From NCBI GenBank assembly GCA_027621915.1, contig JAQCAD010000001.1:124001-188000 (forward strand): a stretch of DNA of 64,000 nucleotides, written 5' to 3'. The DNA comes from Pseudomonadota bacterium (GTDB taxonomy: Bacteria; Pseudomonadota; Gammaproteobacteria; Steroidobacterales; Woeseiaceae). The notes under the pieces are model-generated. The model worked only from the letters and a program-made list of their open reading frames with translations, was not told the DNA's origin and did no database searches. Made by a program: the position numbers and the translations under genes. Shown piece by piece: positions 1 through 64,000 of the stretch. Every line of letters starts with the position of its first letter. The first letter of the stretch is position 1.

Positions 1-121
1 GCATTATCAAAAGCGGGTGACTTCGGTCTCCCCATTCCAGGACGTGGTAGCGAATTCCTCTGATATCGATCTGTACGGAAACCGGTTCGCGCTTTGCTTC
101 GTATAATTGTGACTTCGTCAT
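1..121 (-). CDS. Alpha/beta hydrolase, N-terminal fragment
   Basis: The minus strand opens with an ATG at 121 and stays open to the window edge (40 codons). The peptide begins MTKSQLYEAKREP and continues with RGIRYHVLEWGD...HPLLIM. This is the usual start of alpha/beta-hydrolase-fold esterases and haloalkane-dehalogenase-like enzymes: a strand-turn-strand leading to the oxyanion-hole HG motif, which would lie just outside the window. The gene is divergent from the SLC13 permease, leaving about 98 bases for both promoters. The substrate cannot be guessed from this fragment. Confidence 0.6.
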   Translation of the reverse strand, partial: MTKSQLYEAKREPVSVQIDIRGIRYHVLEWGDRSHPLLIM

Positions 122-219
122 TTGCTGACAGTAACTCGTTGGCTCATGCTATGTTGGCCATGTATAAATCCTCTTCATTCTCAACGTTGACTTTACAGTA
201 GTACAGGTTACGGCGATTA

Positions 220-2589
220 ATGACATTTGAGATCGCACTCGTCTTAGGCATTCTGATCACCTCGCTGATACTTTTTGTCAGCGAAGTCATTCGAATGGAT
301 CTGGTCGCACTACTAGTGTTGTCCGCCCTCGCCGTTACCGGTCTGGTAACGACCGACCAGGCATTTTCTGGTTTTTCCAACAGTGCCGTCATCACTGTCT
401 GGGCAATGTTCATCCTCAGTGAGGGTCTGACCCGCACGGGCATCGCAGATATCATTGGTCGCCAGGTTATGCGCCTTGCCGGCCGCCGCGAAGTCGCAAT
501 GATTATCGTCATTATGGTCACGGCAGCTGTGCTGTCTGCATTTATGAACAATATCGGCGTTGCCGCATTGATGCTTCCAGTCGTTGTGGAGGTCGCAAGG
601 CGCACAAGAATCTCGCCCTCTCGCCTGCTGATGCCGCTTGCCTATTCAACTTTGCTGGGTGGCCTCATGACCCTGATTGGCACACCTCCTAACCTGCTGA
701 TCAGTGAGGCAATGGTCCAGAACGGACATAAACCGTTCGCGTTGTTTGATTTCACTCCATTGGGTGGCGCGGTCATGGCCATCGGCGTTGCCTTCGTCGC
801 GCTCGCAGGCCGATACCTGTTGCCGAAAACCAAGATTGATCAGCGCGGCAGACACCAGAGCCAGCGAAGCCTTCGTAGTCGCTACAAGCTGCAGGAACGT
901 ACCTTTATGTTGCGGGTATCGATGGAATCTATCCTGGTCGGCAAGACGTTGGGTGAGACTCGCATCGGATCCGCGACGGGTCTCATTATCCTGGCGCTGA
1001 CCCGGTTCGGGCGCAGCGAACCGCTGCCCGGCCGACAGACGGTACTGCGTGGCGGTGACGGGCTGCTCGTGCAGGGGCGAGTCGACCAGTTCAAGGAATT
1101 ACAGCGCTGGAGCGACCTGGTCATTGAGCGCGAAGCGCCTGTTCTCAAATCAATGGTCGCAGCCAAGATCGCATATGCAGAAGTAAAACTTGCCGTTGGG
1201 TCGGTGCTCGTCGGGGAACTCATCCGACACGCTGGCTTTCGCAGTCGATTCAAAGTCAGCGTAGTCGGTATTTATCGTCGCAATAATTTTCGCCTTACCA
1301 ATCTTGCGTATGTCCCTTTAAGAGCCGGCGACCGGGTACTCGTCCAGGGTGAGACTGAAGACGTCGCAGAGCTCAGCGGGTTTGCCGATTTCAGCGAGGC
1401 CCGAGTGCTGAAAGACGATGATCTCAGCGAACGTTACAATGCCGATGAACGAATGTTCGTTGTCCGCTTGCCGAAATTCAGTGGTCTTGCCGACGCCACA
1501 CTCGAAAAAAGTCGTCTGGCGGACGTTTTCGATTTTCGTGTCGTTGCGATTTTTCGAGACGGCAACCTCAAGGTAATGCCGCGTGGTGACGAGGTTCTGG
1601 AGGGCGGAGACCTGCTACTTATTGAAGGTCAACCTGAAGACCTGGACGTGCTGCGTGGCCTGCAGGAACTTGATGTCGAAACCAAAGTCACCGGAAACCT
1701 GGGTTCTCTCGAATCTGAAAGACTGACACTGATGGACGCCACGCTGGACCCACGCTCGAGTCTCGCCGGCAAGACTGTTGGCGAGCTCAATTTTCGTGAA
1801 CGCTATGGCATCGAGCTCGCCGGCATATGGCGTGAGGGCGGGCCGATCGGGGTCGATCTCGCCGATGAGCGCCTGCAGATTGGCGACGCCTTGCTGATGC
1901 TTGGGCCTCGCGATCGGTTGCAACTCCTGAGTGATGATTCTGACTTCCTGATTTTGACGCCGCTTGGCAGGGCGCCGCCCGATACCCGGCGCGCTCCCCT
2001 GGCAGCATTCATCATGCTTGCCGTCGTGCTCAGTGTGATGGCCGGATACGCGCCTATCTCAATCGCCGCGGTGGTCGGCGGCAGCGTCATGGTGTTGACC
2101 GGTTGCCTCACGATGGAAGAGGCCTATCGCGCCATCGACTGGCGCGCCATATTCCTGATTGCCGGCATGCTCCCGCTGGGAGCCGCGATGCAGGACTCCG
2201 GTACCGCAACCTATCTGGCCAACCAGGTCATGCTGCTACTGGGTGATTCAGGACCCTGGTCGGTAATAGCCGGCCTTTATGTGTTGACGGCGATGGCCAC
2301 GATGATCATTCCGACAGCGGCGCTCGTGGTGCTGATGTCACCGATCGTGCTTTCGGCAATGGGCGATATGGGAGTGGCTCCGGAAACAGCGATGATGGCA
2401 GTTGCAATGGCAGCCTCCGCAAGTTTTACGAGCCCGATATCGCATCCGGCGAACATTCTTGTCATGGGCCCCGGCGGATATCGTTTCGTCGACTACATCA
2501 AGCTTGGGGTGCCACTCACAATTGTCGTCTTTCTTACCGTCATGTTCCTGTTGCCGATCCTCTGGCCGCTCGTGCCGGTCACTCCCTGA
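220..2589 (+). CDS. SLC13-family permease with four TrkA-C (RCK_C) domains
   Basis: Inner-membrane transporter of the DASS/SLC13 (ArsB/NhaD-like) type, 789 residues. Hydrophobic helices fill about residues 1–210, including the GTPPNLLISEA loop typical of the first half of these carriers. About residues 228–590 hold four successive TrkA-C-like cytosolic domains, each ending in a pattern like GGDGLLVQG, AGDRVLVQG, GGDLLLIEG or IGDALLMLG. A second set of helices fills about 595–789 with a second family loop (SPISHPANILVMGPGGY). Family members move sulfate, dicarboxylates or other anions with sodium. RCK_C domains usually sense small ligands. The ion moved is not readable from sequence. The gene is convergent with the quinone oxidoreductase, 12 bases away. 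Confidence 0.88.
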   Translation: MTFEIALVLGILITSLILFVSEVIRMDLVALLVLSALAVTGLVTTDQAFSGFSNSAVITVWAMFILSEGLTRTGIADIIGRQVMRLAGRREVAMIIVIMVTAAVLSAFMNNIGVAALMLPVVVEVARRTRISPSRLLMPLAYSTLLGGLMTLIGTPPNLLISEAMVQNGHKPFALFDFTPLGGAVMAIGVAFVALAGRYLLPKTKIDQRGRHQSQRSLRSRYKLQERTFMLRVSMESILVGKTLGETRIGSATGLIILALTRFGRSEPLPGRQTVLRGGDGLLVQGRVDQFKELQRWSDLVIEREAPVLKSMVAAKIAYAEVKLAVGSVLVGELIRHAGFRSRFKVSVVGIYRRNNFRLTNLAYVPLRAGDRVLVQGETEDVAELSGFADFSEARVLKDDDLSERYNADERMFVVRLPKFSGLADATLEKSRLADVFDFRVVAIFRDGNLKVMPRGDEVLEGGDLLLIEGQPEDLDVLRGLQELDVETKVTGNLGSLESERLTLMDATLDPRSSLAGKTVGELNFRERYGIELAGIWREGGPIGVDLADERLQIGDALLMLGPRDRLQLLSDDSDFLILTPLGRAPPDTRRAPLAAFIMLAVVLSVMAGYAPISIAAVVGGSVMVLTGCLTMEEAYRAIDWRAIFLIAGMLPLGAAMQDSGTATYLANQVMLLLGDSGPWSVIAGLYVLTAMATMIIPTAALVVLMSPIVLSAMGDMGVAPETAMMAVAMAASASFTSPISHPANILVMGPGGYRFVDYIKLGVPLTIVVFLTVMFLLPILWPLVPVTP

Positions 2590-2601
2590 CGGACGCCCAC
2601 A

Positions 2602-3582
2602 TCAGTCGATAACGAATACCGTCGAGCCGGTTGTTTTCCTGCCCTCAAGATCCTGGTGCGCACGGGTGGCATCCCGCAACGCATAACGCTGGTTGATACT
2701 GATCTTCACAACTCCACGGCTGATGACGTCAAAAAGATCGCCGGCCGCAAGGAGAAGATCGTCTCGCGTTGCAATGAAATCGAAAAGAACCGGTCGCGTC
2801 ACGTACAACGAACCTCTTTTCGCAAGCTCGGCCGGCGCGAACGGGTCGACGGGCCCGGTCGCATTGCCGAAGGTCACCATGACACCGTGCGGTCGGAGCG
2901 AGTCGAGCGATGCCATAAAGGTGTCCTTGCCGACTGAATCATAAACTGCAGCAACACCCTTGCCACCGGTCAACTCACGAACAGCACCGGGAACGTCCGG
3001 ATTATCTGCCATGATGATGTGATCACATCCGTTTTCGCGGGCCATTTTGGCTTTTGCTTCGGTACTGACAACACCGATGACGGTCGCGCCGAGTGCTTTT
3101 GCCCACTGGCTTGCCAGCGATCCAACTCCGCCGGCAGCGGCGTACAGCAGGATTGGATCACCGGCCTGTACCCTGTAACTTCGCTTCAGAAGGTACCAGG
3201 CCGTCAGCCCCTTCAGGAACACGGCAGCGGCTTGTTCATCTGTTACACCATCCGGGATCGGCACATACTGCCTTGCCGGAAAATTTCTGTACTCAGAATA
3301 GGAATCGGCGGGCCGCCCGGTGTAGACAACGCGATCGCCGGGCCTGACTTCCGATACTCCAGGACCGACGACATCGATGATGCCGGCCGCCTCGCTTCCA
3401 AGACCGGTTGGCAGAGGCATCGGATAAAGACCACTGCGATGGTAAGTATCAATGAAATTCAGCCCGATCGCGGTATGCCGGATACGCGCCTCGCCCTCGC
3501 CCGGCTCCGGAACCTCAACATCTTCGAATCGAAGCACTTCCGGTCCGCCGTATTCGTGAATCCTTATTGCCTTTGATTTCAT
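2602..3582 (-). CDS. NADPH:quinone oxidoreductase, zinc-free MDR family
   Basis: Cytosolic medium-chain dehydrogenase/reductase of the QOR (zeta-crystallin) group, 326 residues, the normal length. The GroES-like domain covers about residues 1–120 and includes the LNFIDTYHRSGLYP segment typical of QorA. The nucleotide-binding core has AAAGGVGSLASQWAKALGA near residue 150. No structural or catalytic zinc cysteines are present, as expected for QOR. It reduces quinones or enones with NADPH, probably as a detoxification enzyme. It stands alone between a convergent permease and a divergent flavoprotein. Confidence 0.9.
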   Translation of the reverse strand: MKSKAIRIHEYGGPEVLRFEDVEVPEPGEGEARIRHTAIGLNFIDTYHRSGLYPMPLPTGLGSEAAGIIDVVGPGVSEVRPGDRVVYTGRPADSYSEYRNFPARQYVPIPDGVTDEQAAAVFLKGLTAWYLLKRSYRVQAGDPILLYAAAGGVGSLASQWAKALGATVIGVVSTEAKAKMARENGCDHIIMADNPDVPGAVRELTGGKGVAAVYDSVGKDTFMASLDSLRPHGVMVTFGNATGPVDPFAPAELAKRGSLYVTRPVLFDFIATRDDLLLAAGDLFDVISRGVVKISINQRYALRDATRAHQDLEGRKTTGSTVFVID

Positions 3583-3682
3583 CTTAGTTCCCGTCAGTTA
3601 CTGGATGCAGCAGGATAACGGAGCGGCGGCACAAAATTAAGTACGCTGTCATCGAATGCTCACAGCCCGTAGAATTGTGCGC

Positions 3683-4894
3683 ATGAATAATGTCGTCATT
3701 GTGGGCGCCGGACACGCGGCAGGTCAGGTCGTTGCATCCCTTCGCCAGAACAATTTCAATGGTCGCATTACTTTGCTTGGCGAAGAGTCGTGGTATCCGT
3801 ACCAGCGACCACCTTTGTCGAAAAGATATCTCGCCGGGGATATGCAAGCCGAAAGACTGTATTTCAAACCACAGGTTTTTTACGACCAGCCGAATATCGA
3901 TGTTCGCCTTAACACCCGGGCGATGGCTATCGAGAGAGCCACACGGTCGGTCCACACAGACGATGGGCACGCATTCAGCTATGATTACCTGGTCATCGCT
4001 ACAGGTAGCCGCCCTCGACAATTGGCCCTTCCCGGCGCTGACCTCCACGGAATTTATTATCTTCGCAGCATTGACGACGTCGACCGCATTCGCGCAGAAA
4101 TAAAAGGCAACAGGCGAGTTGTCATAGTCGGCGCCGGATACATCGGCCTCGAAGTCGCAGCGGTCCTGGCCCAACTGGACCAGCAAGTTACTGTCGTTGA
4201 ATCCGCTGATCGCGTGATGAGTCGCGTCGTATCGCCCGAGCTGTCGAAATTTTATCAGGACGTCCATGCCGAGAACGGCGTGCAATTGAAGCTGTCGGCG
4301 GCCATTTCCGGTTTCGACGGAGACAACCGCATAGCGAGTGTCATTCTGGCCGACGGCGAAAAAATACCTGCAGATATTGTAGTTATCGGTATCGGTATCG
4401 TACCGAACACTGAACTGGCCACGGACGCGGGACTTGACGTGACGAACGGCGTTGTCGTCGATGATCATTGCAGAACCGGCGATCCGCACATTTATGCAGT
4501 GGGCGATTGCACCTGGCATCCAAACCGGCTTCTGGGAATCGAGCTGCGACTCGAATCAGTACACAATGCACTGGAACAGGCGAAAACTGCCGCGGGCAAT
4601 ATCTGCGGCGAAGACTTGAGTTACGCGCAGGTGCCGTGGTTCTGGTCCGATCAATTCGACCTGAAGTTACAGATTGCCGGATTGTCGCAGGGTTATGACG
4701 AAGTCGTCATACGCGGGCGCATGGACGAACGCTCGTTCGCGTGCCTGTATCTTCGAAATGGACAGCTAATTGCCGTTGATGCAGTGAATAGCCCGAAAGA
4801 TTTTGTCCAGTCGAAACCGTTGATTGCCAGCCGCGCGAAAATCGATCACGCGTTGCTTTCCAATTCGGATATCGCGTTGAAGGATATGGCGTAG
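3683..4894 (+). CDS. FAD-dependent ferredoxin reductase (rhodocoxin/putidaredoxin-reductase type)
   Basis: Two-dinucleotide-binding-domain flavoprotein, 403 residues from ATG 3683. An in-frame ATG at 3656 adds nine residues that family members do not have, so 3683 is preferred. The FAD fingerprint VVIVGAGHAAGQ is at the N-terminus. The YPYQRPPLSKRYLAG segment and the second fingerprint VVIVGAGYIGLEVAAVL (about residue 145) are typical of reductases that feed ferredoxins for P450s or ring-hydroxylating dioxygenases. The YAVGDCTWHPN segment near residue 280 closes the FAD domain. A reductase C-terminal domain follows. No partner ferredoxin or oxygenase gene is adjacent, so its redox partner is unknown. 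Confidence 0.88.
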   Translation: MNNVVIVGAGHAAGQVVASLRQNNFNGRITLLGEESWYPYQRPPLSKRYLAGDMQAERLYFKPQVFYDQPNIDVRLNTRAMAIERATRSVHTDDGHAFSYDYLVIATGSRPRQLALPGADLHGIYYLRSIDDVDRIRAEIKGNRRVVIVGAGYIGLEVAAVLAQLDQQVTVVESADRVMSRVVSPELSKFYQDVHAENGVQLKLSAAISGFDGDNRIASVILADGEKIPADIVVIGIGIVPNTELATDAGLDVTNGVVVDDHCRTGDPHIYAVGDCTWHPNRLLGIELRLESVHNALEQAKTAAGNICGEDLSYAQVPWFWSDQFDLKLQIAGLSQGYDEVVIRGRMDERSFACLYLRNGQLIAVDAVNSPKDFVQSKPLIASRAKIDHALLSNSDIALKDMA

Positions 4895-4907
4895 CGAATA
4901 TCTACTA

Positions 4908-5594
4908 CTATTCGGCTTTCGCGCTCGACAGCGCTATCGTCAGGTTGCGAGTCATTGAGACAGGGCCAGTGACAGATGAATATCCCCGCGCGGACAACGA
5001 TTCCACGGCCTCGCTCTCCAGATTGGTAAACTTGCCGCTTCCCCCGGTAACCCTGCCCGTCCCCAGCGAACCGGGCCCGTTGGTCATTACCCCATGAAAT
5101 GCACCGAGCCAGTTATCGCCAGAGCTTACGCGAGCGGGGATTACTACTTCACGAATGTAGGACCAATAGTTTTCGGTCTGATCGACAAGAAACGTACCCT
5201 GCCCGGGCAAGTAGACGTGCCACACGCTGTTCGCGAGCGCTTCCCCATTAATCAGCCGGGTCTTCTCCGATTCCGTAATGAACTTGACGCCAATTCCCGT
5301 TGCCTCGCCTCGTCCGACCTGAAATTCGGTAACCCACACGCTTGTTTTGACAACCGCCGGCTCCCAGAGCTCGGAGACCCGATCAGGGTATGGCGAGACC
5401 ACAGATTCGCCATGATCGGTATACAAGATTCCCTCGTTGGGCACGCCGGAAAACGACAGATCGATGACCTGGTCGGTTGTCACCGCGAGCGGGGACACAG
5501 CCGTTTGGGCGGAGAACGGATTGTAGTAGAGGCCGAGGACAAACAATACCGCACCGACCAGAATGCCGATCGCCAGTGAATAAAGGTATTTCAT
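4908..5594 (-). CDS. Membrane-anchored protein of unknown function, paralogue of its upstream neighbour
   Basis: 228 residues with one N-terminal hydrophobic helix (about residues 4–24) and a predicted periplasmic body. I do not recognise the family. Its ATG overlaps the stop of the upstream gene by four bases (ATGA), so the pair is translationally coupled. Both proteins share an anchor helix followed by a segment like GIGVKFITESEKTR...WHVYLPGQGTFLV (here) and VGVASRLASSSEETG...WVVHLPARGTMYV (neighbour). Near the C-terminus both have a glycine-x-F-x-x-L element. I infer a gene duplication. No catalytic motif is visible. Confidence 0.72.
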   Translation of the reverse strand: MKYLYSLAIGILVGAVLFVLGLYYNPFSAQTAVSPLAVTTDQVIDLSFSGVPNEGILYTDHGESVVSPYPDRVSELWEPAVVKTSVWVTEFQVGRGEATGIGVKFITESEKTRLINGEALANSVWHVYLPGQGTFLVDQTENYWSYIREVVIPARVSSGDNWLGAFHGVMTNGPGSLGTGRVTGGSGKFTNLESEAVESLSARGYSSVTGPVSMTRNLTIALSSAKAE

Positions 5595-6169
5595 TCCTCG
5601 TCTCCCAGCGTCCCGACCAGCGCAGTTTCCAGAACGATTCGGCCCTGCACGTCATCATCTTCGGCTGCCAGCACGAATTGTTCGCGAACATTTCCATGAA
5701 GTGGCTCGAATTCCCGCGTTCCTGAGCGCAACACACCGTTACGAACGCCATCCGCTGCCGGAGTCAGTTCCATCTGCACATACATCGTGCCCCTGGCGGG
5801 CAAATGCACCACCCATTCAATAAAGGGACCAGTTTCCTCGGACGAGCTGGCCAGCCTGCTGGCAACACCTACGACCGCGCTGTTTTCGTCCCGGACCTTG
5901 AAAACCTCCGCCTGCATATCGCCCAGAAATTCCGCGCCAGGCCAATCCAGACCGGCAGGGATACTGTCGTCAACGCCAGGAAGGCCGACGAGAATGCGAT
6001 CGCGAGGCAGGTTGATGCGAAATTTCTCTAAGTTGCCGCCATTCGGTTGCACGGAAATCAGAGAACGCTCCCGATGCAAATCGACCGCGGGCACGAAATA
6101 GACCAGCGCGCCTGCGCCGAATGCACCCAGAACAATTCCAAAAATGAACGTCTTAAACAATCGTCTCAC
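5591..6169 (-). CDS. Membrane-anchored protein of unknown function, first of a paralogous pair
   Basis: 192 residues: a single N-terminal transmembrane helix (about 8–28, FGIVLGAFGAGALVYFV) followed by a soluble, probably periplasmic domain. The middle region (VGVASRLASSSEETG followed by WVVHLPARGTMYV) resembles the matching stretch in the downstream gene. The two genes overlap by four bases and form a two-gene operon. I do not recognise the family. About 220 bases separate it from the divergent sulfotransferase-like gene, and that gap shows no further feature. Confidence 0.72.
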   Translation of the reverse strand: MRRLFKTFIFGIVLGAFGAGALVYFVPAVDLHRERSLISVQPNGGNLEKFRINLPRDRILVGLPGVDDSIPAGLDWPGAEFLGDMQAEVFKVRDENSAVVGVASRLASSSEETGPFIEWVVHLPARGTMYVQMELTPAADGVRNGVLRSGTREFEPLHGNVREQFVLAAEDDDVQGRIVLETALVGTLGDEE

Positions 6170-6399
6170 CCGATGGTGTCATGCCAGCCAGATCGGCAGA
6201 ATCTAAACCGAGTTTAGTTAAATTGCTGAGCCACCTCATCATTGGACCGATGATCTGTGACCTAACGCACAATCCACCTGAATTCAGGCCGACTTGCCGC
6301 CCGGTTTTAGCACGCCGACGCGCAACATCCGGGTGCCGCGGTCCATGACATTTCAGTACAATCTGGTTCCCGCTTACAGTTTGATAAGAGTCAATGCGC

Positions 6400-7128
6400 A
6401 TGAAGGTCGTATGCCTGTGGTCCGGACCCAGAAATATTTCAACCGCATTGATGTACAGCTTCGCTGAACGCGACGATACGACAGTCGTTGACGAACCGTT
6501 GTACGGGCACTTTCTAAGGGTATCCGGCGCCGCGCACCCGGGACGCGACGAAGTAATGGCGGCTGTAAACTGTGATGGCCGGCAGGTCGTGAAGAAGCTT
6601 CTTTCCGAATCGAACGGCAGTCCCAAGGTACTGTTCGTCAAGCTTATGGCTCATCACTTCGTTGATCTCGATGACCAGTTTCTGAAACGCACCCTAAACA
6701 TCTTCCTGATTCGGGATCCGAAAGAGATGCTGCCTTCGCTGACTATTCAATTGCCACGAGCGAAACTTGAAGATACCGGACTCAAGATGCAGTGGCAGTT
6801 ATTTAAAATGCTGGATGATTGTGGCCAGACGCCGGCTGTCATTGATTCAAGAGAACTATTACTGGATCCGGCAGGTGTTCTAAGAAAACTCTGCGATAGC
6901 CTGGAGATTGAATACACCGACAACATGCTGACCTGGCAATCCGGTCCGAGAAAAGAAGATGGTGTTTGGGCGCCTTATTGGTATCACGCGGTCCACAAGA
7001 GTACCGGCTTTTCGAAGTATGTCGCCAAGAAAGATTTTCCCGCACACCTCGAGCCGTTGCTGGCGGAATGCAAACCCTGGTATGACAAATTGTACAAACG
7101 CGCCATTCGTGCGTCTTGTGGAGATTGA
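6400..7128 (+). CDS. Sulfotransferase-like P-loop protein
   Basis: 242 residues from ATG 6400; an alternative ATG lies two codons upstream at 6394. The N-terminus MKVVCLWSGPRNISTALM matches the 5'-phosphosulfate-binding loop of the sulfotransferase superfamily, and the VDEPLYGHFLR segment follows. The later FLIRDPKEMLPSL stretch corresponds to the 3'-phosphate-binding region. Members of this subgroup are annotated as sulfotransferases without proven activity. The stop lies inside the start region of the class IV aminotransferase gene, so the two are translationally coupled and probably act together. Confidence 0.75.
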   Translation: MKVVCLWSGPRNISTALMYSFAERDDTTVVDEPLYGHFLRVSGAAHPGRDEVMAAVNCDGRQVVKKLLSESNGSPKVLFVKLMAHHFVDLDDQFLKRTLNIFLIRDPKEMLPSLTIQLPRAKLEDTGLKMQWQLFKMLDDCGQTPAVIDSRELLLDPAGVLRKLCDSLEIEYTDNMLTWQSGPRKEDGVWAPYWYHAVHKSTGFSKYVAKKDFPAHLEPLLAECKPWYDKLYKRAIRASCGD

Positions 7129-8033
7129 AATTGCAAACAGTAGATCCGCGCAATAAGAATATTCTGGTGCACGTCCGGGGGAAACTGGTACCAAGGGAGG
7201 ACGCGAAGGTCTCGGTGTTCGATAGCGTCGTGCAGGGCGGCGATGCCGTTTGGGAAGGTTTGCGAGTCTATAAAGGCCGAATTGCCGCGCTGGGCTATCA
7301 CTTGCAGCGATTGCAAAATTCCGCGAAGGCGCTCGCGTTCGCCTCGGTTCCGGACTCTGCTGAAATTCGACAAGCAATATTCAGCACGCTTGAAGCGAAT
7401 GGAATGACCGATGAAACACACGTTCGCCTGACGTTGACACGCGGCGAGAAGATCACCTCGGGCATGAATCCCAAGTTGAATCAATCCGGATGTTCGTTGA
7501 TCGTGCTGGCGGAGTGGAAACCGCCTGTCTATTCGGACACAGGCATTCGCGTAGTCTCGTCAGTCATCCGACGCAACACGCCACAATGTCTGGATTCGAA
7601 AATTCACCACAATAATCTTTTGAACAATATTCTCGCCGCCATTGATGCCAACGTTGCAGGCGTTGACAGCGCGGTTATGTTGGATGTTAACGGTTTTATT
7701 TCCGAAACAAACGATACCAATATTTTTATTGTACGCGATGGCAATTTGCTCACGCCGTTTGCAGACGCGTGCTTGCCCGGCCTGACGCGACAGATGATTC
7801 TTGACATCGCGAAGATTGAGGGCATTCCGGCGGCAGAGAAAAACCTGACTTTGACTGAACTTTATTCCGCTACGGAATCATTCACGACCGGAACAATGGG
7901 CGAGATTACGCCGATTCTGGAGGCCGACGGCAGAATTATCGGTGATGGAAAACCCGGTGATCTGACTCGAAGCATGCAACGTCTTCATCGCGCTTACGCT
8001 TACGAACACGGCGAATCGCTCCCTTTCGCCTGA
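7116..8033 (+). CDS. Class IV (BCAT/D-amino-acid-type) PLP aminotransferase
   Basis: Fold-type IV PLP enzyme, 305 residues, the usual length for branched-chain aminotransferases and 4-amino-4-deoxychorismate lyases. SVFDSVVQGGDAVWEGLRVYKG is the N-terminal family segment. LDSKIHHNNLLNNILA carries the lysine expected to bind PLP. The NGFISETNDTNIFIV stretch and the later TGTMGEITPI loop contact the cofactor phosphate. The ATG at 7116 overlaps the preceding gene by 13 bases; TTG codons at 7125 and 7131 are possible alternative starts. Coupling to a sulfotransferase-like gene is unusual for IlvE, so the substrate may not be a branched-chain amino acid. Confidence 0.85.
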   Translation: MWRLKLQTVDPRNKNILVHVRGKLVPREDAKVSVFDSVVQGGDAVWEGLRVYKGRIAALGYHLQRLQNSAKALAFASVPDSAEIRQAIFSTLEANGMTDETHVRLTLTRGEKITSGMNPKLNQSGCSLIVLAEWKPPVYSDTGIRVVSSVIRRNTPQCLDSKIHHNNLLNNILAAIDANVAGVDSAVMLDVNGFISETNDTNIFIVRDGNLLTPFADACLPGLTRQMILDIAKIEGIPAAEKNLTLTELYSATESFTTGTMGEITPILEADGRIIGDGKPGDLTRSMQRLHRAYAYEHGESLPFA

Positions 8034-8036
8034 CCA

Positions 8037-9626
8037 TCATGCGCCTGGCACGGGTTGGCAACATCCCTGATCGGAAAAGTACTGCGCCAGATACTCGTCA
8101 AAATTGATCGTGTCCGACGCCTCAATCTTTCGTTGACGCGCCAGCGATTCAGCTGCTTCGTTTTCGTAAAATTTCAGACGATCGTCGTCAAGTCTGCCGA
8201 GATCGGCGAAATATTCCTTGTGCCCGAGCGCGCACTTCATCGCAAAATCAAAAAATCCGGTTCCATCGTGGCGTAACTCTTCGAGAACGCGAGCCGACGG
8301 TGTCTCTTCGGGATTTTCGACTAACGATGACTGCGCGTGAATGGCCAACCCATATGCGTTTCCGCTCTCCCCCTTATCGATTAGCTCCGCAATCGCGCCC
8401 ACATCTTCGATTATTTCCCGCGCCCATGCATTCAGCGTCACGGGCTCGCCATTACGAATCAGGCGCACATCCGGATTTCGCCCTTCTTTGGCAACCACGC
8501 TGTGGTTTCGACTGGATTCCAGCCAGCACCTCTCGTCCATTGGCGGGCTCTCATGAAGCAGGCAATAGATCAGAAACGCCTCGGTAAAGCGCATCGCGTT
8601 CTGATTAACGCCGACCGGGTCAAAGACATTCAAATCGAGCGATCGGACCTCGACGTATTCTATTCCGGCTCGACGCAATGCGGCGGTCGGTCGCTCGCCG
8701 GAGCGTGCGACTCGTTTCGGTCGAATCGGGCTGTAATATTCATTCTCGATCTGGAGCTGACTGGCACTCAGCTGCCTGTATTCGCCGTTCACTTTTACGC
8801 CGATCTTCTCGTAGCCGGCATCCGAGGTGCAGATCGCGCAACGCAGATCATCGACGTACTCCTTCAGTGAATTCAGCGATATATCGAGTTTTGCCTGCGA
8901 ATTGTTGCTGTAGCCCAAATCGCTCATTCGCAAAGAGGTGCCGAACGGTTCGTAGTACGTGCTTTCATTGAAAGTCTTCAGATTAGTACTGGTATCGCCG
9001 AGAAAAGACTTACACAACGCGGGGGAAGCGCCGAACAGGTAGAGCACCAACCATCCCATTCGTCGAAAATTTCTCACCAGTCCCATGTAAGCTTCGGATC
9101 GGAAATCATCGTCAGACTGTCTGGATTGTTCGGATTCTTTATAGTGCGGCCAGAAACGGGCCGGCAAGGAATAGTTGAAATGCACACCTGCAATCGTCTG
9201 CATTTTTCTCCCGTATCGGTATCCCAGGCCGTTTCTGTAGATTGTCTTCATCTGACCGACATTTGAGTTACCGTACTGTGCCAGCGGTATATCGGTATCT
9301 CCGAGCACGAGGCAAGGCATGCTGTTAACCCAAAGCAGCTCGTCGCCAAGGCGCTCGTATGTAAACTGGTGAATCTCGCAAAGTGCACGCAGCGTTTCCC
9401 AGGTATTTGCGTGCGCGGGCGTAACGAATTCGAGGAGTGCTTCGGAAAAATCTGTCGTAATAAAAGGATTGGTCAGCGCGGATCCCAGCGCCCGGGGATG
9501 CGGTGAATCGGCAAGTCGACCGTCCGTGTCCACGCGCAAAGATTCTTTCTCTATACCTTTTAGTCCGCCGGCCAGGATACCGGGTTGACTGCTTGCAGCT
9601 AGTCGATCAATACGTTTTTTAACCAT
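8037..9626 (-). CDS. gshA: Glutamate–cysteine ligase
   Basis: First enzyme of glutathione synthesis, joining glutamate and cysteine with ATP in the cytosol. From ATG 9626 the protein has 529 residues, close to the 518 of E. coli GshA. A longer reading frame to 9713 adds residues unlike the family. Visible family segments include GGLKGIEKESLRV (about residues 20–32), FITTDFSEALLEFVTP, the GVHFNYSLP active-site stretch, and YVEVRSLDLNVFDPVGV. It is the proteobacterial GshA type. It is convergent with the aminotransferase gene, with a 3-base gap. Confidence 0.96.
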   Translation of the reverse strand: MVKKRIDRLAASSQPGILAGGLKGIEKESLRVDTDGRLADSPHPRALGSALTNPFITTDFSEALLEFVTPAHANTWETLRALCEIHQFTYERLGDELLWVNSMPCLVLGDTDIPLAQYGNSNVGQMKTIYRNGLGYRYGRKMQTIAGVHFNYSLPARFWPHYKESEQSRQSDDDFRSEAYMGLVRNFRRMGWLVLYLFGASPALCKSFLGDTSTNLKTFNESTYYEPFGTSLRMSDLGYSNNSQAKLDISLNSLKEYVDDLRCAICTSDAGYEKIGVKVNGEYRQLSASQLQIENEYYSPIRPKRVARSGERPTAALRRAGIEYVEVRSLDLNVFDPVGVNQNAMRFTEAFLIYCLLHESPPMDERCWLESSRNHSVVAKEGRNPDVRLIRNGEPVTLNAWAREIIEDVGAIAELIDKGESGNAYGLAIHAQSSLVENPEETPSARVLEELRHDGTGFFDFAMKCALGHKEYFADLGRLDDDRLKFYENEAAESLARQRKIEASDTINFDEYLAQYFSDQGCCQPVPGA

Positions 9627-9782
9627 TCGATTCAATCGACTATTTCCACTTATTTGGGTGCCGGACCAGCAATCGGGGACTATACAGAGACCACCATGAA
9701 CTGCCAACGGCACCAGGTTCCGCGATCCCGCTCGTAATCGCTATACTGTTCGCAGGCACGAGGTCCCGAGGGATACCGGGCA

Positions 9783-10172
9783 ATGATGGTACCGATAACT
9801 GGCAAAACAACTCGAATTGGCATTATATGCTGCATGTTGCTGGTTGCGAGTGACGCGTGGGCGCTGCGCTGTGGCAGTCGCCTGATCAAGGAAGGTATGC
9901 TGGAGTCGCAGGTCATTGGCTTATGCGGTGAGCCGGTTTCGAGTCGCAGCCTGGGTTACGTGTTACGCCCCTATATCATCAAACGTCCGGCAGGTTCGTC
10001 CAGCCTGAGCGGTACACGGCATTTGTACGCCGGTTTTCACGAGGAACTGCTCGTTAAAGAGATGTTGTTTAATTTCGGGCCACAAAAATTGATGAGACTG
10101 ATCAGGTTTGAAGGCGGGCGACTGGTGTCGATCGAAACAGCGGGCTACGGGCACCGCAACGCAAAAGACTAA
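9783..10172 (+). CDS. DUF2845 secreted protein
   Basis: 129 residues with a signal peptide (hydrophobic core IIGIICCMLLV-like, cut after about residue 27, ...SDAWA). The mature part begins LRCGSRLIKEGMLESQVIGLCGEP and ends NFGPQKLMRLIRFEGGRLVSIETAGYG. This is the layout of DUF2845: two conserved cysteines in the first strand region, then a C-terminal NFGP–RFxxGRL–IETxGYG signature. It is a periplasmic protein of unknown role found in many gammaproteobacteria, often in several copies. A second ATG directly follows the first, so the true start is uncertain by one codon. Confidence 0.82.
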   Translation: MMVPITGKTTRIGIICCMLLVASDAWALRCGSRLIKEGMLESQVIGLCGEPVSSRSLGYVLRPYIIKRPAGSSSLSGTRHLYAGFHEELLVKEMLFNFGPQKLMRLIRFEGGRLVSIETAGYGHRNAKD

Positions 10173-10261
10173 TCTGCGCGATCAGGTCACGATAATCTGG
10201 TCGCCGGCAATGTACTATGCGTCAGGCCTTACCCGGTAATTCATCAGGAGACTATTTTTCA

Positions 10262-10672
10262 ATGAGTGATGCCAAGACGCGACGCCTGCGTGATTCTGCA
10301 CGCGGACCTGGAACTCTGATCAGTGAAGGGTGCAAGATTGAAGGCCTGCTTACCGGCTCAGGCAACTTCATGATCAATGGTGAGATCGATGGGGAATGTA
10401 ATATTGACGGGTCGATAACACTTGCCCGCTCCGGTTACTTCAAGGGGTTGATGAAAGCGACATCCGTCATCGTTGCAGGCACCGTTGATGGAGATATCGT
10501 CGCGGAAGGTCGGGTTGAGATCAGTGAAACGGCCAAAATCACCGGAACGGTTTCAGGAGAAGCGATTGCAGTCGCAGCTGGTGCAGTTGTTGAGGGTGTG
10601 ATGAAAACTACCGGCAGACAAAATCCTCATGAATTTGTCGCAAAGCGCAAAGACGACAGTGGATCGGACTGA
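10262..10672 (+). CDS. Bactofilin (polymer-forming cytoskeletal protein)
   Basis: 136 residues from ATG 10262, which has AGGAG about 13 bases upstream. A frame extension to 10217 is probably untranslated. The core (about residues 20–115) is a run of short repeats such as GTLISEGCKIEGLLTGSGNFMINGEIDGECNIDGS, GTVDGDIVAEGRVEIS and GTVSGEAIAVAAGAVVEG. Their hydrophobic-glycine spacing is that of the bactofilin right-handed beta-helix. Bactofilins assemble nucleotide-free filaments at the inner membrane and position cell-wall or polar machinery. The disordered N- and C-terminal tails are normal for the family. It is convergent with the response-regulator gene. Confidence 0.9.
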   Translation: MSDAKTRRLRDSARGPGTLISEGCKIEGLLTGSGNFMINGEIDGECNIDGSITLARSGYFKGLMKATSVIVAGTVDGDIVAEGRVEISETAKITGTVSGEAIAVAAGAVVEGVMKTTGRQNPHEFVAKRKDDSGSD

Positions 10673-10683
10673 TACGGCTCGCG

Positions 10684-12015
10684 CTAAAAGCTGTCAGGAA
10701 TAATCGATATCGCTACTCGATTATTTTTGGCTGCGATGTCGTTCCAGGTGCCCGCACTGACATTTTCCGGAGCAATTGGGTAGTCCAACACCGGATCAAA
10801 GTTCCCGTGCGAGGTAATCTCGTATCGTATTTTCCCTGCTGATCTTTCGTCAGCGAGCCGCACATAATTCGCAAATGCGACCGATTGCCGAAGTCCCAGT
10901 TCGTAAGCTTCACCTGCTGTCGACCCGGTCCGGTCACAATTGACAGCGGCCATATTTTCCTGCGCCATCTCGTACCCATTCGGTCCGGTGGTTGCGGACA
11001 GACAGAAGTCCCCCACGTGCGTGTCAATTCTGACAATTCCTCTGAACTCTATGTTTTCCAGCTGTTCGGCGAGTTGCTCAAGCACCGCGAGCCGGTCATC
11101 TCCAAGCGGCAATTCGTCAAAACCGTACAATGACCCCTGGTTCGCGCCCCACTCAAGGCCGGCCAGCGTCGCGGTAAACATTGCATTGACAGATTGTCGA
11201 TAGCCATTGAGTTGCTGCTGCGCCAGCCTGGAATCTTCGTTGCCGCTGACGCGTTGATCCTCTACTTCCTGCTGCAGCAACGTGTGTTGCAACTGAAATT
11301 CTGTCCATTCCCGTTCACGTTGCCAATATAGCCACGCGAACGCGGTAGTTACTACTATCAGAACAAATACTACGGTCGGCAGCAGTAAAGACGGGACGCT
11401 GTCCTCGTCAGCTTCAATATCAACATCCCGCCTGTCGGTCACCGGCCTTAGTTGATCTACAACCCGCGCAGCGATCGCTTCATAACTGCCCAGAATATCG
11501 CGGCGCATAATCGACCGCTGCTGCTCGAACAGATCCGTAATCAGAATTCGCAGATCATGATCGAGGGTTTCGAGCCCCGGAAACTCGCCGCTTGTTCCGA
11601 TCATCGCAGAATCCTGCTCGCCTCCCTGTTGTGCTGTGCTATCAGCACCAATCATGCGTAAAGTTGTTAGGACTTTGGAGACTTCCACTGGCTCAATTGT
11701 TTTCGGCAGGACACCAACCGCGCCCAGCGCACGTGCTTGTCCCACATAGAGTTCACCTTCCTGCGACGTGTACATCATGATTGGGATGGTGGCGGTGTCC
11801 GGGTTGTTCTTTATCGCGGTGACTGCCTCAAACCCGTCCATTCCGGGCATAAGGTGATCCATAAAAATCACGTCAGGCCGATGGTCGGAAAGGTAGTCCA
11901 ACGCATTCTCCGCCGACTCAACTGTGTCCACATTGAGCTCGTGCGCTTCCAGCATCCTCTTGAGTACAACTCGTGCGGATTTCGAGTCGTCTACGATGAG
12001 TGCTGTTTTAGCCAC
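10684..12015 (-). CDS. CheY-like response regulator fused to a transmembrane coiled-coil module
   Basis: 443 residues. Residues 1–122 are a receiver domain: acidic pair D9/D10, phospho-acceptor D53 in FMDHLMPGMDG, T/S83–84 and K105 in VLPK. A cytosolic linker is followed by one clear transmembrane helix (about 210–230, LLPTVVFVLIVVTTAFAWLYW). Next come a glutamine-rich coiled coil (about 235–285) and a C-terminal domain of about 150 residues that would be periplasmic. That domain contains LEQLAEQLENIEFRGIVRIDTHVG and resembles an OmpA-like fold only loosely. Receivers covalently joined to a membrane span are rare. It is divergent from the GGDEF–EAL gene, so both may serve one signalling pathway. 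Confidence 0.82.
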   Translation of the reverse strand: MAKTALIVDDSKSARVVLKRMLEAHELNVDTVESAENALDYLSDHRPDVIFMDHLMPGMDGFEAVTAIKNNPDTATIPIMMYTSQEGELYVGQARALGAVGVLPKTIEPVEVSKVLTTLRMIGADSTAQQGGEQDSAMIGTSGEFPGLETLDHDLRILITDLFEQQRSIMRRDILGSYEAIAARVVDQLRPVTDRRDVDIEADEDSVPSLLLPTVVFVLIVVTTAFAWLYWQREREWTEFQLQHTLLQQEVEDQRVSGNEDSRLAQQQLNGYRQSVNAMFTATLAGLEWGANQGSLYGFDELPLGDDRLAVLEQLAEQLENIEFRGIVRIDTHVGDFCLSATTGPNGYEMAQENMAAVNCDRTGSTAGEAYELGLRQSVAFANYVRLADERSAGKIRYEITSHGNFDPVLDYPIAPENVSAGTWNDIAAKNNRVAISIIPDSF

Positions 12016-12364
12016 AGGAAGTCTGTTTGACGTACGTTTGCCGCATATTCGCCCGGAGCCCTGATTTAATAGAATAAACGCCCAATTTCAGCGGTTTCCC
12101 TGCAATCAGCAGTGCCCGATTATGTCACGAGCGGGCAGATTAGCGATGATTCGCAAAATGGATCGATTGGTCAATGATGCGGTGGTAGACTAGCTGGAGT
12201 TCCGAGTGACAGATCGCTGATGCGACAGACTAGGCGAAGTTAGATGGACCCGCCTTAGGTCGATGATTGGCCAACAATAATAAGAAGCGGACCAGCAGCC
12301 CCAGGCAAAAAAGTGCAGTCAAATGGCTTGAATTTGCCAGGGTCGACAGGGTCTACAATGAAAT
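12016..12364. other. Intergenic region between divergent signalling genes
   Basis: About 350 bases without a convincing open frame. It separates the response-regulator gene (minus) from the GGDEF–EAL gene (plus) and must hold both promoters. The base composition is mixed. I see no strong palindrome, no tRNA-like structure and no clear terminator. The ribosome site before the GGDEF–EAL start is weak. Confidence 0.5.
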
Positions 12365-14812
12365 ATGACCGGACGAATCCTTCCCAAGTACCTGATCCTT
12401 ATGTCGACGCTGACGTTAGTTGGCATAGGCAGTATGTTGTCCATTTTCTATGGTCAGTACCAATGGCTGACATCCGGCATTGTCGCCACCAGCGTCAAGC
12501 AACATGAAGTGAGCCTCGCCGCCAGTTTCGAGCGGCAGGCACGGGGACAGTTACACAATATTGCTGACAGTCTGGCCGCGTCCGATGACGACGATACAGC
12601 AACATTGCAGCGGGCTCTCGATCAAATTGTTCGCGAAAACGAAATACTGGTCGGCCTGCACTTCGTGCGCCCTGACGGAGTCGATATCCGATCGGGTCCC
12701 GTCGCCAATGAGCCTACTTCGGGAAACACGTTGTGGGGGGACGAGCAGTTGTTCATGAAGTACCCGGTTATGAAAGACGACCAGGAGATTGGCTCCCTAG
12801 CAAGCAGCTTTTCCCTTGCGACGCTGGTTGCGGAATCCGAAGCCTTTGAAGAGCAACTGGTCACTTTGGGTACACAGAGCCGCAATGTCAGTTTCGTCTG
12901 GATTGGAGGAGCTACATTCTTAACAGTGCTGCTGTGCGGGTTCGTAATTTGGGTGATTGCGACGATGCAGGCCCAGCGAATACGGGAGCTAAAAGATCAG
13001 GCTGAGAAACTAAGCGATGCTGACTATGGCGAACCACTTGAAATTGGACGCGATGACGTATTCGGAGACCTCGCAACCGTTCTCAACGATATGCGAGAGA
13101 AGCTAAAACGAACCACAATATCCAGGGACTATGTCGACAGTGTTCTGTCGAGCATGAACGAGGCGATCATCGTTACCTCCTCCAAGGGCATGATCACGCG
13201 CGTCAACGGCGCGACAACAAGAATGCTTGGTTATTCGCACGACGAACTGGTAGGCCATCATATCGATCTGATCGTAGATCAAACCAAGGGCGGCGCCCTG
13301 GAGACGGAATCTGGCACAGACGTGCCGCGCGAAGCGTTCCTGATGTCGAGCTCAGGCGATCAGATTCCTGTTTCATATACGAGTTCGGCAATAGAGGCCG
13401 AGGGCGATTTTTATGGACATAGAATCTATGCTGCTCAGAATATTACAGAGAGGAGGAAGGCCGAACAAAGAATCAGGTACCTGGCACGAATTGACGCACT
13501 AACGAAAGTTCCAAATAGAATGCAGTTTCAGCATTTGTTGCAGAGGGCAATCGCCAAAGCGAAGAAGGGCAATAGGTCGATCTGCCTTTTTTATATCGAT
13601 ATCGACCACTTCAAAGATATTAACGATACCTTCGGTCACCTGGCTGGCGATGCAACTCTCGAAACAGTGGCCGAACGACTGAAAAATGCGCTCCCGGAAG
13701 ATTCGGTGATTGGGCGCCTGGCGGGGGACGAGTTCGCCGTCATCGTTGACAAGCTTGGCGTCGAGCAGGGGCATCGGACGCCGTTGGACAAGCTTGCGCG
13801 CTTGCTCCTTGATCGTCTGGCGGAACCTTTCATGGTTCAAGGCCACGAGGTTTTTATGACCGCAAGCATGGGCGTCGCGTTGTATCCGACCGACGCGCCG
13901 AATGTAATTGACCTTATTCGTAATGCAGATGCAGCTCTTTATCACTCGAAGAAATTGGGAGGGAATGTACACACTTATTACGTACCGGAAATGAACGAGG
14001 CTGCGGTAGAGCGCCTGATGACCAAGAGCAAACTCAAACGCGCGTTCGAGCGCGATGAGCTTCTTGTTCACTACCAACCGAAATACAACTTGCGTTCCGG
14101 GGAGATCATTGGTGCGGAGGCACTTGTCAGATGGGAGTTGCCCGAGCGAGGCATCATACTTCCGTCGGATTTCATACCGATTGCAGAAGAGACAAATCTC
14201 ATCATTGAAATCGGAGAGTGGGTTCTCGACCGTGTCTGTGAGGACTTTCGAAAGTGGCAGAAATCTGTGTCGTCCCCGGGGCGCGTGTCCGTCAATTTGT
14301 CATTGAAACAGTTGCGCCAACTTAACTTCATTAACCGGATCAGCTCCATAATGCGCGGTCACGGCGTTTCTCCGACTTCGCTCGAACTGGAAATCACCGA
14401 GACAACTTTGATGGAGAACCCGACGCGTACAATCAAGATTCTCGATGAACTGTATGCACTCGGTCTGCACCTCGCAATTGACGATTTCGGCACGGGATAT
14501 TCTTCTCTAAGTGCCTTGCAACAGTTTCCAATCAGCACGCTGAAAATCGACAAGTCATTTGTTCAGAACATCGCAGTAAACGCGGATGACGCAACTATCA
14601 TTGGCACAATCGTCCACATGGGCCAGAGTTTGAGAATGGACGTAGTGGCCGAGGGCGTCGAAACTGAAGATCAGCTGGCGTTCTTGCAATCGCTGGATTG
14701 CACCTACGTGCAGGGTCTTCTGTTTGGGGATCCCATGAGCTCGGATAACTACCTTGAACTGCTCCTGGCGCAGGCGGCTGGAACGGATACTCATCGGACA
14801 CTGTTTGCATGA
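12365..14812 (+). CDS. Membrane PAS–GGDEF–EAL cyclic-di-GMP enzyme
   Basis: 815 residues. Transmembrane helices at about 8–30 and 176–200 flank a periplasmic sensor region. A HAMP-like linker (about 200–250), a PAS domain (about 255–365) and GGDEF (about 370–540) and EAL (about 550–800) domains follow. The cyclase loop reads AGDEF (453–457), a variant compatible with activity, after the metal-binding FYIDIDHFKDIND. The phosphodiesterase motif EAL is intact (585–587), with conserved NLS (about 644–646) and DDFGTGYSS (706–714). It is therefore probably bifunctional or switchable for cyclic-di-GMP, controlling motility or biofilm behaviour. ATG 12365 is used; a later ATG at 12401 is possible but would shorten the first helix. 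Confidence 0.93.
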   Translation: MTGRILPKYLILMSTLTLVGIGSMLSIFYGQYQWLTSGIVATSVKQHEVSLAASFERQARGQLHNIADSLAASDDDDTATLQRALDQIVRENEILVGLHFVRPDGVDIRSGPVANEPTSGNTLWGDEQLFMKYPVMKDDQEIGSLASSFSLATLVAESEAFEEQLVTLGTQSRNVSFVWIGGATFLTVLLCGFVIWVIATMQAQRIRELKDQAEKLSDADYGEPLEIGRDDVFGDLATVLNDMREKLKRTTISRDYVDSVLSSMNEAIIVTSSKGMITRVNGATTRMLGYSHDELVGHHIDLIVDQTKGGALETESGTDVPREAFLMSSSGDQIPVSYTSSAIEAEGDFYGHRIYAAQNITERRKAEQRIRYLARIDALTKVPNRMQFQHLLQRAIAKAKKGNRSICLFYIDIDHFKDINDTFGHLAGDATLETVAERLKNALPEDSVIGRLAGDEFAVIVDKLGVEQGHRTPLDKLARLLLDRLAEPFMVQGHEVFMTASMGVALYPTDAPNVIDLIRNADAALYHSKKLGGNVHTYYVPEMNEAAVERLMTKSKLKRAFERDELLVHYQPKYNLRSGEIIGAEALVRWELPERGIILPSDFIPIAEETNLIIEIGEWVLDRVCEDFRKWQKSVSSPGRVSVNLSLKQLRQLNFINRISSIMRGHGVSPTSLELEITETTLMENPTRTIKILDELYALGLHLAIDDFGTGYSSLSALQQFPISTLKIDKSFVQNIAVNADDATIIGTIVHMGQSLRMDVVAEGVETEDQLAFLQSLDCTYVQGLLFGDPMSSDNYLELLLAQAAGTDTHRTLFA

Positions 14813-14965
14813 AATCGTGCACTTGTTCGATAAATTACTGATTTATTTGCTGTTTCTAATGACGCTTCACTACGATGGGCCTACGTGATTAAATAGTGCC
14901 CCAATAATAATTCATACCGGCTGCCGGATACGTCCGTATTAGCTACTAACCAAAAAGTCAGGACA

Positions 14966-15328
14966 ATGAACTCATTCATCAAGATCGTTTTTAGCATATC
15001 TATGGTTTTCGCTGCGCATTCAGGCTTCGCATGTGATTACCCGAATCGCGCCCTGGTGCCAAACGGCAGTACGGCCACTAAGGAAGAGATGGTCGAGGGG
15101 CAGCGTGGCGTAAAGGCATATGTGGCCGCGATGCAGGTTTATCTCGACTGTATTGTCGAAGAGGAAAAAACTGCACGAAACGCAATAGGAAACCTTGAGG
15201 CGGACCAGGAACAGGAACGGGAAGATATGTTGAACAAGAAGTACAATGCTGCAGTTGATGAAATGGAACGACTTGCCGCACAATTCAATTCCGAAGTACA
15301 GGCATACAAGGCCAAGGAAGAAGGTTAG
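14966..15328 (+). CDS. Small secreted coiled-coil protein, unknown function
   Basis: 120 residues with an N-terminal signal peptide (hydrophobic core FSISMVFAAHSGFA, probable cut before CDYPN). The mature part is highly charged and likely one long helix or coiled coil from about residue 45 onward (EEEKTARN..., EADQEQEREDM, DEMERLAAQFNSEV). I do not recognise it. An AGGA motif lies just upstream of the ATG. The gene is followed by a 25-bp tandem repeat and a strong terminator, so it looks like an independent, well-insulated unit. Confidence 0.7.
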   Translation: MNSFIKIVFSISMVFAAHSGFACDYPNRALVPNGSTATKEEMVEGQRGVKAYVAAMQVYLDCIVEEEKTARNAIGNLEADQEQEREDMLNKKYNAAVDEMERLAAQFNSEVQAYKAKEEG

Positions 15329-15335
15329 CCAGCAA

Positions 15336-15385
15336 TAAGGACCTGACAGATACACGAAATTAAGGACCTGACAGATACACGAAAT
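15336..15385. repeat. Two perfect tandem copies of a 25-bp unit
   Basis: Positions 15336–15360 and 15361–15385 are identical (unit starts TAAGGACCTGACAG and ends CACGAAAT). They lie in the 3' untranslated region of the small secreted protein, directly before the terminator stem. The exact duplication suggests a recent slippage event or a paired protein- or RNA-binding site. Confidence 0.9.
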
Positions 15386-15387
15386 AA

Positions 15388-15412
15388 AGCCCGTCATTTG
15401 ACGGGCTTTTTT
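15388..15412 (+). terminator. Rho-independent terminator
   Basis: A perfect 9-bp stem, AGCCCGTCA (15388–15396) with TGACGGGCT (15399–15407), and a two-base loop run into six consecutive T residues (T-tract to 15412). It ends the transcript of the small secreted coiled-coil protein and shields the convergent phage-shock genes. Confidence 0.92.
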
Positions 15413-15460
15413 GTGTCCGGCGTCCGCTCCAGCTTTTGTGTTGCCCGGATCGACTGCGCG

Positions 15461-15682
15461 TTAGAGGGAGTCGATTTCTCTTTTCAGATCGAAGCGATTT
15501 TCGGTGATTATTCGTTCCAGGACTTTAATTCGATCTTCAAGCATGCCGATCTTCGACAATGTTTCCTCTAGCTCGTCATTATGGTCCGGCCTGACTTTTC
15601 TTTGCTTGATCCACGTTTCGATGACCTTGCTGAACATCACGATAGAGACCAGCAGGAGTACGAAAATCAGACTACCGTTCAT
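15461..15682 (-). CDS. PspB-like miniprotein at the end of the phage-shock operon
   Basis: 73 residues: one N-terminal transmembrane helix (about 4–21, SLIFVLLLVSIVMFSKVI), then a basic stretch (KQRKVRP) and a C-terminal coiled coil (LEETLSKIGMLEDRIKVLERII). The plan of helix, basic linker and leucine-rich coil is that of PspB, but the sequence is diverged. It is the last gene of the minus-strand phage-shock run, 31 bases after the second PspC gene. It may be a duplicated PspB partner for that PspC. Confidence 0.7.
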   Translation of the reverse strand: MNGSLIFVLLLVSIVMFSKVIETWIKQRKVRPDHNDELEETLSKIGMLEDRIKVLERIITENRFDLKREIDSL

Positions 15683-15713
15683 TTAGTTTTCCTTGCGAAA
15701 TCAGTGTAGCTTG

Positions 15714-16100
15714 TCAGAGTTTTCTGAATTCCTGATCCAGTTCGAATTTCGATGATGTTACATATCGCTCCAGCCGGGCTAATCTGGAGTCCAGAGATTG
15801 AAATCTTCTCTTAACGTCTCCGAGTGTCTTGCCAGGCGACGCACGAAGTGCCTGGCGGAAACCCGCGTCGACACCGGATTGTCGTCTGGCATCAGGAGCC
15901 GATGGCACCAGAAATACTGTCGCGAAATAAGCCAACAAGGTAACGGGCATCGCCATCAACAAGGATAAAACGGCGAGACACCTGGTCGCTTTCAGGTTGA
16001 ATCCAAAGTAATCGGCCAGGCCTGCACAGACACCGGCAACCATAGCCCGATCCGCGTTCCTGTAGAAACGTCGATATGGAATGTCATCATATCGACTCAT
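15714..16100 (-). CDS. pspC: PspC-domain protein, second copy
   Basis: 128 residues from ATG 16100, which overlaps the stop of the preceding pspC gene in an ATGA arrangement. A frame start at 16112 is less likely. RFYRNADRAMVAGVCAGLADYFGFN followed by a hydrophobic helix (CLAVLSLLMAMPVTLLAYFATVFLV) is the PspC domain. The C-terminal half is a helical, charged extension (about residues 75–128, FQSLDSRLARLERYV). PspC with PspB senses envelope stress and recruits PspA to the inner membrane. Confidence 0.88.
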   Translation of the reverse strand: MSRYDDIPYRRFYRNADRAMVAGVCAGLADYFGFNLKATRCLAVLSLLMAMPVTLLAYFATVFLVPSAPDARRQSGVDAGFRQALRASPGKTLGDVKRRFQSLDSRLARLERYVTSSKFELDQEFRKL

Positions 16101-16393
16101 GAGTGCCTCCATCGGTCATCCCTGGAAAATCGGCGCCAGAATTCGTACTCCTGCTCTCGGCCCGAATAGATAAGCGGTTTTTCCCTGATCAATAATGTTG
16201 CGGCGATGTAAGCCAGCAACGTTGCCCAGAAAAACACAATCAGGCAAATGATCGCAATGATACGTACCGTGCCAGTTCGGAAATTGAATCGATCGGCAAA
16301 GCCGGCACAAACGCCGAAAATCCAGCCATTTTCCCTGTCGCGATACAAACCACGCAGTGGCCCATAATCCAGGTTCCAGGTGTCCCTGCTCAC
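16097..16393 (-). CDS. pspC: PspC-domain protein, first copy
   Basis: 98 residues. LRGLYRDRENGWIFGVCAGFADRFNFRTGTVRII and the following helix (CLIVFFWATLLAYIAATLLI) form a compact PspC domain with a short tail. It overlaps pspB (upstream) and the second pspC (downstream) by four bases each, so all three are translationally coupled. In characterised systems PspC is an inner-membrane stress sensor that relieves PspA inhibition of PspF. Two tandem PspC genes suggest a heteromeric sensor. Confidence 0.9.
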   Translation of the reverse strand: MSRDTWNLDYGPLRGLYRDRENGWIFGVCAGFADRFNFRTGTVRIIAIICLIVFFWATLLAYIAATLLIREKPLIYSGREQEYEFWRRFSRDDRWRHS

Positions 16394-16629
16394 AACTTCT
16401 TCCTCCAGTCAGACAGCTCGTTATCAAGAATTGTTTCGAGGCTCTCCAGTCGCTCTTCCAACTGTTGTGACATCAACCACATGTCTTCCAGCATCTTCTC
16501 GTCGCCTCCGGATATTTCCCGCGACTGCTTCCATTTGGTTATGAAGTGCAGAACGATAAACAGAGGCGCCGGTACCGCGATGAAAACGATCAGCGCAATG
16601 GTCAGCAGTTCTCCCATTCCGAGTCCCAT
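16390..16629 (-). CDS. pspB: Phage shock protein B
   Basis: 79 residues, the normal size. A transmembrane helix occupies about residues 8–28 (LTIALIVFIAVPAPLFIVLHF), followed by TKWKQSREISGGDEKMLEDMW and a C-terminal coiled coil (LEERLESLETILD). This is a clear PspB. Its ATG directly abuts the pspA stop (16630), and its stop overlaps the pspC start by four bases. It works with PspC at the inner membrane. Confidence 0.93.
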   Translation of the reverse strand: MGLGMGELLTIALIVFIAVPAPLFIVLHFITKWKQSREISGGDEKMLEDMWLMSQQLEERLESLETILDNELSDWRKKL

Positions 16630-17328
16630 TTATTTTGCCTCGGCGGAGGGTCGGGAATTTTCCGACAGATCTGCCGATACACGTCTCTTTAGATCAGCCA
16701 GATCCCGAGCAATCGATTCTTCGGCCTGAAGGCCGGCGAATTCCTGATCGAGGTCCTTCGGTAATCCGAGATCGTATGCCTCTATTCGGCCTTCTACATC
16801 ATCGATTCGTCGTGTGTACTGTTCGAACCGGATCATCGCGTCATCAATTTTATAGTCGTGAATTTTCTTTCGGGCAGCCAGACGGCTGTTGGCCGTTTTG
16901 TGTCGCGCCAGTAAAGACTTTTGCCGCGCCTTGGCGTCCTGCAGTTTCATCTCAAGCTTCGAGATGTCCAGATTCAGTTTCGATAGCCCTTCATCGATCG
17001 CTGCGTAATCGGCGCGTATGAATTCGACCGCGCTGCTCGCTCTCAATTTTTCGAGCAGCGCAGCTTTCGCCAGATCCTCCCGTCCCTTTCGGAGCGCCAA
17101 CTCAGCCTTCGAGTCCCACTCTTTTTCCTCACGTTCGATAAGTTCGAGTTTTCGGTTCAGATCCTTCTTGTCCGCGATTGATCGTGCGGCGGCAGAGCGA
17201 ACCTCGACGAGAGTATCTTCCATTTCCTGAATCATCAGTCGTACGATTTTCTCGGGGTCCTCCGCCTTATCCAGTATCGCGTTGATGTTCGAGTTCACGA
17301 TGTCACTGAATCTCGTGAATATGCCCAT
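16630..17328 (-). CDS. pspA: Phage shock protein A
   Basis: 232 residues from ATG 17328, which has AGGA about 11 bases upstream. A longer open frame reaching 17646 runs through the promoter and is not real. MGIFTRFSDIVNSNINAILDKAEDPEKIVRLMIQEMEDTLVEVRSA is the canonical PspA/IM30 start with its amphipathic membrane-binding helix, and the rest is predicted helical hairpins. PspA binds and inhibits PspF in the cytosol. On envelope stress it coats the inner membrane to preserve proton-motive force. It is the first gene of the operon read from the sigma-54 promoter at 17368–17383. Confidence 0.96.
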   Translation of the reverse strand: MGIFTRFSDIVNSNINAILDKAEDPEKIVRLMIQEMEDTLVEVRSAAARSIADKKDLNRKLELIEREEKEWDSKAELALRKGREDLAKAALLEKLRASSAVEFIRADYAAIDEGLSKLNLDISKLEMKLQDAKARQKSLLARHKTANSRLAARKKIHDYKIDDAMIRFEQYTRRIDDVEGRIEAYDLGLPKDLDQEFAGLQAEESIARDLADLKRRVSADLSENSRPSAEAK

Positions 17329-17367
17329 TGATTTATCCTCTTGCTGCTGATGGTTTACCCATGATGT

Positions 17368-17383
17368 TGCAGCATCCGTGCCA
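17368..17383 (-). promoter_or_regulatory. Sigma-54 promoter of the psp operon
   Basis: Read on the minus strand the site is TGGCACGGATGCTGCA. It matches the sigma-54 consensus (TGGCAC, then TTGC), with GG at −24 and GC at −12 at exactly the required spacing. The expected start is near 17357, about 30 bases before the pspA ATG. A sigma-54 site upstream of pspA, with pspF read divergently, is the classic arrangement. Confidence 0.9.
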
Positions 17384-17455
17384 ACTTCGATGGGTAGACG
17401 TAACCTGTTGTCGCTCAAGGAGAAAGTGAACATGCTCAGATATCCAGACAGCCTC

Positions 17456-17478
17456 AAGTGTGGCTTTTTTTGCCACTT
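17456..17478. promoter_or_regulatory. Candidate PspF upstream activating site
   Basis: Inverted repeat AAGTGTGGC (17456–17464) and GCCACTT (17472–17478) around a run of T, about 100–120 bases upstream of the expected pspA start. That is where PspF enhancers lie in enterobacteria. One T is unpaired in the left arm. Nearby, the 9-bp word TTTGACCAA occurs twice (17488–17496 and 17508–17516, the second touching the pspF start codon). These could serve autoregulation of pspF. The assignment to PspF is inference. Confidence 0.5.
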
Positions 17479-17515
17479 ATTTGCTTTTTTGACCAAGATT
17501 TGGTGTATTTGACCA

Positions 17516-18541
17516 ATGTCCTCAGATCGCCCCGTCCAACCCATTATTGGCGAAGCCCCGGCATTTCTGGAAATGCTCGAACATGTATCGCGGGCGGCAC
17601 CCTTGAGTAAACCACTGCTGGTCGTCGGTGAACGAGGAACGGGCAAGGAGTTGATTGCTTCACGTCTTCATTTTCTTTCCCGGCGTTGGGAACAGCCCCT
17701 GGTAAAAGTAAATTGTGCGGCACTGACTGAATCCATACTGGAATCGGAATTGTTCGGTCACGAGGCAGGCGCATTTACTGGTGCTGTAAAGGCACATGTC
17801 GGGCACTTCGAACGGGCAGACGGTGGAACGTTGGTTTTGGATGAGCTCGCAACAATTTCACTGCGCATGCAGGAGAAAATTCTGCGTGTCATAGAATACG
17901 GCGAGTTGCAACGAGTTGGTGGGACCGAAACGCTTTATGTCGACGTTCGTATCGCCGGATCGACAAACTCTGACTTGCAGGCCCTGGCCGCCGAAGGCAG
18001 ATTTCGTGAAGATCTGCTCGACCGCCTTGCGTTTGATGTCATCACCGTGCCGCCGTTGCGAGAACGAACTGAAGATGTGCTTCCGTTAGCTTACGCGTTT
18101 GCGATGAATATGGTCAGCGAACTCCAATTGCCGTTATTTCCCGGATTTGGCGTTCGCGCCGCGTCGTCGCTATTGCGCCATGACTGGCCAGGCAATGTTC
18201 GGGAACTGAAAAATGCAGTGGAACGTTCGGTCTATCGCCTCAACGATAAATCGCAGCAGATCTCGCAGATTGCATTTGATCCTTTTGATTCTCCATTCAG
18301 GCTGCGTAATTCGAGACATCGCGCCGGCACAAGCGCTCCGGCACTTGTCCGAAAACGCCACGTGTTGCCGGTCGATCTGTCCGCGAGAATGATTGAACAC
18401 GAAAAGGAATTGCTTACGGCCGCACTGGATCGAGCCAAATTCAATCAGAGAGTTGCAGCAAACCTTTTAGGGCTAAGTTACCACCAGCTTCGCGGCAAGA
18501 TTCGCAAACACAAACTTGATGTTCGAAGTCCGCTGGCTTAA
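17516..18541 (+). CDS. pspF: PspF, sigma-54 enhancer-binding activator
   Basis: 341 residues with no N-terminal receiver, as in PspF. The AAA+ domain starts almost at once: Walker A GERGTGKE (38–45), the sigma-54 contact loop GAFTGA (85–90), Walker B GGTLVLDEL (103–111) and an arginine-finger region near RFREDLLDRL. A C-terminal Fis-type helix-turn-helix (NQRVAANLLGLSYHQLRGKIRKH) binds the enhancer. It drives pspA and following genes and is held off by PspA. The start codon lacks an obvious ribosome site, which may keep PspF scarce. It is convergent with the ABC permease gene by four bases. Confidence 0.95.
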   Translation: MSSDRPVQPIIGEAPAFLEMLEHVSRAAPLSKPLLVVGERGTGKELIASRLHFLSRRWEQPLVKVNCAALTESILESELFGHEAGAFTGAVKAHVGHFERADGGTLVLDELATISLRMQEKILRVIEYGELQRVGGTETLYVDVRIAGSTNSDLQALAAEGRFREDLLDRLAFDVITVPPLRERTEDVLPLAYAFAMNMVSELQLPLFPGFGVRAASSLLRHDWPGNVRELKNAVERSVYRLNDKSQQISQIAFDPFDSPFRLRNSRHRAGTSAPALVRKRHVLPVDLSARMIEHEKELLTAALDRAKFNQRVAANLLGLSYHQLRGKIRKHKLDVRSPLA

Positions 18542-19458
18542 CTTTCGTCCCGGTACCGACGGACGTAGACGGCCGCGGCGCTGAACAGTCCACAGACGAT
18601 AATACCGACCCAGAGCTGCGGGTTCGTCATGAACCCACTGAAATCCATCAGTGATAATAAACTGAGTTTCGCATTCGCAAAATTCTCGAAGCCCTCGCCT
18701 TCCTGGAACAACAGCTCCATATTGTTGAGTCCCGAAAATAACGGCATCTTTACTGATCGCTCGAAAAACGTCTCGGCCATCACGTTGCTGCCGAACAGGA
18801 TTTTTTCGAACAATGGCAACATTATGATCGGTAAAGCCGCGGTCAGAAGCGGCGAGCGTTTCGTAAATGCCGACACAAACAGGAACCAGCCAATAAATGG
18901 CGACAGCCATAGGGGAAGCGCGATCAACAACGCCAGCGTTGCTGTCCAGTTATCGAGAAGCGGTACAGCGCCCCAGATAAGATGCCACGGGTTTCCACCC
19001 CGAATGTCAATCCAGATGCTGATGTTCAGCAAAAAAACGAGGTGGGTTGCGACGATAACGGCAAAGGTGATTAGCGGAATCGCGAGAATAGCGGTCAGTA
19101 ATTTGGAAAGAACCGTGTCGAAATCTGTTACCGGTATCGAGCGCCAAAAAAGGATGCTTCGATCTTTTCTTTCCGCGTACAGCGAATCCAGCGTGTAGAA
19201 AATCGTAAGAATCCACATCGCAAAGATGAACGAGCTGGACAAGGCGATCATGATTCCGGAAAGGGCGGCGGCCCTGGCATTGTCCGGCATGTTCGTGGCA
19301 CCAACGATTCCCAGATCGAGCAGATCTTTGTGGTCGATGGAAATCTGGCCTGTCAGTGCGGTCAGGGTAATCAATACTGCGACGACAAACGGGACAACGA
19401 CCATCGAGCGATGTTCCCAGAATTCGCGACGAAGCAGTGCTAATTGAGTCCTGATCAT
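18538..19458 (-). CDS. ABC-2 type transporter permease (YtrA-regulon type)
   Basis: 306 residues with about six hydrophobic segments, including MVVVPFVVAVLITLTAL near the N-terminus and LWVGIIVCGLFSAAAVYV at the C-terminus. The layout is ABC-2 membrane component: a large non-membrane loop after the first helix, and YAERKDRSILFWRSIPVTDFDTVLSK, a stretch seen in many ABC-2 exporters. It overlaps the ATPase gene by four bases. It is the last gene of the operon, and substrates of such exporters are usually peptides or antimicrobials. Confidence 0.85.
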   Translation of the reverse strand: MIRTQLALLRREFWEHRSMVVVPFVVAVLITLTALTGQISIDHKDLLDLGIVGATNMPDNARAAALSGIMIALSSSFIFAMWILTIFYTLDSLYAERKDRSILFWRSIPVTDFDTVLSKLLTAILAIPLITFAVIVATHLVFLLNISIWIDIRGGNPWHLIWGAVPLLDNWTATLALLIALPLWLSPFIGWFLFVSAFTKRSPLLTAALPIIMLPLFEKILFGSNVMAETFFERSVKMPLFSGLNNMELLFQEGEGFENFANAKLSLLSLMDFSGFMTNPQLWVGIIVCGLFSAAAVYVRRYRDES

Positions 19459-20312
19459 GCCGCTGCTCCCTTAACTTTTGCCACGAAGAGATCCGCTATG
19501 TCAGGAGTTCTGAGTTCCCCAAGGCCGCGCAGCTGTTCCCGACTGACGCCTTCGAAAGTCATCACTTTCTTGCCGAACACGTCCCTTTCGTAGATGGGTT
19601 TGAATTGACGTGCTTTGTCGGCTCCATCGGCGGATGCCATCAGCTCTACATACCGTTCGGGCAGGTCTTCCGTCGGTGAATCCAGTACGATCTTGCCATT
19701 ATTTATGAACATTACATCTGTCAACAGATTCTCAATCTCCTCAACCTGGTGGGTCGTAATGATGATTGTTCTCTCTTCATCGAAATAATCACTGAGCAGG
19801 TTACCGTAGAATTCCTTGCGGAAAATAATGTCGAGTCCAATAGTTGGTTCATCAAGTACGAGTAACTTCGCGTCGATCGCCGTGATGATCGACAGGTGCA
19901 ACTGAGTAACCATGCCTTTCGACAATTCACGTACTTTAGAGGTCTTCTTGATGCTCGTCTGCGCCAGCAATTCCTCTGCCCGTCCGCGTGAAAAATTCTG
20001 ATGTACTGATTGCAGGAAATCGAGCAGTTGCGATACTTTGATCCATCTAGGCAGAACAGCGACGTCTGCGATAAAACATATGTTCTTCATCAATTCCTTG
20101 CGCTGTCGAAAAGGGTCTAGCCCCAGTACCGAAAGGCTACCCTGGCAATCCGTCAGCCCCAGAACGGCCTTGAGCAACGTGGTCTTGCCGGCGCCATTGG
20201 GCCCGATGAGGCCTGTGATGCGTCCCTTCGCAATATCGAAGCTGACATCGTCTACAGCACGCAAGTCGCCAAACTTTTTCGATACATTGCGGGCACAGAC
20301 GAGACTACCCAT
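19455..20312 (-). CDS. ABC transporter ATP-binding protein (YtrA-regulon type)
   Basis: 285 residues from ATG 20312; the open frame to 20363 overlaps the regulator gene and is unlikely. Walker A is GPNGAGKTT (37–45). The signature reads LSKGM instead of LSGGQ, common in this exporter subgroup. Walker B is KLLVLDEPTIGLD, and the switch histidine is in ITTHQ. It pairs with the adjacent permease as an efflux or envelope-stress exporter. Its start lies within the last codons of the GntR gene, so regulator and pump are translationally linked. Confidence 0.93.
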   Translation of the reverse strand: MGSLVCARNVSKKFGDLRAVDDVSFDIAKGRITGLIGPNGAGKTTLLKAVLGLTDCQGSLSVLGLDPFRQRKELMKNICFIADVAVLPRWIKVSQLLDFLQSVHQNFSRGRAEELLAQTSIKKTSKVRELSKGMVTQLHLSIITAIDAKLLVLDEPTIGLDIIFRKEFYGNLLSDYFDEERTIIITTHQVEEIENLLTDVMFINNGKIVLDSPTEDLPERYVELMASADGADKARQFKPIYERDVFGKKVMTFEGVSREQLRGLGELRTPDIADLFVAKVKGAAA

Positions 20313-20703
20313 TATTCTCTCCCTTCTTGTTCTCGTTCGCAGACTTCGATGGCCCAATATCATTCAGTAACTCTTCAGCACTCAAACCCAGTCGCTCAAT
20401 GGTTGCGACAACCAGTGGCCATTCCTTGTCTTTGAAGCGCTGCCGTTCATCCTTCGTGAGTTGCACGCGTGCGCCTTCGGTCACAAACATGCCGCGACCG
20501 CGTTTTTTCTCGACAAGGCCTTCGTCCACCAGCTCCTGGTAGCCTTTCAAAACCGTTAATGGATTCAGGCGATATTCCGCCGCGACGTTTCGAACCGAAG
20601 GTAACGCATCACCGTCTGTTAGCACGCCCTCGAGGATCATTGCCACTACACGGTCACGTAGCTGCCGATAAATCGGCGCGTCTTCATTCCATTTTGGATC
20701 CAT
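20305..20703 (-). CDS. GntR-family regulator, YtrA subgroup
   Basis: 132 residues. The winged helix covers about residues 8–75 (YRQLRDRVVAMILEGVLTDGDALPSVRNVAAEYRLNPLTVLKGYQELVDEGLVEKKRGRGMFV). The short C-terminal helical tail lacks an effector domain. That is the YtrA subgroup, which typically represses its own operon with an ABC exporter. The perfect palindrome at 21257–21282 upstream of the first gene is the obvious candidate operator. Confidence 0.93.
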   Translation of the reverse strand: MDPKWNEDAPIYRQLRDRVVAMILEGVLTDGDALPSVRNVAAEYRLNPLTVLKGYQELVDEGLVEKKRGRGMFVTEGARVQLTKDERQRFKDKEWPLVVATIERLGLSAEELLNDIGPSKSANENKKGENNG

Positions 20704-20720
20704 CGCGTATTCGGCCCTGG

Positions 20721-20888
20721 TTACTTATTATTCTGTGTAGTGCCGAACGCAATCTCTGCATCAGCCACTCGCAGGGCGATAGTAACAGGCCGGAGTACCA
20801 GCCTGCCGTACGAACGCATCGGCGTTCGTAACAACAGGAAGGCAGTCACTCGCCGCCAGAATCGTTTCCAGTTAGTCATGTGGTTCAT
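20721..20888 (-). CDS. Small protein of 55 residues in the GntR–ABC operon
   Basis: The ATG at 20888 lies six bases after the stop of the preceding gene and has a strong ribosome site (GAGGAGC). The frame runs 55 codons to TAA. It opens MNHMTNWKRFWRRVTAFLLL, and the first half is strongly basic. The rest is moderately hydrophobic, with RLVLRPVTIALRVADAEIAF suggesting an amphipathic or membrane-associated helix. It fills the otherwise unexplained gap between the secreted protein and the GntR gene. I recognise no family. It may be an accessory subunit or peptide connected with the exporter. Confidence 0.65.
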   Translation of the reverse strand: MNHMTNWKRFWRRVTAFLLLRTPMRSYGRLVLRPVTIALRVADAEIAFGTTQNNK

Positions 20889-20894
20889 GCTCCT

Positions 20895-21212
20895 CTACTG
20901 CGACTTGGGTGCCGATCGTTGCGATTGTCGTTCCGGCTCGTTCAGGAAAATGTGCCGACCGTCGATAGCAATTTCAAAGCCGTAGGGCAGCACCGGGAGC
21001 GACTCAACGATGAGCGGCAATGTTTCAGGACTCCAGCGCAGTTTCACACCCGTGACATCGTCTATGGTGGAAGTCGCAGCGGGAACGGGCTCCGCCCGGA
21101 GGTCGCCGGGCAGGTTCGCACGCGCCTGCCCGGCGATTAACGCGACAGTGAACAACAACAGGACCGAAACCGGGATCCAACCACTTGTTAATTGAATAAA
21201 TCGTTTTTTCAT
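20895..21212 (-). CDS. Secreted protein of unknown function, first gene of the GntR–ABC operon
   Basis: 105 residues with a signal peptide (core WIPVSVLLLFTVALIAG, cut near ...QARA). The mature part holds VTGVKLRWSPETLPLIVESLPVLPYGFEIAIDGRHIFLNEP and a charged tail. I do not recognise the family. It is read from the palindrome-bearing promoter region and is followed by the 55-residue gene, the regulator and the exporter. It may be an envelope protein served by this pump system. Confidence 0.7.
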   Translation of the reverse strand: MKKRFIQLTSGWIPVSVLLLFTVALIAGQARANLPGDLRAEPVPAATSTIDDVTGVKLRWSPETLPLIVESLPVLPYGFEIAIDGRHIFLNEPERQSQRSAPKSQ

Positions 21213-21256
21213 CTCTGATCGTCGGCGGCACTGTGCCGGTCCTTCGCTTGGTGACC

Positions 21257-21282
21257 TAGTGTTATAGTTAACTATAACACTA
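21257..21282. promoter_or_regulatory. Perfect 26-bp palindrome, probable GntR/YtrA operator
   Basis: The half-site TAGTGTTATAGTT (21257–21269) is followed by its exact reverse complement. It sits about 45 bases upstream of the first gene of the GntR-regulated operon, where a promoter is expected. Spaced GTGT/ACAC half-sites are usual for YtrA-type repressors. Assignment to this regulator is inference from position and symmetry. Confidence 0.75.
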
Positions 21283-21572
21283 AATTTCCTGATTGCAAAT
21301 ATTCCTTTCGCTTCGACCCGAATCGGTCCCTCACGCCGTTTAAATCGGCGGGAAGTGGGTGAAAGGAACGGTGAATCAATGGGTTATAGTGCTTTCAACA
21401 GTTACGCAGATAGTACGGAGGCATTCCGTGGCGACGTCCGGACCGGTCAACTGACCCCAATTGACGTGGGCGTCCCACTGAGAAAAGGCCGCAAGTGACC
21501 ATAGCGGCGATACACGCGGAGACCCTGAAGCAGCCGCTAGGCGGTCATGATCGCGTCGCTTATGCTTGCCGC
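21283..21572. other. Upstream region of the ECF sigma gene, with a possible 39-codon leader
   Basis: This stretch separates the GntR operon from the sigma factor gene. It contains an ATG at 21379 preceded by AAGGAACGGTG, opening 39 codons that stop at 21498. The stop overlaps a GTG (21495) that is in frame with the sigma gene, which would couple the two. The peptide (MGYSAFNSYADSTEAFRG...) resembles nothing I know. No other gene or strong hairpin is visible. Confidence 0.35.
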
Positions 21573-22157
21573 ATGGATGTAGAGCTTGAGGATTCGGCAC
21601 TGATGCTGCGCTACCGGGATGGTGACGCGGCAGCTTTTGAAGCGCTGTATCGGCGTCATAACAATTCGCTTTACCGCTATCTGTTACGCCTCTCTCTTAA
21701 TCGGGATACCGCCGAGGACCTGTTCCAGGAAGCCTGGGGGAAGATTATCAATAGCCGGCACAACTACCGCCCCACTGCGAAATTCTCCACATTTCTATTT
21801 CGCGTGGCGCACAACTGCTTTATTGATCACCTCAGAAAAAACAAACGCCATACGGCCGAGACCAACATCGATCCGGATCTCAGTCCGAACCCTGGCGAAC
21901 AACCGGACCAGTCAGTGGAAAATCAATTGGCGCGAAGAAAGCTCGATGCCTGCCTGAGGGAGATTCCGCCGGAACAGAGGGACGTATTTCTACTTTACGA
22001 AGAAGCGGGAATGTCTATTGACGAGATCGCAACAATTACATCGGTCAATCGTGAGACGGCAAAAAGCCGGCTCCGCTATGCGGTAGGAAAGCTGAAAGTG
22101 GCATTCTCCGAACAGGGCTCACCGGGCTCCACCGGTCGGAATGGCGATGCAGAATAA
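21573..22157 (+). CDS. RNA polymerase ECF-type sigma factor
   Basis: 194 residues from ATG 21573. Region 2 covers about 10–85 (LMLRYRDGDAAAFEALYRRHNNSLYRYLLRL, then AEDLFQEAWGKII and FLFRVAHNCFIDHLR). Region 4 covers about 130–180 (LREIPPEQRDVFLLYEEAGMSIDEIATITSVNRETAKSRLRYAVGKL). The chosen start matches family length. An in-frame GTG at 21495 has a better ribosome site and would add 26 unconserved residues. It directs RNA polymerase to a stress regulon. The overlapping downstream gene encodes a one-helix membrane protein, the usual place for its anti-sigma factor. Confidence 0.93.
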   Translation: MDVELEDSALMLRYRDGDAAAFEALYRRHNNSLYRYLLRLSLNRDTAEDLFQEAWGKIINSRHNYRPTAKFSTFLFRVAHNCFIDHLRKNKRHTAETNIDPDLSPNPGEQPDQSVENQLARRKLDACLREIPPEQRDVFLLYEEAGMSIDEIATITSVNRETAKSRLRYAVGKLKVAFSEQGSPGSTGRNGDAE

Positions 22158-22755
22158 CCCGGACATCGACATCGCTGAGGGCGTCGTAGACAAATTTTTG
22201 TCTGCACAATACCAGCGCCTCGCGGACGAGACTGTACCTGATTCACTCGACCGCATGGTGCTTCGTGCGGCAAGGAATGAACGTAGCGAGGGCCAGGCAG
22301 GTCGCTCGCGACCTGCTGCCTGGTTTCGGCAAGCCGCCTGGGTCGCGGTAGCTGCGCTCAGCGTGGCGGTGATTCTCGAATTCAATGAAGCGAATGTTTT
22401 TTCGCCTCCGACCGGGATCAGTGACCGGGTGCCTCCGATGGAAGATCGATTCCGCGAATTTCTGGAGGCAGCAGACATCGCCGCGGAACAGGTCAGGGAC
22501 GCTGAGGCAGCTGCAGCCAATGCCACGCAGAACGTCGGGAGCAGCAGAGAATCCATGCCGTTGGAAGATCATCGCTCTCTCGAAACCACTCTGCAGCCGA
22601 ACAACCGGGAGTGCACCAGTGAGCAACGAGCCGCGGTGAGTTCCTGGTGGAAATGCATCGGGTCGCTGGAAAGTCTGGGAGCAACAGAGCTTGCAGAGAG
22701 GGAACTGGCGGCGTTGATGGGCGCGTTTCCCGGCTTCGCTGTACCGGAAAAATAG
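22141..22755 (+). CDS. Probable anti-sigma factor, single-span membrane protein
   Basis: 204 residues, overlapping the sigma gene by 17 bases; ATG 22147 is an alternative start. The N-terminal cytosolic part (about 1–60, VVDKFLSAQYQRLADETVPDSLDRMVLRAA) precedes one transmembrane helix (about 66–81, WVAVAALSVAVILEF). A periplasmic region with many acidic residues follows, and the last 50 residues form a helical domain (ELAERELAALMGAFPGF). No zinc-binding HxxxCxxC motif is present, so it is not a ZAS-type anti-sigma. The role is inferred from overlap with the sigma gene and topology. Confidence 0.7.
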   Translation: MAMQNNPDIDIAEGVVDKFLSAQYQRLADETVPDSLDRMVLRAARNERSEGQAGRSRPAAWFRQAAWVAVAALSVAVILEFNEANVFSPPTGISDRVPPMEDRFREFLEAADIAAEQVRDAEAAAANATQNVGSSRESMPLEDHRSLETTLQPNNRECTSEQRAAVSSWWKCIGSLESLGATELAERELAALMGAFPGFAVPEK

Positions 22756-22878
22756 CTCGCCCGAAGGAAATTCCTCGTCTATGTATTTTTACCGGGTGCC
22801 GCCCCGTCCGGTGGATGCTAGTATTCTGCGCCGAAAACATCCGAGATCATCCTTTCCCGCAATCAAGGTCAGCACCCA

Positions 22879-23856
22879 ATGAATAATCCCGTTCGCGTGA
22901 CAATTACCGGCGCCGCCGGACAGATCGGCTATCAACTGGCATTCCGCATAGCATCTGGACAGATGTTAGGACCGGATCAACCGATCATCCTGCAATTGCT
23001 GGAAATTCCACCCGCGCTGCCCGCACTGAATGGCGTCGTCATGGAACTCGAAGATTGCGCGTTTCCCACGCTGGCCGGCATCGAAGCAACAGACCAACCG
23101 ACCGTGGCTTTCAAGGACAGCGATTTCGCACTGTTGGTCGGTGCGCGCCCTCGTGGTCCCGGTATGGAACGAAAAGATCTGCTGGAGGCCAACGCCCAGA
23201 TATTTTCCGTGCAAGGCAAAGCGATGAACGACCAGGCGAACCACGACATCCGCGTACTCGTTGTCGGTAATCCGGCCAACACCAATGCATTGATCGCCAG
23301 CAGCAATGCTCCGGATATCAGCAAGTCGCGATTTACTGCAATGACCCGCCTTGACCACAACCGCGCAATGGCTCAACTGGCCGCCAAAACGGGTCATCAC
23401 GTTTCCGAAGTACGCCAGATGACTATCTGGGGCAATCATTCGGCCACGCAGTATCCGGACATTTATCACACAACCATAGCCGGTAAGGCTGCAATGGGCC
23501 TGGTCGATGACGGCTGGCTGGCCGATGAATTCATACCAGCCGTACAGCAGCGCGGCGCGGCAATTATCAAGGCTCGAGGTGCTTCGTCTGCGGCGTCTGC
23601 CGCTTCCGCCGCAATTGATCACATGCGTGACTGGGCACTTGGCACCCCGGATGGCGACTGGGTCAGCATGGCGATACCGGCAGATGGCAGCTACGGCATC
23701 GACGAAGGCGTAGTCTACTCATATCCGGTGCGCTGCAACGGTGGCAATTACGAAATCGTTCAGGGCCTCGACATCAACGAATTCAGTCGGAAAAGAATGA
23801 AAGCAACCGAAGGCGAATTGCGCGAGGAACGTGCCGCAATCGAATCGTTGCTATAG
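22879..23856 (+). CDS. mdh: Malate dehydrogenase
   Basis: 325 residues, NAD-dependent TCA-cycle enzyme of the cytosolic/Thermus–Chlamydia type rather than the E. coli type. [21 protein letters not shown] is the NAD-binding start. The substrate arginines are in [15 protein letters not shown], and the catalytic pair is D in TRLDHNRA and H in [13 protein letters not shown]. Typical for this clade are the [23 protein letters not shown] stretch and C-terminal [12 protein letters not shown]. It is a single gene with its own 3' region. Confidence 0.96.
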
Positions 23857-23929
23857 GCATGCGATCCAGGTCACAGGCGTGTGACCAGCGATCTGGCACG
23901 ATCAATGCCCGGGTGTTAGGGTTCTAAAG

Positions 23930-23953
23930 GGATCGGGGATGTAGTCCCGATCC
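23930..23953 (+). other. Hairpin in the leader of the acyl-CoA dehydrogenase gene
   Basis: A perfect 8-bp stem, GGATCGGG (23930–23937) with CCCGATCC (23946–23953), and an 8-base loop. It has no T tract. It lies 75 bases after mdh and 18 bases before the fadE GTG, so it could be a weak transcript boundary or an RNA element of the fadE leader. Confidence 0.5.
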
Positions 23954-23971
23954 GAAAATGAGGATTATCTC

Positions 23972-26584
23972 GTGTCCGGTTTTCTGCTTGGCTTTTTCTG
24001 GTTCCTGCTGTTTTTCGGTGGTGCGATTTACCTCGCGTATAACCGCGTAGGCCTGCTCTCGTCGACGGTCGCCATGGGCGGGATTTTGCTGGCCTATACA
24101 CTATTTGGCGATCCACATCTGCTCTGGTTGCTGGTGCTGTTCCTGCTCTTTGGGTTGCTGGTGTTTCCGAATTTGCTCGAACTTCGTCGCGAAAAACTCA
24201 CTCGCCCGGCACTGGCTATGTACCGCACGATGCTGCCCTCAATGTCGGACACGGAAAGAGAGGCTCTGGAAGCGGGCAATACCTGGTGGGATGGGCAGCT
24301 GTTTTCGGGAATGCCTGACTGGGACCAGCTCATGTCCTTCCCGGCACCGAAACTCTCGGACGAGGAACAGGCGTTTATTGACGGTCCCTGTGAAACGCTT
24401 TGCTCAATGCTGGACGACTGGGATATTTCACATGAGCGTGCCGACATGCCGCCGGCAGTCTGGGAATACATCAAGAAGCACAAATTTTTCGCGATGATCA
24501 TTCCCAAGCGCTACGGTGGTCTCGAATTCTCCGCCTACGCCAACGCAATGGTAATCGCGAAGCTTGCCAGTCGAAACACAACCGCATCATCGACGGTCGG
24601 CGTCCCCAATTCCCTCGGGCCCGCCGAGCTACTGCTGCACTATGGCACAGAGGAGCAGAAGGACCGCTGGCTACCCGGTCTTGCGTCGGGCAAGGAAATA
24701 CCCTGTTTCGCACTGACATCTCCTCAGGCAGGTTCGGATGCGGCCGCACTGATCGATAGTGGCATCGTTTGTAAAGGAAATTGGGAAGGCCAGGAGACGA
24801 TCGGTATCAGGCTCAATTGGGACAAACGCTACATAACGCTCGCACCGGTGGCGACCGTTCTTGGTCTCGCTTTCAAATTATACGATCCCGACCACCTGAT
24901 CGGTGACCAGGACGACTATGGGATCACCGCAGCCCTCATTCCGACCAACCTCCCGGGTGTCAGCATCGGCCGTCGACATCATCCGTTGGACATCGTATTT
25001 CAGAATGGCCCGACGTCCGGCAAGGACGTATTCGTGCCATTGGACTCGATTATCGGTGGTCCTGAAATGGCAGGCAAAGGCTGGAAAATGCTGGTCGAAC
25101 TTCTGTCAGTCGGCCGTGCAATTACCTTACCTTCAACGGCGGCTGGCGGTGGACAGGCCGCAGCATACGCTACCGGCGCCTACGCTCAGATCCGACGACA
25201 ATTCAATTTGCCAATCGCGAAATTCGAAGGCGTGGCTGAAGCGCTGGCGCGCATCGCCGGTCATACCTACATCATGAACGCTGCTGTCTCCGTAACCGCC
25301 GGCGCGATCGATCAGGGCGAGAAGCCCGCCGTTCCATCCGCGATTCTCAAATATCACTGTACCGAGCTCGGTCGCAAAGTTGCCAACGACACGATGGATA
25401 TACACGGTGGCAAAGCCATCATGATGGGGCCGAAAAACTATGTCGGTCGCAACTACATGGCAACACCGATTGCGATAACGGTGGAAGGCGCGAACATTCT
25501 TACGCGAAGTCTTATTATTTTCGGGCAAGGTGCGATGCGTTGCCATCCCTTTGTGTTGCGCGAGTTGCAGGCTGCGCAGGATGAAGATTCCGAGCGGGGG
25601 TTGCTCGAGTTCGATGATGCGCTCTTTTCACACATAGGCTATGCGATAAGCAATACAGCACGCGCGTTTTTCCTCGCGTTAACTCATGCGAAATTCAGCA
25701 ATGTGCCACTAAATACGCCGACCCGTCGTTACTATCAGAACGTCAATCGCTACAGCGCAGCCTTCGCGCTCGCAACCGACTTCGCAATGTTGACGCTCGG
25801 TGGCAAGCTTAAGATTAAAGAGTTGCTATCAGCACGACTCGGCGACGTTCTGAGTTGCATGTACCTGGCATCGACAGTACTCAAGCATTTCGAGAACCAG
25901 GGGAGGCGGGCTACGGATATACCCCTGGTCGAATGGTCCGTGAGAACATTGATGTATCACGCGCAGGAACAGTTACACAGTTTTTTGCGAAACTTCCCGA
26001 ATCGGCCCGTCGCGTTTCTGTTGCGATGCGTAATATTCCCGCGCGGGCGCACCTATTCAGCTCCGTCAGACGATCTCGGCCAGAAAATCGTGTCGTTGAT
26101 CACGGAAACCGGCGAAGCCAGGCAGCGACTCAGTGAGCAGGCATTCAAGGGGCTCGAACCGGGCAGTCCTCTGGGATTGTTGCAGGAAGCGCTTGAATTG
26201 TCCGAGCATTTCCTGCCGCTGGAGAAGAAGTTACGACAGGCAAGAAAAGAAGGACTCATCCATTCTGAGTATCTCGGACATCAGATCGAAGAGGCTGAAC
26301 GTGCTGGCGTAATCAACGCGAGAGAGGCCGCCGAGGTGCGCGACTACCACGAAAAAGTACTCTACCTTTTGTCGGTTGATGACTTTTCGCCTGACGAACT
26401 CGGGCGGTCCGGTGCCGGCAACAATCCTGCCGTTGCAGCGGCAAAGCACGACGTCGTGGAAATGGTGATCTCGCCAGACCCGGGCGACACCGTTAGCAGG
26501 AAAAATGTGAAGGCGAGGACGGCCGGCAAACCCACAAAAAAACCCGCCGGAAAAGAAGCGAGCAAGAAGAAAAAATCGAGCTAA
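23972..26584 (+). CDS. fadE: FadE-type membrane acyl-CoA dehydrogenase
   Basis: 870 residues, against about 814 for E. coli FadE. It catalyses the first oxidation of fatty acyl-CoA in beta-oxidation. Three N-terminal hydrophobic segments (about 3–70) anchor it to the inner membrane. The acyl-CoA dehydrogenase core follows (FFAMIIPKRYGGLEFSAYANA, PCFALTSPQAGSDAAAL, KFEGVAEALARIAGHTYIMNA, MDIHGGKAIMMGPKNY). A FadE-specific C-terminal domain ends in a lysine-rich tail (about 845–870). The start is GTG at 23972, with GAGGA about 10 bases upstream. The extended basic tail is longer than usual. Confidence 0.95.
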   Translation: MSGFLLGFFWFLLFFGGAIYLAYNRVGLLSSTVAMGGILLAYTLFGDPHLLWLLVLFLLFGLLVFPNLLELRREKLTRPALAMYRTMLPSMSDTEREALEAGNTWWDGQLFSGMPDWDQLMSFPAPKLSDEEQAFIDGPCETLCSMLDDWDISHERADMPPAVWEYIKKHKFFAMIIPKRYGGLEFSAYANAMVIAKLASRNTTASSTVGVPNSLGPAELLLHYGTEEQKDRWLPGLASGKEIPCFALTSPQAGSDAAALIDSGIVCKGNWEGQETIGIRLNWDKRYITLAPVATVLGLAFKLYDPDHLIGDQDDYGITAALIPTNLPGVSIGRRHHPLDIVFQNGPTSGKDVFVPLDSIIGGPEMAGKGWKMLVELLSVGRAITLPSTAAGGGQAAAYATGAYAQIRRQFNLPIAKFEGVAEALARIAGHTYIMNAAVSVTAGAIDQGEKPAVPSAILKYHCTELGRKVANDTMDIHGGKAIMMGPKNYVGRNYMATPIAITVEGANILTRSLIIFGQGAMRCHPFVLRELQAAQDEDSERGLLEFDDALFSHIGYAISNTARAFFLALTHAKFSNVPLNTPTRRYYQNVNRYSAAFALATDFAMLTLGGKLKIKELLSARLGDVLSCMYLASTVLKHFENQGRRATDIPLVEWSVRTLMYHAQEQLHSFLRNFPNRPVAFLLRCVIFPRGRTYSAPSDDLGQKIVSLITETGEARQRLSEQAFKGLEPGSPLGLLQEALELSEHFLPLEKKLRQARKEGLIHSEYLGHQIEEAERAGVINAREAAEVRDYHEKVLYLLSVDDFSPDELGRSGAGNNPAVAAAKHDVVEMVISPDPGDTVSRKNVKARTAGKPTKKPAGKEASKKKKSS

Positions 26585-26587
26585 CTT

Positions 26588-27997
26588 ATGGCAGACAGCT
26601 TCGGGCCGGTCTACGAAGTCACGCACACCGTTGATCGCGAAATTATCGCAGCATTTGACGACTGGCTGGGCCAGCACGTTGAAGCAATGCTCGATGTCTC
26701 AGGTATCTCCCGAGCGGCAATTTACACCGCAGACGATGATGGCGACGGCCGGCCCAGGCGGGTCTCACAATATCATTTCGACAGCGACGCCGATCTTGAA
26801 AACTATCTTGCAGGACCGGCGCAAGTCATGCGCCAGTCGGCTGTTGACTTGTTTTCTGAGCGATTCGACGTATCCCGCAGGGTTCTGCATGAAAGTGAAG
26901 TCGTGGACGGATCCCTGAAATCGGCAGCATTGTGCCTGAACTGTGGCGCAACACTGTCTGGCCAATATTGCGGCAACTGCGGACAGCGTGCCAGTTCCCG
27001 GCTGATCAGTATCTGGCAACTGCTGCGGGAGGCATTTGGAGATCTCCTGGAGTTGGACTCACGCCTGTGGCGAACGCTGATCCCTCTTGCGGTTCGTCCT
27101 GGAATACTCACGCGCGATTATCTGCAGGGCCGACGTGCTCGATTCATGCCTCCCTTTCGAACGTATCTCGTCCTCAGCATTGTTTTCTTCCTGGTTGCGT
27201 TTTTTGATCCCCGGGAGAATTTCAGTATTTTCTTCGACGACAATCCAGTTGCATCAGAGGAGCCTGGCGGGGACACCGACAATTCCAGGAACATTCGCGA
27301 CGAAGTCCTGCGAGAGTTCGTTGAAGAGGGCGTTCTCTCAGCCGATCAGGCCGGAATCGAAACACTACCTGCAGATGTGGACAGCATCGGGTCAGCGCCT
27401 GCACAGGCCGAGAACGCAGATGAAAATGAAGAGAATAGTGATGGCGTCAATATTCGCATCAATGGAAACCCGGCTACCGCCGACAAGTGCGCTGACTTCG
27501 ATCGTGAAGACATGCCACCGTGGCTCGAGTCCCGGCTAACACCGGATCGACTGAAGGTCATGTGCGAGCGCATCGTCGCCGACGACGGAAAGGCGTGGGG
27601 CTCAAAGCTCCTGGAGAACGTACCCGCTGCGTTGATAGCGCTTTTGCCATTGATGGCCATTGTTTTGAAAGCACTCTACCCGTTGTCAAAACGTTACTAC
27701 GTCGAACACGTCTTGTTCGTTGTCCACTTTCACGCGTTTATCTTTTTAGTCCTGACTCTGCAGATACTGTTTTCGAGGTTTGTGTCTCTCCTCACCCTGC
27801 CCGAGATGATTTCCGGGATAACAACGGCAGCCGTCTCCACCTATATCCCGGTCTATCTTTTCAAGTCGATGCGCAGGGTTTATGGCCAGGGGGGATTTAC
27901 GACGACCGCAAAATTCCTGGTGCTTTTGTTCGCCTACCTGATGGGCCTGGCTACCACGTTGATGGTGACCGCGACAATTGCGGCGTTCTCGATCTGA
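26588..27997 (+). CDS. DUF4286–DUF3667 fusion membrane protein
   Basis: 469 residues, three bases after fadE and probably co-transcribed. Residues about 7–105 resemble DUF4286, a small ferredoxin-like fold (VYEVTHTVDREIIAAFDDWLGQHVEAML...). Then comes a DUF3667 unit: a four-cysteine zinc knuckle at C116, C119, C128 and C131 (CLNCGATLSGQYCGNCGQ), the conserved WRTLIPLAVRPGILTRDYLQGRRARFMPPFRTYLVLS, and about five transmembrane helices. An acidic loop of about 110 residues lies between the first helix and the rest. DUF3667 proteins are inner-membrane proteins of unknown function. Confidence 0.82.
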   Translation: MADSFGPVYEVTHTVDREIIAAFDDWLGQHVEAMLDVSGISRAAIYTADDDGDGRPRRVSQYHFDSDADLENYLAGPAQVMRQSAVDLFSERFDVSRRVLHESEVVDGSLKSAALCLNCGATLSGQYCGNCGQRASSRLISIWQLLREAFGDLLELDSRLWRTLIPLAVRPGILTRDYLQGRRARFMPPFRTYLVLSIVFFLVAFFDPRENFSIFFDDNPVASEEPGGDTDNSRNIRDEVLREFVEEGVLSADQAGIETLPADVDSIGSAPAQAENADENEENSDGVNIRINGNPATADKCADFDREDMPPWLESRLTPDRLKVMCERIVADDGKAWGSKLLENVPAALIALLPLMAIVLKALYPLSKRYYVEHVLFVVHFHAFIFLVLTLQILFSRFVSLLTLPEMISGITTAAVSTYIPVYLFKSMRRVYGQGGFTTTAKFLVLLFAYLMGLATTLMVTATIAAFSI

Positions 27998-28119
27998 AGC
28001 CTTTACACTCTATAGTGAGGACATTCCGGAATAGTCTTGAGCAAGGGGTCGATCCCCTCTAGAATTTCCGGGCTGAACCAAATAACTGGCCACCACGGGA
28101 CCGTTAGCACACCGCAATA

Positions 28120-29592
28120 ATGGAAAGTAAACGCATAGGAATTAGTGGGCTGGCAGCCTATACGCCACCGTTTCGCGTTTGGCTGGAGGACTGGTGCAGC
28201 TGGAGCGGCAGCCAGTGGCCGAAGATTCGCGAGGTCGTCGGCCGCAGTTTCCGCGTCCGGGGGCGGAACCAGAGTGTTTATACGATGGCCGCTACTGCCG
28301 TAATGCGACTTATCGATCAGTACGATATCGACCCTGCGCGCGTAAAGTTTCTCGGGCTTGGTACGGAATCCAGCACGGACAATTCCGCTGGCGCAATTAT
28401 TGTAAAAGGCATGGTCGATCAGGCGCTGGTCGCCCGCGGCAAAGTGCCGATTGCCCGCAGTTGCGAAGTGCCGGAATTCAAACACGCCTGCCTCGGCGGC
28501 GTGTATGGCATGAAAAGCGCCATTCGTCACCTCGCGCTGGACGGCGCCGGCGGCCAGGCGATCGTTGTGTGCGCGGACATAGCAGAATACGCCCGTGGGT
28601 CGAGTGGCGAACCCACACAAGGCGCTGGTGCTGTCGCCATGCTGCTTGAGGAAAATCCGAATCTGGCCGAAATTGATCTCGTGCATTCAGGTTCGGCGTC
28701 GGACTATCGCATTATCGATTTCCGAAAACCGATGTCGCGCTTTTGTGGTCAGGACAGCGGCGATAGTCAGCAGGTACAGGATTTCCCGGTTTTCAACGGC
28801 AAGTATTCAACAACCTGTTATATCGATGCGACATTGCATGCACTTGCCGATATGTATGAAAAACGCGGCCTGGTAGCGGCCGACTATCTGCGATCTCTTG
28901 AAACGGTTTTCATGCACCGCCCATATCGTCGCATGCCAGAGACCGGCTACGCAGTGGCGTACCTTTTTGCCCTGGGTAGCGGGTCACCGGAAGATCGCGC
29001 CGAATTGGCCTCATTCTGTTACGAGGCCGGAATAGAGCCCCAGGCGCTTCTGGATGAGATGGGCAGCAAACCGGAAATCGTGACATTTGCCGATCCGGAG
29101 CGCCTGAATTACGAGGCTTATCCGCTGACGATGGGGGTCTTTCGGATTTTCCGCGCATCACGCCGTTACCGTCGCGAAATTCTGGACAAGCTGGCACTTG
29201 GCAGCGACACGATGCTGGATCTCGGAAATCTTTATACGGCCGCCCTGCCGGCATGGGTTGCAGCGGGCTTCGAGCAGGCCGCAGAGGAGAATCTCGATTT
29301 GGCGGGCAAGGAGTTGCTTACGCTGGGTTATGGAAGCGGCGATGCTGCGGAGGTCATCCCGTTTGTTGTCGCAAAAGGATGGCGCGAAGCCACGGCTGCA
29401 ATTGGTTTCGGTAAATCCATGGAATTCGCCGTTGACCTGAACGAAGAACAATATACGGCGTTACACTCAGGCCGTCGTGCCCCGGGTCTGGACTATCTGC
29501 CAAGAAACGAGTTCATCATCGACAAGGTGGGACGCACTGACGAACGTCAGTTTCAGGATGTGGGGATCGAGTATTACCGCTACGTGAGCTAG
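28120..29592 (+). CDS. mvaS: Hydroxymethylglutaryl-CoA synthase
   Basis: Condenses acetyl-CoA with acetoacetyl-CoA to HMG-CoA, the committed start of the mevalonate pathway. 490 residues, about 100 longer than Firmicute MvaS. It has the thiolase-fold motifs: general base E83 in GTESSTDNSAGAI, catalytic C124 in EFKHACLGGVYGMKSAIRH, and a histidine in FMHRPYRRMPETGYAVAYL near residue 267. SASDYRIIDFRKPM is also family-typical. The long C-terminal part holds an extra domain of about 100 residues. It faces the rest of the mevalonate operon, separated by 85 bases. Confidence 0.93.
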   Translation: MESKRIGISGLAAYTPPFRVWLEDWCSWSGSQWPKIREVVGRSFRVRGRNQSVYTMAATAVMRLIDQYDIDPARVKFLGLGTESSTDNSAGAIIVKGMVDQALVARGKVPIARSCEVPEFKHACLGGVYGMKSAIRHLALDGAGGQAIVVCADIAEYARGSSGEPTQGAGAVAMLLEENPNLAEIDLVHSGSASDYRIIDFRKPMSRFCGQDSGDSQQVQDFPVFNGKYSTTCYIDATLHALADMYEKRGLVAADYLRSLETVFMHRPYRRMPETGYAVAYLFALGSGSPEDRAELASFCYEAGIEPQALLDEMGSKPEIVTFADPERLNYEAYPLTMGVFRIFRASRRYRREILDKLALGSDTMLDLGNLYTAALPAWVAAGFEQAAEENLDLAGKELLTLGYGSGDAAEVIPFVVAKGWREATAAIGFGKSMEFAVDLNEEQYTALHSGRRAPGLDYLPRNEFIIDKVGRTDERQFQDVGIEYYRYVS

Positions 29593-29677
29593 ATCCAATT
29601 CGCCCGCGCACATCGCAAATACAATAACAGTCGGTGCGAATGGGTGACCTTTAGCAAGAAGCCAATAAAGTAGCGTG

Positions 29678-30256
29678 TCAATTCTTGACGGTATAGCGAG
29701 CAAGTGTCGCAGCAAAATTTTCCGTCAATCGCTGCCATTCCATCTTAAACCACGGCGTATATATTTCAGGATTCGAACGAAACGCTTCCTCAAGCTCAAC
29801 TACGGAAATAAATCGAAGCGCCTCGATTTCAGTCCTATTTGGCGTTGCGCTTCCGTCCAGCCTGCCCAAGAAAACGTGGCATAACTCATGTTCGGAACCG
29901 AGCTCCAGGTATTTCGCCTGGTAAGAAAACTTGTAGACGAACTCAAGAGATGAAATCGCGTGCAACTCGTCCTGCAAACGTCGCGTGGCGGCAAGCGCTA
30001 TCGATTCCCCCTGGCGCGGGTGGCTGCAACAACTGTTAGACCAGTACATGGGCCACAACCGCTTTCCTCGCGCCCGCTGCTGCAAAAGCAACTCACCATC
30101 ACTGTTAAAGAGAAACACAGAAAAAGCGCGATGCAATATTCCATCTCCATCGTGACAGTCCGCCTTGCTTAACAAGCCTGTTTCATTATCGTGCTCATCG
30201 ACGAGAATCAGGGATTCGTTTTCTGAGGATACGATTCTTGCAGAGGTATCGATCAC
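29678..30256 (-). CDS. idi: Isopentenyl-diphosphate delta-isomerase, type I
   Basis: 192 residues, Nudix-fold metal enzyme interconverting IPP and DMAPP, needed by any cell that relies on the mevalonate route. The catalytic cysteine is in SNSCCSHPRQGE. The partner glutamate and metal ligands are in SEHELCHVFLGRL. It is the last gene of the operon, eight bases after the reductase–kinase gene. Type I is the E. coli/eukaryote form, unlike the FMN-dependent type II often found with bacterial mevalonate genes. Confidence 0.95.
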   Translation of the reverse strand: MIDTSARIVSSENESLILVDEHDNETGLLSKADCHDGDGILHRAFSVFLFNSDGELLLQQRARGKRLWPMYWSNSCCSHPRQGESIALAATRRLQDELHAISSLEFVYKFSYQAKYLELGSEHELCHVFLGRLDGSATPNRTEIEALRFISVVELEEAFRSNPEIYTPWFKMEWQRLTENFAATLARYTVKN

Positions 30257-30264
30257 AGTGTTCC

Positions 30265-32502
30265 CTAAGCTTCCATTTGAACTATTTGATATCCGGCACT
30301 ACTTAACGCGTTGCCTACTTCACTGACTTTTCCGGGACAAAGTGCCACGATTGATCCGCCGCCACCAGACCCTGTCAACTTTGCGCCAACCGCGCCGGCA
30401 CGCCTTGCGATATCTACCATTCTCTCCAGCTCCGGCGTTGAAACCTCTAGCGCGTTAAGGAGCCCGTGGCACACGTTCATCATTGCACCCAGCCGCTCAT
30501 ATTCTCGGGCCTGCAGCGCAGCCGCGCCCGCAATACTGATATCGCCGATCTCGTCGAAAATTCTGGAGATCAACGTCTTGTTGCTTTCATAGCGACGTCG
30601 CACACTATCGATCTGATCCTTGGTGTCGCCACGGGATGCGCTGGATGCAATCACCAATGGTGGACTCTCTGCAAGACTGACTGATCGCATTTGCCGGTCA
30701 CCTTTATTGAACAGGACAGGCTGGTTGAACGTCGCAACATTGTTGTCAATTCCGGAGGGCGTACCATGAACAATTTCTTCACAACGAAACGCTAGCTGGT
30801 CAACCTCTGAATCACGCTTTCCCATGCCAAGCAGCGAGTCGAACGCACGAATTACGGCAACCGCGAACGCCGCAGAAGATCCCAGGCCCATGCCAATTGG
30901 TATTCTTGAAAGTACGTGAATATTGAAGCACCGGTCGCCAACTCCAAATTCAGCCATGATCAATGCGAGCACCGCGGCAACTCCGGCGGACTGGTGATCC
31001 CGAGGCGACCATTCGCTCATCAGATTCCAGTCGGGAACGGATAATTTTACGCGGTCTGCTCCTTTGCTGACTGTCGCCGTCAGCGCATTTGCCAGTGGCA
31101 GCGCAAGCGCAGAGCGGTTATAGACGACCGCGTGCTCGCCGAGCAATATCACTTTGCCGGCTGCGGCGCCTCGAGCTGCATTACCGGAAAGCGCGAGGTC
31201 AGATTTGTCGGTGCGGCCGCTCATTTCGGCCGTCAGCTCCTTCGCCTTCCAGGTCTTGATCTCTCCACTCTCGATCATCCCGGATACGACTTTATCGAAC
31301 ACGCCGTCCGGCACACCTGCTGTTGCCGCCACACTTCTGGCATGCAGGCTCATATGGCCCTTTTGAATACCGTCGGAAACCAGCGCCTTGAGCGCGGCAA
31401 AATTTTGTGCAAGACCGGTCGCGGCCATCACCTCTGCTAACTCGGTGGCAGATGACGTACCGCAAATGGCAAGCCCCAGCCTTGCGCCAGGATTGGACTC
31501 CAGTGACCCGCCAACGATGCCAACCTTTAAAGGCAGAGTCAGCTCACCCGACAAGTCTCCGTCTGGCAAGACCGTCCAGCTTGTCAGCGCACGGTATGCG
31601 CCGTGACGAGCCGCATACGCATGAGCACCCGCTTCAATTGCCCGCCAGTCATTACCCGTCGCAATCGCGACGGCGTCGATACCGTTCATGATTCCCTTGT
31701 TGTGCGTCGCCGCTCGATACGGATCAACATTGGCGAATTCATTTGCGCGCACGATGGCGTCGCGTACCTCCTCTGCCGAATGACCGCTGCTCGCAAGAAG
31801 CTCAAGCGAAACCTTCCCGTGCACGGTAACAAGAGACCTGTCCGCCAGGTTGGACAGTATGCAGAGACTGGTGCCGGCAGCAGAGATTGCGGATACCCGA
31901 GCGGCCACGCTCTCGCAGATCGAATTGACGACGTTGGCTCCCATCGCATCGCGGGTATCCACTAGCAGATGCAAGACGACGATCCACTCGCGACCCGGGA
32001 GTTGGTGCTTGAAGAATTCAATATCCCGTACACCACCGCCGCGTGCCAGGAGATTCGGCTGCAACTGGTTCGCAAAATCCGTGAGCTCCTGTTTCGCGAC
32101 TTTCAGACTTTCGATCACAACGTCGGGATTCCTGACATCTCCAAGTTGAATCTGGCCAATCAGGATTGGGTCGGTCGAAGTTGCGACGAATCCACCACTT
32201 GCCCGAAAGAGTTTCGCCGCTCCGCTCACGCCTGCGACGATTGATGGCTCTTCAACTACCATCGGCACGACGTAGTCTTTGTCATTGACAAGGAAATTTG
32301 GTGCAACACCGAAGGGCAATCCGAAAACGCCGATGACGTTTTCGATCATGCGATTCGCGGTTGTGACCGGCAGCAACGGCCTGCCTTCAGTCAGCAAGCG
32401 CGCGGCGTCCCGATCAATAAAACCCTCGGCGGACAATGACCGAATCCGGTCTTCAATCGCCAGTCGATAGAACCCGGCCAGTCGCGAATCGCTCAAGTGC
32501 AA
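30265..32502 (-). CDS. HMG-CoA reductase (class II)–mevalonate kinase fusion
   Basis: One 745-residue chain with two pathway enzymes. Residues 1 to about 425 are a full class II HMG-CoA reductase, close in layout to the Pseudomonas mevalonii enzyme. Catalytic residues are E85 (VVEEPSIVAG), K269 (THNKGIMNGID), D285 (ATGNDW) and H387 (GHMSLHARS). Residues about 444–745 are a GHMP mevalonate kinase: GKVILLGEHAVVY (449–461), PIGMGLGSSAA (535–545), TPSGIDNNVATF with D586, and KLTGSGGGGS near the end. A short linker (about 425–443) joins them with no stop or frameshift. The start is TTG 32502, overlapping the upstream kinase gene by 10 bases; TTG 32496 is an alternative. It converts HMG-CoA to mevalonate and on to phosphomevalonate. 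Confidence 0.93.
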   Translation of the reverse strand: MHLSDSRLAGFYRLAIEDRIRSLSAEGFIDRDAARLLTEGRPLLPVTTANRMIENVIGVFGLPFGVAPNFLVNDKDYVVPMVVEEPSIVAGVSGAAKLFRASGGFVATSTDPILIGQIQLGDVRNPDVVIESLKVAKQELTDFANQLQPNLLARGGGVRDIEFFKHQLPGREWIVVLHLLVDTRDAMGANVVNSICESVAARVSAISAAGTSLCILSNLADRSLVTVHGKVSLELLASSGHSAEEVRDAIVRANEFANVDPYRAATHNKGIMNGIDAVAIATGNDWRAIEAGAHAYAARHGAYRALTSWTVLPDGDLSGELTLPLKVGIVGGSLESNPGARLGLAICGTSSATELAEVMAATGLAQNFAALKALVSDGIQKGHMSLHARSVAATAGVPDGVFDKVVSGMIESGEIKTWKAKELTAEMSGRTDKSDLALSGNAARGAAAGKVILLGEHAVVYNRSALALPLANALTATVSKGADRVKLSVPDWNLMSEWSPRDHQSAGVAAVLALIMAEFGVGDRCFNIHVLSRIPIGMGLGSSAAFAVAVIRAFDSLLGMGKRDSEVDQLAFRCEEIVHGTPSGIDNNVATFNQPVLFNKGDRQMRSVSLAESPPLVIASSASRGDTKDQIDSVRRRYESNKTLISRIFDEIGDISIAGAAALQAREYERLGAMMNVCHGLLNALEVSTPELERMVDIARRAGAVGAKLTGSGGGGSIVALCPGKVSEVGNALSSAGYQIVQMEA

Positions 32503-33506
32503 TTTCCGTCCGAAACCTCAACACCATTTTGATCCAGGGCAAAATCGAGACTAACGAAGCCGCTTTCCTTCGCCCTCTCGCCAAACCGAACCACCGCCGA
32601 TTCATCAATTGCCATCACAATTCCAATATCCCCGCCTCCTGCGCCACACGGTTTGTATACAACGCCAGACGGCGCCGCCAAGTCCACCAACCCGTCGTGG
32701 CCAGCATCGAATATGCCAAGATTGTGGTCAATACTGAATCGCCGGAGCACTTTGGTGTAGCGACGGATTTCGTCAAGAATATCCGTTACATTGCCACCGG
32801 CCCAAGTCGACGATACTGCCTGCGCAGCAGTCAAAAGTGCATCCCAATTCCCTTCATCTCCGGTTGTCAGGCCCAGTTTGCTGATTTTGCTCCCGGTATC
32901 CGCCGCCTGCCCGCTCCACAAAAAACGAAAGAAAAGGCCCTCTGGCCACCGAAGCTGCAACGGCGCATCCCGATTGTTCATCCTGAATTCGATCACTCCG
33001 CCGTGCAGGCTCGTTGCGATGTCGACTCCGCTGCCCTGGCCACGTTGAAATGCCTTGTGTGCTTTCATAGCCAGGGCCCCGCGATTGTGCTGACCTGGAG
33101 CCAGCTCGCACAACGCACCAATCAGCGCGGTCATCGCTGCAGCGCTGGAACCCAGGCCGAGTTTTATGCCGGAGCCCGCCGCGAAGAAACTGCGTGTATC
33201 AACTGTTATCGACAGGCCGCGTTGCTCACGCGGCGCGGTAGCGAGCCATGCCATTTCAACAAGAGCCAGCCCCCCTATCGGCGGCTCGTCGAGCCAGGCG
33301 ACTTCTCCCCTGTCATTTGCCGTGAATCGCCACTGCCCCTCGGCGTGCCCTGGTGTCGCAATGCTGTGAAAGTCCTTTCCCGTCGTAGTCACTCGAACAT
33401 CCGCGCGGCAGTTTACGGCGACTGATATCGCAGGCGCTTCGCGGAGCACTGCGTATTCTCCCGACAAAACGGCCTTGCCTGGAGCACTGGCCGAGATAAA
33501 CGTCAC
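32493..33506 (-). CDS. Phosphomevalonate kinase (GHMP family)
   Basis: 337 residues from GTG 33506, which overlaps the mvaD stop as GTGA. A longer frame to 33617 runs through mvaD and is not used. The N-terminus ASAPGKAVLSGEYAVLREAP, the ATP loop GIKLGLGSSAAAMTAL, GQGSGVDIATSLHGGVIEF and the C-terminal YKPCGAGGGDIGIVMA are the ERG8/MvaK2 pattern. The gene makes diphosphomevalonate for mvaD. It is flanked by mvaD and the reductase–kinase fusion with overlaps on both sides. Confidence 0.88.
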   Translation of the reverse strand: MTFISASAPGKAVLSGEYAVLREAPAISVAVNCRADVRVTTTGKDFHSIATPGHAEGQWRFTANDRGEVAWLDEPPIGGLALVEMAWLATAPREQRGLSITVDTRSFFAAGSGIKLGLGSSAAAMTALIGALCELAPGQHNRGALAMKAHKAFQRGQGSGVDIATSLHGGVIEFRMNNRDAPLQLRWPEGLFFRFLWSGQAADTGSKISKLGLTTGDEGNWDALLTAAQAVSSTWAGGNVTDILDEIRRYTKVLRRFSIDHNLGIFDAGHDGLVDLAAPSGVVYKPCGAGGGDIGIVMAIDESAVVRFGERAKESGFVSLDFALDQNGVEVSDGNCT

Positions 33507-34465
33507 ACGACTTCCATTTTTCTGGCGCCCGGTCCAAGGCTGCTTCGCATCGTGTTCAACACGCCGCGAGTCTGTCGCAGTGCGACTGTTACGGCATCGG
33601 CTGCCTCCGGCAGGCACACTGCCTTGACTTGCGGCCCTGCATCGATCGTAAAAAAAACAGGGAGACCGTCAGCCTGCAACGCTCGTATGGTTTCCATAGA
33701 GGACAAAGTAGCGGAGTTCCAGTAAACAATCGGCGGTCTCGAACTCCACATGACCGAGTGCATCTTCAAACAATTGTGCTCTGCAATAGCGCCCAGTTTC
33801 GCAAAATCCCGGGCGAGCACGGCATCCCGGGCGGCGGTCAGATCGTCATCCTGTCGCTCGATCCAGCTCGAGTAGAAAGGCGATGTTTTCTCGCCACGAA
33901 TCATGGCTTCTCCGGAGCCAACCGGTTTCGGACCTTCTTCGGTAATTGCGACGACAACTTCAAGCGGCCATTCCGAACTTTCGCAAACGGTTTGCACGTC
34001 AATCTCATCCTGACGGGCGGTCAGCACGACGAAGCCACCATAGAGTGACCTTGCGGCAGAGCCAGAGGATGCCCCAGCAATCCTTGCCAAATCGAGCAAG
34101 TTCCGCGAGCCACCACACTCGCCTTCCGCCGCAATCACAAGCGCGGCGAATGCTGAAGCTGATGACGCGAGGCCTGCCCCAATCGGAAAGTTGCTATGAC
34201 TGATGACGTCAGCGCGCGGACGGACCGGGCCGGCCACGAGATCCAGGCAATGACTCACCCGTGCCAACATTGCCGGTGCCTGGGCGTCATTCACCAGGAG
34301 CGTATCCGGCCCATCGTTGTCGCGAAACTCGACCGACATTCTTGTCCACAGGCTTTGCAGCGTGACGGACAGAGAACTGACGGCTGGCAGATTCTGCGAA
34401 TGATCGCGCTTACCCCAGTATTTAATCAGCGCGATATTCGGCTGTGCCTGTGCGACGGTAGTCAT
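33503..34465 (-). CDS. mvaD: Diphosphomevalonate decarboxylase
   Basis: 320 residues, normal length, first gene of the minus-strand mevalonate operon. ATP-dependent decarboxylation yields IPP. Family markers are PNIALIKYWGKRD at the N-terminus, the SSLSVTL segment, the phosphate loop HSNFPIGAGLASSASAFAAL, ASSGSAARSLYGGFV, and MHSVMWSSRPPIVYW in the C-terminal half. It is divergent from ispA across about 100 bases, a likely shared promoter region for the isoprenoid genes. Confidence 0.94.
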   Translation of the reverse strand: MTTVAQAQPNIALIKYWGKRDHSQNLPAVSSLSVTLQSLWTRMSVEFRDNDGPDTLLVNDAQAPAMLARVSHCLDLVAGPVRPRADVISHSNFPIGAGLASSASAFAALVIAAEGECGGSRNLLDLARIAGASSGSAARSLYGGFVVLTARQDEIDVQTVCESSEWPLEVVVAITEEGPKPVGSGEAMIRGEKTSPFYSSWIERQDDDLTAARDAVLARDFAKLGAIAEHNCLKMHSVMWSSRPPIVYWNSATLSSMETIRALQADGLPVFFTIDAGPQVKAVCLPEAADAVTVALRQTRGVLNTMRSSLGPGARKMEVV

Positions 34466-34566
34466 TATTGCCAGTCCGGATCTGGTGTTTGCTTTGCGCT
34501 ACGCGCCGGGACCGGAATTATAGCGCCCAAGGGCGTCCAGTTGAGGTTTCGTGTACGCTTGTCGCG

Positions 34567-35484
34567 ATGAGCAGCATGGGCAAATTCGAGGCGGATATAG
34601 ACCCGTTCACAGGAATATTGTCGGCCTATACCGAACGCGTGGAAAGGTGTCTTGGCGAGGCTCTGCCACCTTCGAGCGAGGTACCTGAGCGGCTGCATAC
34701 GGCGATGAGATACGCGACCCTGAACGGTGGTAAGCGGCTCAGACCACTGCTTGTGTATGCCAGCGGCGAATGCCTCGGAGTCGATTTCTGCAAACTTGAT
34801 GTGCCTGCAGTCGCGATTGAACTGATTCACTCGTTTTCCCTGGTCCACGACGATCTGCCCGCCATGGATAATGATGATCTGCGGCGCGGCCAACCGACTG
34901 TGCATCGTAAATTTGATGAGGCGACAGCGATTCTCGCAGCAGACGCGCTCCAGCCACTGGCCTTTCAGGTTATCGCCACATCGTCTGCACTAAGTGCTGA
35001 AGAAGTGACGAAACTGGTCGCGCTGGTGGCCGAGGCCTGCGGCTCGCTTGGCATGACCGGCGGTCAGGCGATAGACCTTGCGTCCGAGGGTAAGGAACTC
35101 TCGGTCGATGAGCTGGCGAGACTGCATGGCCTTAAAACCGGCGCACTCATCCGCGCCGCCATACTTTCCGCATGTCAGCTCGCCGGCGAAATACCGCGAG
35201 ACCAATGGACAGCCATGGATAATTTCGCTCGTAACATCGGGCTCGCGTTTCAGATTCGAGACGACATACTCGATGTCACCGGCGAGACCGACGTCATTGG
35301 TAAGCCGGCCGGCTCGGATCAGAAGTTGAAAAAAGCGACCTGGCCCGCGCTGTTCGGCATGGAAGAGAGCACGCATCGCTGCGAAGCGCTGCTTGCGTCT
35401 GCATTGCGTGAGCTGGACCTGTTCGGCGACAGTGGTGATAGCCTGAGATGGTTGGCAAATTACGTCGTCGAGCGTGTGCGATGA
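34567..35484 (+). CDS. ispA: Farnesyl diphosphate synthase / short-chain polyprenyl synthase
   Basis: 305 residues from ATG 34567; an upstream frame extension to 34468 lies in the promoter region. First aspartate-rich motif DDLPAMDNDD (95–104), with GGKRLRP upstream. The second motif is DDILD (about residue 236) in FQIRDDILDVTGETDVIGK. The sequence around the first motif is of the bacterial FPP synthase type. It elongates IPP/DMAPP from the divergent operon to C15 and feeds quinone and undecaprenyl synthesis. Its stop overlaps the dinB start (ATGA). Confidence 0.94.
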   Translation: MSSMGKFEADIDPFTGILSAYTERVERCLGEALPPSSEVPERLHTAMRYATLNGGKRLRPLLVYASGECLGVDFCKLDVPAVAIELIHSFSLVHDDLPAMDNDDLRRGQPTVHRKFDEATAILAADALQPLAFQVIATSSALSAEEVTKLVALVAEACGSLGMTGGQAIDLASEGKELSVDELARLHGLKTGALIRAAILSACQLAGEIPRDQWTAMDNFARNIGLAFQIRDDILDVTGETDVIGKPAGSDQKLKKATWPALFGMEESTHRCEALLASALRELDLFGDSGDSLRWLANYVVERVR

Positions 35485-36656
35485 CCCGCGAGCGGCGGAT
35501 CCTCCATGTTGATATGGATGCTTTTTATGCTTCAGTTGAGCAACGGGACAACCCATCCCTGCGCGGCAAGCCCGTCGTCGTTGGTGGAGACACGCGAGGA
35601 GTAGTCGCCGCCGCCAGTTACGAGGCACGCGTATTCGGTATTCGCTCAGCAATGCCCATGCGTGACGCGTTGCGCCGCTGCCCGAACCTGAATCGCGTTC
35701 CACCGCGTATGTCTCATTACCAGGCCGTCTCAAATGAAGTTTTTGCGGTGTTTCGCGAATTCACGCCGCTGGTCGAGGGACTATCGCTCGATGAGGCATT
35801 CCTCGATGTTACCGAAAGCCTCCAACTGTTCGGCGACGATGTCACAATAGCCAGAGAAATTAAAAATCGAATTCGTGAGCGCACTCAATTGACAGCATCA
35901 GTCGGCGTCGCTTCCAACAAGCTCGTTGCAAAAATCGCTTCTGATCTGGAAAAGCCGGATGGGCTGGTAGTTGTAACTCAGGACAACATGCGTGCGACGC
36001 TTGATCCGCTGCCAGTACAGGTAATCCCCGGAATCGGCAAAGAAACGCTGGCACGCCTGAAACGAATTCCTGTGAACACTGTTGAAGACCTCCGTCTCGC
36101 CAGCGACAGGGACCTGGAGCCGATCTTCGGTAAATTTACCAGGCGCACACGTGATCGAGCTTCCGGCATAGATGACAGACCGGTGCTGTCGTCCCGTCCG
36201 GACAAATCAATCAGTGCTGAGGAAACTTTCGATAAAGACCTCGGTGATCGCAGGGACATGCATAGACACCTGCTTCAGCTGGCCGAACGAACGGCAGGTC
36301 GACTACGCGCAAAGGACCTGGTCGCTGGTACCGTTCAGATAAAGATCCGGCAGGCGGATTTTACAACCTGCACGAGGCAACGTGCACTTCGCCCGCCGGG
36401 TAATGGCACGGAGACTATTTATCAGGCCGCGATAAAGTTGCTGGATGAATGGCTCGCCGAGTTCCCCGGCATTCCGGTTCGCTTGCTTGGCGTCGGCGGG
36501 TGCGAACTTGCCAGGGACGCACAGCCGGATTTGTTTGCGCCCGAGTTACCTGCCGGAGGATCGCAACTGGATCAGGCAGTTGACCGGATTCGCAACAGGT
36601 TTGGTGATTTGTCTTTGGGCCGAGCGCGGTCCATGGATCCCGGCCAAATCAGGTAA
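35481..36656 (+). CDS. dinB: DNA polymerase IV (Y-family translesion polymerase)
   Basis: 391 residues from ATG 35481, in a 4-base overlap with ispA. The palm motifs are intact: RILHVDMDAFYASVEQRDNP, PVVVGG, VVAAASYEARVFGIRSAMP, and catalytic SLDEAFLDVTES. The helix-hairpin-helix region (QVIPGIGKETLARLKRI) and little-finger domain follow, with RLLGVGG near the end. The C-terminus lacks an obvious QxxLF-type clamp-binding peptide but has QPDLFAPE, which could serve. Coupling to an isoprenoid gene is probably incidental. No LexA box is obvious because it is an internal operon gene. Confidence 0.95.
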   Translation: MTRERRILHVDMDAFYASVEQRDNPSLRGKPVVVGGDTRGVVAAASYEARVFGIRSAMPMRDALRRCPNLNRVPPRMSHYQAVSNEVFAVFREFTPLVEGLSLDEAFLDVTESLQLFGDDVTIAREIKNRIRERTQLTASVGVASNKLVAKIASDLEKPDGLVVVTQDNMRATLDPLPVQVIPGIGKETLARLKRIPVNTVEDLRLASDRDLEPIFGKFTRRTRDRASGIDDRPVLSSRPDKSISAEETFDKDLGDRRDMHRHLLQLAERTAGRLRAKDLVAGTVQIKIRQADFTTCTRQRALRPPGNGTETIYQAAIKLLDEWLAEFPGIPVRLLGVGGCELARDAQPDLFAPELPAGGSQLDQAVDRIRNRFGDLSLGRARSMDPGQIR

Positions 36657-36702
36657 TATCTGCTGACCGGTAATCATTTTCTGCCATCTTGCACTGCAAA
36701 CT

Positions 36703-38388
36703 ATGTATACGAGTTTTTTTGGCCTGCATGAAAAACCGTTCACGATAACGCCCGACCCGCGTTATCTGTTCATGAGTGAGCGTCATGGCGAAGGTCTTGC
36801 CCACCTTGTCTATGGTGTTACTGAGGGCGGCGGCTTCATTCAACTGACCGGCGAGGTCGGGACAGGAAAAACTACGCTCGTTCGCACCTTGCTGCGGCAG
36901 ATTCCTGCCGGGGTCGACATTGCGCTCATTCTCAACCCTCAATTATCCGCCAGGGAATTCCTTGCGACCATTTGCGAAGAACTCGGAATAATCGCATCAC
37001 CAGGTGATCGACATAGCACCAAAGTGCTGACCGATGCGCTGAACCGGCATCTACTTGATGCTCACTCTCGCGGGCGACGAATCATCCTGTTGATTGATGA
37101 AGCGCAGAACCTGTCCGAGGAGGTACTCGAACAGTTGCGCCTGCTGACGAATCTGGAAACCGCGCGACAAAAGCTGCTGCAAATTATTCTTATCGGTCAG
37201 CCGGAACTCAGAGAAAGACTGGCACAGAAAAACCTGCGCCAACTTGCTCAGCGAGTGACCGGACGCTATCACCTCGAGCCTTTGTCCCGCTATGAGGCGG
37301 TCCAATATATCGACCATCGTCTTAGAGTTGCCGGCGCGCTGGTAGAAATTTTTGAACCGGCCGCGAAACGAGAAGTATTCCGTTTATCTGCCGGAATACC
37401 TCGAATCATGAATGTAATTTGCGACCGGGCATTGCTGGGCGCCTACAGCCGGGAATCACGAGTGGTTAGCAAGCGACTGGTGAGAAAAGCGGCTGCAGAG
37501 GTCTCCGGCTGCGCGGCATCATCGGGATTGCCCCCTTGGCTGGTACCCGTAGTCGGCCTGGCAGGTCTGGTCGTTGCAATTCTGTTGTTTTCGCCCGGTT
37601 ATAATGGCGTGGAAAGCCCGGCGGATGAAGTCGAAGACGCAATACCCGCTATTGAATCGGTCGCAATGGCCGGTGACATCGCCACAATGATGAATGGCGA
37701 CGACGCGGTGGTTATGACGGATGACATAGTCGAAGCCGACAGTGTGCCGCCGGCGCCGGATATCGACCAGATTCTTGCTGGCGTTGACGATGCGGCCGCC
37801 TTTCGCGCGCTGCTCGGCCTGTGGGGCGCAAAATTCGACCTGGGCGCGGGGTCGGCATGCGAACAGGCGCGTCTGCAAAAGTTGAGCTGCTCTTACCAAA
37901 AGGGTACCTGGACGACGCTCAAACAACTCGACCGGCCTGTCATCATGACGCTCACCGGAAAAGACGGTCGTAGTCTTCTGGTAGCGTTGGCACGTCTAAA
38001 TGACGGCGTCGCGGAACTGGCACTCGAGGATGCGCTGGTGTCAGTTCCGAGTGACACATTATCTGACTACTGGTTTGGTCACTTCATTCTGATATGGCGG
38101 CCTGCGAACGGCAGTGATCAACCTATTGAGCCAGGCATGCAGCACCGAGACGTGAGCTGGCTGCGGCAGAGCCTAGTCGCACTCAATGACGACTACCGGC
38201 CAGCTGACATCAACTCCACTTATTTCGATGACGAACTGAAGAATCAGTTGATCGTTTTCCAGCGACAACACCGACTGGAGGCGGACGGAGTTGCCGGTCA
38301 AAAAACCCAGGTGATTCTCAATTCTCTTCTCGCACCGCATGACACTCCCCGACTGACCGAAAGCGACATTGCGCCTGAAGGACTCTGA
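36703..38388 (+). CDS. gspA: GspA/ExeA-type AAA ATPase with peptidoglycan-binding domain
   Basis: 561 residues. MYTSFFGLHEKPFTITPDPRYLFMS is the standard ExeA/GspA start. Walker A is GEVGTGKTT (50–58), and Walker B is near residue 127 (IILLIDEAQNL). A transmembrane helix lies at about 276–295 (WLVPVVGLAGLVVAILLF). A periplasmic linker contains a peptidase C39-like stretch (CEQARLQKLSCSYQKGTW). A C-terminal peptidoglycan-binding domain of PG_binding_1 type ends the protein (about 495–550, FQRQHRLEADGVAGQKTQVIL). With GspB it helps the type II secretion pore pass the cell wall. The secretin and pseudopilin genes are not in this window. Confidence 0.92.
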   Translation: MYTSFFGLHEKPFTITPDPRYLFMSERHGEGLAHLVYGVTEGGGFIQLTGEVGTGKTTLVRTLLRQIPAGVDIALILNPQLSAREFLATICEELGIIASPGDRHSTKVLTDALNRHLLDAHSRGRRIILLIDEAQNLSEEVLEQLRLLTNLETARQKLLQIILIGQPELRERLAQKNLRQLAQRVTGRYHLEPLSRYEAVQYIDHRLRVAGALVEIFEPAAKREVFRLSAGIPRIMNVICDRALLGAYSRESRVVSKRLVRKAAAEVSGCAASSGLPPWLVPVVGLAGLVVAILLFSPGYNGVESPADEVEDAIPAIESVAMAGDIATMMNGDDAVVMTDDIVEADSVPPAPDIDQILAGVDDAAAFRALLGLWGAKFDLGAGSACEQARLQKLSCSYQKGTWTTLKQLDRPVIMTLTGKDGRSLLVALARLNDGVAELALEDALVSVPSDTLSDYWFGHFILIWRPANGSDQPIEPGMQHRDVSWLRQSLVALNDDYRPADINSTYFDDELKNQLIVFQRQHRLEADGVAGQKTQVILNSLLAPHDTPRLTESDIAPEGL

Positions 38389-38391
38389 CAA

Positions 38392-39021
38392 ATGTCATTT
38401 ATTCTGGACGCATTGAAAAAATCGGAAACGGAGCGCCTGCGAAAAGACGCGCCCGGCATCTCCAGCATTCCACAACGCGGCCGACAGAAGCCATCATCCA
38501 AATGGATGTGGTTGGTGCTGGCGCTGATTATGGTCAATCTTTTGGTGCTTGCCGGTCTTCTGTTCAAGGTGGGGCGTGAGACGTCGACTGTCGAAACACG
38601 CGTCACAGACATTCTTCCGGAGACTGAGGTCGCTCCGGCGCTGCAAGTTTCGCAAACAGTGCCGATCATCGAACGAACCCGGCCCGACGCGATGCAGGAC
38701 CAACCTGCAACAGTACCATTACAGCAGCGTTTTGATCCGGGGACCTCGGGCGGTGTCGTTCCGACGCCGGCGCTCGGCGGGGTCACTGATGGGCTGGAGA
38801 ACTTTAACGATCTACGGGCAAAAGGGGTTTTTCGGTTGCCCGATATGCACGTGGACATCCATGTTTACAGCGCCGATCCAGCCGAACGCTTCGTGTTTGT
38901 GAACATGTCGAAGTACAAAGAGAACGCCACACTCGCTGAAGGCCCGATAGTTTCGGAAATTACGCCGGATGGCGTCGTGTTGCAGTACCAGGGAAGTACA
39001 TTCCTGCTACCCCGAGAGTAG
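38392..39021 (+). CDS. gspB: GspB/ExeB-type secretion accessory protein
   Basis: 209 residues, three bases after gspA. MSFILDALKKSETERLRK is the family hallmark. One transmembrane helix (about 41–60, MWLVLALIMVNLLVLAGLLF) is followed by a proline/threonine-rich periplasmic linker. The C-terminal GspB domain is RLPDMHVDIHVYSADPAERFVFVNMSKYKENATL...ITPDGVVLQYQGSTFLL. It partners GspA in inserting the type II secretion secretin. It ends in a 15-base convergent overlap with the yedK gene. Confidence 0.93.
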   Translation: MSFILDALKKSETERLRKDAPGISSIPQRGRQKPSSKWMWLVLALIMVNLLVLAGLLFKVGRETSTVETRVTDILPETEVAPALQVSQTVPIIERTRPDAMQDQPATVPLQQRFDPGTSGGVVPTPALGGVTDGLENFNDLRAKGVFRLPDMHVDIHVYSADPAERFVFVNMSKYKENATLAEGPIVSEITPDGVVLQYQGSTFLLPRE

Positions 39022-39696
39022 CGGCAGAACCTGGATTGGTTCGCCGGCAGGAATGATTAGGTCCGGCGCTTCGTTTCTCGCGTTGCTAACCGCCCGGTCG
39101 ACCGGCCAGGCTTGAAAATCCGGCGGATTCGCACTCACCTCGTCGAGCAGGTTCATATCACCATCAAGCCAGCGGCCCGCGTTCGCTGGCTCAAGCACGA
39201 TCGGCATTCGATGGTGAAGCTGCGACAGGAAATCATTCGCCTCGGTCGTGATGATTGTCGTCGTCTGCAGCTTCTCCTCTGTTTCTTTACTTTGCCAATG
39301 CTCCCACAATCCGGCGAAAACGAATGGACTGCCGCTGGCAAGCGAAATAAAGTAAGGAACCTTTACGTCATTTTCAGTGTGCCACTCGTAAAAACCGTCA
39401 GCGAAAATCAGGCATCGTCGTTTACGATACGCAGCTCGGAACGAAGGCTTCTCTGCAATAGTTTCTGCACGCGCATTGATCATGCGATTGCCAATGGATG
39501 GGTCTTTTGCCCAGGATGGAACGAGGCCCCAGCGAAACATTGTCAATTCGTTGTTATTTTCGCTATCGCGGCGAATCGCAGCGATGAACTGAGTCGGCGC
39601 GATGTTATAACGGGGTTCGACTACGACGTTCGATTCGACATTGAATAATGCTGCAGTCGCTTCGCTGGGAGAATAGAAGGCAAATCGACCACACAT
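39007..39696 (-). CDS. yedK: SRAP-family abasic-site DNA–protein crosslinking protein (YedK/HMCES)
   Basis: 229 residues. MCGRFAFYS gives the catalytic Cys2, exposed after methionine removal, which forms a thiazolidine link with abasic sites in single-stranded DNA. Other conserved elements are RYNIAPTQ (Asn), MINARAETIAEKPSFRAAYRKRRCLIFADGFYEW (Glu in the AETIAEKP stretch) and LHHRMPIVL (His). Bacterial members protect abasic sites during replication. Promoter elements are not obvious; it may be read with the upstream ABC genes because the gap is only one base. Confidence 0.95.
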   Translation of the reverse strand: MCGRFAFYSPSEATAALFNVESNVVVEPRYNIAPTQFIAAIRRDSENNNELTMFRWGLVPSWAKDPSIGNRMINARAETIAEKPSFRAAYRKRRCLIFADGFYEWHTENDVKVPYFISLASGSPFVFAGLWEHWQSKETEEKLQTTTIITTEANDFLSQLHHRMPIVLEPANAGRWLDGDMNLLDEVSANPPDFQAWPVDRAVSNARNEAPDLIIPAGEPIQVLPLLSG

Positions 39697-39697
39697 G

Positions 39698-40471
39698 TTA
39701 TTCCCTGATTCCGATGCCGCGATTCAGGAGCACGAGGTTCAATGTAAACAGGCCGGCCACGAAAAAACCGACAATCAAATACGCATAACCGATACTGATG
39801 TCGGAGGTTCCGAGAATACCGTAGCGAAACGCGTTGACCATGTAGAGAATAGGATTACCGAGCGACACCTTTTGCCAGAATTCGGGAAGTAATGAGATCG
39901 AATAGAACACACCACCGAGATAAGTCAGGGGCGTTAAGATGAAGGTTGGAATAATCGATATATCGTCGAATTTTTTTGCGAATACAGCATTGACGAAACC
40001 AAGAAGCGCAAAAACCATTGATGCCAGTACGACCATCGAAAAAGTAATTAGCGGATGATGGACGCTGAGGTCTGTAAAGGTGAGCGCGATGACAGTCACG
40101 ACACTGCCAACCATCAAGCCACGAATTACGCCCCCCGCCACGTGACCCATGATTATCGTCGCGTTCGACATTGGTGAAATAACCATCTCTTCGACGTGTT
40201 TGCCAAACTTCGCACCGAAAAAAGACGATACCACGTTGCCATAAGAGTTGGTGATCACCGACATCATGATCAGACCTGGAGCGATATATTGCATGTACTG
40301 GAAGCCATCCATCAGGCCAATCCGACGTCCAATCAGGTTGCCAAATATGATGAAGTACAGAGTCATTGTGATCGCCGGCGGCACGATCGTCTGAACCCAT
40401 ATCCGAACGACACGAATCACTTCTTTCCTGACGATCGTCTTGAAGCCGACCCAGTTCGTTCTCAGATTCAT
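39698..40471 (-). CDS. yadH: ABC-2 transporter permease, YadH type
   Basis: 257 residues, about six transmembrane helices, the ABC-2 membrane protein of the YadH/DRA family. RMGLMDGF-like early loop (IGRRIGLMDGFQYMQYIAPGLIMMSVI), the SPMSNATIIMGHVAGGVIRGLMVG loop and the TPLTYLGGVFYSISLLPEFWQKVSLGNPILYMVNAFRYG signature are visible. It forms an exporter with the ATPase encoded 15 bases upstream. The substrate is unknown even in E. coli. Confidence 0.92.
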   Translation of the reverse strand: MNLRTNWVGFKTIVRKEVIRVVRIWVQTIVPPAITMTLYFIIFGNLIGRRIGLMDGFQYMQYIAPGLIMMSVITNSYGNVVSSFFGAKFGKHVEEMVISPMSNATIIMGHVAGGVIRGLMVGSVVTVIALTFTDLSVHHPLITFSMVVLASMVFALLGFVNAVFAKKFDDISIIPTFILTPLTYLGGVFYSISLLPEFWQKVSLGNPILYMVNAFRYGILGTSDISIGYAYLIVGFFVAGLFTLNLVLLNRGIGIRE

Positions 40472-40486
40472 CCCGTCATGACCCCG

Positions 40487-41413
40487 TCAAGCGCTGGCGG
40501 CCGGTTTGCCGGCAACCAGACCCATGAACAGCTCTTCGAGGCGATTCGTCTTGTTTCGGAGGCTCAATACGGTTATGCCAACGTCGCTTAGTTTGTCGAA
40601 AAGGGAATTCAGGTCGTCCCCGGCGCTCATCGCAACCTCAAGTTCAAATTCATCCCGCAGAGTTGTCTCGAGCCCCTTCAGGTCGGGTGCCGCATGAATG
40701 GGGTCTCGTAAACTCAGCACAAAAATCTCGCGTTGCAGCTTTCGCAGGATCGCACTCATGCTGGCATCTTCGATGATGCGCCCCTCATCGATAATCGCCA
40801 CGTGACGACAGAGGCTCTCAGCTTCTTCGAGGTAGTGGGTCGTCAGAATAATTGTCGTGCCCGCCTCATTGGTTTGTTTCAGGAAGTTCCACATTGAACG
40901 GCGGATCTCAATATCAACACCGGCAGTCGGCTCATCAAGAATCAGAAGTTTCGGTTCGTGGATCAACGCGCGCGCGATCATCAGGCGTCGCTTCATGCCA
41001 CCGGACAAATTGCGCGCGACGTCGTTGCGGCGATCCCATAACCGTAGCTCACCCAGGTAGATTTTCGCACGCTGCATGGCAACGCGCCGTTCGATTCCGT
41101 AGTAACCAGCCTGATTAACGACAATGTTCAACACAGTATCGAAGAGATTCATGTTGAGTTCCTGCGGAACCAGCCCGATGCAGGACTTCGCGGCCTCAAG
41201 GTCCGTGTCGATATCGTGTCCGAATATCTCTACCTTGCCACCGGACTTGCTGACCAACGACGTGACGATACCTATTGCAGTTGTCTTGCCAGCACCGTTC
41301 GGGCCCAGCAACGCATAGAAATCACCAGGCTCGACTGTAAAGTCGATACCCTTTAACGCCTCGACACCATTGGCGTAGGTCTTGGTAAGATTTTTAATCG
41401 ACAGTGCCTGCAT
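40487..41413 (-). CDS. yadG: ABC transporter ATP-binding protein, YadG type
   Basis: 308 residues from ATG 41413. Walker A is GPNGAGKTT (about 38–46), the signature LSGGMKRRLMIARALIHEP, Walker B LLILDEPTAGVD and the switch histidine TTHYLEEAE. The C-terminal extension with a small ferredoxin-like fold is typical of exporters with a YadH-type permease. About 170 bases separate it from the FlhD-like gene, and nothing else is visible there. Confidence 0.94.
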   Translation of the reverse strand: MQALSIKNLTKTYANGVEALKGIDFTVEPGDFYALLGPNGAGKTTAIGIVTSLVSKSGGKVEIFGHDIDTDLEAAKSCIGLVPQELNMNLFDTVLNIVVNQAGYYGIERRVAMQRAKIYLGELRLWDRRNDVARNLSGGMKRRLMIARALIHEPKLLILDEPTAGVDIEIRRSMWNFLKQTNEAGTTIILTTHYLEEAESLCRHVAIIDEGRIIEDASMSAILRKLQREIFVLSLRDPIHAAPDLKGLETTLRDEFELEVAMSAGDDLNSLFDKLSDVGITVLSLRNKTNRLEELFMGLVAGKPAASA

Positions 41414-41582
41414 TTCGACGCGTATTGTATACGTCACGATTGGCAGCATGTTGAAAAATCCACAGTAATTCTTAATGCGGTGTAGAGGTCAACGCAGGCA
41501 TGCCTCGACGATGGAAGCGCGTATCGTTTTTTTTCGGCTACCGGGTACATGGTTTGTACGCTTTCGTGACTTCATCAACCGA

Positions 41583-42257
41583 TCACGAGCTCTGCGTCGG
41601 TTCATTTCCATCAGCCACGCACATTTGTGGCGCCTTCACCAGTCGCGCCGCCAGCGACCAGCTTTCTGCCGTGCTTTCCGGCGGGTCGGTCAAAATCGCC
41701 TGCAACGCACTCAATTGTGCAGCTTGCCTGGTAATTTCCGCAGGACTCACTCCGCTATCCAAAAGCTTTCGCCACATCTCGCGTTGGTTCACGAATCTAA
41801 TAACCGGTACCTCTCCCGATCCGCGCACAGCCTCCAGCAATCCAAGGAACGTTTGCTCCGCTATACATTCGGTCCAGTACAGCGTCGCGCCGCAAATGAG
41901 TCGAAGCGTGTACGGATTTCGACGCGCCAGCTGCCAGATAAATCCCAGGCTCGCAGAGACAAGCGTATCTACAGCGTCGGTGTCATGCGCAGAAAACAGG
42001 TCTCTTTCGTGACGTGGGGACAAGACCCGGGTCCAGTAGCGATCGTCACGCTCGCGAAACGAAAACAACAGAAAAGGTGTCTCTGCAAGACGAACGATCT
42101 GTTGCCTGGTCAGGTTAGTAAGGCGCCGAATCAGGACCTCCGGCAGTCCAGCCAGCCCGCTCCTGAGCCTGGTATCTCCCTGGACGAGCCCGAGCCAGGC
42201 CTCATTTAGTGAGACGACGTTTTCGTAATCCGACAACTCCGGGCCGCTAAATGCCAT
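41583..42257 (-). CDS. FlhD-like regulator with an extra C-terminal domain
   Basis: 224 residues, preceded by a GGGAGG ribosome site. Residues about 15–80 follow FlhD closely: LNEAWLGLVQGDTRLRSGL, then LTNLTRQQIVRLAETPFLLFSFR, compared with FlhD [20 protein letters not shown]. FlhD is about 116 residues, so about 120 are added here (IWQLARRNPYTLRLICGATLYWTE..., FVNQREMWRKLLDSGVSPAEI). The added part has a helical pattern and no known motif. It is divergent from an FlhC-like gene over 140 bases; in characterised bacteria flhD and flhC are adjacent in one operon. I infer a master-regulator pair. No flagellar genes are nearby. The FlhD call rests on eye alignment. Confidence 0.65.
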   Translation of the reverse strand: MAFSGPELSDYENVVSLNEAWLGLVQGDTRLRSGLAGLPEVLIRRLTNLTRQQIVRLAETPFLLFSFRERDDRYWTRVLSPRHERDLFSAHDTDAVDTLVSASLGFIWQLARRNPYTLRLICGATLYWTECIAEQTFLGLLEAVRGSGEVPVIRFVNQREMWRKLLDSGVSPAEITRQAAQLSALQAILTDPPESTAESWSLAARLVKAPQMCVADGNEPTQSS

Positions 42258-42397
42258 GGAACCCCCTCCCGTACCGGTTCTTGTTATTTTTTGGGAGCAA
42301 TGTGTAGTTACTGTATTTTTGCTTGATTTCCCATGTGTGGATCTTATAGGCTCTCATAACACCATATCTGGTCTAAAACTAGCATAAAGGGGAAGAT

Positions 42398-42958
42398 ATG
42401 CGGCTCACCGACAACCGCTATGCAAGCGAAAAACAGCAGTTCGAACTGGCACTTCGAATGATTCATCATGAGGCCCGGACCCGCACTATTAAAGCCTGTA
42501 CGGGTTTGAGCGATGACAGAATCCGCAAGGTCTACGCGACCTATTTTCGGGACTCCGGCCTGGACGAGGTGAGACGCCGGCGCGGCAAGTCTCCCCAACA
42601 GATCAATCTGTTCGTCAAATCTCCGAAGCACCAACTCGAAGCTACGACGCTGATTGCACTCTATTGCGCGAGCCTCCTGCTTCGTGTGGACAGAGCCAAC
42701 AAAGTGCACACTTGCTGGCCCCGACCAGACGTTGAATACGGCCATCGGGTCTGCCGCGCTTTCGAAACTTACGTACTGCTACATGCGAAGCCGGCTCTGA
42801 GTTTCGAGTGGGCGTGGAATCTCCTGCAGAACATCAGCAGAAATGATGAGCTCTATCTCGCCGTCTGCAGCGTGTGCCGCGGCCGATACGTTCAGGATTC
42901 GTATGCGCTTGATCGGAGGACTTGTCCCAGCTGCGAGATTTCGAACGCAACACACTAA
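42398..42958 (+). CDS. FlhC-like zinc-binding transcription activator
   Basis: 186 residues with a good ribosome site (AAAGGGGAAG). The N-terminal helices (QFELALRMIHHEARTRTIKACTGLSDDRIRKVYATYF) and the RRGKSP element (residues 61–66) match the FlhC layout. Four zinc-ligand cysteines sit at C157, C160, C176 and C179 (CSVC...CPSC), in the same place as in FlhC. In enterobacteria FlhC with FlhD activates class II flagellar promoters. Here the companion FlhD-like gene is divergent and fused to an extra domain. Its targets are unknown. Confidence 0.78.
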   Translation: MRLTDNRYASEKQQFELALRMIHHEARTRTIKACTGLSDDRIRKVYATYFRDSGLDEVRRRRGKSPQQINLFVKSPKHQLEATTLIALYCASLLLRVDRANKVHTCWPRPDVEYGHRVCRAFETYVLLHAKPALSFEWAWNLLQNISRNDELYLAVCSVCRGRYVQDSYALDRRTCPSCEISNATH

Positions 42959-42995
42959 ACCCAAGGTCGCAGACTTTCGTTACAATCTGTGCCCA

Positions 42996-43892
42996 ATGAA
43001 TAACCACAATGTATTCGCCGGGGCCTTCGTCGATCGCTCCGGGCATCGTCGGGAAGATGCGGACTGGCTGGCAGCGGCAATCGTCGGTTCCGAATCCCGC
43101 TTCGTACCCGTTTGGCGAGACCGCTGCCTGATCCGGGGCGAACCACCGCGTCTGTCGTTGCTGCAACACCCGCATATCGATCGTTATCTTGGGTCCCAGG
43201 AATCGATTTTTCTGGGTCTCTTTCAGGGCAAACCCTCTTTTGCATTGGCAATTGACGCTGGTGCCGGTGAAGATGCTGAAGCGCCGTTTACCGACGCCGG
43301 CGATTTTCATGATCTGCGGTACCTTGGCAGTGTGTTATCAGGTGACGAGGCTAACCTCGCGGCACATGCCATCGCACTGACGACGTGGCATCGGCTGCAG
43401 AAATTCTGCGGGCTCTGTGGCTCACGTACCCGGGCCGAGTCCGGTGGCAATACGCGAATCTGCACGAATGAGGCATGCGCGACACAGATTTTCCCTCGCG
43501 TCGACCCTGCGATCATTGTCCTCGTATCGCACGGCGATAAATGCCTACTGGGACGACAGACGACCTGGCCGGAAGGTCGCTATTCCACCATTGCAGGGTT
43601 CGTTGAGCCGGGTGAAAGCCTGGAGGACGCCGTCCGGCGGGAAGTCAGCGAGGAGACCAACATCAGGGCTGGTCATGTGCAGTATCACAGTTCGCAGCCG
43701 TGGCCTTTTCCGTCGTCTCTGATGCTTGGATTCACAGCCTCTGCCGAGTCACAGGACATTAAATTGAATGACGGCGAACTCGAAGATGCTCAATGGTTTA
43801 CCCGCAAGGAACTTCAGTCCGGTTTTCCCAAACTTCCTTACCGGCTGTCGATCGCACGACGCCTTGTCGACGACTGGCTCGATAGCGAGTAG
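42996..43892 (+). CDS. nudC: NADH pyrophosphatase / NAD-capped RNA decapping Nudix hydrolase
   Basis: 298 residues from ATG 42996; an open frame reaching 42843 overlaps the FlhC-like gene and looks non-coding. A four-cysteine zinc ribbon (FCGLCG...CTNEACATQIFPRVDPAIIVL) precedes the Nudix box GFVEPGESLEDAVRREVSEETNI. The NudC-specific SQPWPFPSSLMLGF signature follows. It hydrolyses NADH and removes NAD caps from RNA. It is followed 15 bases later by the TANGO2-like gene, probably the same transcript. Confidence 0.95.
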   Translation: MNNHNVFAGAFVDRSGHRREDADWLAAAIVGSESRFVPVWRDRCLIRGEPPRLSLLQHPHIDRYLGSQESIFLGLFQGKPSFALAIDAGAGEDAEAPFTDAGDFHDLRYLGSVLSGDEANLAAHAIALTTWHRLQKFCGLCGSRTRAESGGNTRICTNEACATQIFPRVDPAIIVLVSHGDKCLLGRQTTWPEGRYSTIAGFVEPGESLEDAVRREVSEETNIRAGHVQYHSSQPWPFPSSLMLGFTASAESQDIKLNDGELEDAQWFTRKELQSGFPKLPYRLSIARRLVDDWLDSE

Positions 43893-43907
43893 GCAACGGG
43901 CTTTCTG

Positions 43908-44672
43908 ATGTGTCTAATCGTTTTCGCATGGCAGTCGCACCCTGAATATAAACTTGTGCTCGCCGCCAATCGCGATGAGTTTCACAACCGACCGTCGCAG
44001 CCGCTTCACTGGTGGCCGGACGAGCCGGATGTCCTGGCCGGTCGCGATCTGCAGGCGGGTGGAAGTTGGCTTGCGGCACATCGCCGGGGAAGGTTTGTCA
44101 CGGTAACGAATTATCGCGAGCAGCAAACACCCGGGCGGAAACTGTCGTCCCGTGGTGAACTCGTTACAGACTTCGTATCGAGTAACAGGAGTGCCGCTGA
44201 CTATGCCGACGCAATTACTGGTAATAAGTATGCCGGCTTCAACTTCCTTGCAACTGACGATGACGAGTTGTGGTATGTGTCGAATCGTGGCGATAAACCG
44301 ACCCGGCTTTCCGCCGGCGTTTATGGCCTGGCGAACGCATCGATTGATACGCCCTGGCCAAAAACCGTAAGCAGCCGGACAAAACTAAGGGCACTGATCG
44401 AATCAAATACCGTCAATGAAACGACACTTATGCAAGTCATGGCGGACCGCACCATGTCGTCGGTTGCCGACGTAGATGCAGGACATCTTCCATTTGAGCT
44501 CAGAAGAGCACTTACAGCGCCGTTTATTGTGTCGCCTGACTACGGCACACGCTGTTCAACGACGGTCCTTTGGTCACACACAGGAAAAGTCTCTTTAAGT
44601 GAACGTCGCTTTGACAGGGAAGGCAAGTTGCACGGCGAATCGCGTTTCAGTTACAGCATTGACCACGCCTGA
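43908..44672 (+). CDS. NRDE/TANGO2-family protein
   Basis: 254 residues. MCLIVFAWQSHPEYKLVLAANRDEFHNRPSQPLHWW is the classic start: Cys2 and the NRDE box (residues 21–24, written NRDE). GSWLAAHRRGRFVTVTNYRE and the C-terminal RCSTTVLWSHTGKVSLSERRFD follow. TANGO2 proteins are Ntn-hydrolase-like. Proposed roles include heme or lipid homeostasis, but function in bacteria is unproven. It lies downstream of nudC and convergent with the carboxylesterase, with no gap. Confidence 0.93.
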   Translation: MCLIVFAWQSHPEYKLVLAANRDEFHNRPSQPLHWWPDEPDVLAGRDLQAGGSWLAAHRRGRFVTVTNYREQQTPGRKLSSRGELVTDFVSSNRSAADYADAITGNKYAGFNFLATDDDELWYVSNRGDKPTRLSAGVYGLANASIDTPWPKTVSSRTKLRALIESNTVNETTLMQVMADRTMSSVADVDAGHLPFELRRALTAPFIVSPDYGTRCSTTVLWSHTGKVSLSERRFDREGKLHGESRFSYSIDHA

Positions 44673-45356
44673 TTAGTCCTGATGATAGACCGCTACAATC
44701 CAGTTTCGGATATCAGCAATTTCCTCCGCACATACACTGTGCGCCATCGGATAGTCGTGCCACTCGACATTGAATCCCGCCGACTCGAGTAAATCACGCG
44801 AGTCTTCGCCGAGCTGCATCGGCAGGACTGGATCGAATGAGCCGTGTGCCATGAATATCGGCAGCTGGCGCAGGTTGTCATCCGCCCGTGAGGCCACTTC
44901 GGCCTCAAATCTGGGACTCAACGGCAAGTAGGTCGACAATGCCATCAGCCCGGCGAGTCGATGCGGAAAGCGCAGAGCAGTGTGCGAAGCGATCGCACCA
45001 CCCTGAGAGAATCCCGCCAGCAGGATCCTGTCGTACGGGATGCCGCGTTCATGTTCGCGCTCGATAAGACCAGCCAGCTGCTCACTACTGTCGCGAATGC
45101 CATCTTCATCGGACGGGCCGCCGCGATCCAGCGTCAGGATGTCATACCACGCACGCATGGACATTCCACCATTGATTGTCACCGGCCTGACCGGCGCATG
45201 CGGAAAGATGAATCGAAGTTTAAGCCGCGGCTCCAGGTCGAGTTCCGGCACTATGGGTTCGAAATCATGTCCGTCCGCGCCAAGACCGTGAAGCCAGATC
45301 ACGCAACCGTCCGGTTCACCGCTTGCATCGATTTCAACCGTTTCCGGCAGTGCCAT
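44673..45356 (-). CDS. Carboxylesterase / lysophospholipase (alpha/beta hydrolase)
   Basis: 227 residues, the carboxylesterase 2/acyl-protein-thioesterase family. CVIWLHGLGADGHDFEPIVPELDL gives the oxyanion hole; the nucleophile is in LLAGFSQGGAIASHTAL. The aspartate is in AHGSFDPVLPMQLGE and the histidine in WHDYPMAHSVCAEEI. It hydrolyses short- or medium-chain esters. It is cytosolic, with no signal peptide. It is divergent from argH across 144 bases that show no clear element. Confidence 0.95.
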   Translation of the reverse strand: MALPETVEIDASGEPDGCVIWLHGLGADGHDFEPIVPELDLEPRLKLRFIFPHAPVRPVTINGGMSMRAWYDILTLDRGGPSDEDGIRDSSEQLAGLIEREHERGIPYDRILLAGFSQGGAIASHTALRFPHRLAGLMALSTYLPLSPRFEAEVASRADDNLRQLPIFMAHGSFDPVLPMQLGEDSRDLLESAGFNVEWHDYPMAHSVCAEEIADIRNWIVAVYHQD

Positions 45357-45500
45357 TCGTCAGACTCCTCGCACAACAAGCTGCGGATTCTATCACCGGA
45401 TGCTTGAGTACTGATGAACATACTGTTATTGAGTGCTGCATCGTAATAACTTTTAGAAAGTCACAACGACGTTGACACACGATAAATTCGGAAACCGCTT

Positions 45501-46685
45501 ATGAGCCGCCTCTGGGAAAAGGGCCTGCCCCTTGATGAACGTGTCTTGAGATATACGGCCGGCGAAGATCACCAGCTTGATGCGCGACTGGTGGCTTACG
45601 ATGTCCGTGCGTCAATCGCTCATGCCGAAATGCTGGCAGCTCAAAAGTTGCTGGCAGAAAAAGACTGCCAGGCCATTGTTCAGGGCCTGAAGGAATTGCT
45701 GATTGAGTTTCAGGCGGGGAGCTGGCGTATTCGACTCGAAGACGAAGACGTGCACACCGCTCTTGAGACACGTCTGACCGACAAGATCGGCGATGCGGGA
45801 GGTCGCGTTCACCTGGGTCGCTCACGCAATGACCAGGTACTTACCGCCCTGAGACTTTATTTACGCGATGCAGCCACGGACGTAAGGACGAGTGTCGAGG
45901 GACTTTGTCAATCACTACAAAATATTAGTAGTCTGCAGGGCACGGTCGACCTGCCCGGTACGACGCATATGCAGCACGCGATGCCATCCAGTGTGGCACT
46001 GTGGAGCGCGGGATTCGGCGAAGCGTTTCAGGATGCGATTGATGGACTTGGAAGCGCGCTTCGCCGCATCAACAAGAATCCGCTTGGCAGTGCCGCAGGT
46101 TATGGAACCCCTGGACTGGCAATTGACAGGGACTTAACCACAACGAAACTCGGTTTTGCCGAAACCCAGAATCCGGTTACGGCGGTGCAATTATCTCGTG
46201 GAAAAGCGGAAGCGGGTTTGCTGTTCGAGCTGTCACTTTTGATGCAGGACCTTGGTCGGCTCGCGAGCGATTTGCTGCTCTTTTACACTCAGGAGTTTCG
46301 CTACATTGTGCTCTCTCCGGAAGTGACTACCGGATCATCGATCATGCCGCAAAAGCGCAATCCGGACGTTCTGGAACTGGTGCGCGGAGCTGCCGGCACG
46401 GTTCAGGCCTGCCTGAATGAATGCATGCTCATCATGGCCAAGCTGCCGTCCGGATTCCAGCGTGATTTGCAAAGAATGAAACCACCGGTTTTTCGAGCCA
46501 TCGACCTGACGATTGAAAGCGTCGACATCATGGCCTACCTGATTTCCACTGTCCGGTTTCTGCCAGAGAACATTACGCTGGGCGACGAGTTATTTGCCAC
46601 CGAGGATGCGTACAAACTGGTGCAGTCTGAAGGGATTCCCTTTCGCGAGGCGTACCGGCGGGTAGCCGAAAATCTGCAGAAGTAG
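45501..46685 (+). CDS. argH: Argininosuccinate lyase, short form
   Basis: 394 residues, about 60 fewer than E. coli ArgH. It starts MSRLWEKGLPLDERVLRYTAGEDHQLD. Core motifs are intact: GGRVHLGRSRNDQVLT, PGTTHMQHAMPSS, and the signature GSSIMPQKRNPDVLELVRG with the catalytic serine loop. The chain ends shortly after EGIPFREAYRRVAENLQK, where typical ArgH continues with a C-terminal helical domain of about 50 residues. The N-terminus also deviates from the usual GGRF start. It probably still acts in arginine synthesis; no other arg gene is adjacent, so another role cannot be excluded. Confidence 0.88.
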   Translation: MSRLWEKGLPLDERVLRYTAGEDHQLDARLVAYDVRASIAHAEMLAAQKLLAEKDCQAIVQGLKELLIEFQAGSWRIRLEDEDVHTALETRLTDKIGDAGGRVHLGRSRNDQVLTALRLYLRDAATDVRTSVEGLCQSLQNISSLQGTVDLPGTTHMQHAMPSSVALWSAGFGEAFQDAIDGLGSALRRINKNPLGSAAGYGTPGLAIDRDLTTTKLGFAETQNPVTAVQLSRGKAEAGLLFELSLLMQDLGRLASDLLLFYTQEFRYIVLSPEVTTGSSIMPQKRNPDVLELVRGAAGTVQACLNECMLIMAKLPSGFQRDLQRMKPPVFRAIDLTIESVDIMAYLISTVRFLPENITLGDELFATEDAYKLVQSEGIPFREAYRRVAENLQK

Positions 46686-46766
46686 CGCCGGGTTCACGGA
46701 AATCGGCAGGAAATCTAAGGTACCATCTGACTCATTCTGGCGAACACTAATAATTGGAACGTAGCC

Positions 46767-46973
46767 ATGCGAAATTCGGTCAATTCAGTCATTGTTTTCG
46801 TGCTTTTCCTCGCTTTTCTGTCTGCCTGCGGACAGACAGGTCCACTGTTTCTTCCGGGCGATCCCAGTACGCTGCAGTCTATTCCCTCAGCTGAGCAACT
46901 AAGAAGGGCTGCCGAAGCGGCAGAAGAGGAAGATGGCAAGGAAAAACAAGATCCCCAGATAAACCAACAATAA
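46767..46973 (+). CDS. lptM: LptM-type lipoprotein (YifL-like)
   Basis: 68 residues. A short signal peptide ends in lipobox LSAC, acylated Cys21, followed by GQTGPLFLPGD. The CGxxGPLxxP motif is the hallmark of LptM/YifL. LptM helps oxidise LptD and mature the lipopolysaccharide export machine at the outer membrane. The rest is acidic and disordered. It sits between argH and polA instead of the usual neighbours lysA/dapF. Confidence 0.9.
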   Translation: MRNSVNSVIVFVLFLAFLSACGQTGPLFLPGDPSTLQSIPSAEQLRRAAEAAEEEDGKEKQDPQINQQ

Positions 46974-47004
46974 AACGGCGCGGGAAAGGCCCGCGAGAGA
47001 ACTG

Positions 47005-49704
47005 ATGAGCGAAAACAAACTCGTCCTTGTGGACGGTTCCTCCTATTTATATCGCGCGTACCACGCCCTTCCAAAACTGACGAGTTCCCGGGGTGAGCCG
47101 ACCGGCGCCATTCACGGCGTGCTCAATATGATTAACAAGCTCGCTAACGAAGAAGCCACCGAACATTTCGTCGTAGTTTTCGACGCCCCCGGCAAGACGT
47201 TTCGTGATGATCTGTTCGAAAAGTACAAAGCGAACCGACCCCCAATGCCGGACGAACTCCGCCTGCAGGTAGATCCGTTGCTGGAGGCGATACCAGCGAT
47301 GGGCATACCGCTTCTGCGCGTCACTGGCGTCGAGGCTGACGATGTTATCGGCACACTCGCTCGCCGCGCCCAGGAATCCGGTATGGACGTGCTGATTTCC
47401 ACGGGTGACAAGGACATGGCACAGCTGGTCAACGACAAGGTCACACTCGTCAATACGATGACCGGATCCGTGCTTGACCGGGAAGGCGTCAAAAAGAAGT
47501 TTGATGTGTTCCCCGAGCAAATCATCGACTACCTCGCGCTTGTCGGTGACAGTTCAGACAACATTCCGGGCGTCCCCAAAGTCGGGGCAAAGACGGCCGC
47601 GAAGTGGTTGAACCAGTGGCCAACTGCTGAGGAGATTCTGGCTAACGCAAACGATATCGCCGGCAAAGTCGGTGAGAGTCTGCGCGACAACGTCGATCAA
47701 CTGCATATGTCGCAAACGCTTGCCACTATTCGCCAGGACATCGAATTGCAGGACGGTCCCAAAGACCTCAGGCGACGCCCGCCGGATGCGGAAAAATTGA
47801 AAGCGCTGTACAGCCGGCTCGAGCTAAAGCGGCTGCTCGGCCTGCTCGAAGGTGGCGAGGGCGCGGCGATTGCTGAAGTACCAGTGTCCGTCAGCGAAGG
47901 CGATTACCAGACTATTCTGACCCCAGCTGACTTCGATCGCTGGCTGAGGAAGATCGACCAGGCGGAACTTGTCGCGCTGGATACCGAAACCACCAGCATC
48001 AATTACATGGAAGCAGAGCTCGTTGGAATCTCGCTTGCCGTCAAGACCGGGGAAGCCGCCTACATTCCGGTCGCCCATAATTATCCGGGCGCGCCGGACC
48101 AACTCAAACGGAATGACGTTCTGGCGGCGATGAAGGGCTTCCTGCAGGACGCCAACAAGAAAAAAGTAGGGCATCATCTGAAATACGATGCCCATATTTT
48201 TGCAAGATACGGCATTGAACTGCGCGGGATGCAATTTGATTCAATGCTGGAGTCGTACGTACTGAACAGTGTAGCGACGCGCCACGATATGGATTCTGTT
48301 GCGCGCTACTACCTTAACGTCGACACGATTCACTACGAAGATGTAGCCGGAAAGGGTGCGAAACAAATTACGTTTGACCAGGTGGCGCTTGAACAAGCTG
48401 CGCCTTACGCCGCCGAGGACGCCGATATTACTCTTGGACTGCACCAGAAATTATGGGAGCAGCTCAAGAAAACGCCGTCTCTGCAATCGGTTTATGAAAA
48501 TATCGAGCAACCCCTGGTTCCGGTCCTGTTGGCAATGGAGGAAACCGGTGTACTCATCGACCGCGACATGCTGAGAAAACAGAGCAGCGAGTTGGCCGAG
48601 AAGATGATGCGCCTTGAGGCTGATGCACACGAACTGGCCGGCGGCCCATTTAACCTTGGCTCACCGAATCAATTACAAGAAATTCTTTTTGGGCAACTGG
48701 GATTGCCGGTCTTGCGCAAGACGCCGAAAGGACAACCGTCGACTGCTGAGGACGTGTTGCAGGAACTCGCCGACGATTACGACCTGCCGCGAGTCATTCT
48801 TGAATATCGCAGTGTCAGCAAACTGAAAAGCACATATACCGACAAACTGCCGGGACAGATTTCGGAGAAAACCGGTCGCGTACACACGTCGTATCACCAG
48901 GCTGTAGCCGCTACCGGGCGCTTGTCATCAACTGATCCGAACTTGCAGAATATTCCGATTCGTACGCCGGAAGGCAGACGAATCCGACAGGCTTTTGTCG
49001 CGCCGGAGGGCACTGTTTTGCTGGCCGCGGACTATTCCCAGATTGAATTGCGAATCATGGCACACCTGTCGGGTGATGCGGGCCTCGTTAAAGCGTTTAC
49101 GGAGGACAAGGACGTTCACGCCGCCACCGCTGCGGAAGTGTTCGCGCTGAAACTGGAGGAAGTGACGGCAGACCATCGACGCTCAGCCAAGGCGATTAAT
49201 TTCGGACTGATGTACGGCATGTCCGCTTTCGGTCTCGGGAAGCAACTGGGCATCGGGCGCGGACAGGCGCAGGAATACGTCGACATGTATTTCGATCGCT
49301 ATCCAGGCGTCAAAAAGTTTATGGACGATACTCGGCTGCAGGCACGTGAAACCGGGTTTGTCGAAACGGAGTTCGGTCGCCGACTTTACCTGCCTGAAAT
49401 CAATGATCGCAACGCGCAGCGTCGGCAGTATGCCGAACGTAGCGCGATCAACGCACCCATGCAGGGAACGGCGGCCGACATAATAAAACGCGCGATGATC
49501 ATCGTGCAGGACTGGCTGTTAACGAACGAAGTACCGGCACGCATGATTATGCAAGTCCACGATGAACTCGTATTTGAGGTAGCCCGCGGATCAGTCGATA
49601 CCGTTCGGGAAGATATCGTCGCCATGATGAGCTCGGCAGCCACGCTTACGGTCCCGTTAAAGGTTGACGCAGGCGTCGGAGATAATTGGGACGAGGCGCA
49701 CTAA
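47005..49704 (+). CDS. polA: DNA polymerase I
   Basis: 899 residues. The 5'-3' exonuclease covers about 1–290 (LVDGSSYLYRAYHALP..., FDAPGKTFR, STGDKDMAQLV). The 3'-5' proofreading domain is about 310–490 with ALDTETTSINYMEAELVGISL and HHLKYDAHIF, so proofreading residues appear intact. The polymerase has motif A DYSQIELRIMAHLSGD, the O-helix RRSAKAINFGLMYGMSAFGL and motif C MQVHDELVFEV. It works in Okazaki-fragment maturation and repair. It is followed by an amidase remnant and engB, consistent with the conserved polA–engB neighbourhood. Confidence 0.97.
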   Translation: MSENKLVLVDGSSYLYRAYHALPKLTSSRGEPTGAIHGVLNMINKLANEEATEHFVVVFDAPGKTFRDDLFEKYKANRPPMPDELRLQVDPLLEAIPAMGIPLLRVTGVEADDVIGTLARRAQESGMDVLISTGDKDMAQLVNDKVTLVNTMTGSVLDREGVKKKFDVFPEQIIDYLALVGDSSDNIPGVPKVGAKTAAKWLNQWPTAEEILANANDIAGKVGESLRDNVDQLHMSQTLATIRQDIELQDGPKDLRRRPPDAEKLKALYSRLELKRLLGLLEGGEGAAIAEVPVSVSEGDYQTILTPADFDRWLRKIDQAELVALDTETTSINYMEAELVGISLAVKTGEAAYIPVAHNYPGAPDQLKRNDVLAAMKGFLQDANKKKVGHHLKYDAHIFARYGIELRGMQFDSMLESYVLNSVATRHDMDSVARYYLNVDTIHYEDVAGKGAKQITFDQVALEQAAPYAAEDADITLGLHQKLWEQLKKTPSLQSVYENIEQPLVPVLLAMEETGVLIDRDMLRKQSSELAEKMMRLEADAHELAGGPFNLGSPNQLQEILFGQLGLPVLRKTPKGQPSTAEDVLQELADDYDLPRVILEYRSVSKLKSTYTDKLPGQISEKTGRVHTSYHQAVAATGRLSSTDPNLQNIPIRTPEGRRIRQAFVAPEGTVLLAADYSQIELRIMAHLSGDAGLVKAFTEDKDVHAATAAEVFALKLEEVTADHRRSAKAINFGLMYGMSAFGLGKQLGIGRGQAQEYVDMYFDRYPGVKKFMDDTRLQARETGFVETEFGRRLYLPEINDRNAQRRQYAERSAINAPMQGTAADIIKRAMIIVQDWLLTNEVPARMIMQVHDELVFEVARGSVDTVREDIVAMMSSAATLTVPLKVDAGVGDNWDEAH

Positions 49705-49735
49705 CCGCGGGTCAGGCTGAATCAGGAGACAGAAT

Positions 49736-50139
49736 TTGCTCAGTCGAAAAGATATTCTAAGAGCGATAGGATTCACCTCCGGCGCCCTCGCCGCAAATAG
49801 CGTACTCGCCAGCCCTGCGGCCACGTCGCCGGCAGTACCAGGTAACCATAGTGATTTCGACCTGACCGCGGTTCAGGCAGCCGCGGCGATCAGAAACGGC
49901 GACCTGTCTGCCGAGTCGTATGCTGAATCTCTGATCGCACAAAGCAAGCGATGGACACACATAAACTCGTTTATTTCGGAGGATGCGGACGCGTTGCGGG
50001 AAGCGGCAAGAGCCGCGGACGGGTAATGGCAGACAGGCGCTTGCTCGCCATTGGTGCCGCGATAGCGACATTATTGCCCGCCCTGCCACCCCCTTTGATT
50101 GTCGGGGATCATGATGTCTTTATTGCGAAAATAGTATAA
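49736..50139 (+). pseudogene. Amidase gene with large internal deletion
   Basis: A TTG at 49736 behind AGGAGAC opens a 96-codon frame: a signal peptide (about 1–25, GFTSGALAANSVLA), then FDLTAVQAAAAIRNGDLSAESYAESLIAQSKRWTHINSFISEDADALREAARAADG, which is the N-terminus of an amidase-signature enzyme. It stops at 50026, where the catalytic domain should begin. Immediately after, in another frame (about 50022–50139), comes ADRRLLAIGAAIATLLPALPPP. That resembles the end of amidases (RLLAIGxAxExxLGPLPPP). The roughly 350–400 residues with the Ser–Ser–Lys triad are missing. I infer an internal deletion that also shifted frame; the 96-residue frame alone should not be functional. Confidence 0.7.
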
Positions 50140-50273
50140 CAATCAATAAGATAGGCCTCGCGGGAACTCCAACACCAAATTCTGTTCAAAAGCTTTGAGT
50201 GCGTTAGTCACTTGTCTGCTTACCTCCCTAGGCAGGCTTGCAACACGGTCACCCCAAGCCTGTTGCGTTTGTT

Positions 50274-50308
50274 AAACCCCGGCGGTCACAGACAGCCGGG
50301 GTTTTTTT
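50274..50308 (+). terminator. Rho-independent terminator
   Basis: Stem AAACCCCGGC (50274–50283) pairs with GCCGGGGTTT (50295–50304), with an 11-base loop. It runs into a T tract. It lies after the amidase remnant and would end the argH–lptM–polA direction of transcription. Confidence 0.85.
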
Positions 50309-50334
50309 ACAGGGGCTGTACAAAAGCCGCCTTG

Positions 50335-50363
50335 CCAGAAAAAACGGGCTCTGACCCCTTTTT
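50335..50363 (-). terminator. A/T-flanked stem at the end of engB
   Basis: A run of A, then GGGCTCTGACCCC, then a run of T. The central GGG/CCC stem is flanked by complementary A and T tracts, so it can act in either direction. It overlaps the end of the engB gene. The core resembles GGGTCAGAGCCC elements dispersed in many proteobacterial genomes, so it may be a repeat used as a terminator. Confidence 0.6.
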
Positions 50364-50950
50364 TAATGATTGGCAAGGAATCGCTCCAGCACGTCGCGAG
50401 CCTCGTCAACACCCTGGCGACTGAGCGCCGAGAACAGCTGCACCGTCGCCGAATCACCCAGTTCCTTTTTCACCTGCAGCAAAGCCGTTGCAGCATTACC
50501 CCGCTTAAGCTTGTCCGATTTGGTTAGCAGCACGTGTATCGGCAGCGACACAGATCTTGCGAACTCGATCATCTGGCGATCGAAATCCTGCAGCTCACGT
50601 CTGACATCCACAACGAGAATCAGACCGCGCAGACTGGTTCTGCTCTCGAAATAGGTTTGCAGTAGCTGGCCCCAATGGCGTCGAACTGACGCGGCTACCT
50701 TCGCGAAACCGTACCCCGGCAGGTCAACCAGTCGCTGCCCGGTCCGCAAATCAAAGAAATTGACGAGCTGGGTTCTGCCCGGTGTCTTGCTGGTCCTGGC
50801 GAATTGGCGCTGGTTAACGATGACGTTGATGGCGCTGGATTTACCGGCATTGGAACGCCCGGCAACCGCCACTTCCAGGCCGGTATCGGGCAGGAACTGG
50901 GAGGCGGCGTTCGCGCTCGTGACGAACTTTGCATTCGGGAATTGCGACAT
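50363..50950 (-). CDS. engB: Ribosome biogenesis GTPase EngB (YihA/YsxC)
   Basis: 195 residues from ATG 50950. The longer frame to 51040 extends through the promoter and is not family-like. G1 is GRSNAGKSS (31–39), with TPGRTQ (56–61) as G2, DLPGYG (76–81) as G3 and TKSD as G4. This is the compact TrmE–Era-type GTPase needed for large-subunit assembly. It is divergent from cytochrome c4, as in pseudomonads. Confidence 0.95.
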   Translation of the reverse strand: MSQFPNAKFVTSANAASQFLPDTGLEVAVAGRSNAGKSSAINVIVNQRQFARTSKTPGRTQLVNFFDLRTGQRLVDLPGYGFAKVAASVRRHWGQLLQTYFESRTSLRGLILVVDVRRELQDFDRQMIEFARSVSLPIHVLLTKSDKLKRGNAATALLQVKKELGDSATVQLFSALSRQGVDEARDVLERFLANH

Positions 50951-51177
50951 GGGAAGTGGATAAGATGTGTGTATAATTTGGGCCTGCTGCGCCGGCCGGG
51001 GCCCAATACTGACGGGTCTGACGCCAGGCAGCAAGGCCACAGGCCGACCTTCGCAATCTGACGCCCTGAAGGGCCCCGATTGCTGGAAATACGAATTGAC
51101 GGCTGGCCGCTATCCTGTTTTTTTGCAGTGGAAATAATGCGTTGCAGGAAACTGCACGAAAGTAACGGTTGATCGAT

Positions 51178-51798
51178 ATGAAAAACACTTTTTTGGCACT
51201 GTCATCGACGTTGTGGCTGGCAGGTACGGCATTCGGCGATGTGTTGGTCGACGGTGATGCAGAGGCGGGCAAGGCCAAGGCCATTACCTGTGGCGCCTGT
51301 CATGGGGCAGACGGCAACAGTGTCAATCCGGTGTGGCCGAGCATTGCGGGTCAGCACCCGACGTACGTTGCGGAACAACTGCAGGCCTTCAAGACCGGTC
51401 TTCGCAATGAACCCCTGATGCTGGGCCAGGTAATGATGCTCAGCGACGATGACATGAAAAACCTGGCTGTTTATTACGCTGAAATGCCCGCGGCAGCAAA
51501 ATCGGTGGCTGATCCGTCCGTGATTGACCGCGGACTGCGCATTTACAGGGGCGGCGATCGGGAGTCCGGTACGCCGGCCTGCAACGCCTGCCATGGGCCC
51601 ACCGGGCGAGGCAACCCGGCCGCCTCGGTGCCTGTGGTCAAAGGGCAATATGCCGTTTACGCCGCCGCGCAGCTCAGAGCCTATGCCAGCGGCAAACGCG
51701 AGTCCGATGGCCCGACCCGCGTAATGCGGGACATTGCCGCTGGATTGAGCGAGGCAGATATTGTGGCGGTCTCGTCGTACATGCAGGGATTGCAGTAA
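51178..51798 (+). CDS. Diheme cytochrome c4
   Basis: 206 residues from ATG 51178 (a frame extension to 51169 adds three residues). A signal peptide covers about 1–20. Two cytochrome c domains each carry a CxxCH heme site: CGACHGADGNS (about 38–42) and CNACHGPTGRGNP (about 135–139). The distal methionines are in NEPLMLGQVMMLSDDDM and RVMRDIAAGLSEADI. Periplasmic electron carrier to terminal oxidases. The order engB–cc4–dsbA is conserved in gammaproteobacteria. Confidence 0.95.
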   Translation: MKNTFLALSSTLWLAGTAFGDVLVDGDAEAGKAKAITCGACHGADGNSVNPVWPSIAGQHPTYVAEQLQAFKTGLRNEPLMLGQVMMLSDDDMKNLAVYYAEMPAAAKSVADPSVIDRGLRIYRGGDRESGTPACNACHGPTGRGNPAASVPVVKGQYAVYAAAQLRAYASGKRESDGPTRVMRDIAAGLSEADIVAVSSYMQGLQ

Positions 51799-51861
51799 AA
51801 GCATCTAAACCATTCCTTATTGAACCTGTCAGAAGATAAAGTTCTTTCCGGAGATTTCCTG

Positions 51862-52722
51862 ATGAAGCGTATTAACTTCCTGTTCGTTCTGTATTTAGTT
51901 GCCATGGTGGCGTGCGGTGGCGGCGAGCAGCCCGCTGCAGAGACGCCTGTAGCCGCGCCCATGCAGGACGATGCCCTCGTCGCATCTCCGCTCGAAACGG
52001 CGCCGCCCGAGCAGGGCGAGGAAGTCGTGCAACCACAGATGGTCGAAGAATCAGCGGCCGTAGAAGAGCCGCAGGCGCAAGACCAGCCGCTTATTCTTGC
52101 CCAGGCAGATCAGGCGAGTGCGGTAGTCGCACAACGGGAGTGGAAGTTTACGGAAGGCACTCACTATGCCCGGATGACCCCGACACAACCGACCGTCGGT
52201 GGCGCCGACAAGGTCGAAGTTGCCGAGATCTTCTGGTACGGCTGCAATCACTGTTATGACTTTGAAGTCTTCATCAATCGCTGGTCGGAAAACAAGCCGG
52301 CGAATGTTCGCTTTGTAAGAATTCCTGCAACATGGAACCCGCTCGTCAAGCTCCATGCACAGTTGTATTACACAGAAGAAGTTCTGGTAAACAACGGCAA
52401 GATTGCGGATCCGGGACAATTCCGTGCTGCCGTTTTCGCCGAATATCATCGCCGCGGAAATCGCATGGCTTCCGTCGATGCCATTCAGGCGATCTTCGAA
52501 AAGCATGGCGTAAGCGCCGATGACTTCAAGAACACGTGGACTTCTTTTGAAGTGTCGCAAAAACTCCGTGTAGCCGATGACTTGCAGCGCAGGTATAGCA
52601 TCACTGGCGTACCCGCCGTCGTTGTAAATGGCAAGTACCGATCTGGCGCTGCCGAAGCGGGCGGTTACCCGCGATTGCTTGAATTAGTAGATGAGTTAGT
52701 CGTCAGAGAATCTATTCGCTAG
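51862..52722 (+). CDS. dsbA: DsbA-family thiol:disulfide oxidoreductase, lipoprotein, CNHC active site
   Basis: 286 residues from ATG 51862. A short signal peptide ends in MVAC (Cys18), suggesting a lipoprotein. A low-complexity acidic/alanine linker of about 75 residues follows, then a DsbA domain (about 93–286). The redox motif is FWYGCNHCYDFE, that is C128-N-H-C131 in place of the usual CPHC. The cis-proline loop is ITGVPAVVVNGKYR. It oxidises periplasmic cysteines. Position after cytochrome c4 is the canonical dsbA locus. Membrane tethering and the CNHC motif are departures from E. coli DsbA. The first ATG at 51820 is unlikely. Confidence 0.92.
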   Translation: MKRINFLFVLYLVAMVACGGGEQPAAETPVAAPMQDDALVASPLETAPPEQGEEVVQPQMVEESAAVEEPQAQDQPLILAQADQASAVVAQREWKFTEGTHYARMTPTQPTVGGADKVEVAEIFWYGCNHCYDFEVFINRWSENKPANVRFVRIPATWNPLVKLHAQLYYTEEVLVNNGKIADPGQFRAAVFAEYHRRGNRMASVDAIQAIFEKHGVSADDFKNTWTSFEVSQKLRVADDLQRRYSITGVPAVVVNGKYRSGAAEAGGYPRLLELVDELVVRESIR

Positions 52723-52734
52723 TTGCCATAAACG

Positions 52735-52763
52735 CCCGGGCTGCGCTGTGCGTGCAGCCCGGC
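52735..52763. terminator. Hairpin between convergent dsbA and L,D-transpeptidase genes
   Basis: CCGGGCTGC (52736–52744) pairs with GCAGCCCGG (52754–52762), with a 9-base loop and only a weak T stretch after it. It lies in the 45-base gap between convergent genes, so it probably ends both transcripts. Confidence 0.65.
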
Positions 52764-52767
52764 TCTT

Positions 52768-53715
52768 TCAGCCAGAGTCTTCGGACACGATTTTCCACGT
52801 ATTGCCGTCCGAGCGACGCCAATAGAGCCTTTTAGTTGTGGTAACCGGACCGTTAGCCGTCGTCAGTATCTGGGTGAAGCGACTCAGGTAGAGATCAGGG
52901 ACCTCCGGATCCGCGACGAGCATGATGTCTTCGAGCGAGACCTCTTTGAGTTCTCTCGCGTCGAATACCTGAAGCCGGTATGAGGACCACGAATCCCGGT
53001 CCATTTCACGGTACTCAAAATCATCGGCATAAAGCGACAGGTACGCAGCAAGGTCTCCCCTCTGCTGACTCTCTCGCCACATATCGAGGGCCAGGTGAAA
53101 TTCCAGGCGCAACGCGTCCAGGTCAGCCGGCAATGCCCAGTCCAGTTGCCGAGCGACAATAACCGGCGTAACCAGTGGCTCAAGCCTGTCTACCAGGCGC
53201 AGTAATTCCTCATTCGGCAAGGCCAGGCAGCCGTCCGTATCCAGAGCCGGACGCTCTGGCTTGTTGCGATCGACACCGTGTAACCATATTCCGTAACCGG
53301 TGCGCTTGTTAAAACGGTCCCACGCGTTCGGGTAATCGAGCGGAAACGCGGCGACCCCATACTTGTCACCCAGTTTGCTGGTGTCGAGACTTTCAGTGAT
53401 GAAGTAGATGCCGAGCGGTGTTTTCCGGTCCCACGCTTTTTCCTTGCCTGCCCCGGCCTGCCCGATTGACATGTAACGCCGGTCTTTTTCAACGATGCCG
53501 TTGTCGTCGTGGACGAATCGATACATCGTGGCAGCGCCGGTTTCCGCGATAAGAATATCGGTCACCGACTCAGGAATTTCCAGAAAATAGGCCGGCATCC
53601 GACCAACTGCGTCCAATGCAATCGATGTATCAGCGAAAGTGGAACCGCACCCAAGCATCACAGAAAAACTTGCCAATATTCTGATTTGTCGGTTAACGCG
53701 ATTCGTCATCTGCAC
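52768..53715 (-). CDS. L,D-transpeptidase (YkuD) with C-terminal SnoaL-like domain
   Basis: 315 residues. The signal peptide is about 1–28 (LASFSVMLGCGSTFA). The YkuD domain spans about 50–205: KDRRYMSIGQAGAGKEKAWDRKTPLGIYFI, then the catalytic HGVDRNKPERPALDTDGCLALPNEEL with His and Cys in the expected spacing. A SnoaL-like/DUF4440-type fold occupies about 215–315 (EFHLALDMWRESQQRGDLAAYLSLYADDFEY). Such two-domain proteins crosslink peptidoglycan or attach proteins to it in the periplasm. It follows the HDAC-like gene on the same strand across a 23-base gap that may only be read-through. Confidence 0.92.
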   Translation of the reverse strand: MQMTNRVNRQIRILASFSVMLGCGSTFADTSIALDAVGRMPAYFLEIPESVTDILIAETGAATMYRFVHDDNGIVEKDRRYMSIGQAGAGKEKAWDRKTPLGIYFITESLDTSKLGDKYGVAAFPLDYPNAWDRFNKRTGYGIWLHGVDRNKPERPALDTDGCLALPNEELLRLVDRLEPLVTPVIVARQLDWALPADLDALRLEFHLALDMWRESQQRGDLAAYLSLYADDFEYREMDRDSWSSYRLQVFDARELKEVSLEDIMLVADPEVPDLYLSRFTQILTTANGPVTTTKRLYWRRSDGNTWKIVSEDSG

Positions 53716-53738
53716 GACTTCCGGGGAGGTCCAATAGT

Positions 53739-54812
53739 CTAACGTTCTGCCATCGGCGAGGGCAAGCGGTCAGATTCTTCTCGCCCTGTTTCAAGTCCCG
53801 TCAGAAAATTCAGCGTGTTTTGCCCGATCCAGTCCACCGAATAACCGCCCTCCAGCACAACCAGGGTCGGAAGACCGAGCTCGCCGATCGCCGCACCCAT
53901 CCTCTGAAAATCGGCTGTGGTGATTTCAAAGAAGGTCGTCGGGTCCCCGGCAAAAGTATCGAGCCCAAGCGCCACGACGAGCGCGTCCGGTGCGAAACGA
54001 CGTGCCTCTTGCAGTGCGTAGTTGAGAACCACGCGATAGCTGTCCCAGTCTGTACCAAACGGCAGCGGGTAATTGATATTAAAACCGTGACCTTGCCCTT
54101 CGCCGGGTTCGTCTTCGTAACCGAGAAAAAACGGATATTCAATTTTGGGATCGGCGTGTAGTGAAATAGTCAGAACATCGTTACGTCCATAAAAAATGGT
54201 TTGCGTGCCATTGCCGTGATGGTAGTCGACGTCAAGAATCACAACTCTCTTCGCGCCACTGTCTATCAATGACTGGGCCGCGAGCGAATTGTTGTTAAGG
54301 TAGCAATACCCGCCGCAGTAACGAGTGGTCGCGTGATGACCGGGTGGACGACAGGCTGCGAAAGCCGCTCGCTCACCCTTCCTGATCAGCTCTGCGCCCG
54401 TAAGCGCTATGTTTGCCGAAGTGCGAATGGCTTGCCAGCTGCCTGCAACAAAGGGTGAGGTTGCGTCGAAAGAATAACGACCAAGCTTTCCAACAATGGA
54501 TTCGGTCTCCGCATACCGCATACCAGCACCAACAAAAGTATCCGGCCTCGCATTCGATCCCTTCTCGTTCGATGCTTCCCATTCCACCCAGGCGTTTTTC
54601 AGAAACTGCAGATAGTCCGGCTCATGGATGCGCAAGAGCTTTTCATCGCCGAAATCCTTCGGTGCGATTATTTCGCCGAAGTCCTGTTCTCGCAGCGACT
54701 TGATGACATTATTTGCTCGCAGAGGACTCTCGGCGCTGGGTGCCCAGGCGTCACCACGGGGGCCCAGGAGCCCGCAATGCAAATTGTGGTCATCGGAATA
54801 AACTGTGATCAT
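53739..54812 (-). CDS. Histone-deacetylase-family amidohydrolase (acetylpolyamine amidohydrolase type)
   Basis: 357 residues from ATG 54812; the extension to 54947 overlaps the enoyl-CoA hydratase gene. ACRPPGHHATTRYCGGYCYLNN carries the catalytic His pair. Zinc ligands are in LDVDYHHGNGTQ and GLDTFAGDPTTFF. VLEGGY replaces the usual GGY tyrosine region (EGGYS). Bacterial members deacetylate acetylpolyamines or related amides. It is the last gene of the catabolic run, 16 bases after the enoyl-CoA hydratase. Its presence supports an N-acylated amine as an intermediate of that pathway. Confidence 0.9.
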   Translation of the reverse strand: MITVYSDDHNLHCGLLGPRGDAWAPSAESPLRANNVIKSLREQDFGEIIAPKDFGDEKLLRIHEPDYLQFLKNAWVEWEASNEKGSNARPDTFVGAGMRYAETESIVGKLGRYSFDATSPFVAGSWQAIRTSANIALTGAELIRKGERAAFAACRPPGHHATTRYCGGYCYLNNNSLAAQSLIDSGAKRVVILDVDYHHGNGTQTIFYGRNDVLTISLHADPKIEYPFFLGYEDEPGEGQGHGFNINYPLPFGTDWDSYRVVLNYALQEARRFAPDALVVALGLDTFAGDPTTFFEITTADFQRMGAAIGELGLPTLVVLEGGYSVDWIGQNTLNFLTGLETGREESDRLPSPMAER

Positions 54813-54828
54813 CTGACTTGCACTCCCG

Positions 54829-55641
54829 CTAGTTCCTTGGCAATTGCGCCGCGCGCCATGCAAGCGCGGCTTTTGGCCCATTCGCTGCGAGGATGCGATT
54901 GAACTCGCTGGACTCCGGCGTTTCCGCTGACTCGATTTCGATATCAATCTCGAGTGCTTCTTTCAGGGCCTGGTTGAGACCCGCAATTTCGAGACTTCGA
55001 TTGAGTGCTTTCTTCGTCAATTGCACAGCTACGGGGTCATTCAACGAAATTTCCGCCGCCATCGCCAATGCGGTCGGCATGAGTTCATCGATCGACACTA
55101 CCCGATTGACGAGCCCGATCGACTCGGCCCGCTCCGCGCTGACATTGTCGCTGCCTACCAGCAACAGCTCCCGCGCGTTCTTTTGGCCGATAATCCACGG
55201 CAAAATCAGGCAGACCATGCCGCTGCCAAACCGAACCTCAGGCGCGCCGAAGCGGCAGCCCTCGGCTGCCAGCGTTATATCGCAAACTGCCGCCAGCTCC
55301 ATCGAGCTGCCGAAACAGTAGCCATGTACGGCTGCGATAATCGGTTTCGGGAACTCATGAAAGCACATAATCACGTCGAAGCTGCGTTGCAACTCCCGCC
55401 TGAGGAAATCGCCGCGCGATTCATCGTCTCGCGGCAATCCCATATCGAGATCGAACCCGGCCGAGAATGCACGACCCGCCCCGCTCAGTACTATCGCCCT
55501 GATCTCGTCATCGTTTTTCGCCGCACCAAGTGCCGCGGCCAACTCATCCAGCATTTCGCTGTTGATCGCGTTCAGTTTTTCCGGTCGGTCAAGCTCGATA
55601 CGACCGATTGAGCCCTGCCTTTCGTATCGGACCAGGTTCAT
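54829..55641 (-). CDS. Enoyl-CoA hydratase/isomerase family protein
   Basis: 270 residues, crotonase fold. GRIELDRPEKLNAINSEMLDEL, the oxyanion-hole segment GAGRAFSAGFDLDMG, and HGYCFGSSMELAAVCDITLAAEGCRFGAPE. The last carries one of the two catalytic acids; the second acid position near residue 140 (RFGSGMV) is less clear. The reaction could be hydration, isomerisation or hydrolysis of an acyl-CoA. The ATG overlaps the aldehyde dehydrogenase stop by four bases, so they are co-translated. Confidence 0.92.
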   Translation of the reverse strand: MNLVRYERQGSIGRIELDRPEKLNAINSEMLDELAAALGAAKNDDEIRAIVLSGAGRAFSAGFDLDMGLPRDDESRGDFLRRELQRSFDVIMCFHEFPKPIIAAVHGYCFGSSMELAAVCDITLAAEGCRFGAPEVRFGSGMVCLILPWIIGQKNARELLLVGSDNVSAERAESIGLVNRVVSIDELMPTALAMAAEISLNDPVAVQLTKKALNRSLEIAGLNQALKEALEIDIEIESAETPESSEFNRILAANGPKAALAWRAAQLPRN

Positions 55642-57155
55642 TCAGACAAACGAATCCAGGCAGACTTTCCCTGGGTATAACTCAGCAGACTTTCAACGCA
55701 TTTGTCCCGTGCATGGCCGGACTGCTTGTAGCCGCCGAACGGCTGGGTCATGTCACCCTCGTCAAAGCAGTTTACCCAGACAACGCCCGCTTCAACTTCC
55801 CTGATCAATCGATGCGCTTTGTTGAGGTCGGATGTCCAGATGCCGGCAGCAAGTCCGTAAATCGTATCGTTGGCAATTGCTATTCCTTCATCCAGACCAT
55901 CGAACGGAATCACCGACGCTACCGGTCCGAATATTTCTTCGCGCGCGATTCGCATCTGGTTGTTGACGTCGGTAAATAGTGTCGGGTTGATATAGGAACC
56001 ATTCATGTCGGGCACGTCGCCGCCGAACCGGAGTTTCGCACCCTCCTTTTTTCCAGTCTCTACATATGACAACACGCGATTCTGCGCTTCGTCGGTCACC
56101 AGCGGTCCGAGGTTCGTCTTCGGATCGAGTGGGTCTCCGCAGACGTAGGCGTCTTTCCCGTTTGCGATAAATCGTTCTACAAACTCGTCATAGATCGGTC
56201 GCTCGACCAGCAGTCGCGACCCCGCGTTACAAACCTCACCCATGTTCGCGAAAATCCCGCGGTAAGCTGCCGCCACCGCGCGCTCGATGTTGGCTGTGTC
56301 TGCCATAAAGACCTGCGGAGACTTGCCACCACACTCCAGGGAAACGCGCTTCATGTTGGATTGACCCGCATATTGCAGCATCAACTTGCCAACTTCGGTG
56401 GACCCGGTGAATGTCACTTTGTCGACGTCATTGTGTAAGGCCAACGCCTTCCCCGTTACTTCGCCGATTCCATTGATCACGTTAAATACACCCGGTGGAC
56501 CACCGGCTTCAATAAACAGCTCGGCCAGTTTCAGGCATGACAGGGGCGCCTGCTCTGCGGGTTTGAGAACCACGCAATTGCCTGCTGCAAGCGCGGGGGC
56601 AACTTTCCAGGTTGCCATCAACAATGGATAGTTCCAGGGTGAAATCGCAGCGACCACTCCGATCGGTTCGCGCAGCACAAAATGCATTACACCCGATTCA
56701 GTGTTGGTTACACTGCCTTCCATCTTGTCGATATACTCCGCCATAAACCGAATCGTTTCGGCGACCGCAGGAATATCGATACCCAACATGTCTGATATCG
56801 GCTTTCCCATATCGAGTGTATCGAGCACTGCCAACTGTTCACTATTCTCTTCAATCAGCTGTGCGTAGCGGTACAAAACTGACATTCGTTGTCGCGGCGC
56901 CATTCGCGACCAGCTGCCGCTCCGGAATGCTTTCCTGGCCGACTGTACAGCGGCATCGACGTCGTTCGCGTCAGCGAATGACATTGCGGCAATAACCTCG
57001 CGGTTTGCAGGATTAACGGTATCGAAGCGACCACCCGATCTGGAATCAACATAGTCGCCATTGATGAAAAGCCGTGTCTCTACATTTTCAATTTCCCGCG
57101 CTGCAACGGCATGCCATTTTTCACGCGTATATTCAGAACGCGCAACGATACTCAT
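55638..57155 (-). CDS. NAD(P)-dependent aldehyde dehydrogenase
   Basis: 505 residues of the classical ALDH superfamily. N175 is in ISPWNYP, E274 in LECGGKS and catalytic C309 in NMGEVCNAGSR. FTGSTEVGK binds the cofactor. The best overall resemblance is to gamma-glutamyl-gamma-aminobutyraldehyde/betaine-aldehyde dehydrogenases (PuuC/BetB), which fits an aminoaldehyde substrate. It lies two bases after the acyl-CoA synthetase gene and overlaps the hydratase gene. Confidence 0.92.
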   Translation of the reverse strand: MSIVARSEYTREKWHAVAAREIENVETRLFINGDYVDSRSGGRFDTVNPANREVIAAMSFADANDVDAAVQSARKAFRSGSWSRMAPRQRMSVLYRYAQLIEENSEQLAVLDTLDMGKPISDMLGIDIPAVAETIRFMAEYIDKMEGSVTNTESGVMHFVLREPIGVVAAISPWNYPLLMATWKVAPALAAGNCVVLKPAEQAPLSCLKLAELFIEAGGPPGVFNVINGIGEVTGKALALHNDVDKVTFTGSTEVGKLMLQYAGQSNMKRVSLECGGKSPQVFMADTANIERAVAAAYRGIFANMGEVCNAGSRLLVERPIYDEFVERFIANGKDAYVCGDPLDPKTNLGPLVTDEAQNRVLSYVETGKKEGAKLRFGGDVPDMNGSYINPTLFTDVNNQMRIAREEIFGPVASVIPFDGLDEGIAIANDTIYGLAAGIWTSDLNKAHRLIREVEAGVVWVNCFDEGDMTQPFGGYKQSGHARDKCVESLLSYTQGKSAWIRLSE

Positions 57156-57157
57156 TG

Positions 57158-59245
57158 TTAGACACCTTTATTTTGGCTTATGACCAGTGCGTCAACAGCA
57201 ACGCACGATTTTTCATTTACGATGACGGGGTTGACGTCGACCTCCTGCAAAGAGTCTCTGAGCGCTTCGACCATTGCCGAAAAGTTTGCTGCCATTTCGC
57301 AGAATTGATCAATTGCCGCCGGCGGCGCACCCCTGACACCATCGAGCAGTGGTCGGAGCGTCAGCCTGTCCAGCATACGCCGGGCATGAGCCGCATCAAA
57401 TGGTGGCAGGGCAAATGTTACATCACCCAGCACCTCTGCAAGCACACCGCCGAAACCCAGCAGGATTACCGGCCCGAACTGCGGGTCCCGTTTGACTCCC
57501 AGGAGCATTTCGATACCTCCAGGGGCCATCCGGGTAACCAGTACGCGCGGCCCGAGTCGGTCACGCAAATCACGATAGGCCTCTACCAACTGATGCTCGT
57601 CAGCGATGCTGAGAATAACGCCGTGTTGTTCCGATTTGTGTGCGATGTCGGGCATTGCTGTCTTCAGCACAAGCGGGTAACTGAGTTCGGCTGATGCAAC
57701 AAGCAACTCCCCTTCAGAGGCGGCGATCGCGCTGTCGCTGACCGCGACTCCGAAGTCGCCAAGCATCGCCAGTGACGTGATCTCATCCAGCGACGTTTCA
57801 CGAGCCAGGCGCTCGCTCCACTTTTCAACCGTCTCTCCGGAAACCGAAGGAACGCACATCTCAGACATCGACAGGAAATCACGATAATTCATCAACCCGC
57901 GGACGCCGTGCAGAAAAGCCGTGACGCCGTCAACGATGGGAAAACCCCGATGCGTCATCGATACAGCGAGGGGCTCTGACCCACTCCCCTGGCGTGCCCC
58001 GACAAGCGCTACCGGTTTACCAGACGCTTCATGGGCGCGCTCCATATATTGAATATAGGATTCGTAGATCAATCCATATGGCGCTCGATCGAGCATAAGC
58101 GCACCGATCGCAGCACCTTCGTCCTGCATCATCAATGACAGGCACTCGGTCATTCGAGCAGCCGCGAATTCGCCACCCCGACTCCACGCATCCAGCGGGT
58201 TGATTGCCGGCAATTCAGGATCCAGAATTTTTTCGAGAGCCCTGGTCGATTCCACCGATAATTCGGTAAGTGGCACTCGCGCATCGTTCGCGAGATCCAC
58301 GATGAGCTGTCGCTCACCTCCTGAATCGTGCAGGGTGACAAGACCACCGGGCCCCAGCGGGTTCAGTTCGGAAAAAAGAATCAAGGCCGTCGCCAATTCG
58401 TCCATGTCCAGGACGCGATGTACGCCGTAGCGATCGAAAAGCGCATCGTAGGTCGCATCATCACCGGCCATCGCGCCGGAATGAGATACGGCCAGGGCCG
58501 CCGATTTCTGTGTTCGGCCAACTTTGAGCGCAACAACAGGAATACGTTTCCGAACGGCTTTGTCGAGCGCCGAGCGAAACCCGGCCGGATTTCTGGCAGT
58601 TTCGATAAACAGTCCAACGACCTTCGTCTCAGGAAGATCGAGGACGAAGTCGAGGTACTGGTCCATCGATACGGTCAATTCGTTGCCAGCAGATACCGCG
58701 AAATTAAATCGCAGACGCTCCTCGCAATCGACGATTCCGCACATTCCGGCACCGGAGTGGCTGATCAGGCTGACGTTACCGGGGGCTCGGTGCATTCGAC
58801 TATCAAAGCCGCAGGCCCAGGTGTAATCGCGAATGTTGTAAAAGCCCATCCCGTTGGCGCCGCAAATCAACATGCCGGCGTCTCGAACTTTTTTCTGAAC
58901 GCGGGCTTTCAGATATGGCTCGACGTCATCGTCCACGTAGAGCGATGACATGATGACAGCGGCTGGAACCCCCAACGCGATCGCCTCATCCAGCACCTGC
59001 TCAAGCCGGTGATCCCCTATGCCGAACAGGACCATGTCGGGTATTTCCGGGAGCGACGCGAGATTCGTATAACAGCGAATTCCAGCGACTTCGTCATAGC
59101 CAGGATTAACCGGGTAGACAGCTCCCTTGTAGCCACCTTGCATCAGGTTCGTGAGCGACAGCCCCCCCATGGAACCCATACGCATCGAGGCACCAACGAT
59201 CGCAACTGATCGGGGTCTTAGTAAGGGATCGAGGGCGTGTTTCAT
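57158..59245 (-). CDS. ADP-forming acyl-CoA synthetase (acetate–CoA ligase type)
   Basis: 695 residues from ATG 59245. The extension to 59281 is read from the repeat and gives residues common to spurious frames. It has a CoA-binding domain (RPRSVAIVGASMRMGSMGG), a succinyl-CoA-ligase-like domain with phosphohistidine in AVSHSGAMAGDDATYD, and a C-terminal ATP-grasp domain (LGDFGVAVSDS..., LVLKTAMPDIAHKSEQHGV, DVNPVIVNEKSCVAVDALV). It makes or breaks an acyl-CoA with ATP/ADP. In this run it most likely activates or conserves the acid produced by the aldehyde dehydrogenase. Confidence 0.92.
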   Translation of the reverse strand: MKHALDPLLRPRSVAIVGASMRMGSMGGLSLTNLMQGGYKGAVYPVNPGYDEVAGIRCYTNLASLPEIPDMVLFGIGDHRLEQVLDEAIALGVPAAVIMSSLYVDDDVEPYLKARVQKKVRDAGMLICGANGMGFYNIRDYTWACGFDSRMHRAPGNVSLISHSGAGMCGIVDCEERLRFNFAVSAGNELTVSMDQYLDFVLDLPETKVVGLFIETARNPAGFRSALDKAVRKRIPVVALKVGRTQKSAALAVSHSGAMAGDDATYDALFDRYGVHRVLDMDELATALILFSELNPLGPGGLVTLHDSGGERQLIVDLANDARVPLTELSVESTRALEKILDPELPAINPLDAWSRGGEFAAARMTECLSLMMQDEGAAIGALMLDRAPYGLIYESYIQYMERAHEASGKPVALVGARQGSGSEPLAVSMTHRGFPIVDGVTAFLHGVRGLMNYRDFLSMSEMCVPSVSGETVEKWSERLARETSLDEITSLAMLGDFGVAVSDSAIAASEGELLVASAELSYPLVLKTAMPDIAHKSEQHGVILSIADEHQLVEAYRDLRDRLGPRVLVTRMAPGGIEMLLGVKRDPQFGPVILLGFGGVLAEVLGDVTFALPPFDAAHARRMLDRLTLRPLLDGVRGAPPAAIDQFCEMAANFSAMVEALRDSLQEVDVNPVIVNEKSCVAVDALVISQNKGV

Positions 59246-59257
59246 GCCAGAATATTT

Positions 59258-59330
59258 GTCATTGCGAGCGAAGCGAAGCAATCTCGAGGTATAGCTTTAT
59301 TTTCGGGAAGCCAACGTCGCTTCGCTCACA
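59258..59330. repeat. Dispersed GCGAAGC-type repeat with inverted arms
   Basis: GTCATTGCGAGCGAAGCGAAGCAA-like left arm, with GAGCGAAGCGA at 59266–59276. Its exact inverse TCGCTTCGCTC is at 59317–59327, leaving a 40-base loop. Frames through it encode the EAKQS-type peptides that recur in many databases as false proteins. It separates the acyl-CoA synthetase gene from the GcvT-family gene and could form an mRNA hairpin that uncouples their expression. Confidence 0.75.
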
Positions 59331-59341
59331 TCGACGGCCTG

Positions 59342-60535
59342 TCAGAAGGGGCCAGGCGGTGTAGCACGTTTGCGCGGCGGGTCCCAAAAAGGTTTGTCCA
59401 CAACCGTCGCTTCGGCCATCACCCGAGACCAATGCATTTCACGCTGGTAATAGATTTCGACCAGCAATTTTTCACCGACAGCGCCGTGCGGAACACGTAC
59501 CGTTCCCAGCGCAATATTCTGTTTGCAGACCGGGGACCATGCCGCCGAGGTAATGAAACCGATCTCCTTCTTCTTTCTTGGGTTGGAATAGATATAGGAG
59601 TGATGTGCAGGCTTGTTACCTTCGATATCGAGTTTGACAAGGCGCCACGTCGAACCGCGCCGTTTCTCCTGCGCCAGCGCGCAACGTCCGTTGAAATTCG
59701 GCTTCTTGAAATCGACCAGCCATTCCAGACCGAGCTCAAGCGGTGATCGCGACCGACCGGAACGCACCGTTGCGTTTGCCGGCAGAAAGTCTATGTAGGC
59801 GGCAATCAGCCCGGCCTCGAGTCGCGAATGCTCGAGCGCATCGGTACCGATCGCCATGATTCCGTAGTTTTGACCGGCTGCGAACAGCGCATCCCACAGG
59901 TCAATGGCCTTTTCGTTCGAAACCCATAACTCGTATCCAAGATCTCCCGTAAATCCGGTTCTCGAGACCATTAATTCGGCACCCTGGAATTCGAAGTGAG
60001 TCAATCCGAATGGCCGCAGATTTTCGATTCCATCAAGACCCATTTTCTTCAATATACTGAACGACGTTGGTCCCTGTACTGCCAGTCCGCATACATCCGC
60101 GGTTTCGTCTACAACTGTGACGTCCAGTCCGATGGATGACATGTTCAACCAGGCCATATGGCGTTCCTGGGAACAAAGCCGATACTCACCGTCTTTCAAA
60201 TGAAATATGGTGCCGTCGTCAATGACCTGACCCTCGTCATCACACCACACGGCATAAGCAACACGACCGGGCTTGATCTTGCTCATATCGCGCGTGACCA
60301 GTCGATCGACAAACACAAAGCTGTCGGGGCCGGTGATCCGGTACTTCGTCATTGGTGTGAGGTCGAATACACCGGTGCTGTTTCGAATCGCGAAGTATTC
60401 GAGATCGGTTTCGTAAAAACCGTCAGCGGTCGCATATCCCTTCCAGTCGTGCCATTGAAACAGGCGATCCAGTTCCGCCTGTCGCGGATAAAAAGGCGAT
60501 CGATATCGGCCCTGTTCAACTTCCTGAACCGTCAT
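59342..60535 (-). CDS. GcvT-family folate-dependent aminomethyl/methyltransferase
   Basis: 397 residues from ATG 60535, which overlaps the upstream flavoprotein stop (ATGA). FAIRNSTGVFDLTPMTKYRITGPD and VDRLVTRDMSKIKPGRVAYAVWCDDEGQVIDDGTIFHL match the GcvT N-terminal domain. The folate-contacting aspartate is in VIDDGT. MVSRTGFTGDLGYELWV and the C-terminal beta-barrel (GTVRVPHGAVGEKL) complete the family. It is not the glycine cleavage T-protein itself; no gcvH or gcvP is adjacent. The nearest functional guess is demethylation or C1 transfer from an N-methyl compound. Confidence 0.9.
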   Translation of the reverse strand: MTVQEVEQGRYRSPFYPRQAELDRLFQWHDWKGYATADGFYETDLEYFAIRNSTGVFDLTPMTKYRITGPDSFVFVDRLVTRDMSKIKPGRVAYAVWCDDEGQVIDDGTIFHLKDGEYRLCSQERHMAWLNMSSIGLDVTVVDETADVCGLAVQGPTSFSILKKMGLDGIENLRPFGLTHFEFQGAELMVSRTGFTGDLGYELWVSNEKAIDLWDALFAAGQNYGIMAIGTDALEHSRLEAGLIAAYIDFLPANATVRSGRSRSPLELGLEWLVDFKKPNFNGRCALAQEKRRGSTWRLVKLDIEGNKPAHHSYIYSNPRKKKEIGFITSAAWSPVCKQNIALGTVRVPHGAVGEKLLVEIYYQREMHWSRVMAEATVVDKPFWDPPRKRATPPGPF

Positions 60536-62079
60536 ACTGGTTTCTCCGCTTTCAAAATTGCTCGTGCCGCATTTCGTCCTGCAGCGCCACTGACGCCACC
60601 ACCTGGATGTGCACCGGCGCCGCACAAATACAGTCCGTCCAGTGGCATCGCGTACTGTGCAGCACCCCCTACCGGGCGCGTAAACAGGAATTGATCGAAT
60701 TGCAGCTCCCCGTGATGCCAGTGGCCACCGGAAATATGGAATTGGTCCTCAATGTCCTTGGGCGTCAATAACTCCGCGGCTGTGATTCGTCCGTGCAGGT
60801 CAGGCATGTAGTCAGCAAGCGTGTCGATAGCCAGCTTCTGAAATGCGTCACGCGTCTTCTCAGACCATCCTTCGCGCAGCCCGTACGGAACATACTGCAC
60901 GATCGCTGACATGACGTGTTTGCCGGTGGGTGCAAGGCTCGCGTCACGAAAGCTCGGGAATGTAATCTCGAATACGGGCTTGACTGACGCCTCCCCGTAT
61001 TTCGCATGATTGAATGCGCGCTCAACATAATCGTCGTGCGGTGCAATGAGGAACCGGTCGCCGAACTCGCGTTTGTCGACGCCTTCGATCACCGGCAGGC
61101 CATCGAGTGCCAGGTGAATTTTCGCGGCGTTGCCTTTGCTGCGAATGTGGTGAATCCGGTGGGTAAATTCCGTCTCAACGTTTCTCGCTCCAACGAGATT
61201 CATGATCGTCGATTTCGGATCGGCATTGGACACGACAAGTCGGCTCGAAAATACTTCGCCGCTTTCGGTCTCCACGCCAACCGCCCGCCCATTGTCGATG
61301 ATGACGCGCTTGACACGCATGCCGGTCCGAATAACAACGCCGTTATCCCTGGCGGAATGTGCCAGTGCCTCGGTTACCGAACTCATGCCACCTTTCGGCT
61401 GGCTTATTTTTCCGTGAGTGCCAGCCAGACGATAGAGATAGGTCAGAATTGTATTTGGTGACCTCGGCCCAAGGTGCGTGCCCATAACCGCGTCAAGACA
61501 GACGGCCCCTCTCAACAAGGCACTTTCAAATCGCTCCACCGCCTCATCGCGGATGTTCATCCCAATCAGGCGGAGAAATTCCCGCATTTCGACCTTGCCA
61601 AGACGGCGAATATCGAATCCGAGTTGAGCAAGGGTCAACATATCTGACCGACTCGCGTCTTTAGCGAGACGTGGTGGTGTTTTATTCAGGTACGTCCTGA
61701 GCAGATCAGAAAATCGCATCATGCGTTTGCAAAAATTCCGATATTCGGCGGCGTCTTCCTTGCTGACGCCCGATACTTCGCTGCCTTTCAACCGTACGTG
61801 ATTACCCTCTGGCGACAAGGCGACCGTGCCCAATCCATCAGTGGCAAGATCAAGTTTCAGTCTTAGGTCCTTTTGAACCTCACGCTGCAACTGGTAAAGC
61901 AAATGAGCGACGGAGGAAACGGAGTAACCGTCTGCGAATTCTCGCGTGACCGCAGCGCCGCCGACCTGATCATTTGCCTCGATGACCAGTACTTTTTTGC
62001 CGGCTTTACCCAGAAGCGAGGCGCATATCAATCCATTGTGGCCTGCACCTACAACGACGACATCGTATCGTTCACTCAT
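60532..62079 (-). CDS. Phytoene-desaturase-like FAD-dependent oxidoreductase, second of a pair
   Basis: 515 residues. VVVGAGHNGLICASLLGKAGKKVLVIEANDQVGGAA is the FAD fingerprint. The C-terminal signature is LDGLYLCGAGAHPGGGVSGAAGRNAAR. This matches the PYROXD2/CrtI-like amine-oxidase superfamily, though it is not a carotenoid gene here because no other carotenoid gene is near. It is paralogous to the upstream gene and overlaps it by one base. Likely substrates are amines or the carbon chain of the operon's substrate. Confidence 0.88.
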   Translation of the reverse strand: MSERYDVVVVGAGHNGLICASLLGKAGKKVLVIEANDQVGGAAVTREFADGYSVSSVAHLLYQLQREVQKDLRLKLDLATDGLGTVALSPEGNHVRLKGSEVSGVSKEDAAEYRNFCKRMMRFSDLLRTYLNKTPPRLAKDASRSDMLTLAQLGFDIRRLGKVEMREFLRLIGMNIRDEAVERFESALLRGAVCLDAVMGTHLGPRSPNTILTYLYRLAGTHGKISQPKGGMSSVTEALAHSARDNGVVIRTGMRVKRVIIDNGRAVGVETESGEVFSSRLVVSNADPKSTIMNLVGARNVETEFTHRIHHIRSKGNAAKIHLALDGLPVIEGVDKREFGDRFLIAPHDDYVERAFNHAKYGEASVKPVFEITFPSFRDASLAPTGKHVMSAIVQYVPYGLREGWSEKTRDAFQKLAIDTLADYMPDLHGRITAAELLTPKDIEDQFHISGGHWHHGELQFDQFLFTRPVGGAAQYAMPLDGLYLCGAGAHPGGGVSGAAGRNAARAILKAEKPV

Positions 62080-63695
62080 CAGTCGTCACCGAAATTAACC
62101 GGCGTAATATCCGGACGTCTGAGATCAAATAGTATTTCCCGAGCCGCATTGCAGCCCGGTGCCGCCATCACACCCCCGCCGGGATGGTTGCTCGAGCCGC
62201 ACATATAGAGTCCGCCGACCGGACCCCGGTACTGGGCGTAACCCGGTATCGGACGGTTAAACATCAGCTGGTCCATGGTCAACTCGCCGTGGAAAATATT
62301 GCCCTCGGTAAGGCCTGCTTCGTTTTCGATTTCTCTGGGTGTTCGCACTTCACAATGAAGAATCAGGTCTTTGAAATCCGGGCTGTACTCGGAGATCTGA
62401 TCGATAACCGTCTTGCCGAACTGGTCACGCTCCTCGTCAGTCCAGTCACGACCTTCAATTTGCGCCGGGCAGTACTGCACGAAACAACTCATGAAATGCT
62501 TTCCGGGCGGCGCCATTGTCGGGTCACATACGGTCGGAATAACCATGTCGACATATGGATCTTTCGACCATGTACCTTCTTTCCAGTCGTCGTAGGCGCG
62601 CTCCATTCTTTCCATGGAATCGATGAAATGCATGTCTCCGTCGAGCAACGGGCTGCCTTTCGGTAACGCCGGGAAGGTCGGCATACCATCCAGCGCAATG
62701 TTGAGCTTCCCGGACGAGCCGCGAATCTTGAAGTTTTTCACGCGCCGATAGAAATCATCATCGAGATCATTCTTGTCCATGCACTTGAGGAACGTCCGTT
62801 TGACGTCCATTGCCGAGACGACGATCGGCGCCTTGATTTCCTCGCCACTGGTTAATGCCACGCCCGTTACTTTGTTATTGCGGACCGTGATCTGCTCAAC
62901 GCCTGCGTCAGTCCGAAGTTCACCGCCGTATGACAGGAACGCACTATTGATGGCCTTTGCGACGGAACCCATGCCTCCACGTGCGTAGCCCCATGCGCCC
63001 ATGTTGCCGTCCACGTCACCCATGTAATGGTGGAGCAGGACGTACGCCGTTCCAGGGGAGTGAATGCCAAGAGCCGTGCCGATAATGCCACTACCGGACA
63101 ATGCTGCCTTGATTACATCGGTCTCGAAATATTCGTCCAGGTACTCGGCAACACTCATCGTCCAGAAACGGATCGTGTCGTACATTCGCTGTTCGCCCAT
63201 CTCAAAAAATTTGGAACCGAGGTGGGCCAACTCCTTCAGATCTTTCGGTCTGAATGATGTCGGATCCGGTGGCGTCCGCAGCAGGAAATCACGAATGAAA
63301 CGACACTGGCGCATCGTATCTGCAGAGTAACGCTCGTATGCGTCGGCATCTGATTTCGAGAAGCGCGCGTACTCGCGGTAGTGCACTTCAGCATTCGGGT
63401 AGTTGCCAAGATAATCGCCGTTTTGCATGAACACGGTGCCGCCGCCGTAGGGCGTTACCTGCAATCCGTGTCGGGCCAGGTCAAGGTCGCGAAAAATCTC
63501 CGGGCGCAACAGGCTGCAGACATAGGAGCAGTTCGAGTAGAACCAGTCCTTGTACAAATTTCGGCTGACTGTCGCACCGCCGATGTAGTCATTCTTTTCG
63601 AGGCAAAGTACGTTTAACCCGGATTTGGCCAGGTAGGCAGCATTGGTCAGGCCGTTGTGCCCGGCACCGACGACAATTGCGTCGTAAGTTTTCAT
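62079..63695 (-). CDS. Phytoene-desaturase-like FAD-dependent oxidoreductase, first of a pair
   Basis: 538 residues. IVVGAGHNGLTNAAYLAKSGLNVLCLEKND, the VSRNLYKDWFYSNCSYVCSLLRPEIF segment, and C-terminal GGLYMCGSSNHPGGGVMAAPGCNAARE are conserved with the downstream paralogue. Such pairs may form a heterodimer. The start ATG 63695 is 50 bases after the class III aminotransferase stop. Both enzymes precede the GcvT-family gene with overlaps, so they probably oxidise the compound whose C1 unit or amine is then processed. Confidence 0.88.
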   Translation of the reverse strand: MKTYDAIVVGAGHNGLTNAAYLAKSGLNVLCLEKNDYIGGATVSRNLYKDWFYSNCSYVCSLLRPEIFRDLDLARHGLQVTPYGGGTVFMQNGDYLGNYPNAEVHYREYARFSKSDADAYERYSADTMRQCRFIRDFLLRTPPDPTSFRPKDLKELAHLGSKFFEMGEQRMYDTIRFWTMSVAEYLDEYFETDVIKAALSGSGIIGTALGIHSPGTAYVLLHHYMGDVDGNMGAWGYARGGMGSVAKAINSAFLSYGGELRTDAGVEQITVRNNKVTGVALTSGEEIKAPIVVSAMDVKRTFLKCMDKNDLDDDFYRRVKNFKIRGSSGKLNIALDGMPTFPALPKGSPLLDGDMHFIDSMERMERAYDDWKEGTWSKDPYVDMVIPTVCDPTMAPPGKHFMSCFVQYCPAQIEGRDWTDEERDQFGKTVIDQISEYSPDFKDLILHCEVRTPREIENEAGLTEGNIFHGELTMDQLMFNRPIPGYAQYRGPVGGLYMCGSSNHPGGGVMAAPGCNAAREILFDLRRPDITPVNFGDD

Positions 63696-63746
63696 CAGTC
63701 GATATCGCCCCTGTATTACCGGGATGATATCACCCGGATTACTTGC

Positions 63747-64000
63747 TCAGGCTGTTTGCGTTCTTGGACGTTCGCCTGGCATTTTGCTCATTGTAATTTC
63801 CACCGCGCGCTCAAATTTGTCCAGCGTTTCGGCGAGACATTTCACATCATGAGCTTCACTCAGGAACCATGGTTCGCGGGAATCCGGTTCGACCAGGATA
63901 CCCAGTTCGTGCAACTCGATAGCCAGCCCGTCATAAAAATCATAGTTCGATTTTTTCCAGCAACGGTAATCGCTGGGCGCTCGCTCATTGAAGAAAAGAC
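63747..64000 (-). CDS. Class III aminotransferase / glutamate-1-semialdehyde aminomutase-like, C-terminal part
   Basis: The window cuts the gene; only the last 84 codons are seen, ending in TGA at 63747. The peptide (RAPSDYRCWKKSNYDFYDGLAIELHELGILVEPDSREPWFLSEAHDVKCLAETLDKFERAVEI) matches the C-terminal domain of fold-type I class III aminotransferases, including the small-domain helix and the region after the PLP-binding domain. The PLP lysine is outside the window. It is the upstream member of the catabolic run and fits removal of an amino group. Confidence 0.72.
   Translation of the reverse strand, partial: LFFNERAPSDYRCWKKSNYDFYDGLAIELHELGILVEPDSREPWFLSEAHDVKCLAETLDKFERAVEITMSKMPGERPRTQTA

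Follow-up and report, generated by a model that had tools for sequence, protein, structure and literature searches.

The window, a stretch of 64,000 nucleotides from a contig of a Woeseiaceae genome, contains a gene in which a class II HMG-CoA reductase is followed, within the same reading frame, by a mevalonate kinase (Table 1). The earlier note on this DNA had placed both enzymes in one uninterrupted frame between 30265 and 32502 and had given no strand. The frame is that of the minus strand, where 745 codons are open from a first TTG at 32502, and the plus strand carries many stops in the same register. Both halves were recognized by NCBIfam above the curated cut-offs (TIGR00532 at residues 5-388, 352.3 bits vs. 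259.95; TIGR00549 at residues 447-721, 249.1 bits vs. 163.05), the Pfam domains follow each other in the order HMG-CoA_red (45-388), GHMP_kinases_N (510-591) and GHMP_kinases_C (661-738), and the catalytic residues are intact, so that the description of a single joined frame has been borne out. The likelier start of the protein is the second TTG (codon 3, position 32496), which gives 743 amino acids. Matches in many relatives begin at residue 3 of the fusion, and no match starts at residue 1. The fusion start also overlaps the end of the upstream kinase gene, the four bases TTGA being common to the stop of that gene and the second TTG; because of this overlap the translation of both genes is probably coupled and the start is probably codon 3.

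Table 1. Features of the fusion locus (positions in the window; residues numbered from the first TTG of the fusion)
Feature	Position	Strand	Details
HMG-CoA synthase, divergent	28120..29592	plus	TIGR01835 159 bits, below cut-off 360; named by best match and position
Isopentenyl-diphosphate isomerase type 1	29678..30256	minus	TIGR02150, above cut-off; first GTG 8 bases past the fusion stop
Fused class II HMG-CoA reductase-mevalonate kinase	30265..32502	minus	745 aa from first TTG; likely 743 aa from codon 3
Mevalonate kinase part	30340..31164	minus	residues 447-721 (TIGR00549); K450, E456, S543, E575, D586, K708, T710
Variable linker	31159..31242	minus	residues 421-448; pLDDT <50 at 431-439
HMG-CoA reductase part	31339..32490	minus	residues 5-388 (TIGR00532); E85, K269, D285, H387; cofactor helix 148-154 = QPNLLAR
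GHMP kinase, probable phosphomevalonate kinase	32493..33617	minus	TIGR01220 86 bits, below cut-off 166; named by best match and gene order
Diphosphomevalonate decarboxylase MvaD	33503..34465	minus	TIGR01240, above cut-off
Farnesyl diphosphate synthase	34468..35484	plus	NF045485, above cut-off; divergently transcribed

The fusion is the third gene in a minus-strand row (decarboxylase, probable phosphomevalonate kinase, fusion, IPP isomerase) flanked on the plus strand by the genes of HMG-CoA synthase and farnesyl diphosphate synthase. The order of the four minus-strand genes is frequent in relatives but not constant, since some loci have genes that are absent from the stretch or located elsewhere. 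Of the 93 distinct loci with both genes, 75 have the stop of the phosphomevalonate kinase at most 30 bases away from where the fusion is estimated to start; this kinase was not found in 19 further loci. The HMG-CoA synthase of the window is far from the curated bacterial model, yet close copies of it are found in relatives, which marks it as a member of a divergent subfamily.

The source assembly consists of 101 contigs, which would fit a joint produced by misassembly or a frameshift. There is no stop or frameshift near codon 430, where the earlier note had advised to look for one. Besides, the identical architecture recurs in many assemblies, some of them of isolates, with 112 distinct proteins in all (contained copies were removed and near-copies stay, so that sequences and not independent lineages are counted, and one row is cut by a contig end). 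In a set of 60 genomes, made up of that of the window and 59 relatives, all 46 carriers have the junction within one frame (two carriers, G002 and G009, count from two match pieces in one common open frame). Among named records, 80 loci were kept as the best of 580 matches to the kinase half of fused proteins, a query that favours fusions; 78 of them have the junction in one frame too, and the remaining two are cut by a contig end. These one-frame junctions exclude chance or an artefact, whose probability we consider negligible.

The residues that the earlier note had listed for the reductase (E85, K269, D285 and H387), which we take to be the catalytic Glu, Lys, Asp and His of class II enzymes, are present and identical in 112 of the 112 distinct fusions. 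The N-terminal half resembles free reductases up to approximately residue 426; with the P. mevalonii reductase the similarity continues until residue 426, and therefore the flap domain appears to be complete ahead of the linker. By sequence, the closest solved relatives of this half are the P. mevalonii-type reductases (1qax; Burkholderia cenocepacia, 6p7k; Delftia acidovorans, 6dio), alike in fold (TM by target length 0.85-0.96) and in catalytic residues. These, however, are free enzymes. The sampled free reductases of the P. mevalonii type begin the cofactor helix with Asp, whereas the fusions have His, Gln or Asn there, Arg at position 7 and a kinase behind.

This kinship with the P. mevalonii, Burkholderia and Delftia type, together with the name 'degradative' borne by the NCBI model TIGR00532, would fit a degradative, mevalonate-using reductase to which a kinase has become attached by accident. 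The cofactor helix speaks against such a role. PMC13370337 gives the motif of this helix as Dx(V/L)xxxL in NADH enzymes and (H/Y)xSxxxR in NADPH enzymes. The NADH motif is absent from the helix of all 112 distinct fusions: position 1 is His in 93, Gln in 18 and Asn in one, never the NADH-type Asp, and position 7 is invariably Arg. Among 17 distinct rows of P. mevalonii-type free reductases, on the other hand, position 1 is always Asp and position 7 is Leu (15) or His (2). The NADPH motif is fitted in part only, position 3 being mostly Arg, Asn or Lys and seldom Ser (2 of 121 rows, duplicates still in); the fusion of the window has Gln, Asn and Arg at positions 1, 3 and 7. A second group of free reductases has Arg at position 7 as well (13/13 distinct) and Ala, Ile or Leu at position 1. 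Class II reductases with this Arg (the 'undefined' branches) are not restricted to NADPH and can use both cofactors, according to PMC13370337. We read the pattern of the fused reductases as NADPH-leaning and biosynthetic, contrary to the name of the model. The name itself is not diagnostic, because it is also on a Listeria monocytogenes record (H16), a species that PMC13370337 seems to count with those preferring NADPH. Considering also that the neighbours of the fusion are biosynthetic genes of the mevalonate pathway and that a search of the window's genome found neither Dxr nor IspH, a degradative enzyme is highly improbable and a biosynthetic reductase is the reading that we follow.

The second half had been described as a complete GHMP kinase with its motifs, and this holds: besides the TIGR00549 score above cut-off, K450, E456, H457, S543, E575 and D586 are identical in 112/112 distinct fusions, K450, S543, E575 and D586 among them representing the GHMP motifs with the catalytic Lys and Asp. 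K708 and T710 are kept in 111 of the 112, the other row being gapped and probably that of L020, which leaves its contig. A kinase half that is inactive or only regulatory, with its job done by another kinase, is at odds with K450, E456, S543, E575 and D586 being kept throughout, and no evidence in its favour turned up. As suggested by the earlier note, a separate mevalonate kinase was sought elsewhere in the window's genome, and no second match lies above the TIGR00549 cut-off. The other kinase matches of the genome are the probable phosphomevalonate kinase, a galactokinase (L081; TIGR00131, 287 bits, cut-off 227) and a weak GHMP match at contig C91. Neither an interrupted frame nor a separate kinase next to an inactive half was seen, since no other kinase is above cut-off and the residues are intact; an inactive half is extremely unlikely, and we take the kinase to be a working one.

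Among solved structures, those of archaeal kinases, the M. mazei enzyme being one, come closest to the kinase half. The enzymes of M. mazei (6mde, 4hac) and MKbur (8teb) are its best PDB matches by sequence and among the best by Foldseek, and have the fold and the motifs in common with it; they are, however, free enzymes, only ~31-34% identical to the fused half. The M. mazei kinase resists feedback by prenyl diphosphates, according to PMC5817203. At this level of identity, the likeness provides only a hint that the fused kinase may be resistant too.

A way to approach the relationship between both halves is to look at the region that connects them. Across the 112 distinct fusions the linker (residues 421-448) varies in length from 10 to 70 residues (median 30), and its mean column identity is 27%, vs. 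71% for the reductase and 61% for the kinase. An AlphaFold2 model, obtained with 70 fused sequences, has two confident domains (mean pLDDT 88.4, whole-chain pTM 0.69) joined by a linker with pLDDT below 50 at residues 431-439. Foldseek retrieved class II reductases, with P. mevalonii as the first matches (TM by target ~0.91), and the mevalonate kinases MKbur, L. major and M. mazei. True substrate channelling, i.e., mevalonate passed directly from the reductase to the kinase in a fixed assembly with coupled regulation, is suggested by the presence of consecutive pathway steps within one chain, and no free reductase of the sample falls inside the fused clade. Nevertheless, a linker so variable in length and sequence compared with the halves, and a model in which the low linker pLDDT and the pTM give no confident fixed arrangement of the domains, make this improbable. 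A rigid channel in particular is unlikely because the linker is variable in length and of low confidence; a flexible tether would be less suited to a tunnel than to keeping both halves close together and in fixed stoichiometry.

The linker might also harbour an internal start from which the kinase half is produced separately. In the window the linker contains an ATG in frame (residue 427), and AAGGAG precedes this codon by 12 bases. This is not a conserved feature of the fusions as judged from their sequences: 27 of the 112 linkers have an ATG and so do 33 of 112 control stretches, an ATG plus a Shine-Dalgarno-like site occurs in only 3 of the 112, and any start codon plus such a site in 10/112 linkers vs. 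12/112 control stretches. Separate production of the kinase is thus very unlikely, and a single two-domain product remains the preferred reading.

How widespread the fusion is had been left open by the earlier note. By record labels, it is present in Gammaproteobacteria and at least six other phyla. Within the order sample, a match at E<=1e-20 was obtained for 199 of 396 genomes (four of family f10, with weaker matches, are counted in), a match not being always a complete fusion; of the 107 genomes shown for the window's family, 102 have one. Less biased counts come from the scans of the class and the phylum, for which the whole protein was used as query and two candidates were scored per genome. 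The fusion was found in 10 of 369 genomes of the class (counting the window's own and one whose fusion is interrupted by a contig end) and in 2 of 398 of the phylum (own genome included), and unfused class II reductases in 18 and 13, respectively. The carriers include isolates of Wenzhouxiangella, Dyella, Rhodanobacter, Salinisphaera and Cryobacterium, and metagenome bins labelled Calditrichota, KSB1, Melioribacteraceae, Acidobacteria, Myxococcales, Planctomycetota and Actinomycetota (Nakamurella, Microbacteriaceae), labels that may err. A search of the plasmid database PLSDB gave 59 matching records, none of which covers 80% or more of the query, and all of the 20 matches listed stop before residue 435.

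Phylogenies of both halves were consistent with a common origin. For the reductase tree 157 rows were reduced to 142 by dropping contained copies (112 fused and 30 free class II enzymes), and the fused sequences make up one side of a branch with SH-aLRT 100, the P. mevalonii type being closest. In the kinase tree the fused sequences are also one side of a branch (SH-aLRT 95), apart from 23-24 other bacterial kinases. This first kinase tree left out the duplicates L055, L074 and L075, the galactokinase L081, L188, and the second, shorter GHMP frames in L182, L185, L186 and L187, and scored L127 and L154, both cut by contig ends, as fused. The value was 94 when the tree was repeated without the latter two and with L188, which is galactokinase-like, L081 being in no group. 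Both trees were quick searches with long branches flagged, and the one-clade result, firmer for the reductase half, is based for the kinase half on free kinases of the class only. The sample fits a single fusion event, and an old one. There was probably no more than this one origin, in a reductase akin to the Pseudomonas mevalonii type and perhaps through the joining of overlapping operon genes; the fusion would then have spread through lineages, many of them without the MEP pathway.

Three of the 112 distinct fusions are extended by a phosphomevalonate kinase or an IPP isomerase. Two loci of one genus, L078:2558-6799(-) (G043) and L079:1665-5066(+) (G056), have a frame that runs without interruption through phosphomevalonate kinase, reductase and mevalonate kinase and that in G056 measures 1133 aa from stop to stop. 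The first part of this type of frame scores 156.9 bits with TIGR01220, just below the cut-off of 165.7, and a trifunctional enzyme is possible. At the joint there is a GTG with GGAG six bases upstream, and initiation there may give a separate product. The third, L080:6903-9713(+) (G018, of another genus), is a frame of 936 aa with an ATG start that combines reductase, mevalonate kinase and IPP isomerase. These (L078/L079 and L080) are the only larger fusions that held. The long frames of L014, L028, L112, L123, L132, L139, L151, L156 and L197-L201 were discarded: BLAST found in them none of the seven queried pathway genes as an addition, Pfam shows no further domain in that of L151, and these long stop-to-stop frames look like chance open frames upstream. 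A different partner appears in L083:193-2463(+) (G112) and L084:6016-8232(-) (G376), where an HMG-CoA synthase is fused to a mevalonate kinase, both domains above NCBIfam cut-offs. Their kinases belong to another branch of the kinase tree, i.e., this is a separate fusion.

As to the isoprenoid route served by the fusion, neither Dxr (PF02670) nor IspH (PF02401) was found in the assembly of the window's genome, which at 95% completeness makes these absences less than certain, and the fusion seems to belong to the only isoprenoid route of this organism. Among the 60 genomes mentioned above, Dxr was found in none of the 46 fusion carriers vs. 10 of the 14 non-carriers (Fisher p 1.3e-8, uncorrected for kinship). 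Four genomes have neither (G012, G029, G035 and G042). One of them, G012, belongs to the window's family and is 94% complete, and may reflect an assembly gap or another route. Fusion and non-fusion states both occur in family f4, in different genera. This exclusion of Dxr does not extend to more distant carriers: the genomes behind the named loci present a Dxr match in 9 of 50 cases (seven clear, two weak), Dyella psychrodurans, Rhodanobacter lindaniclasticus and Cryobacterium sp. M96 among them; one of the seven clear ones is the genome behind L154, the locus with a cut-off fusion. Where Dxr is present in this way, the fusion may provide an additional route of a specialised kind. The genome of the window also has, on contig C91 (L190), a second HMG-CoA reductase, of class I type. 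Its neighbours are a UbiA-like prenyltransferase, a PEP-synthase-like protein, an RND-type transporter and an OleC-like acyl-CoA ligase, all genes of this region being below equivalog cut-offs; it is possibly a biosynthetic cluster.

Natural fusions of isoprenoid enzymes are not without precedent. Enterococcus MvaE is an acetoacetyl-CoA thiolase-HMG-CoA reductase, with structures of the E. faecalis reductase available (7m1z, named acetyl-CoA C-acetyltransferase, and 7m3h). Like the fusion of the window, it naturally joins two enzymes of the mevalonate pathway, a class II reductase included, but its partner is the upstream thiolase at the N-terminal side whereas ours is the kinase at the C-terminal side; a Pfam search for a thiolase domain in the window fusion gave no match. 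IspDF also joins isoprenoid-pathway enzymes, although of another pathway (MEP) and for non-consecutive steps, and it is the sole 'fusion' in the main text of a review of bacterial isoprenoid pathways (PMC13001223). In the open-licence literature searched we have found no recognisable description of a natural HMG-CoA reductase-mevalonate kinase fusion; the architecture is surely already present in sequence databases.

These observations taken together suggest that the fusion is very probably a biosynthetic enzyme with two activities of the mevalonate pathway. Its N-terminal half, probably a class II dimer that uses NADPH, would convert HMG-CoA into mevalonate, and the C-terminal half would phosphorylate this mevalonate with ATP. 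Class II reductases have a mobile flap domain, behind which the kinase would sit on its flexible tether; with a kinase tethered to each reductase chain there would be two kinases per reductase dimer. The benefit may be a fixed 1:1 supply of both activities and a quick capture of mevalonate, with no rigid tunnel. More tentatively, and with the balance at present tilted against it, one could imagine a mevalonate cassette, invented once and with the fused enzyme at its core, that took the place of the MEP pathway in many Gammaproteobacteria, passed between at least seven phyla and grows by further fusion, turning the reductase dimer into a scaffold for three steps.

In a wide range of bacteria, two textbook enzymes thus make up one protein. 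The reductase half is matched by an NCBI model with the name 'degradative', and if both halves work the annotation of probably hundreds of genomes would be corrected. The fusion would then also offer pathway engineers a natural two-step enzyme and mark a swap between the MEP and mevalonate pathways inside one bacterial order, and the fusions of growing length would let the effect of joining consecutive enzymes be tested on flux or feedback.
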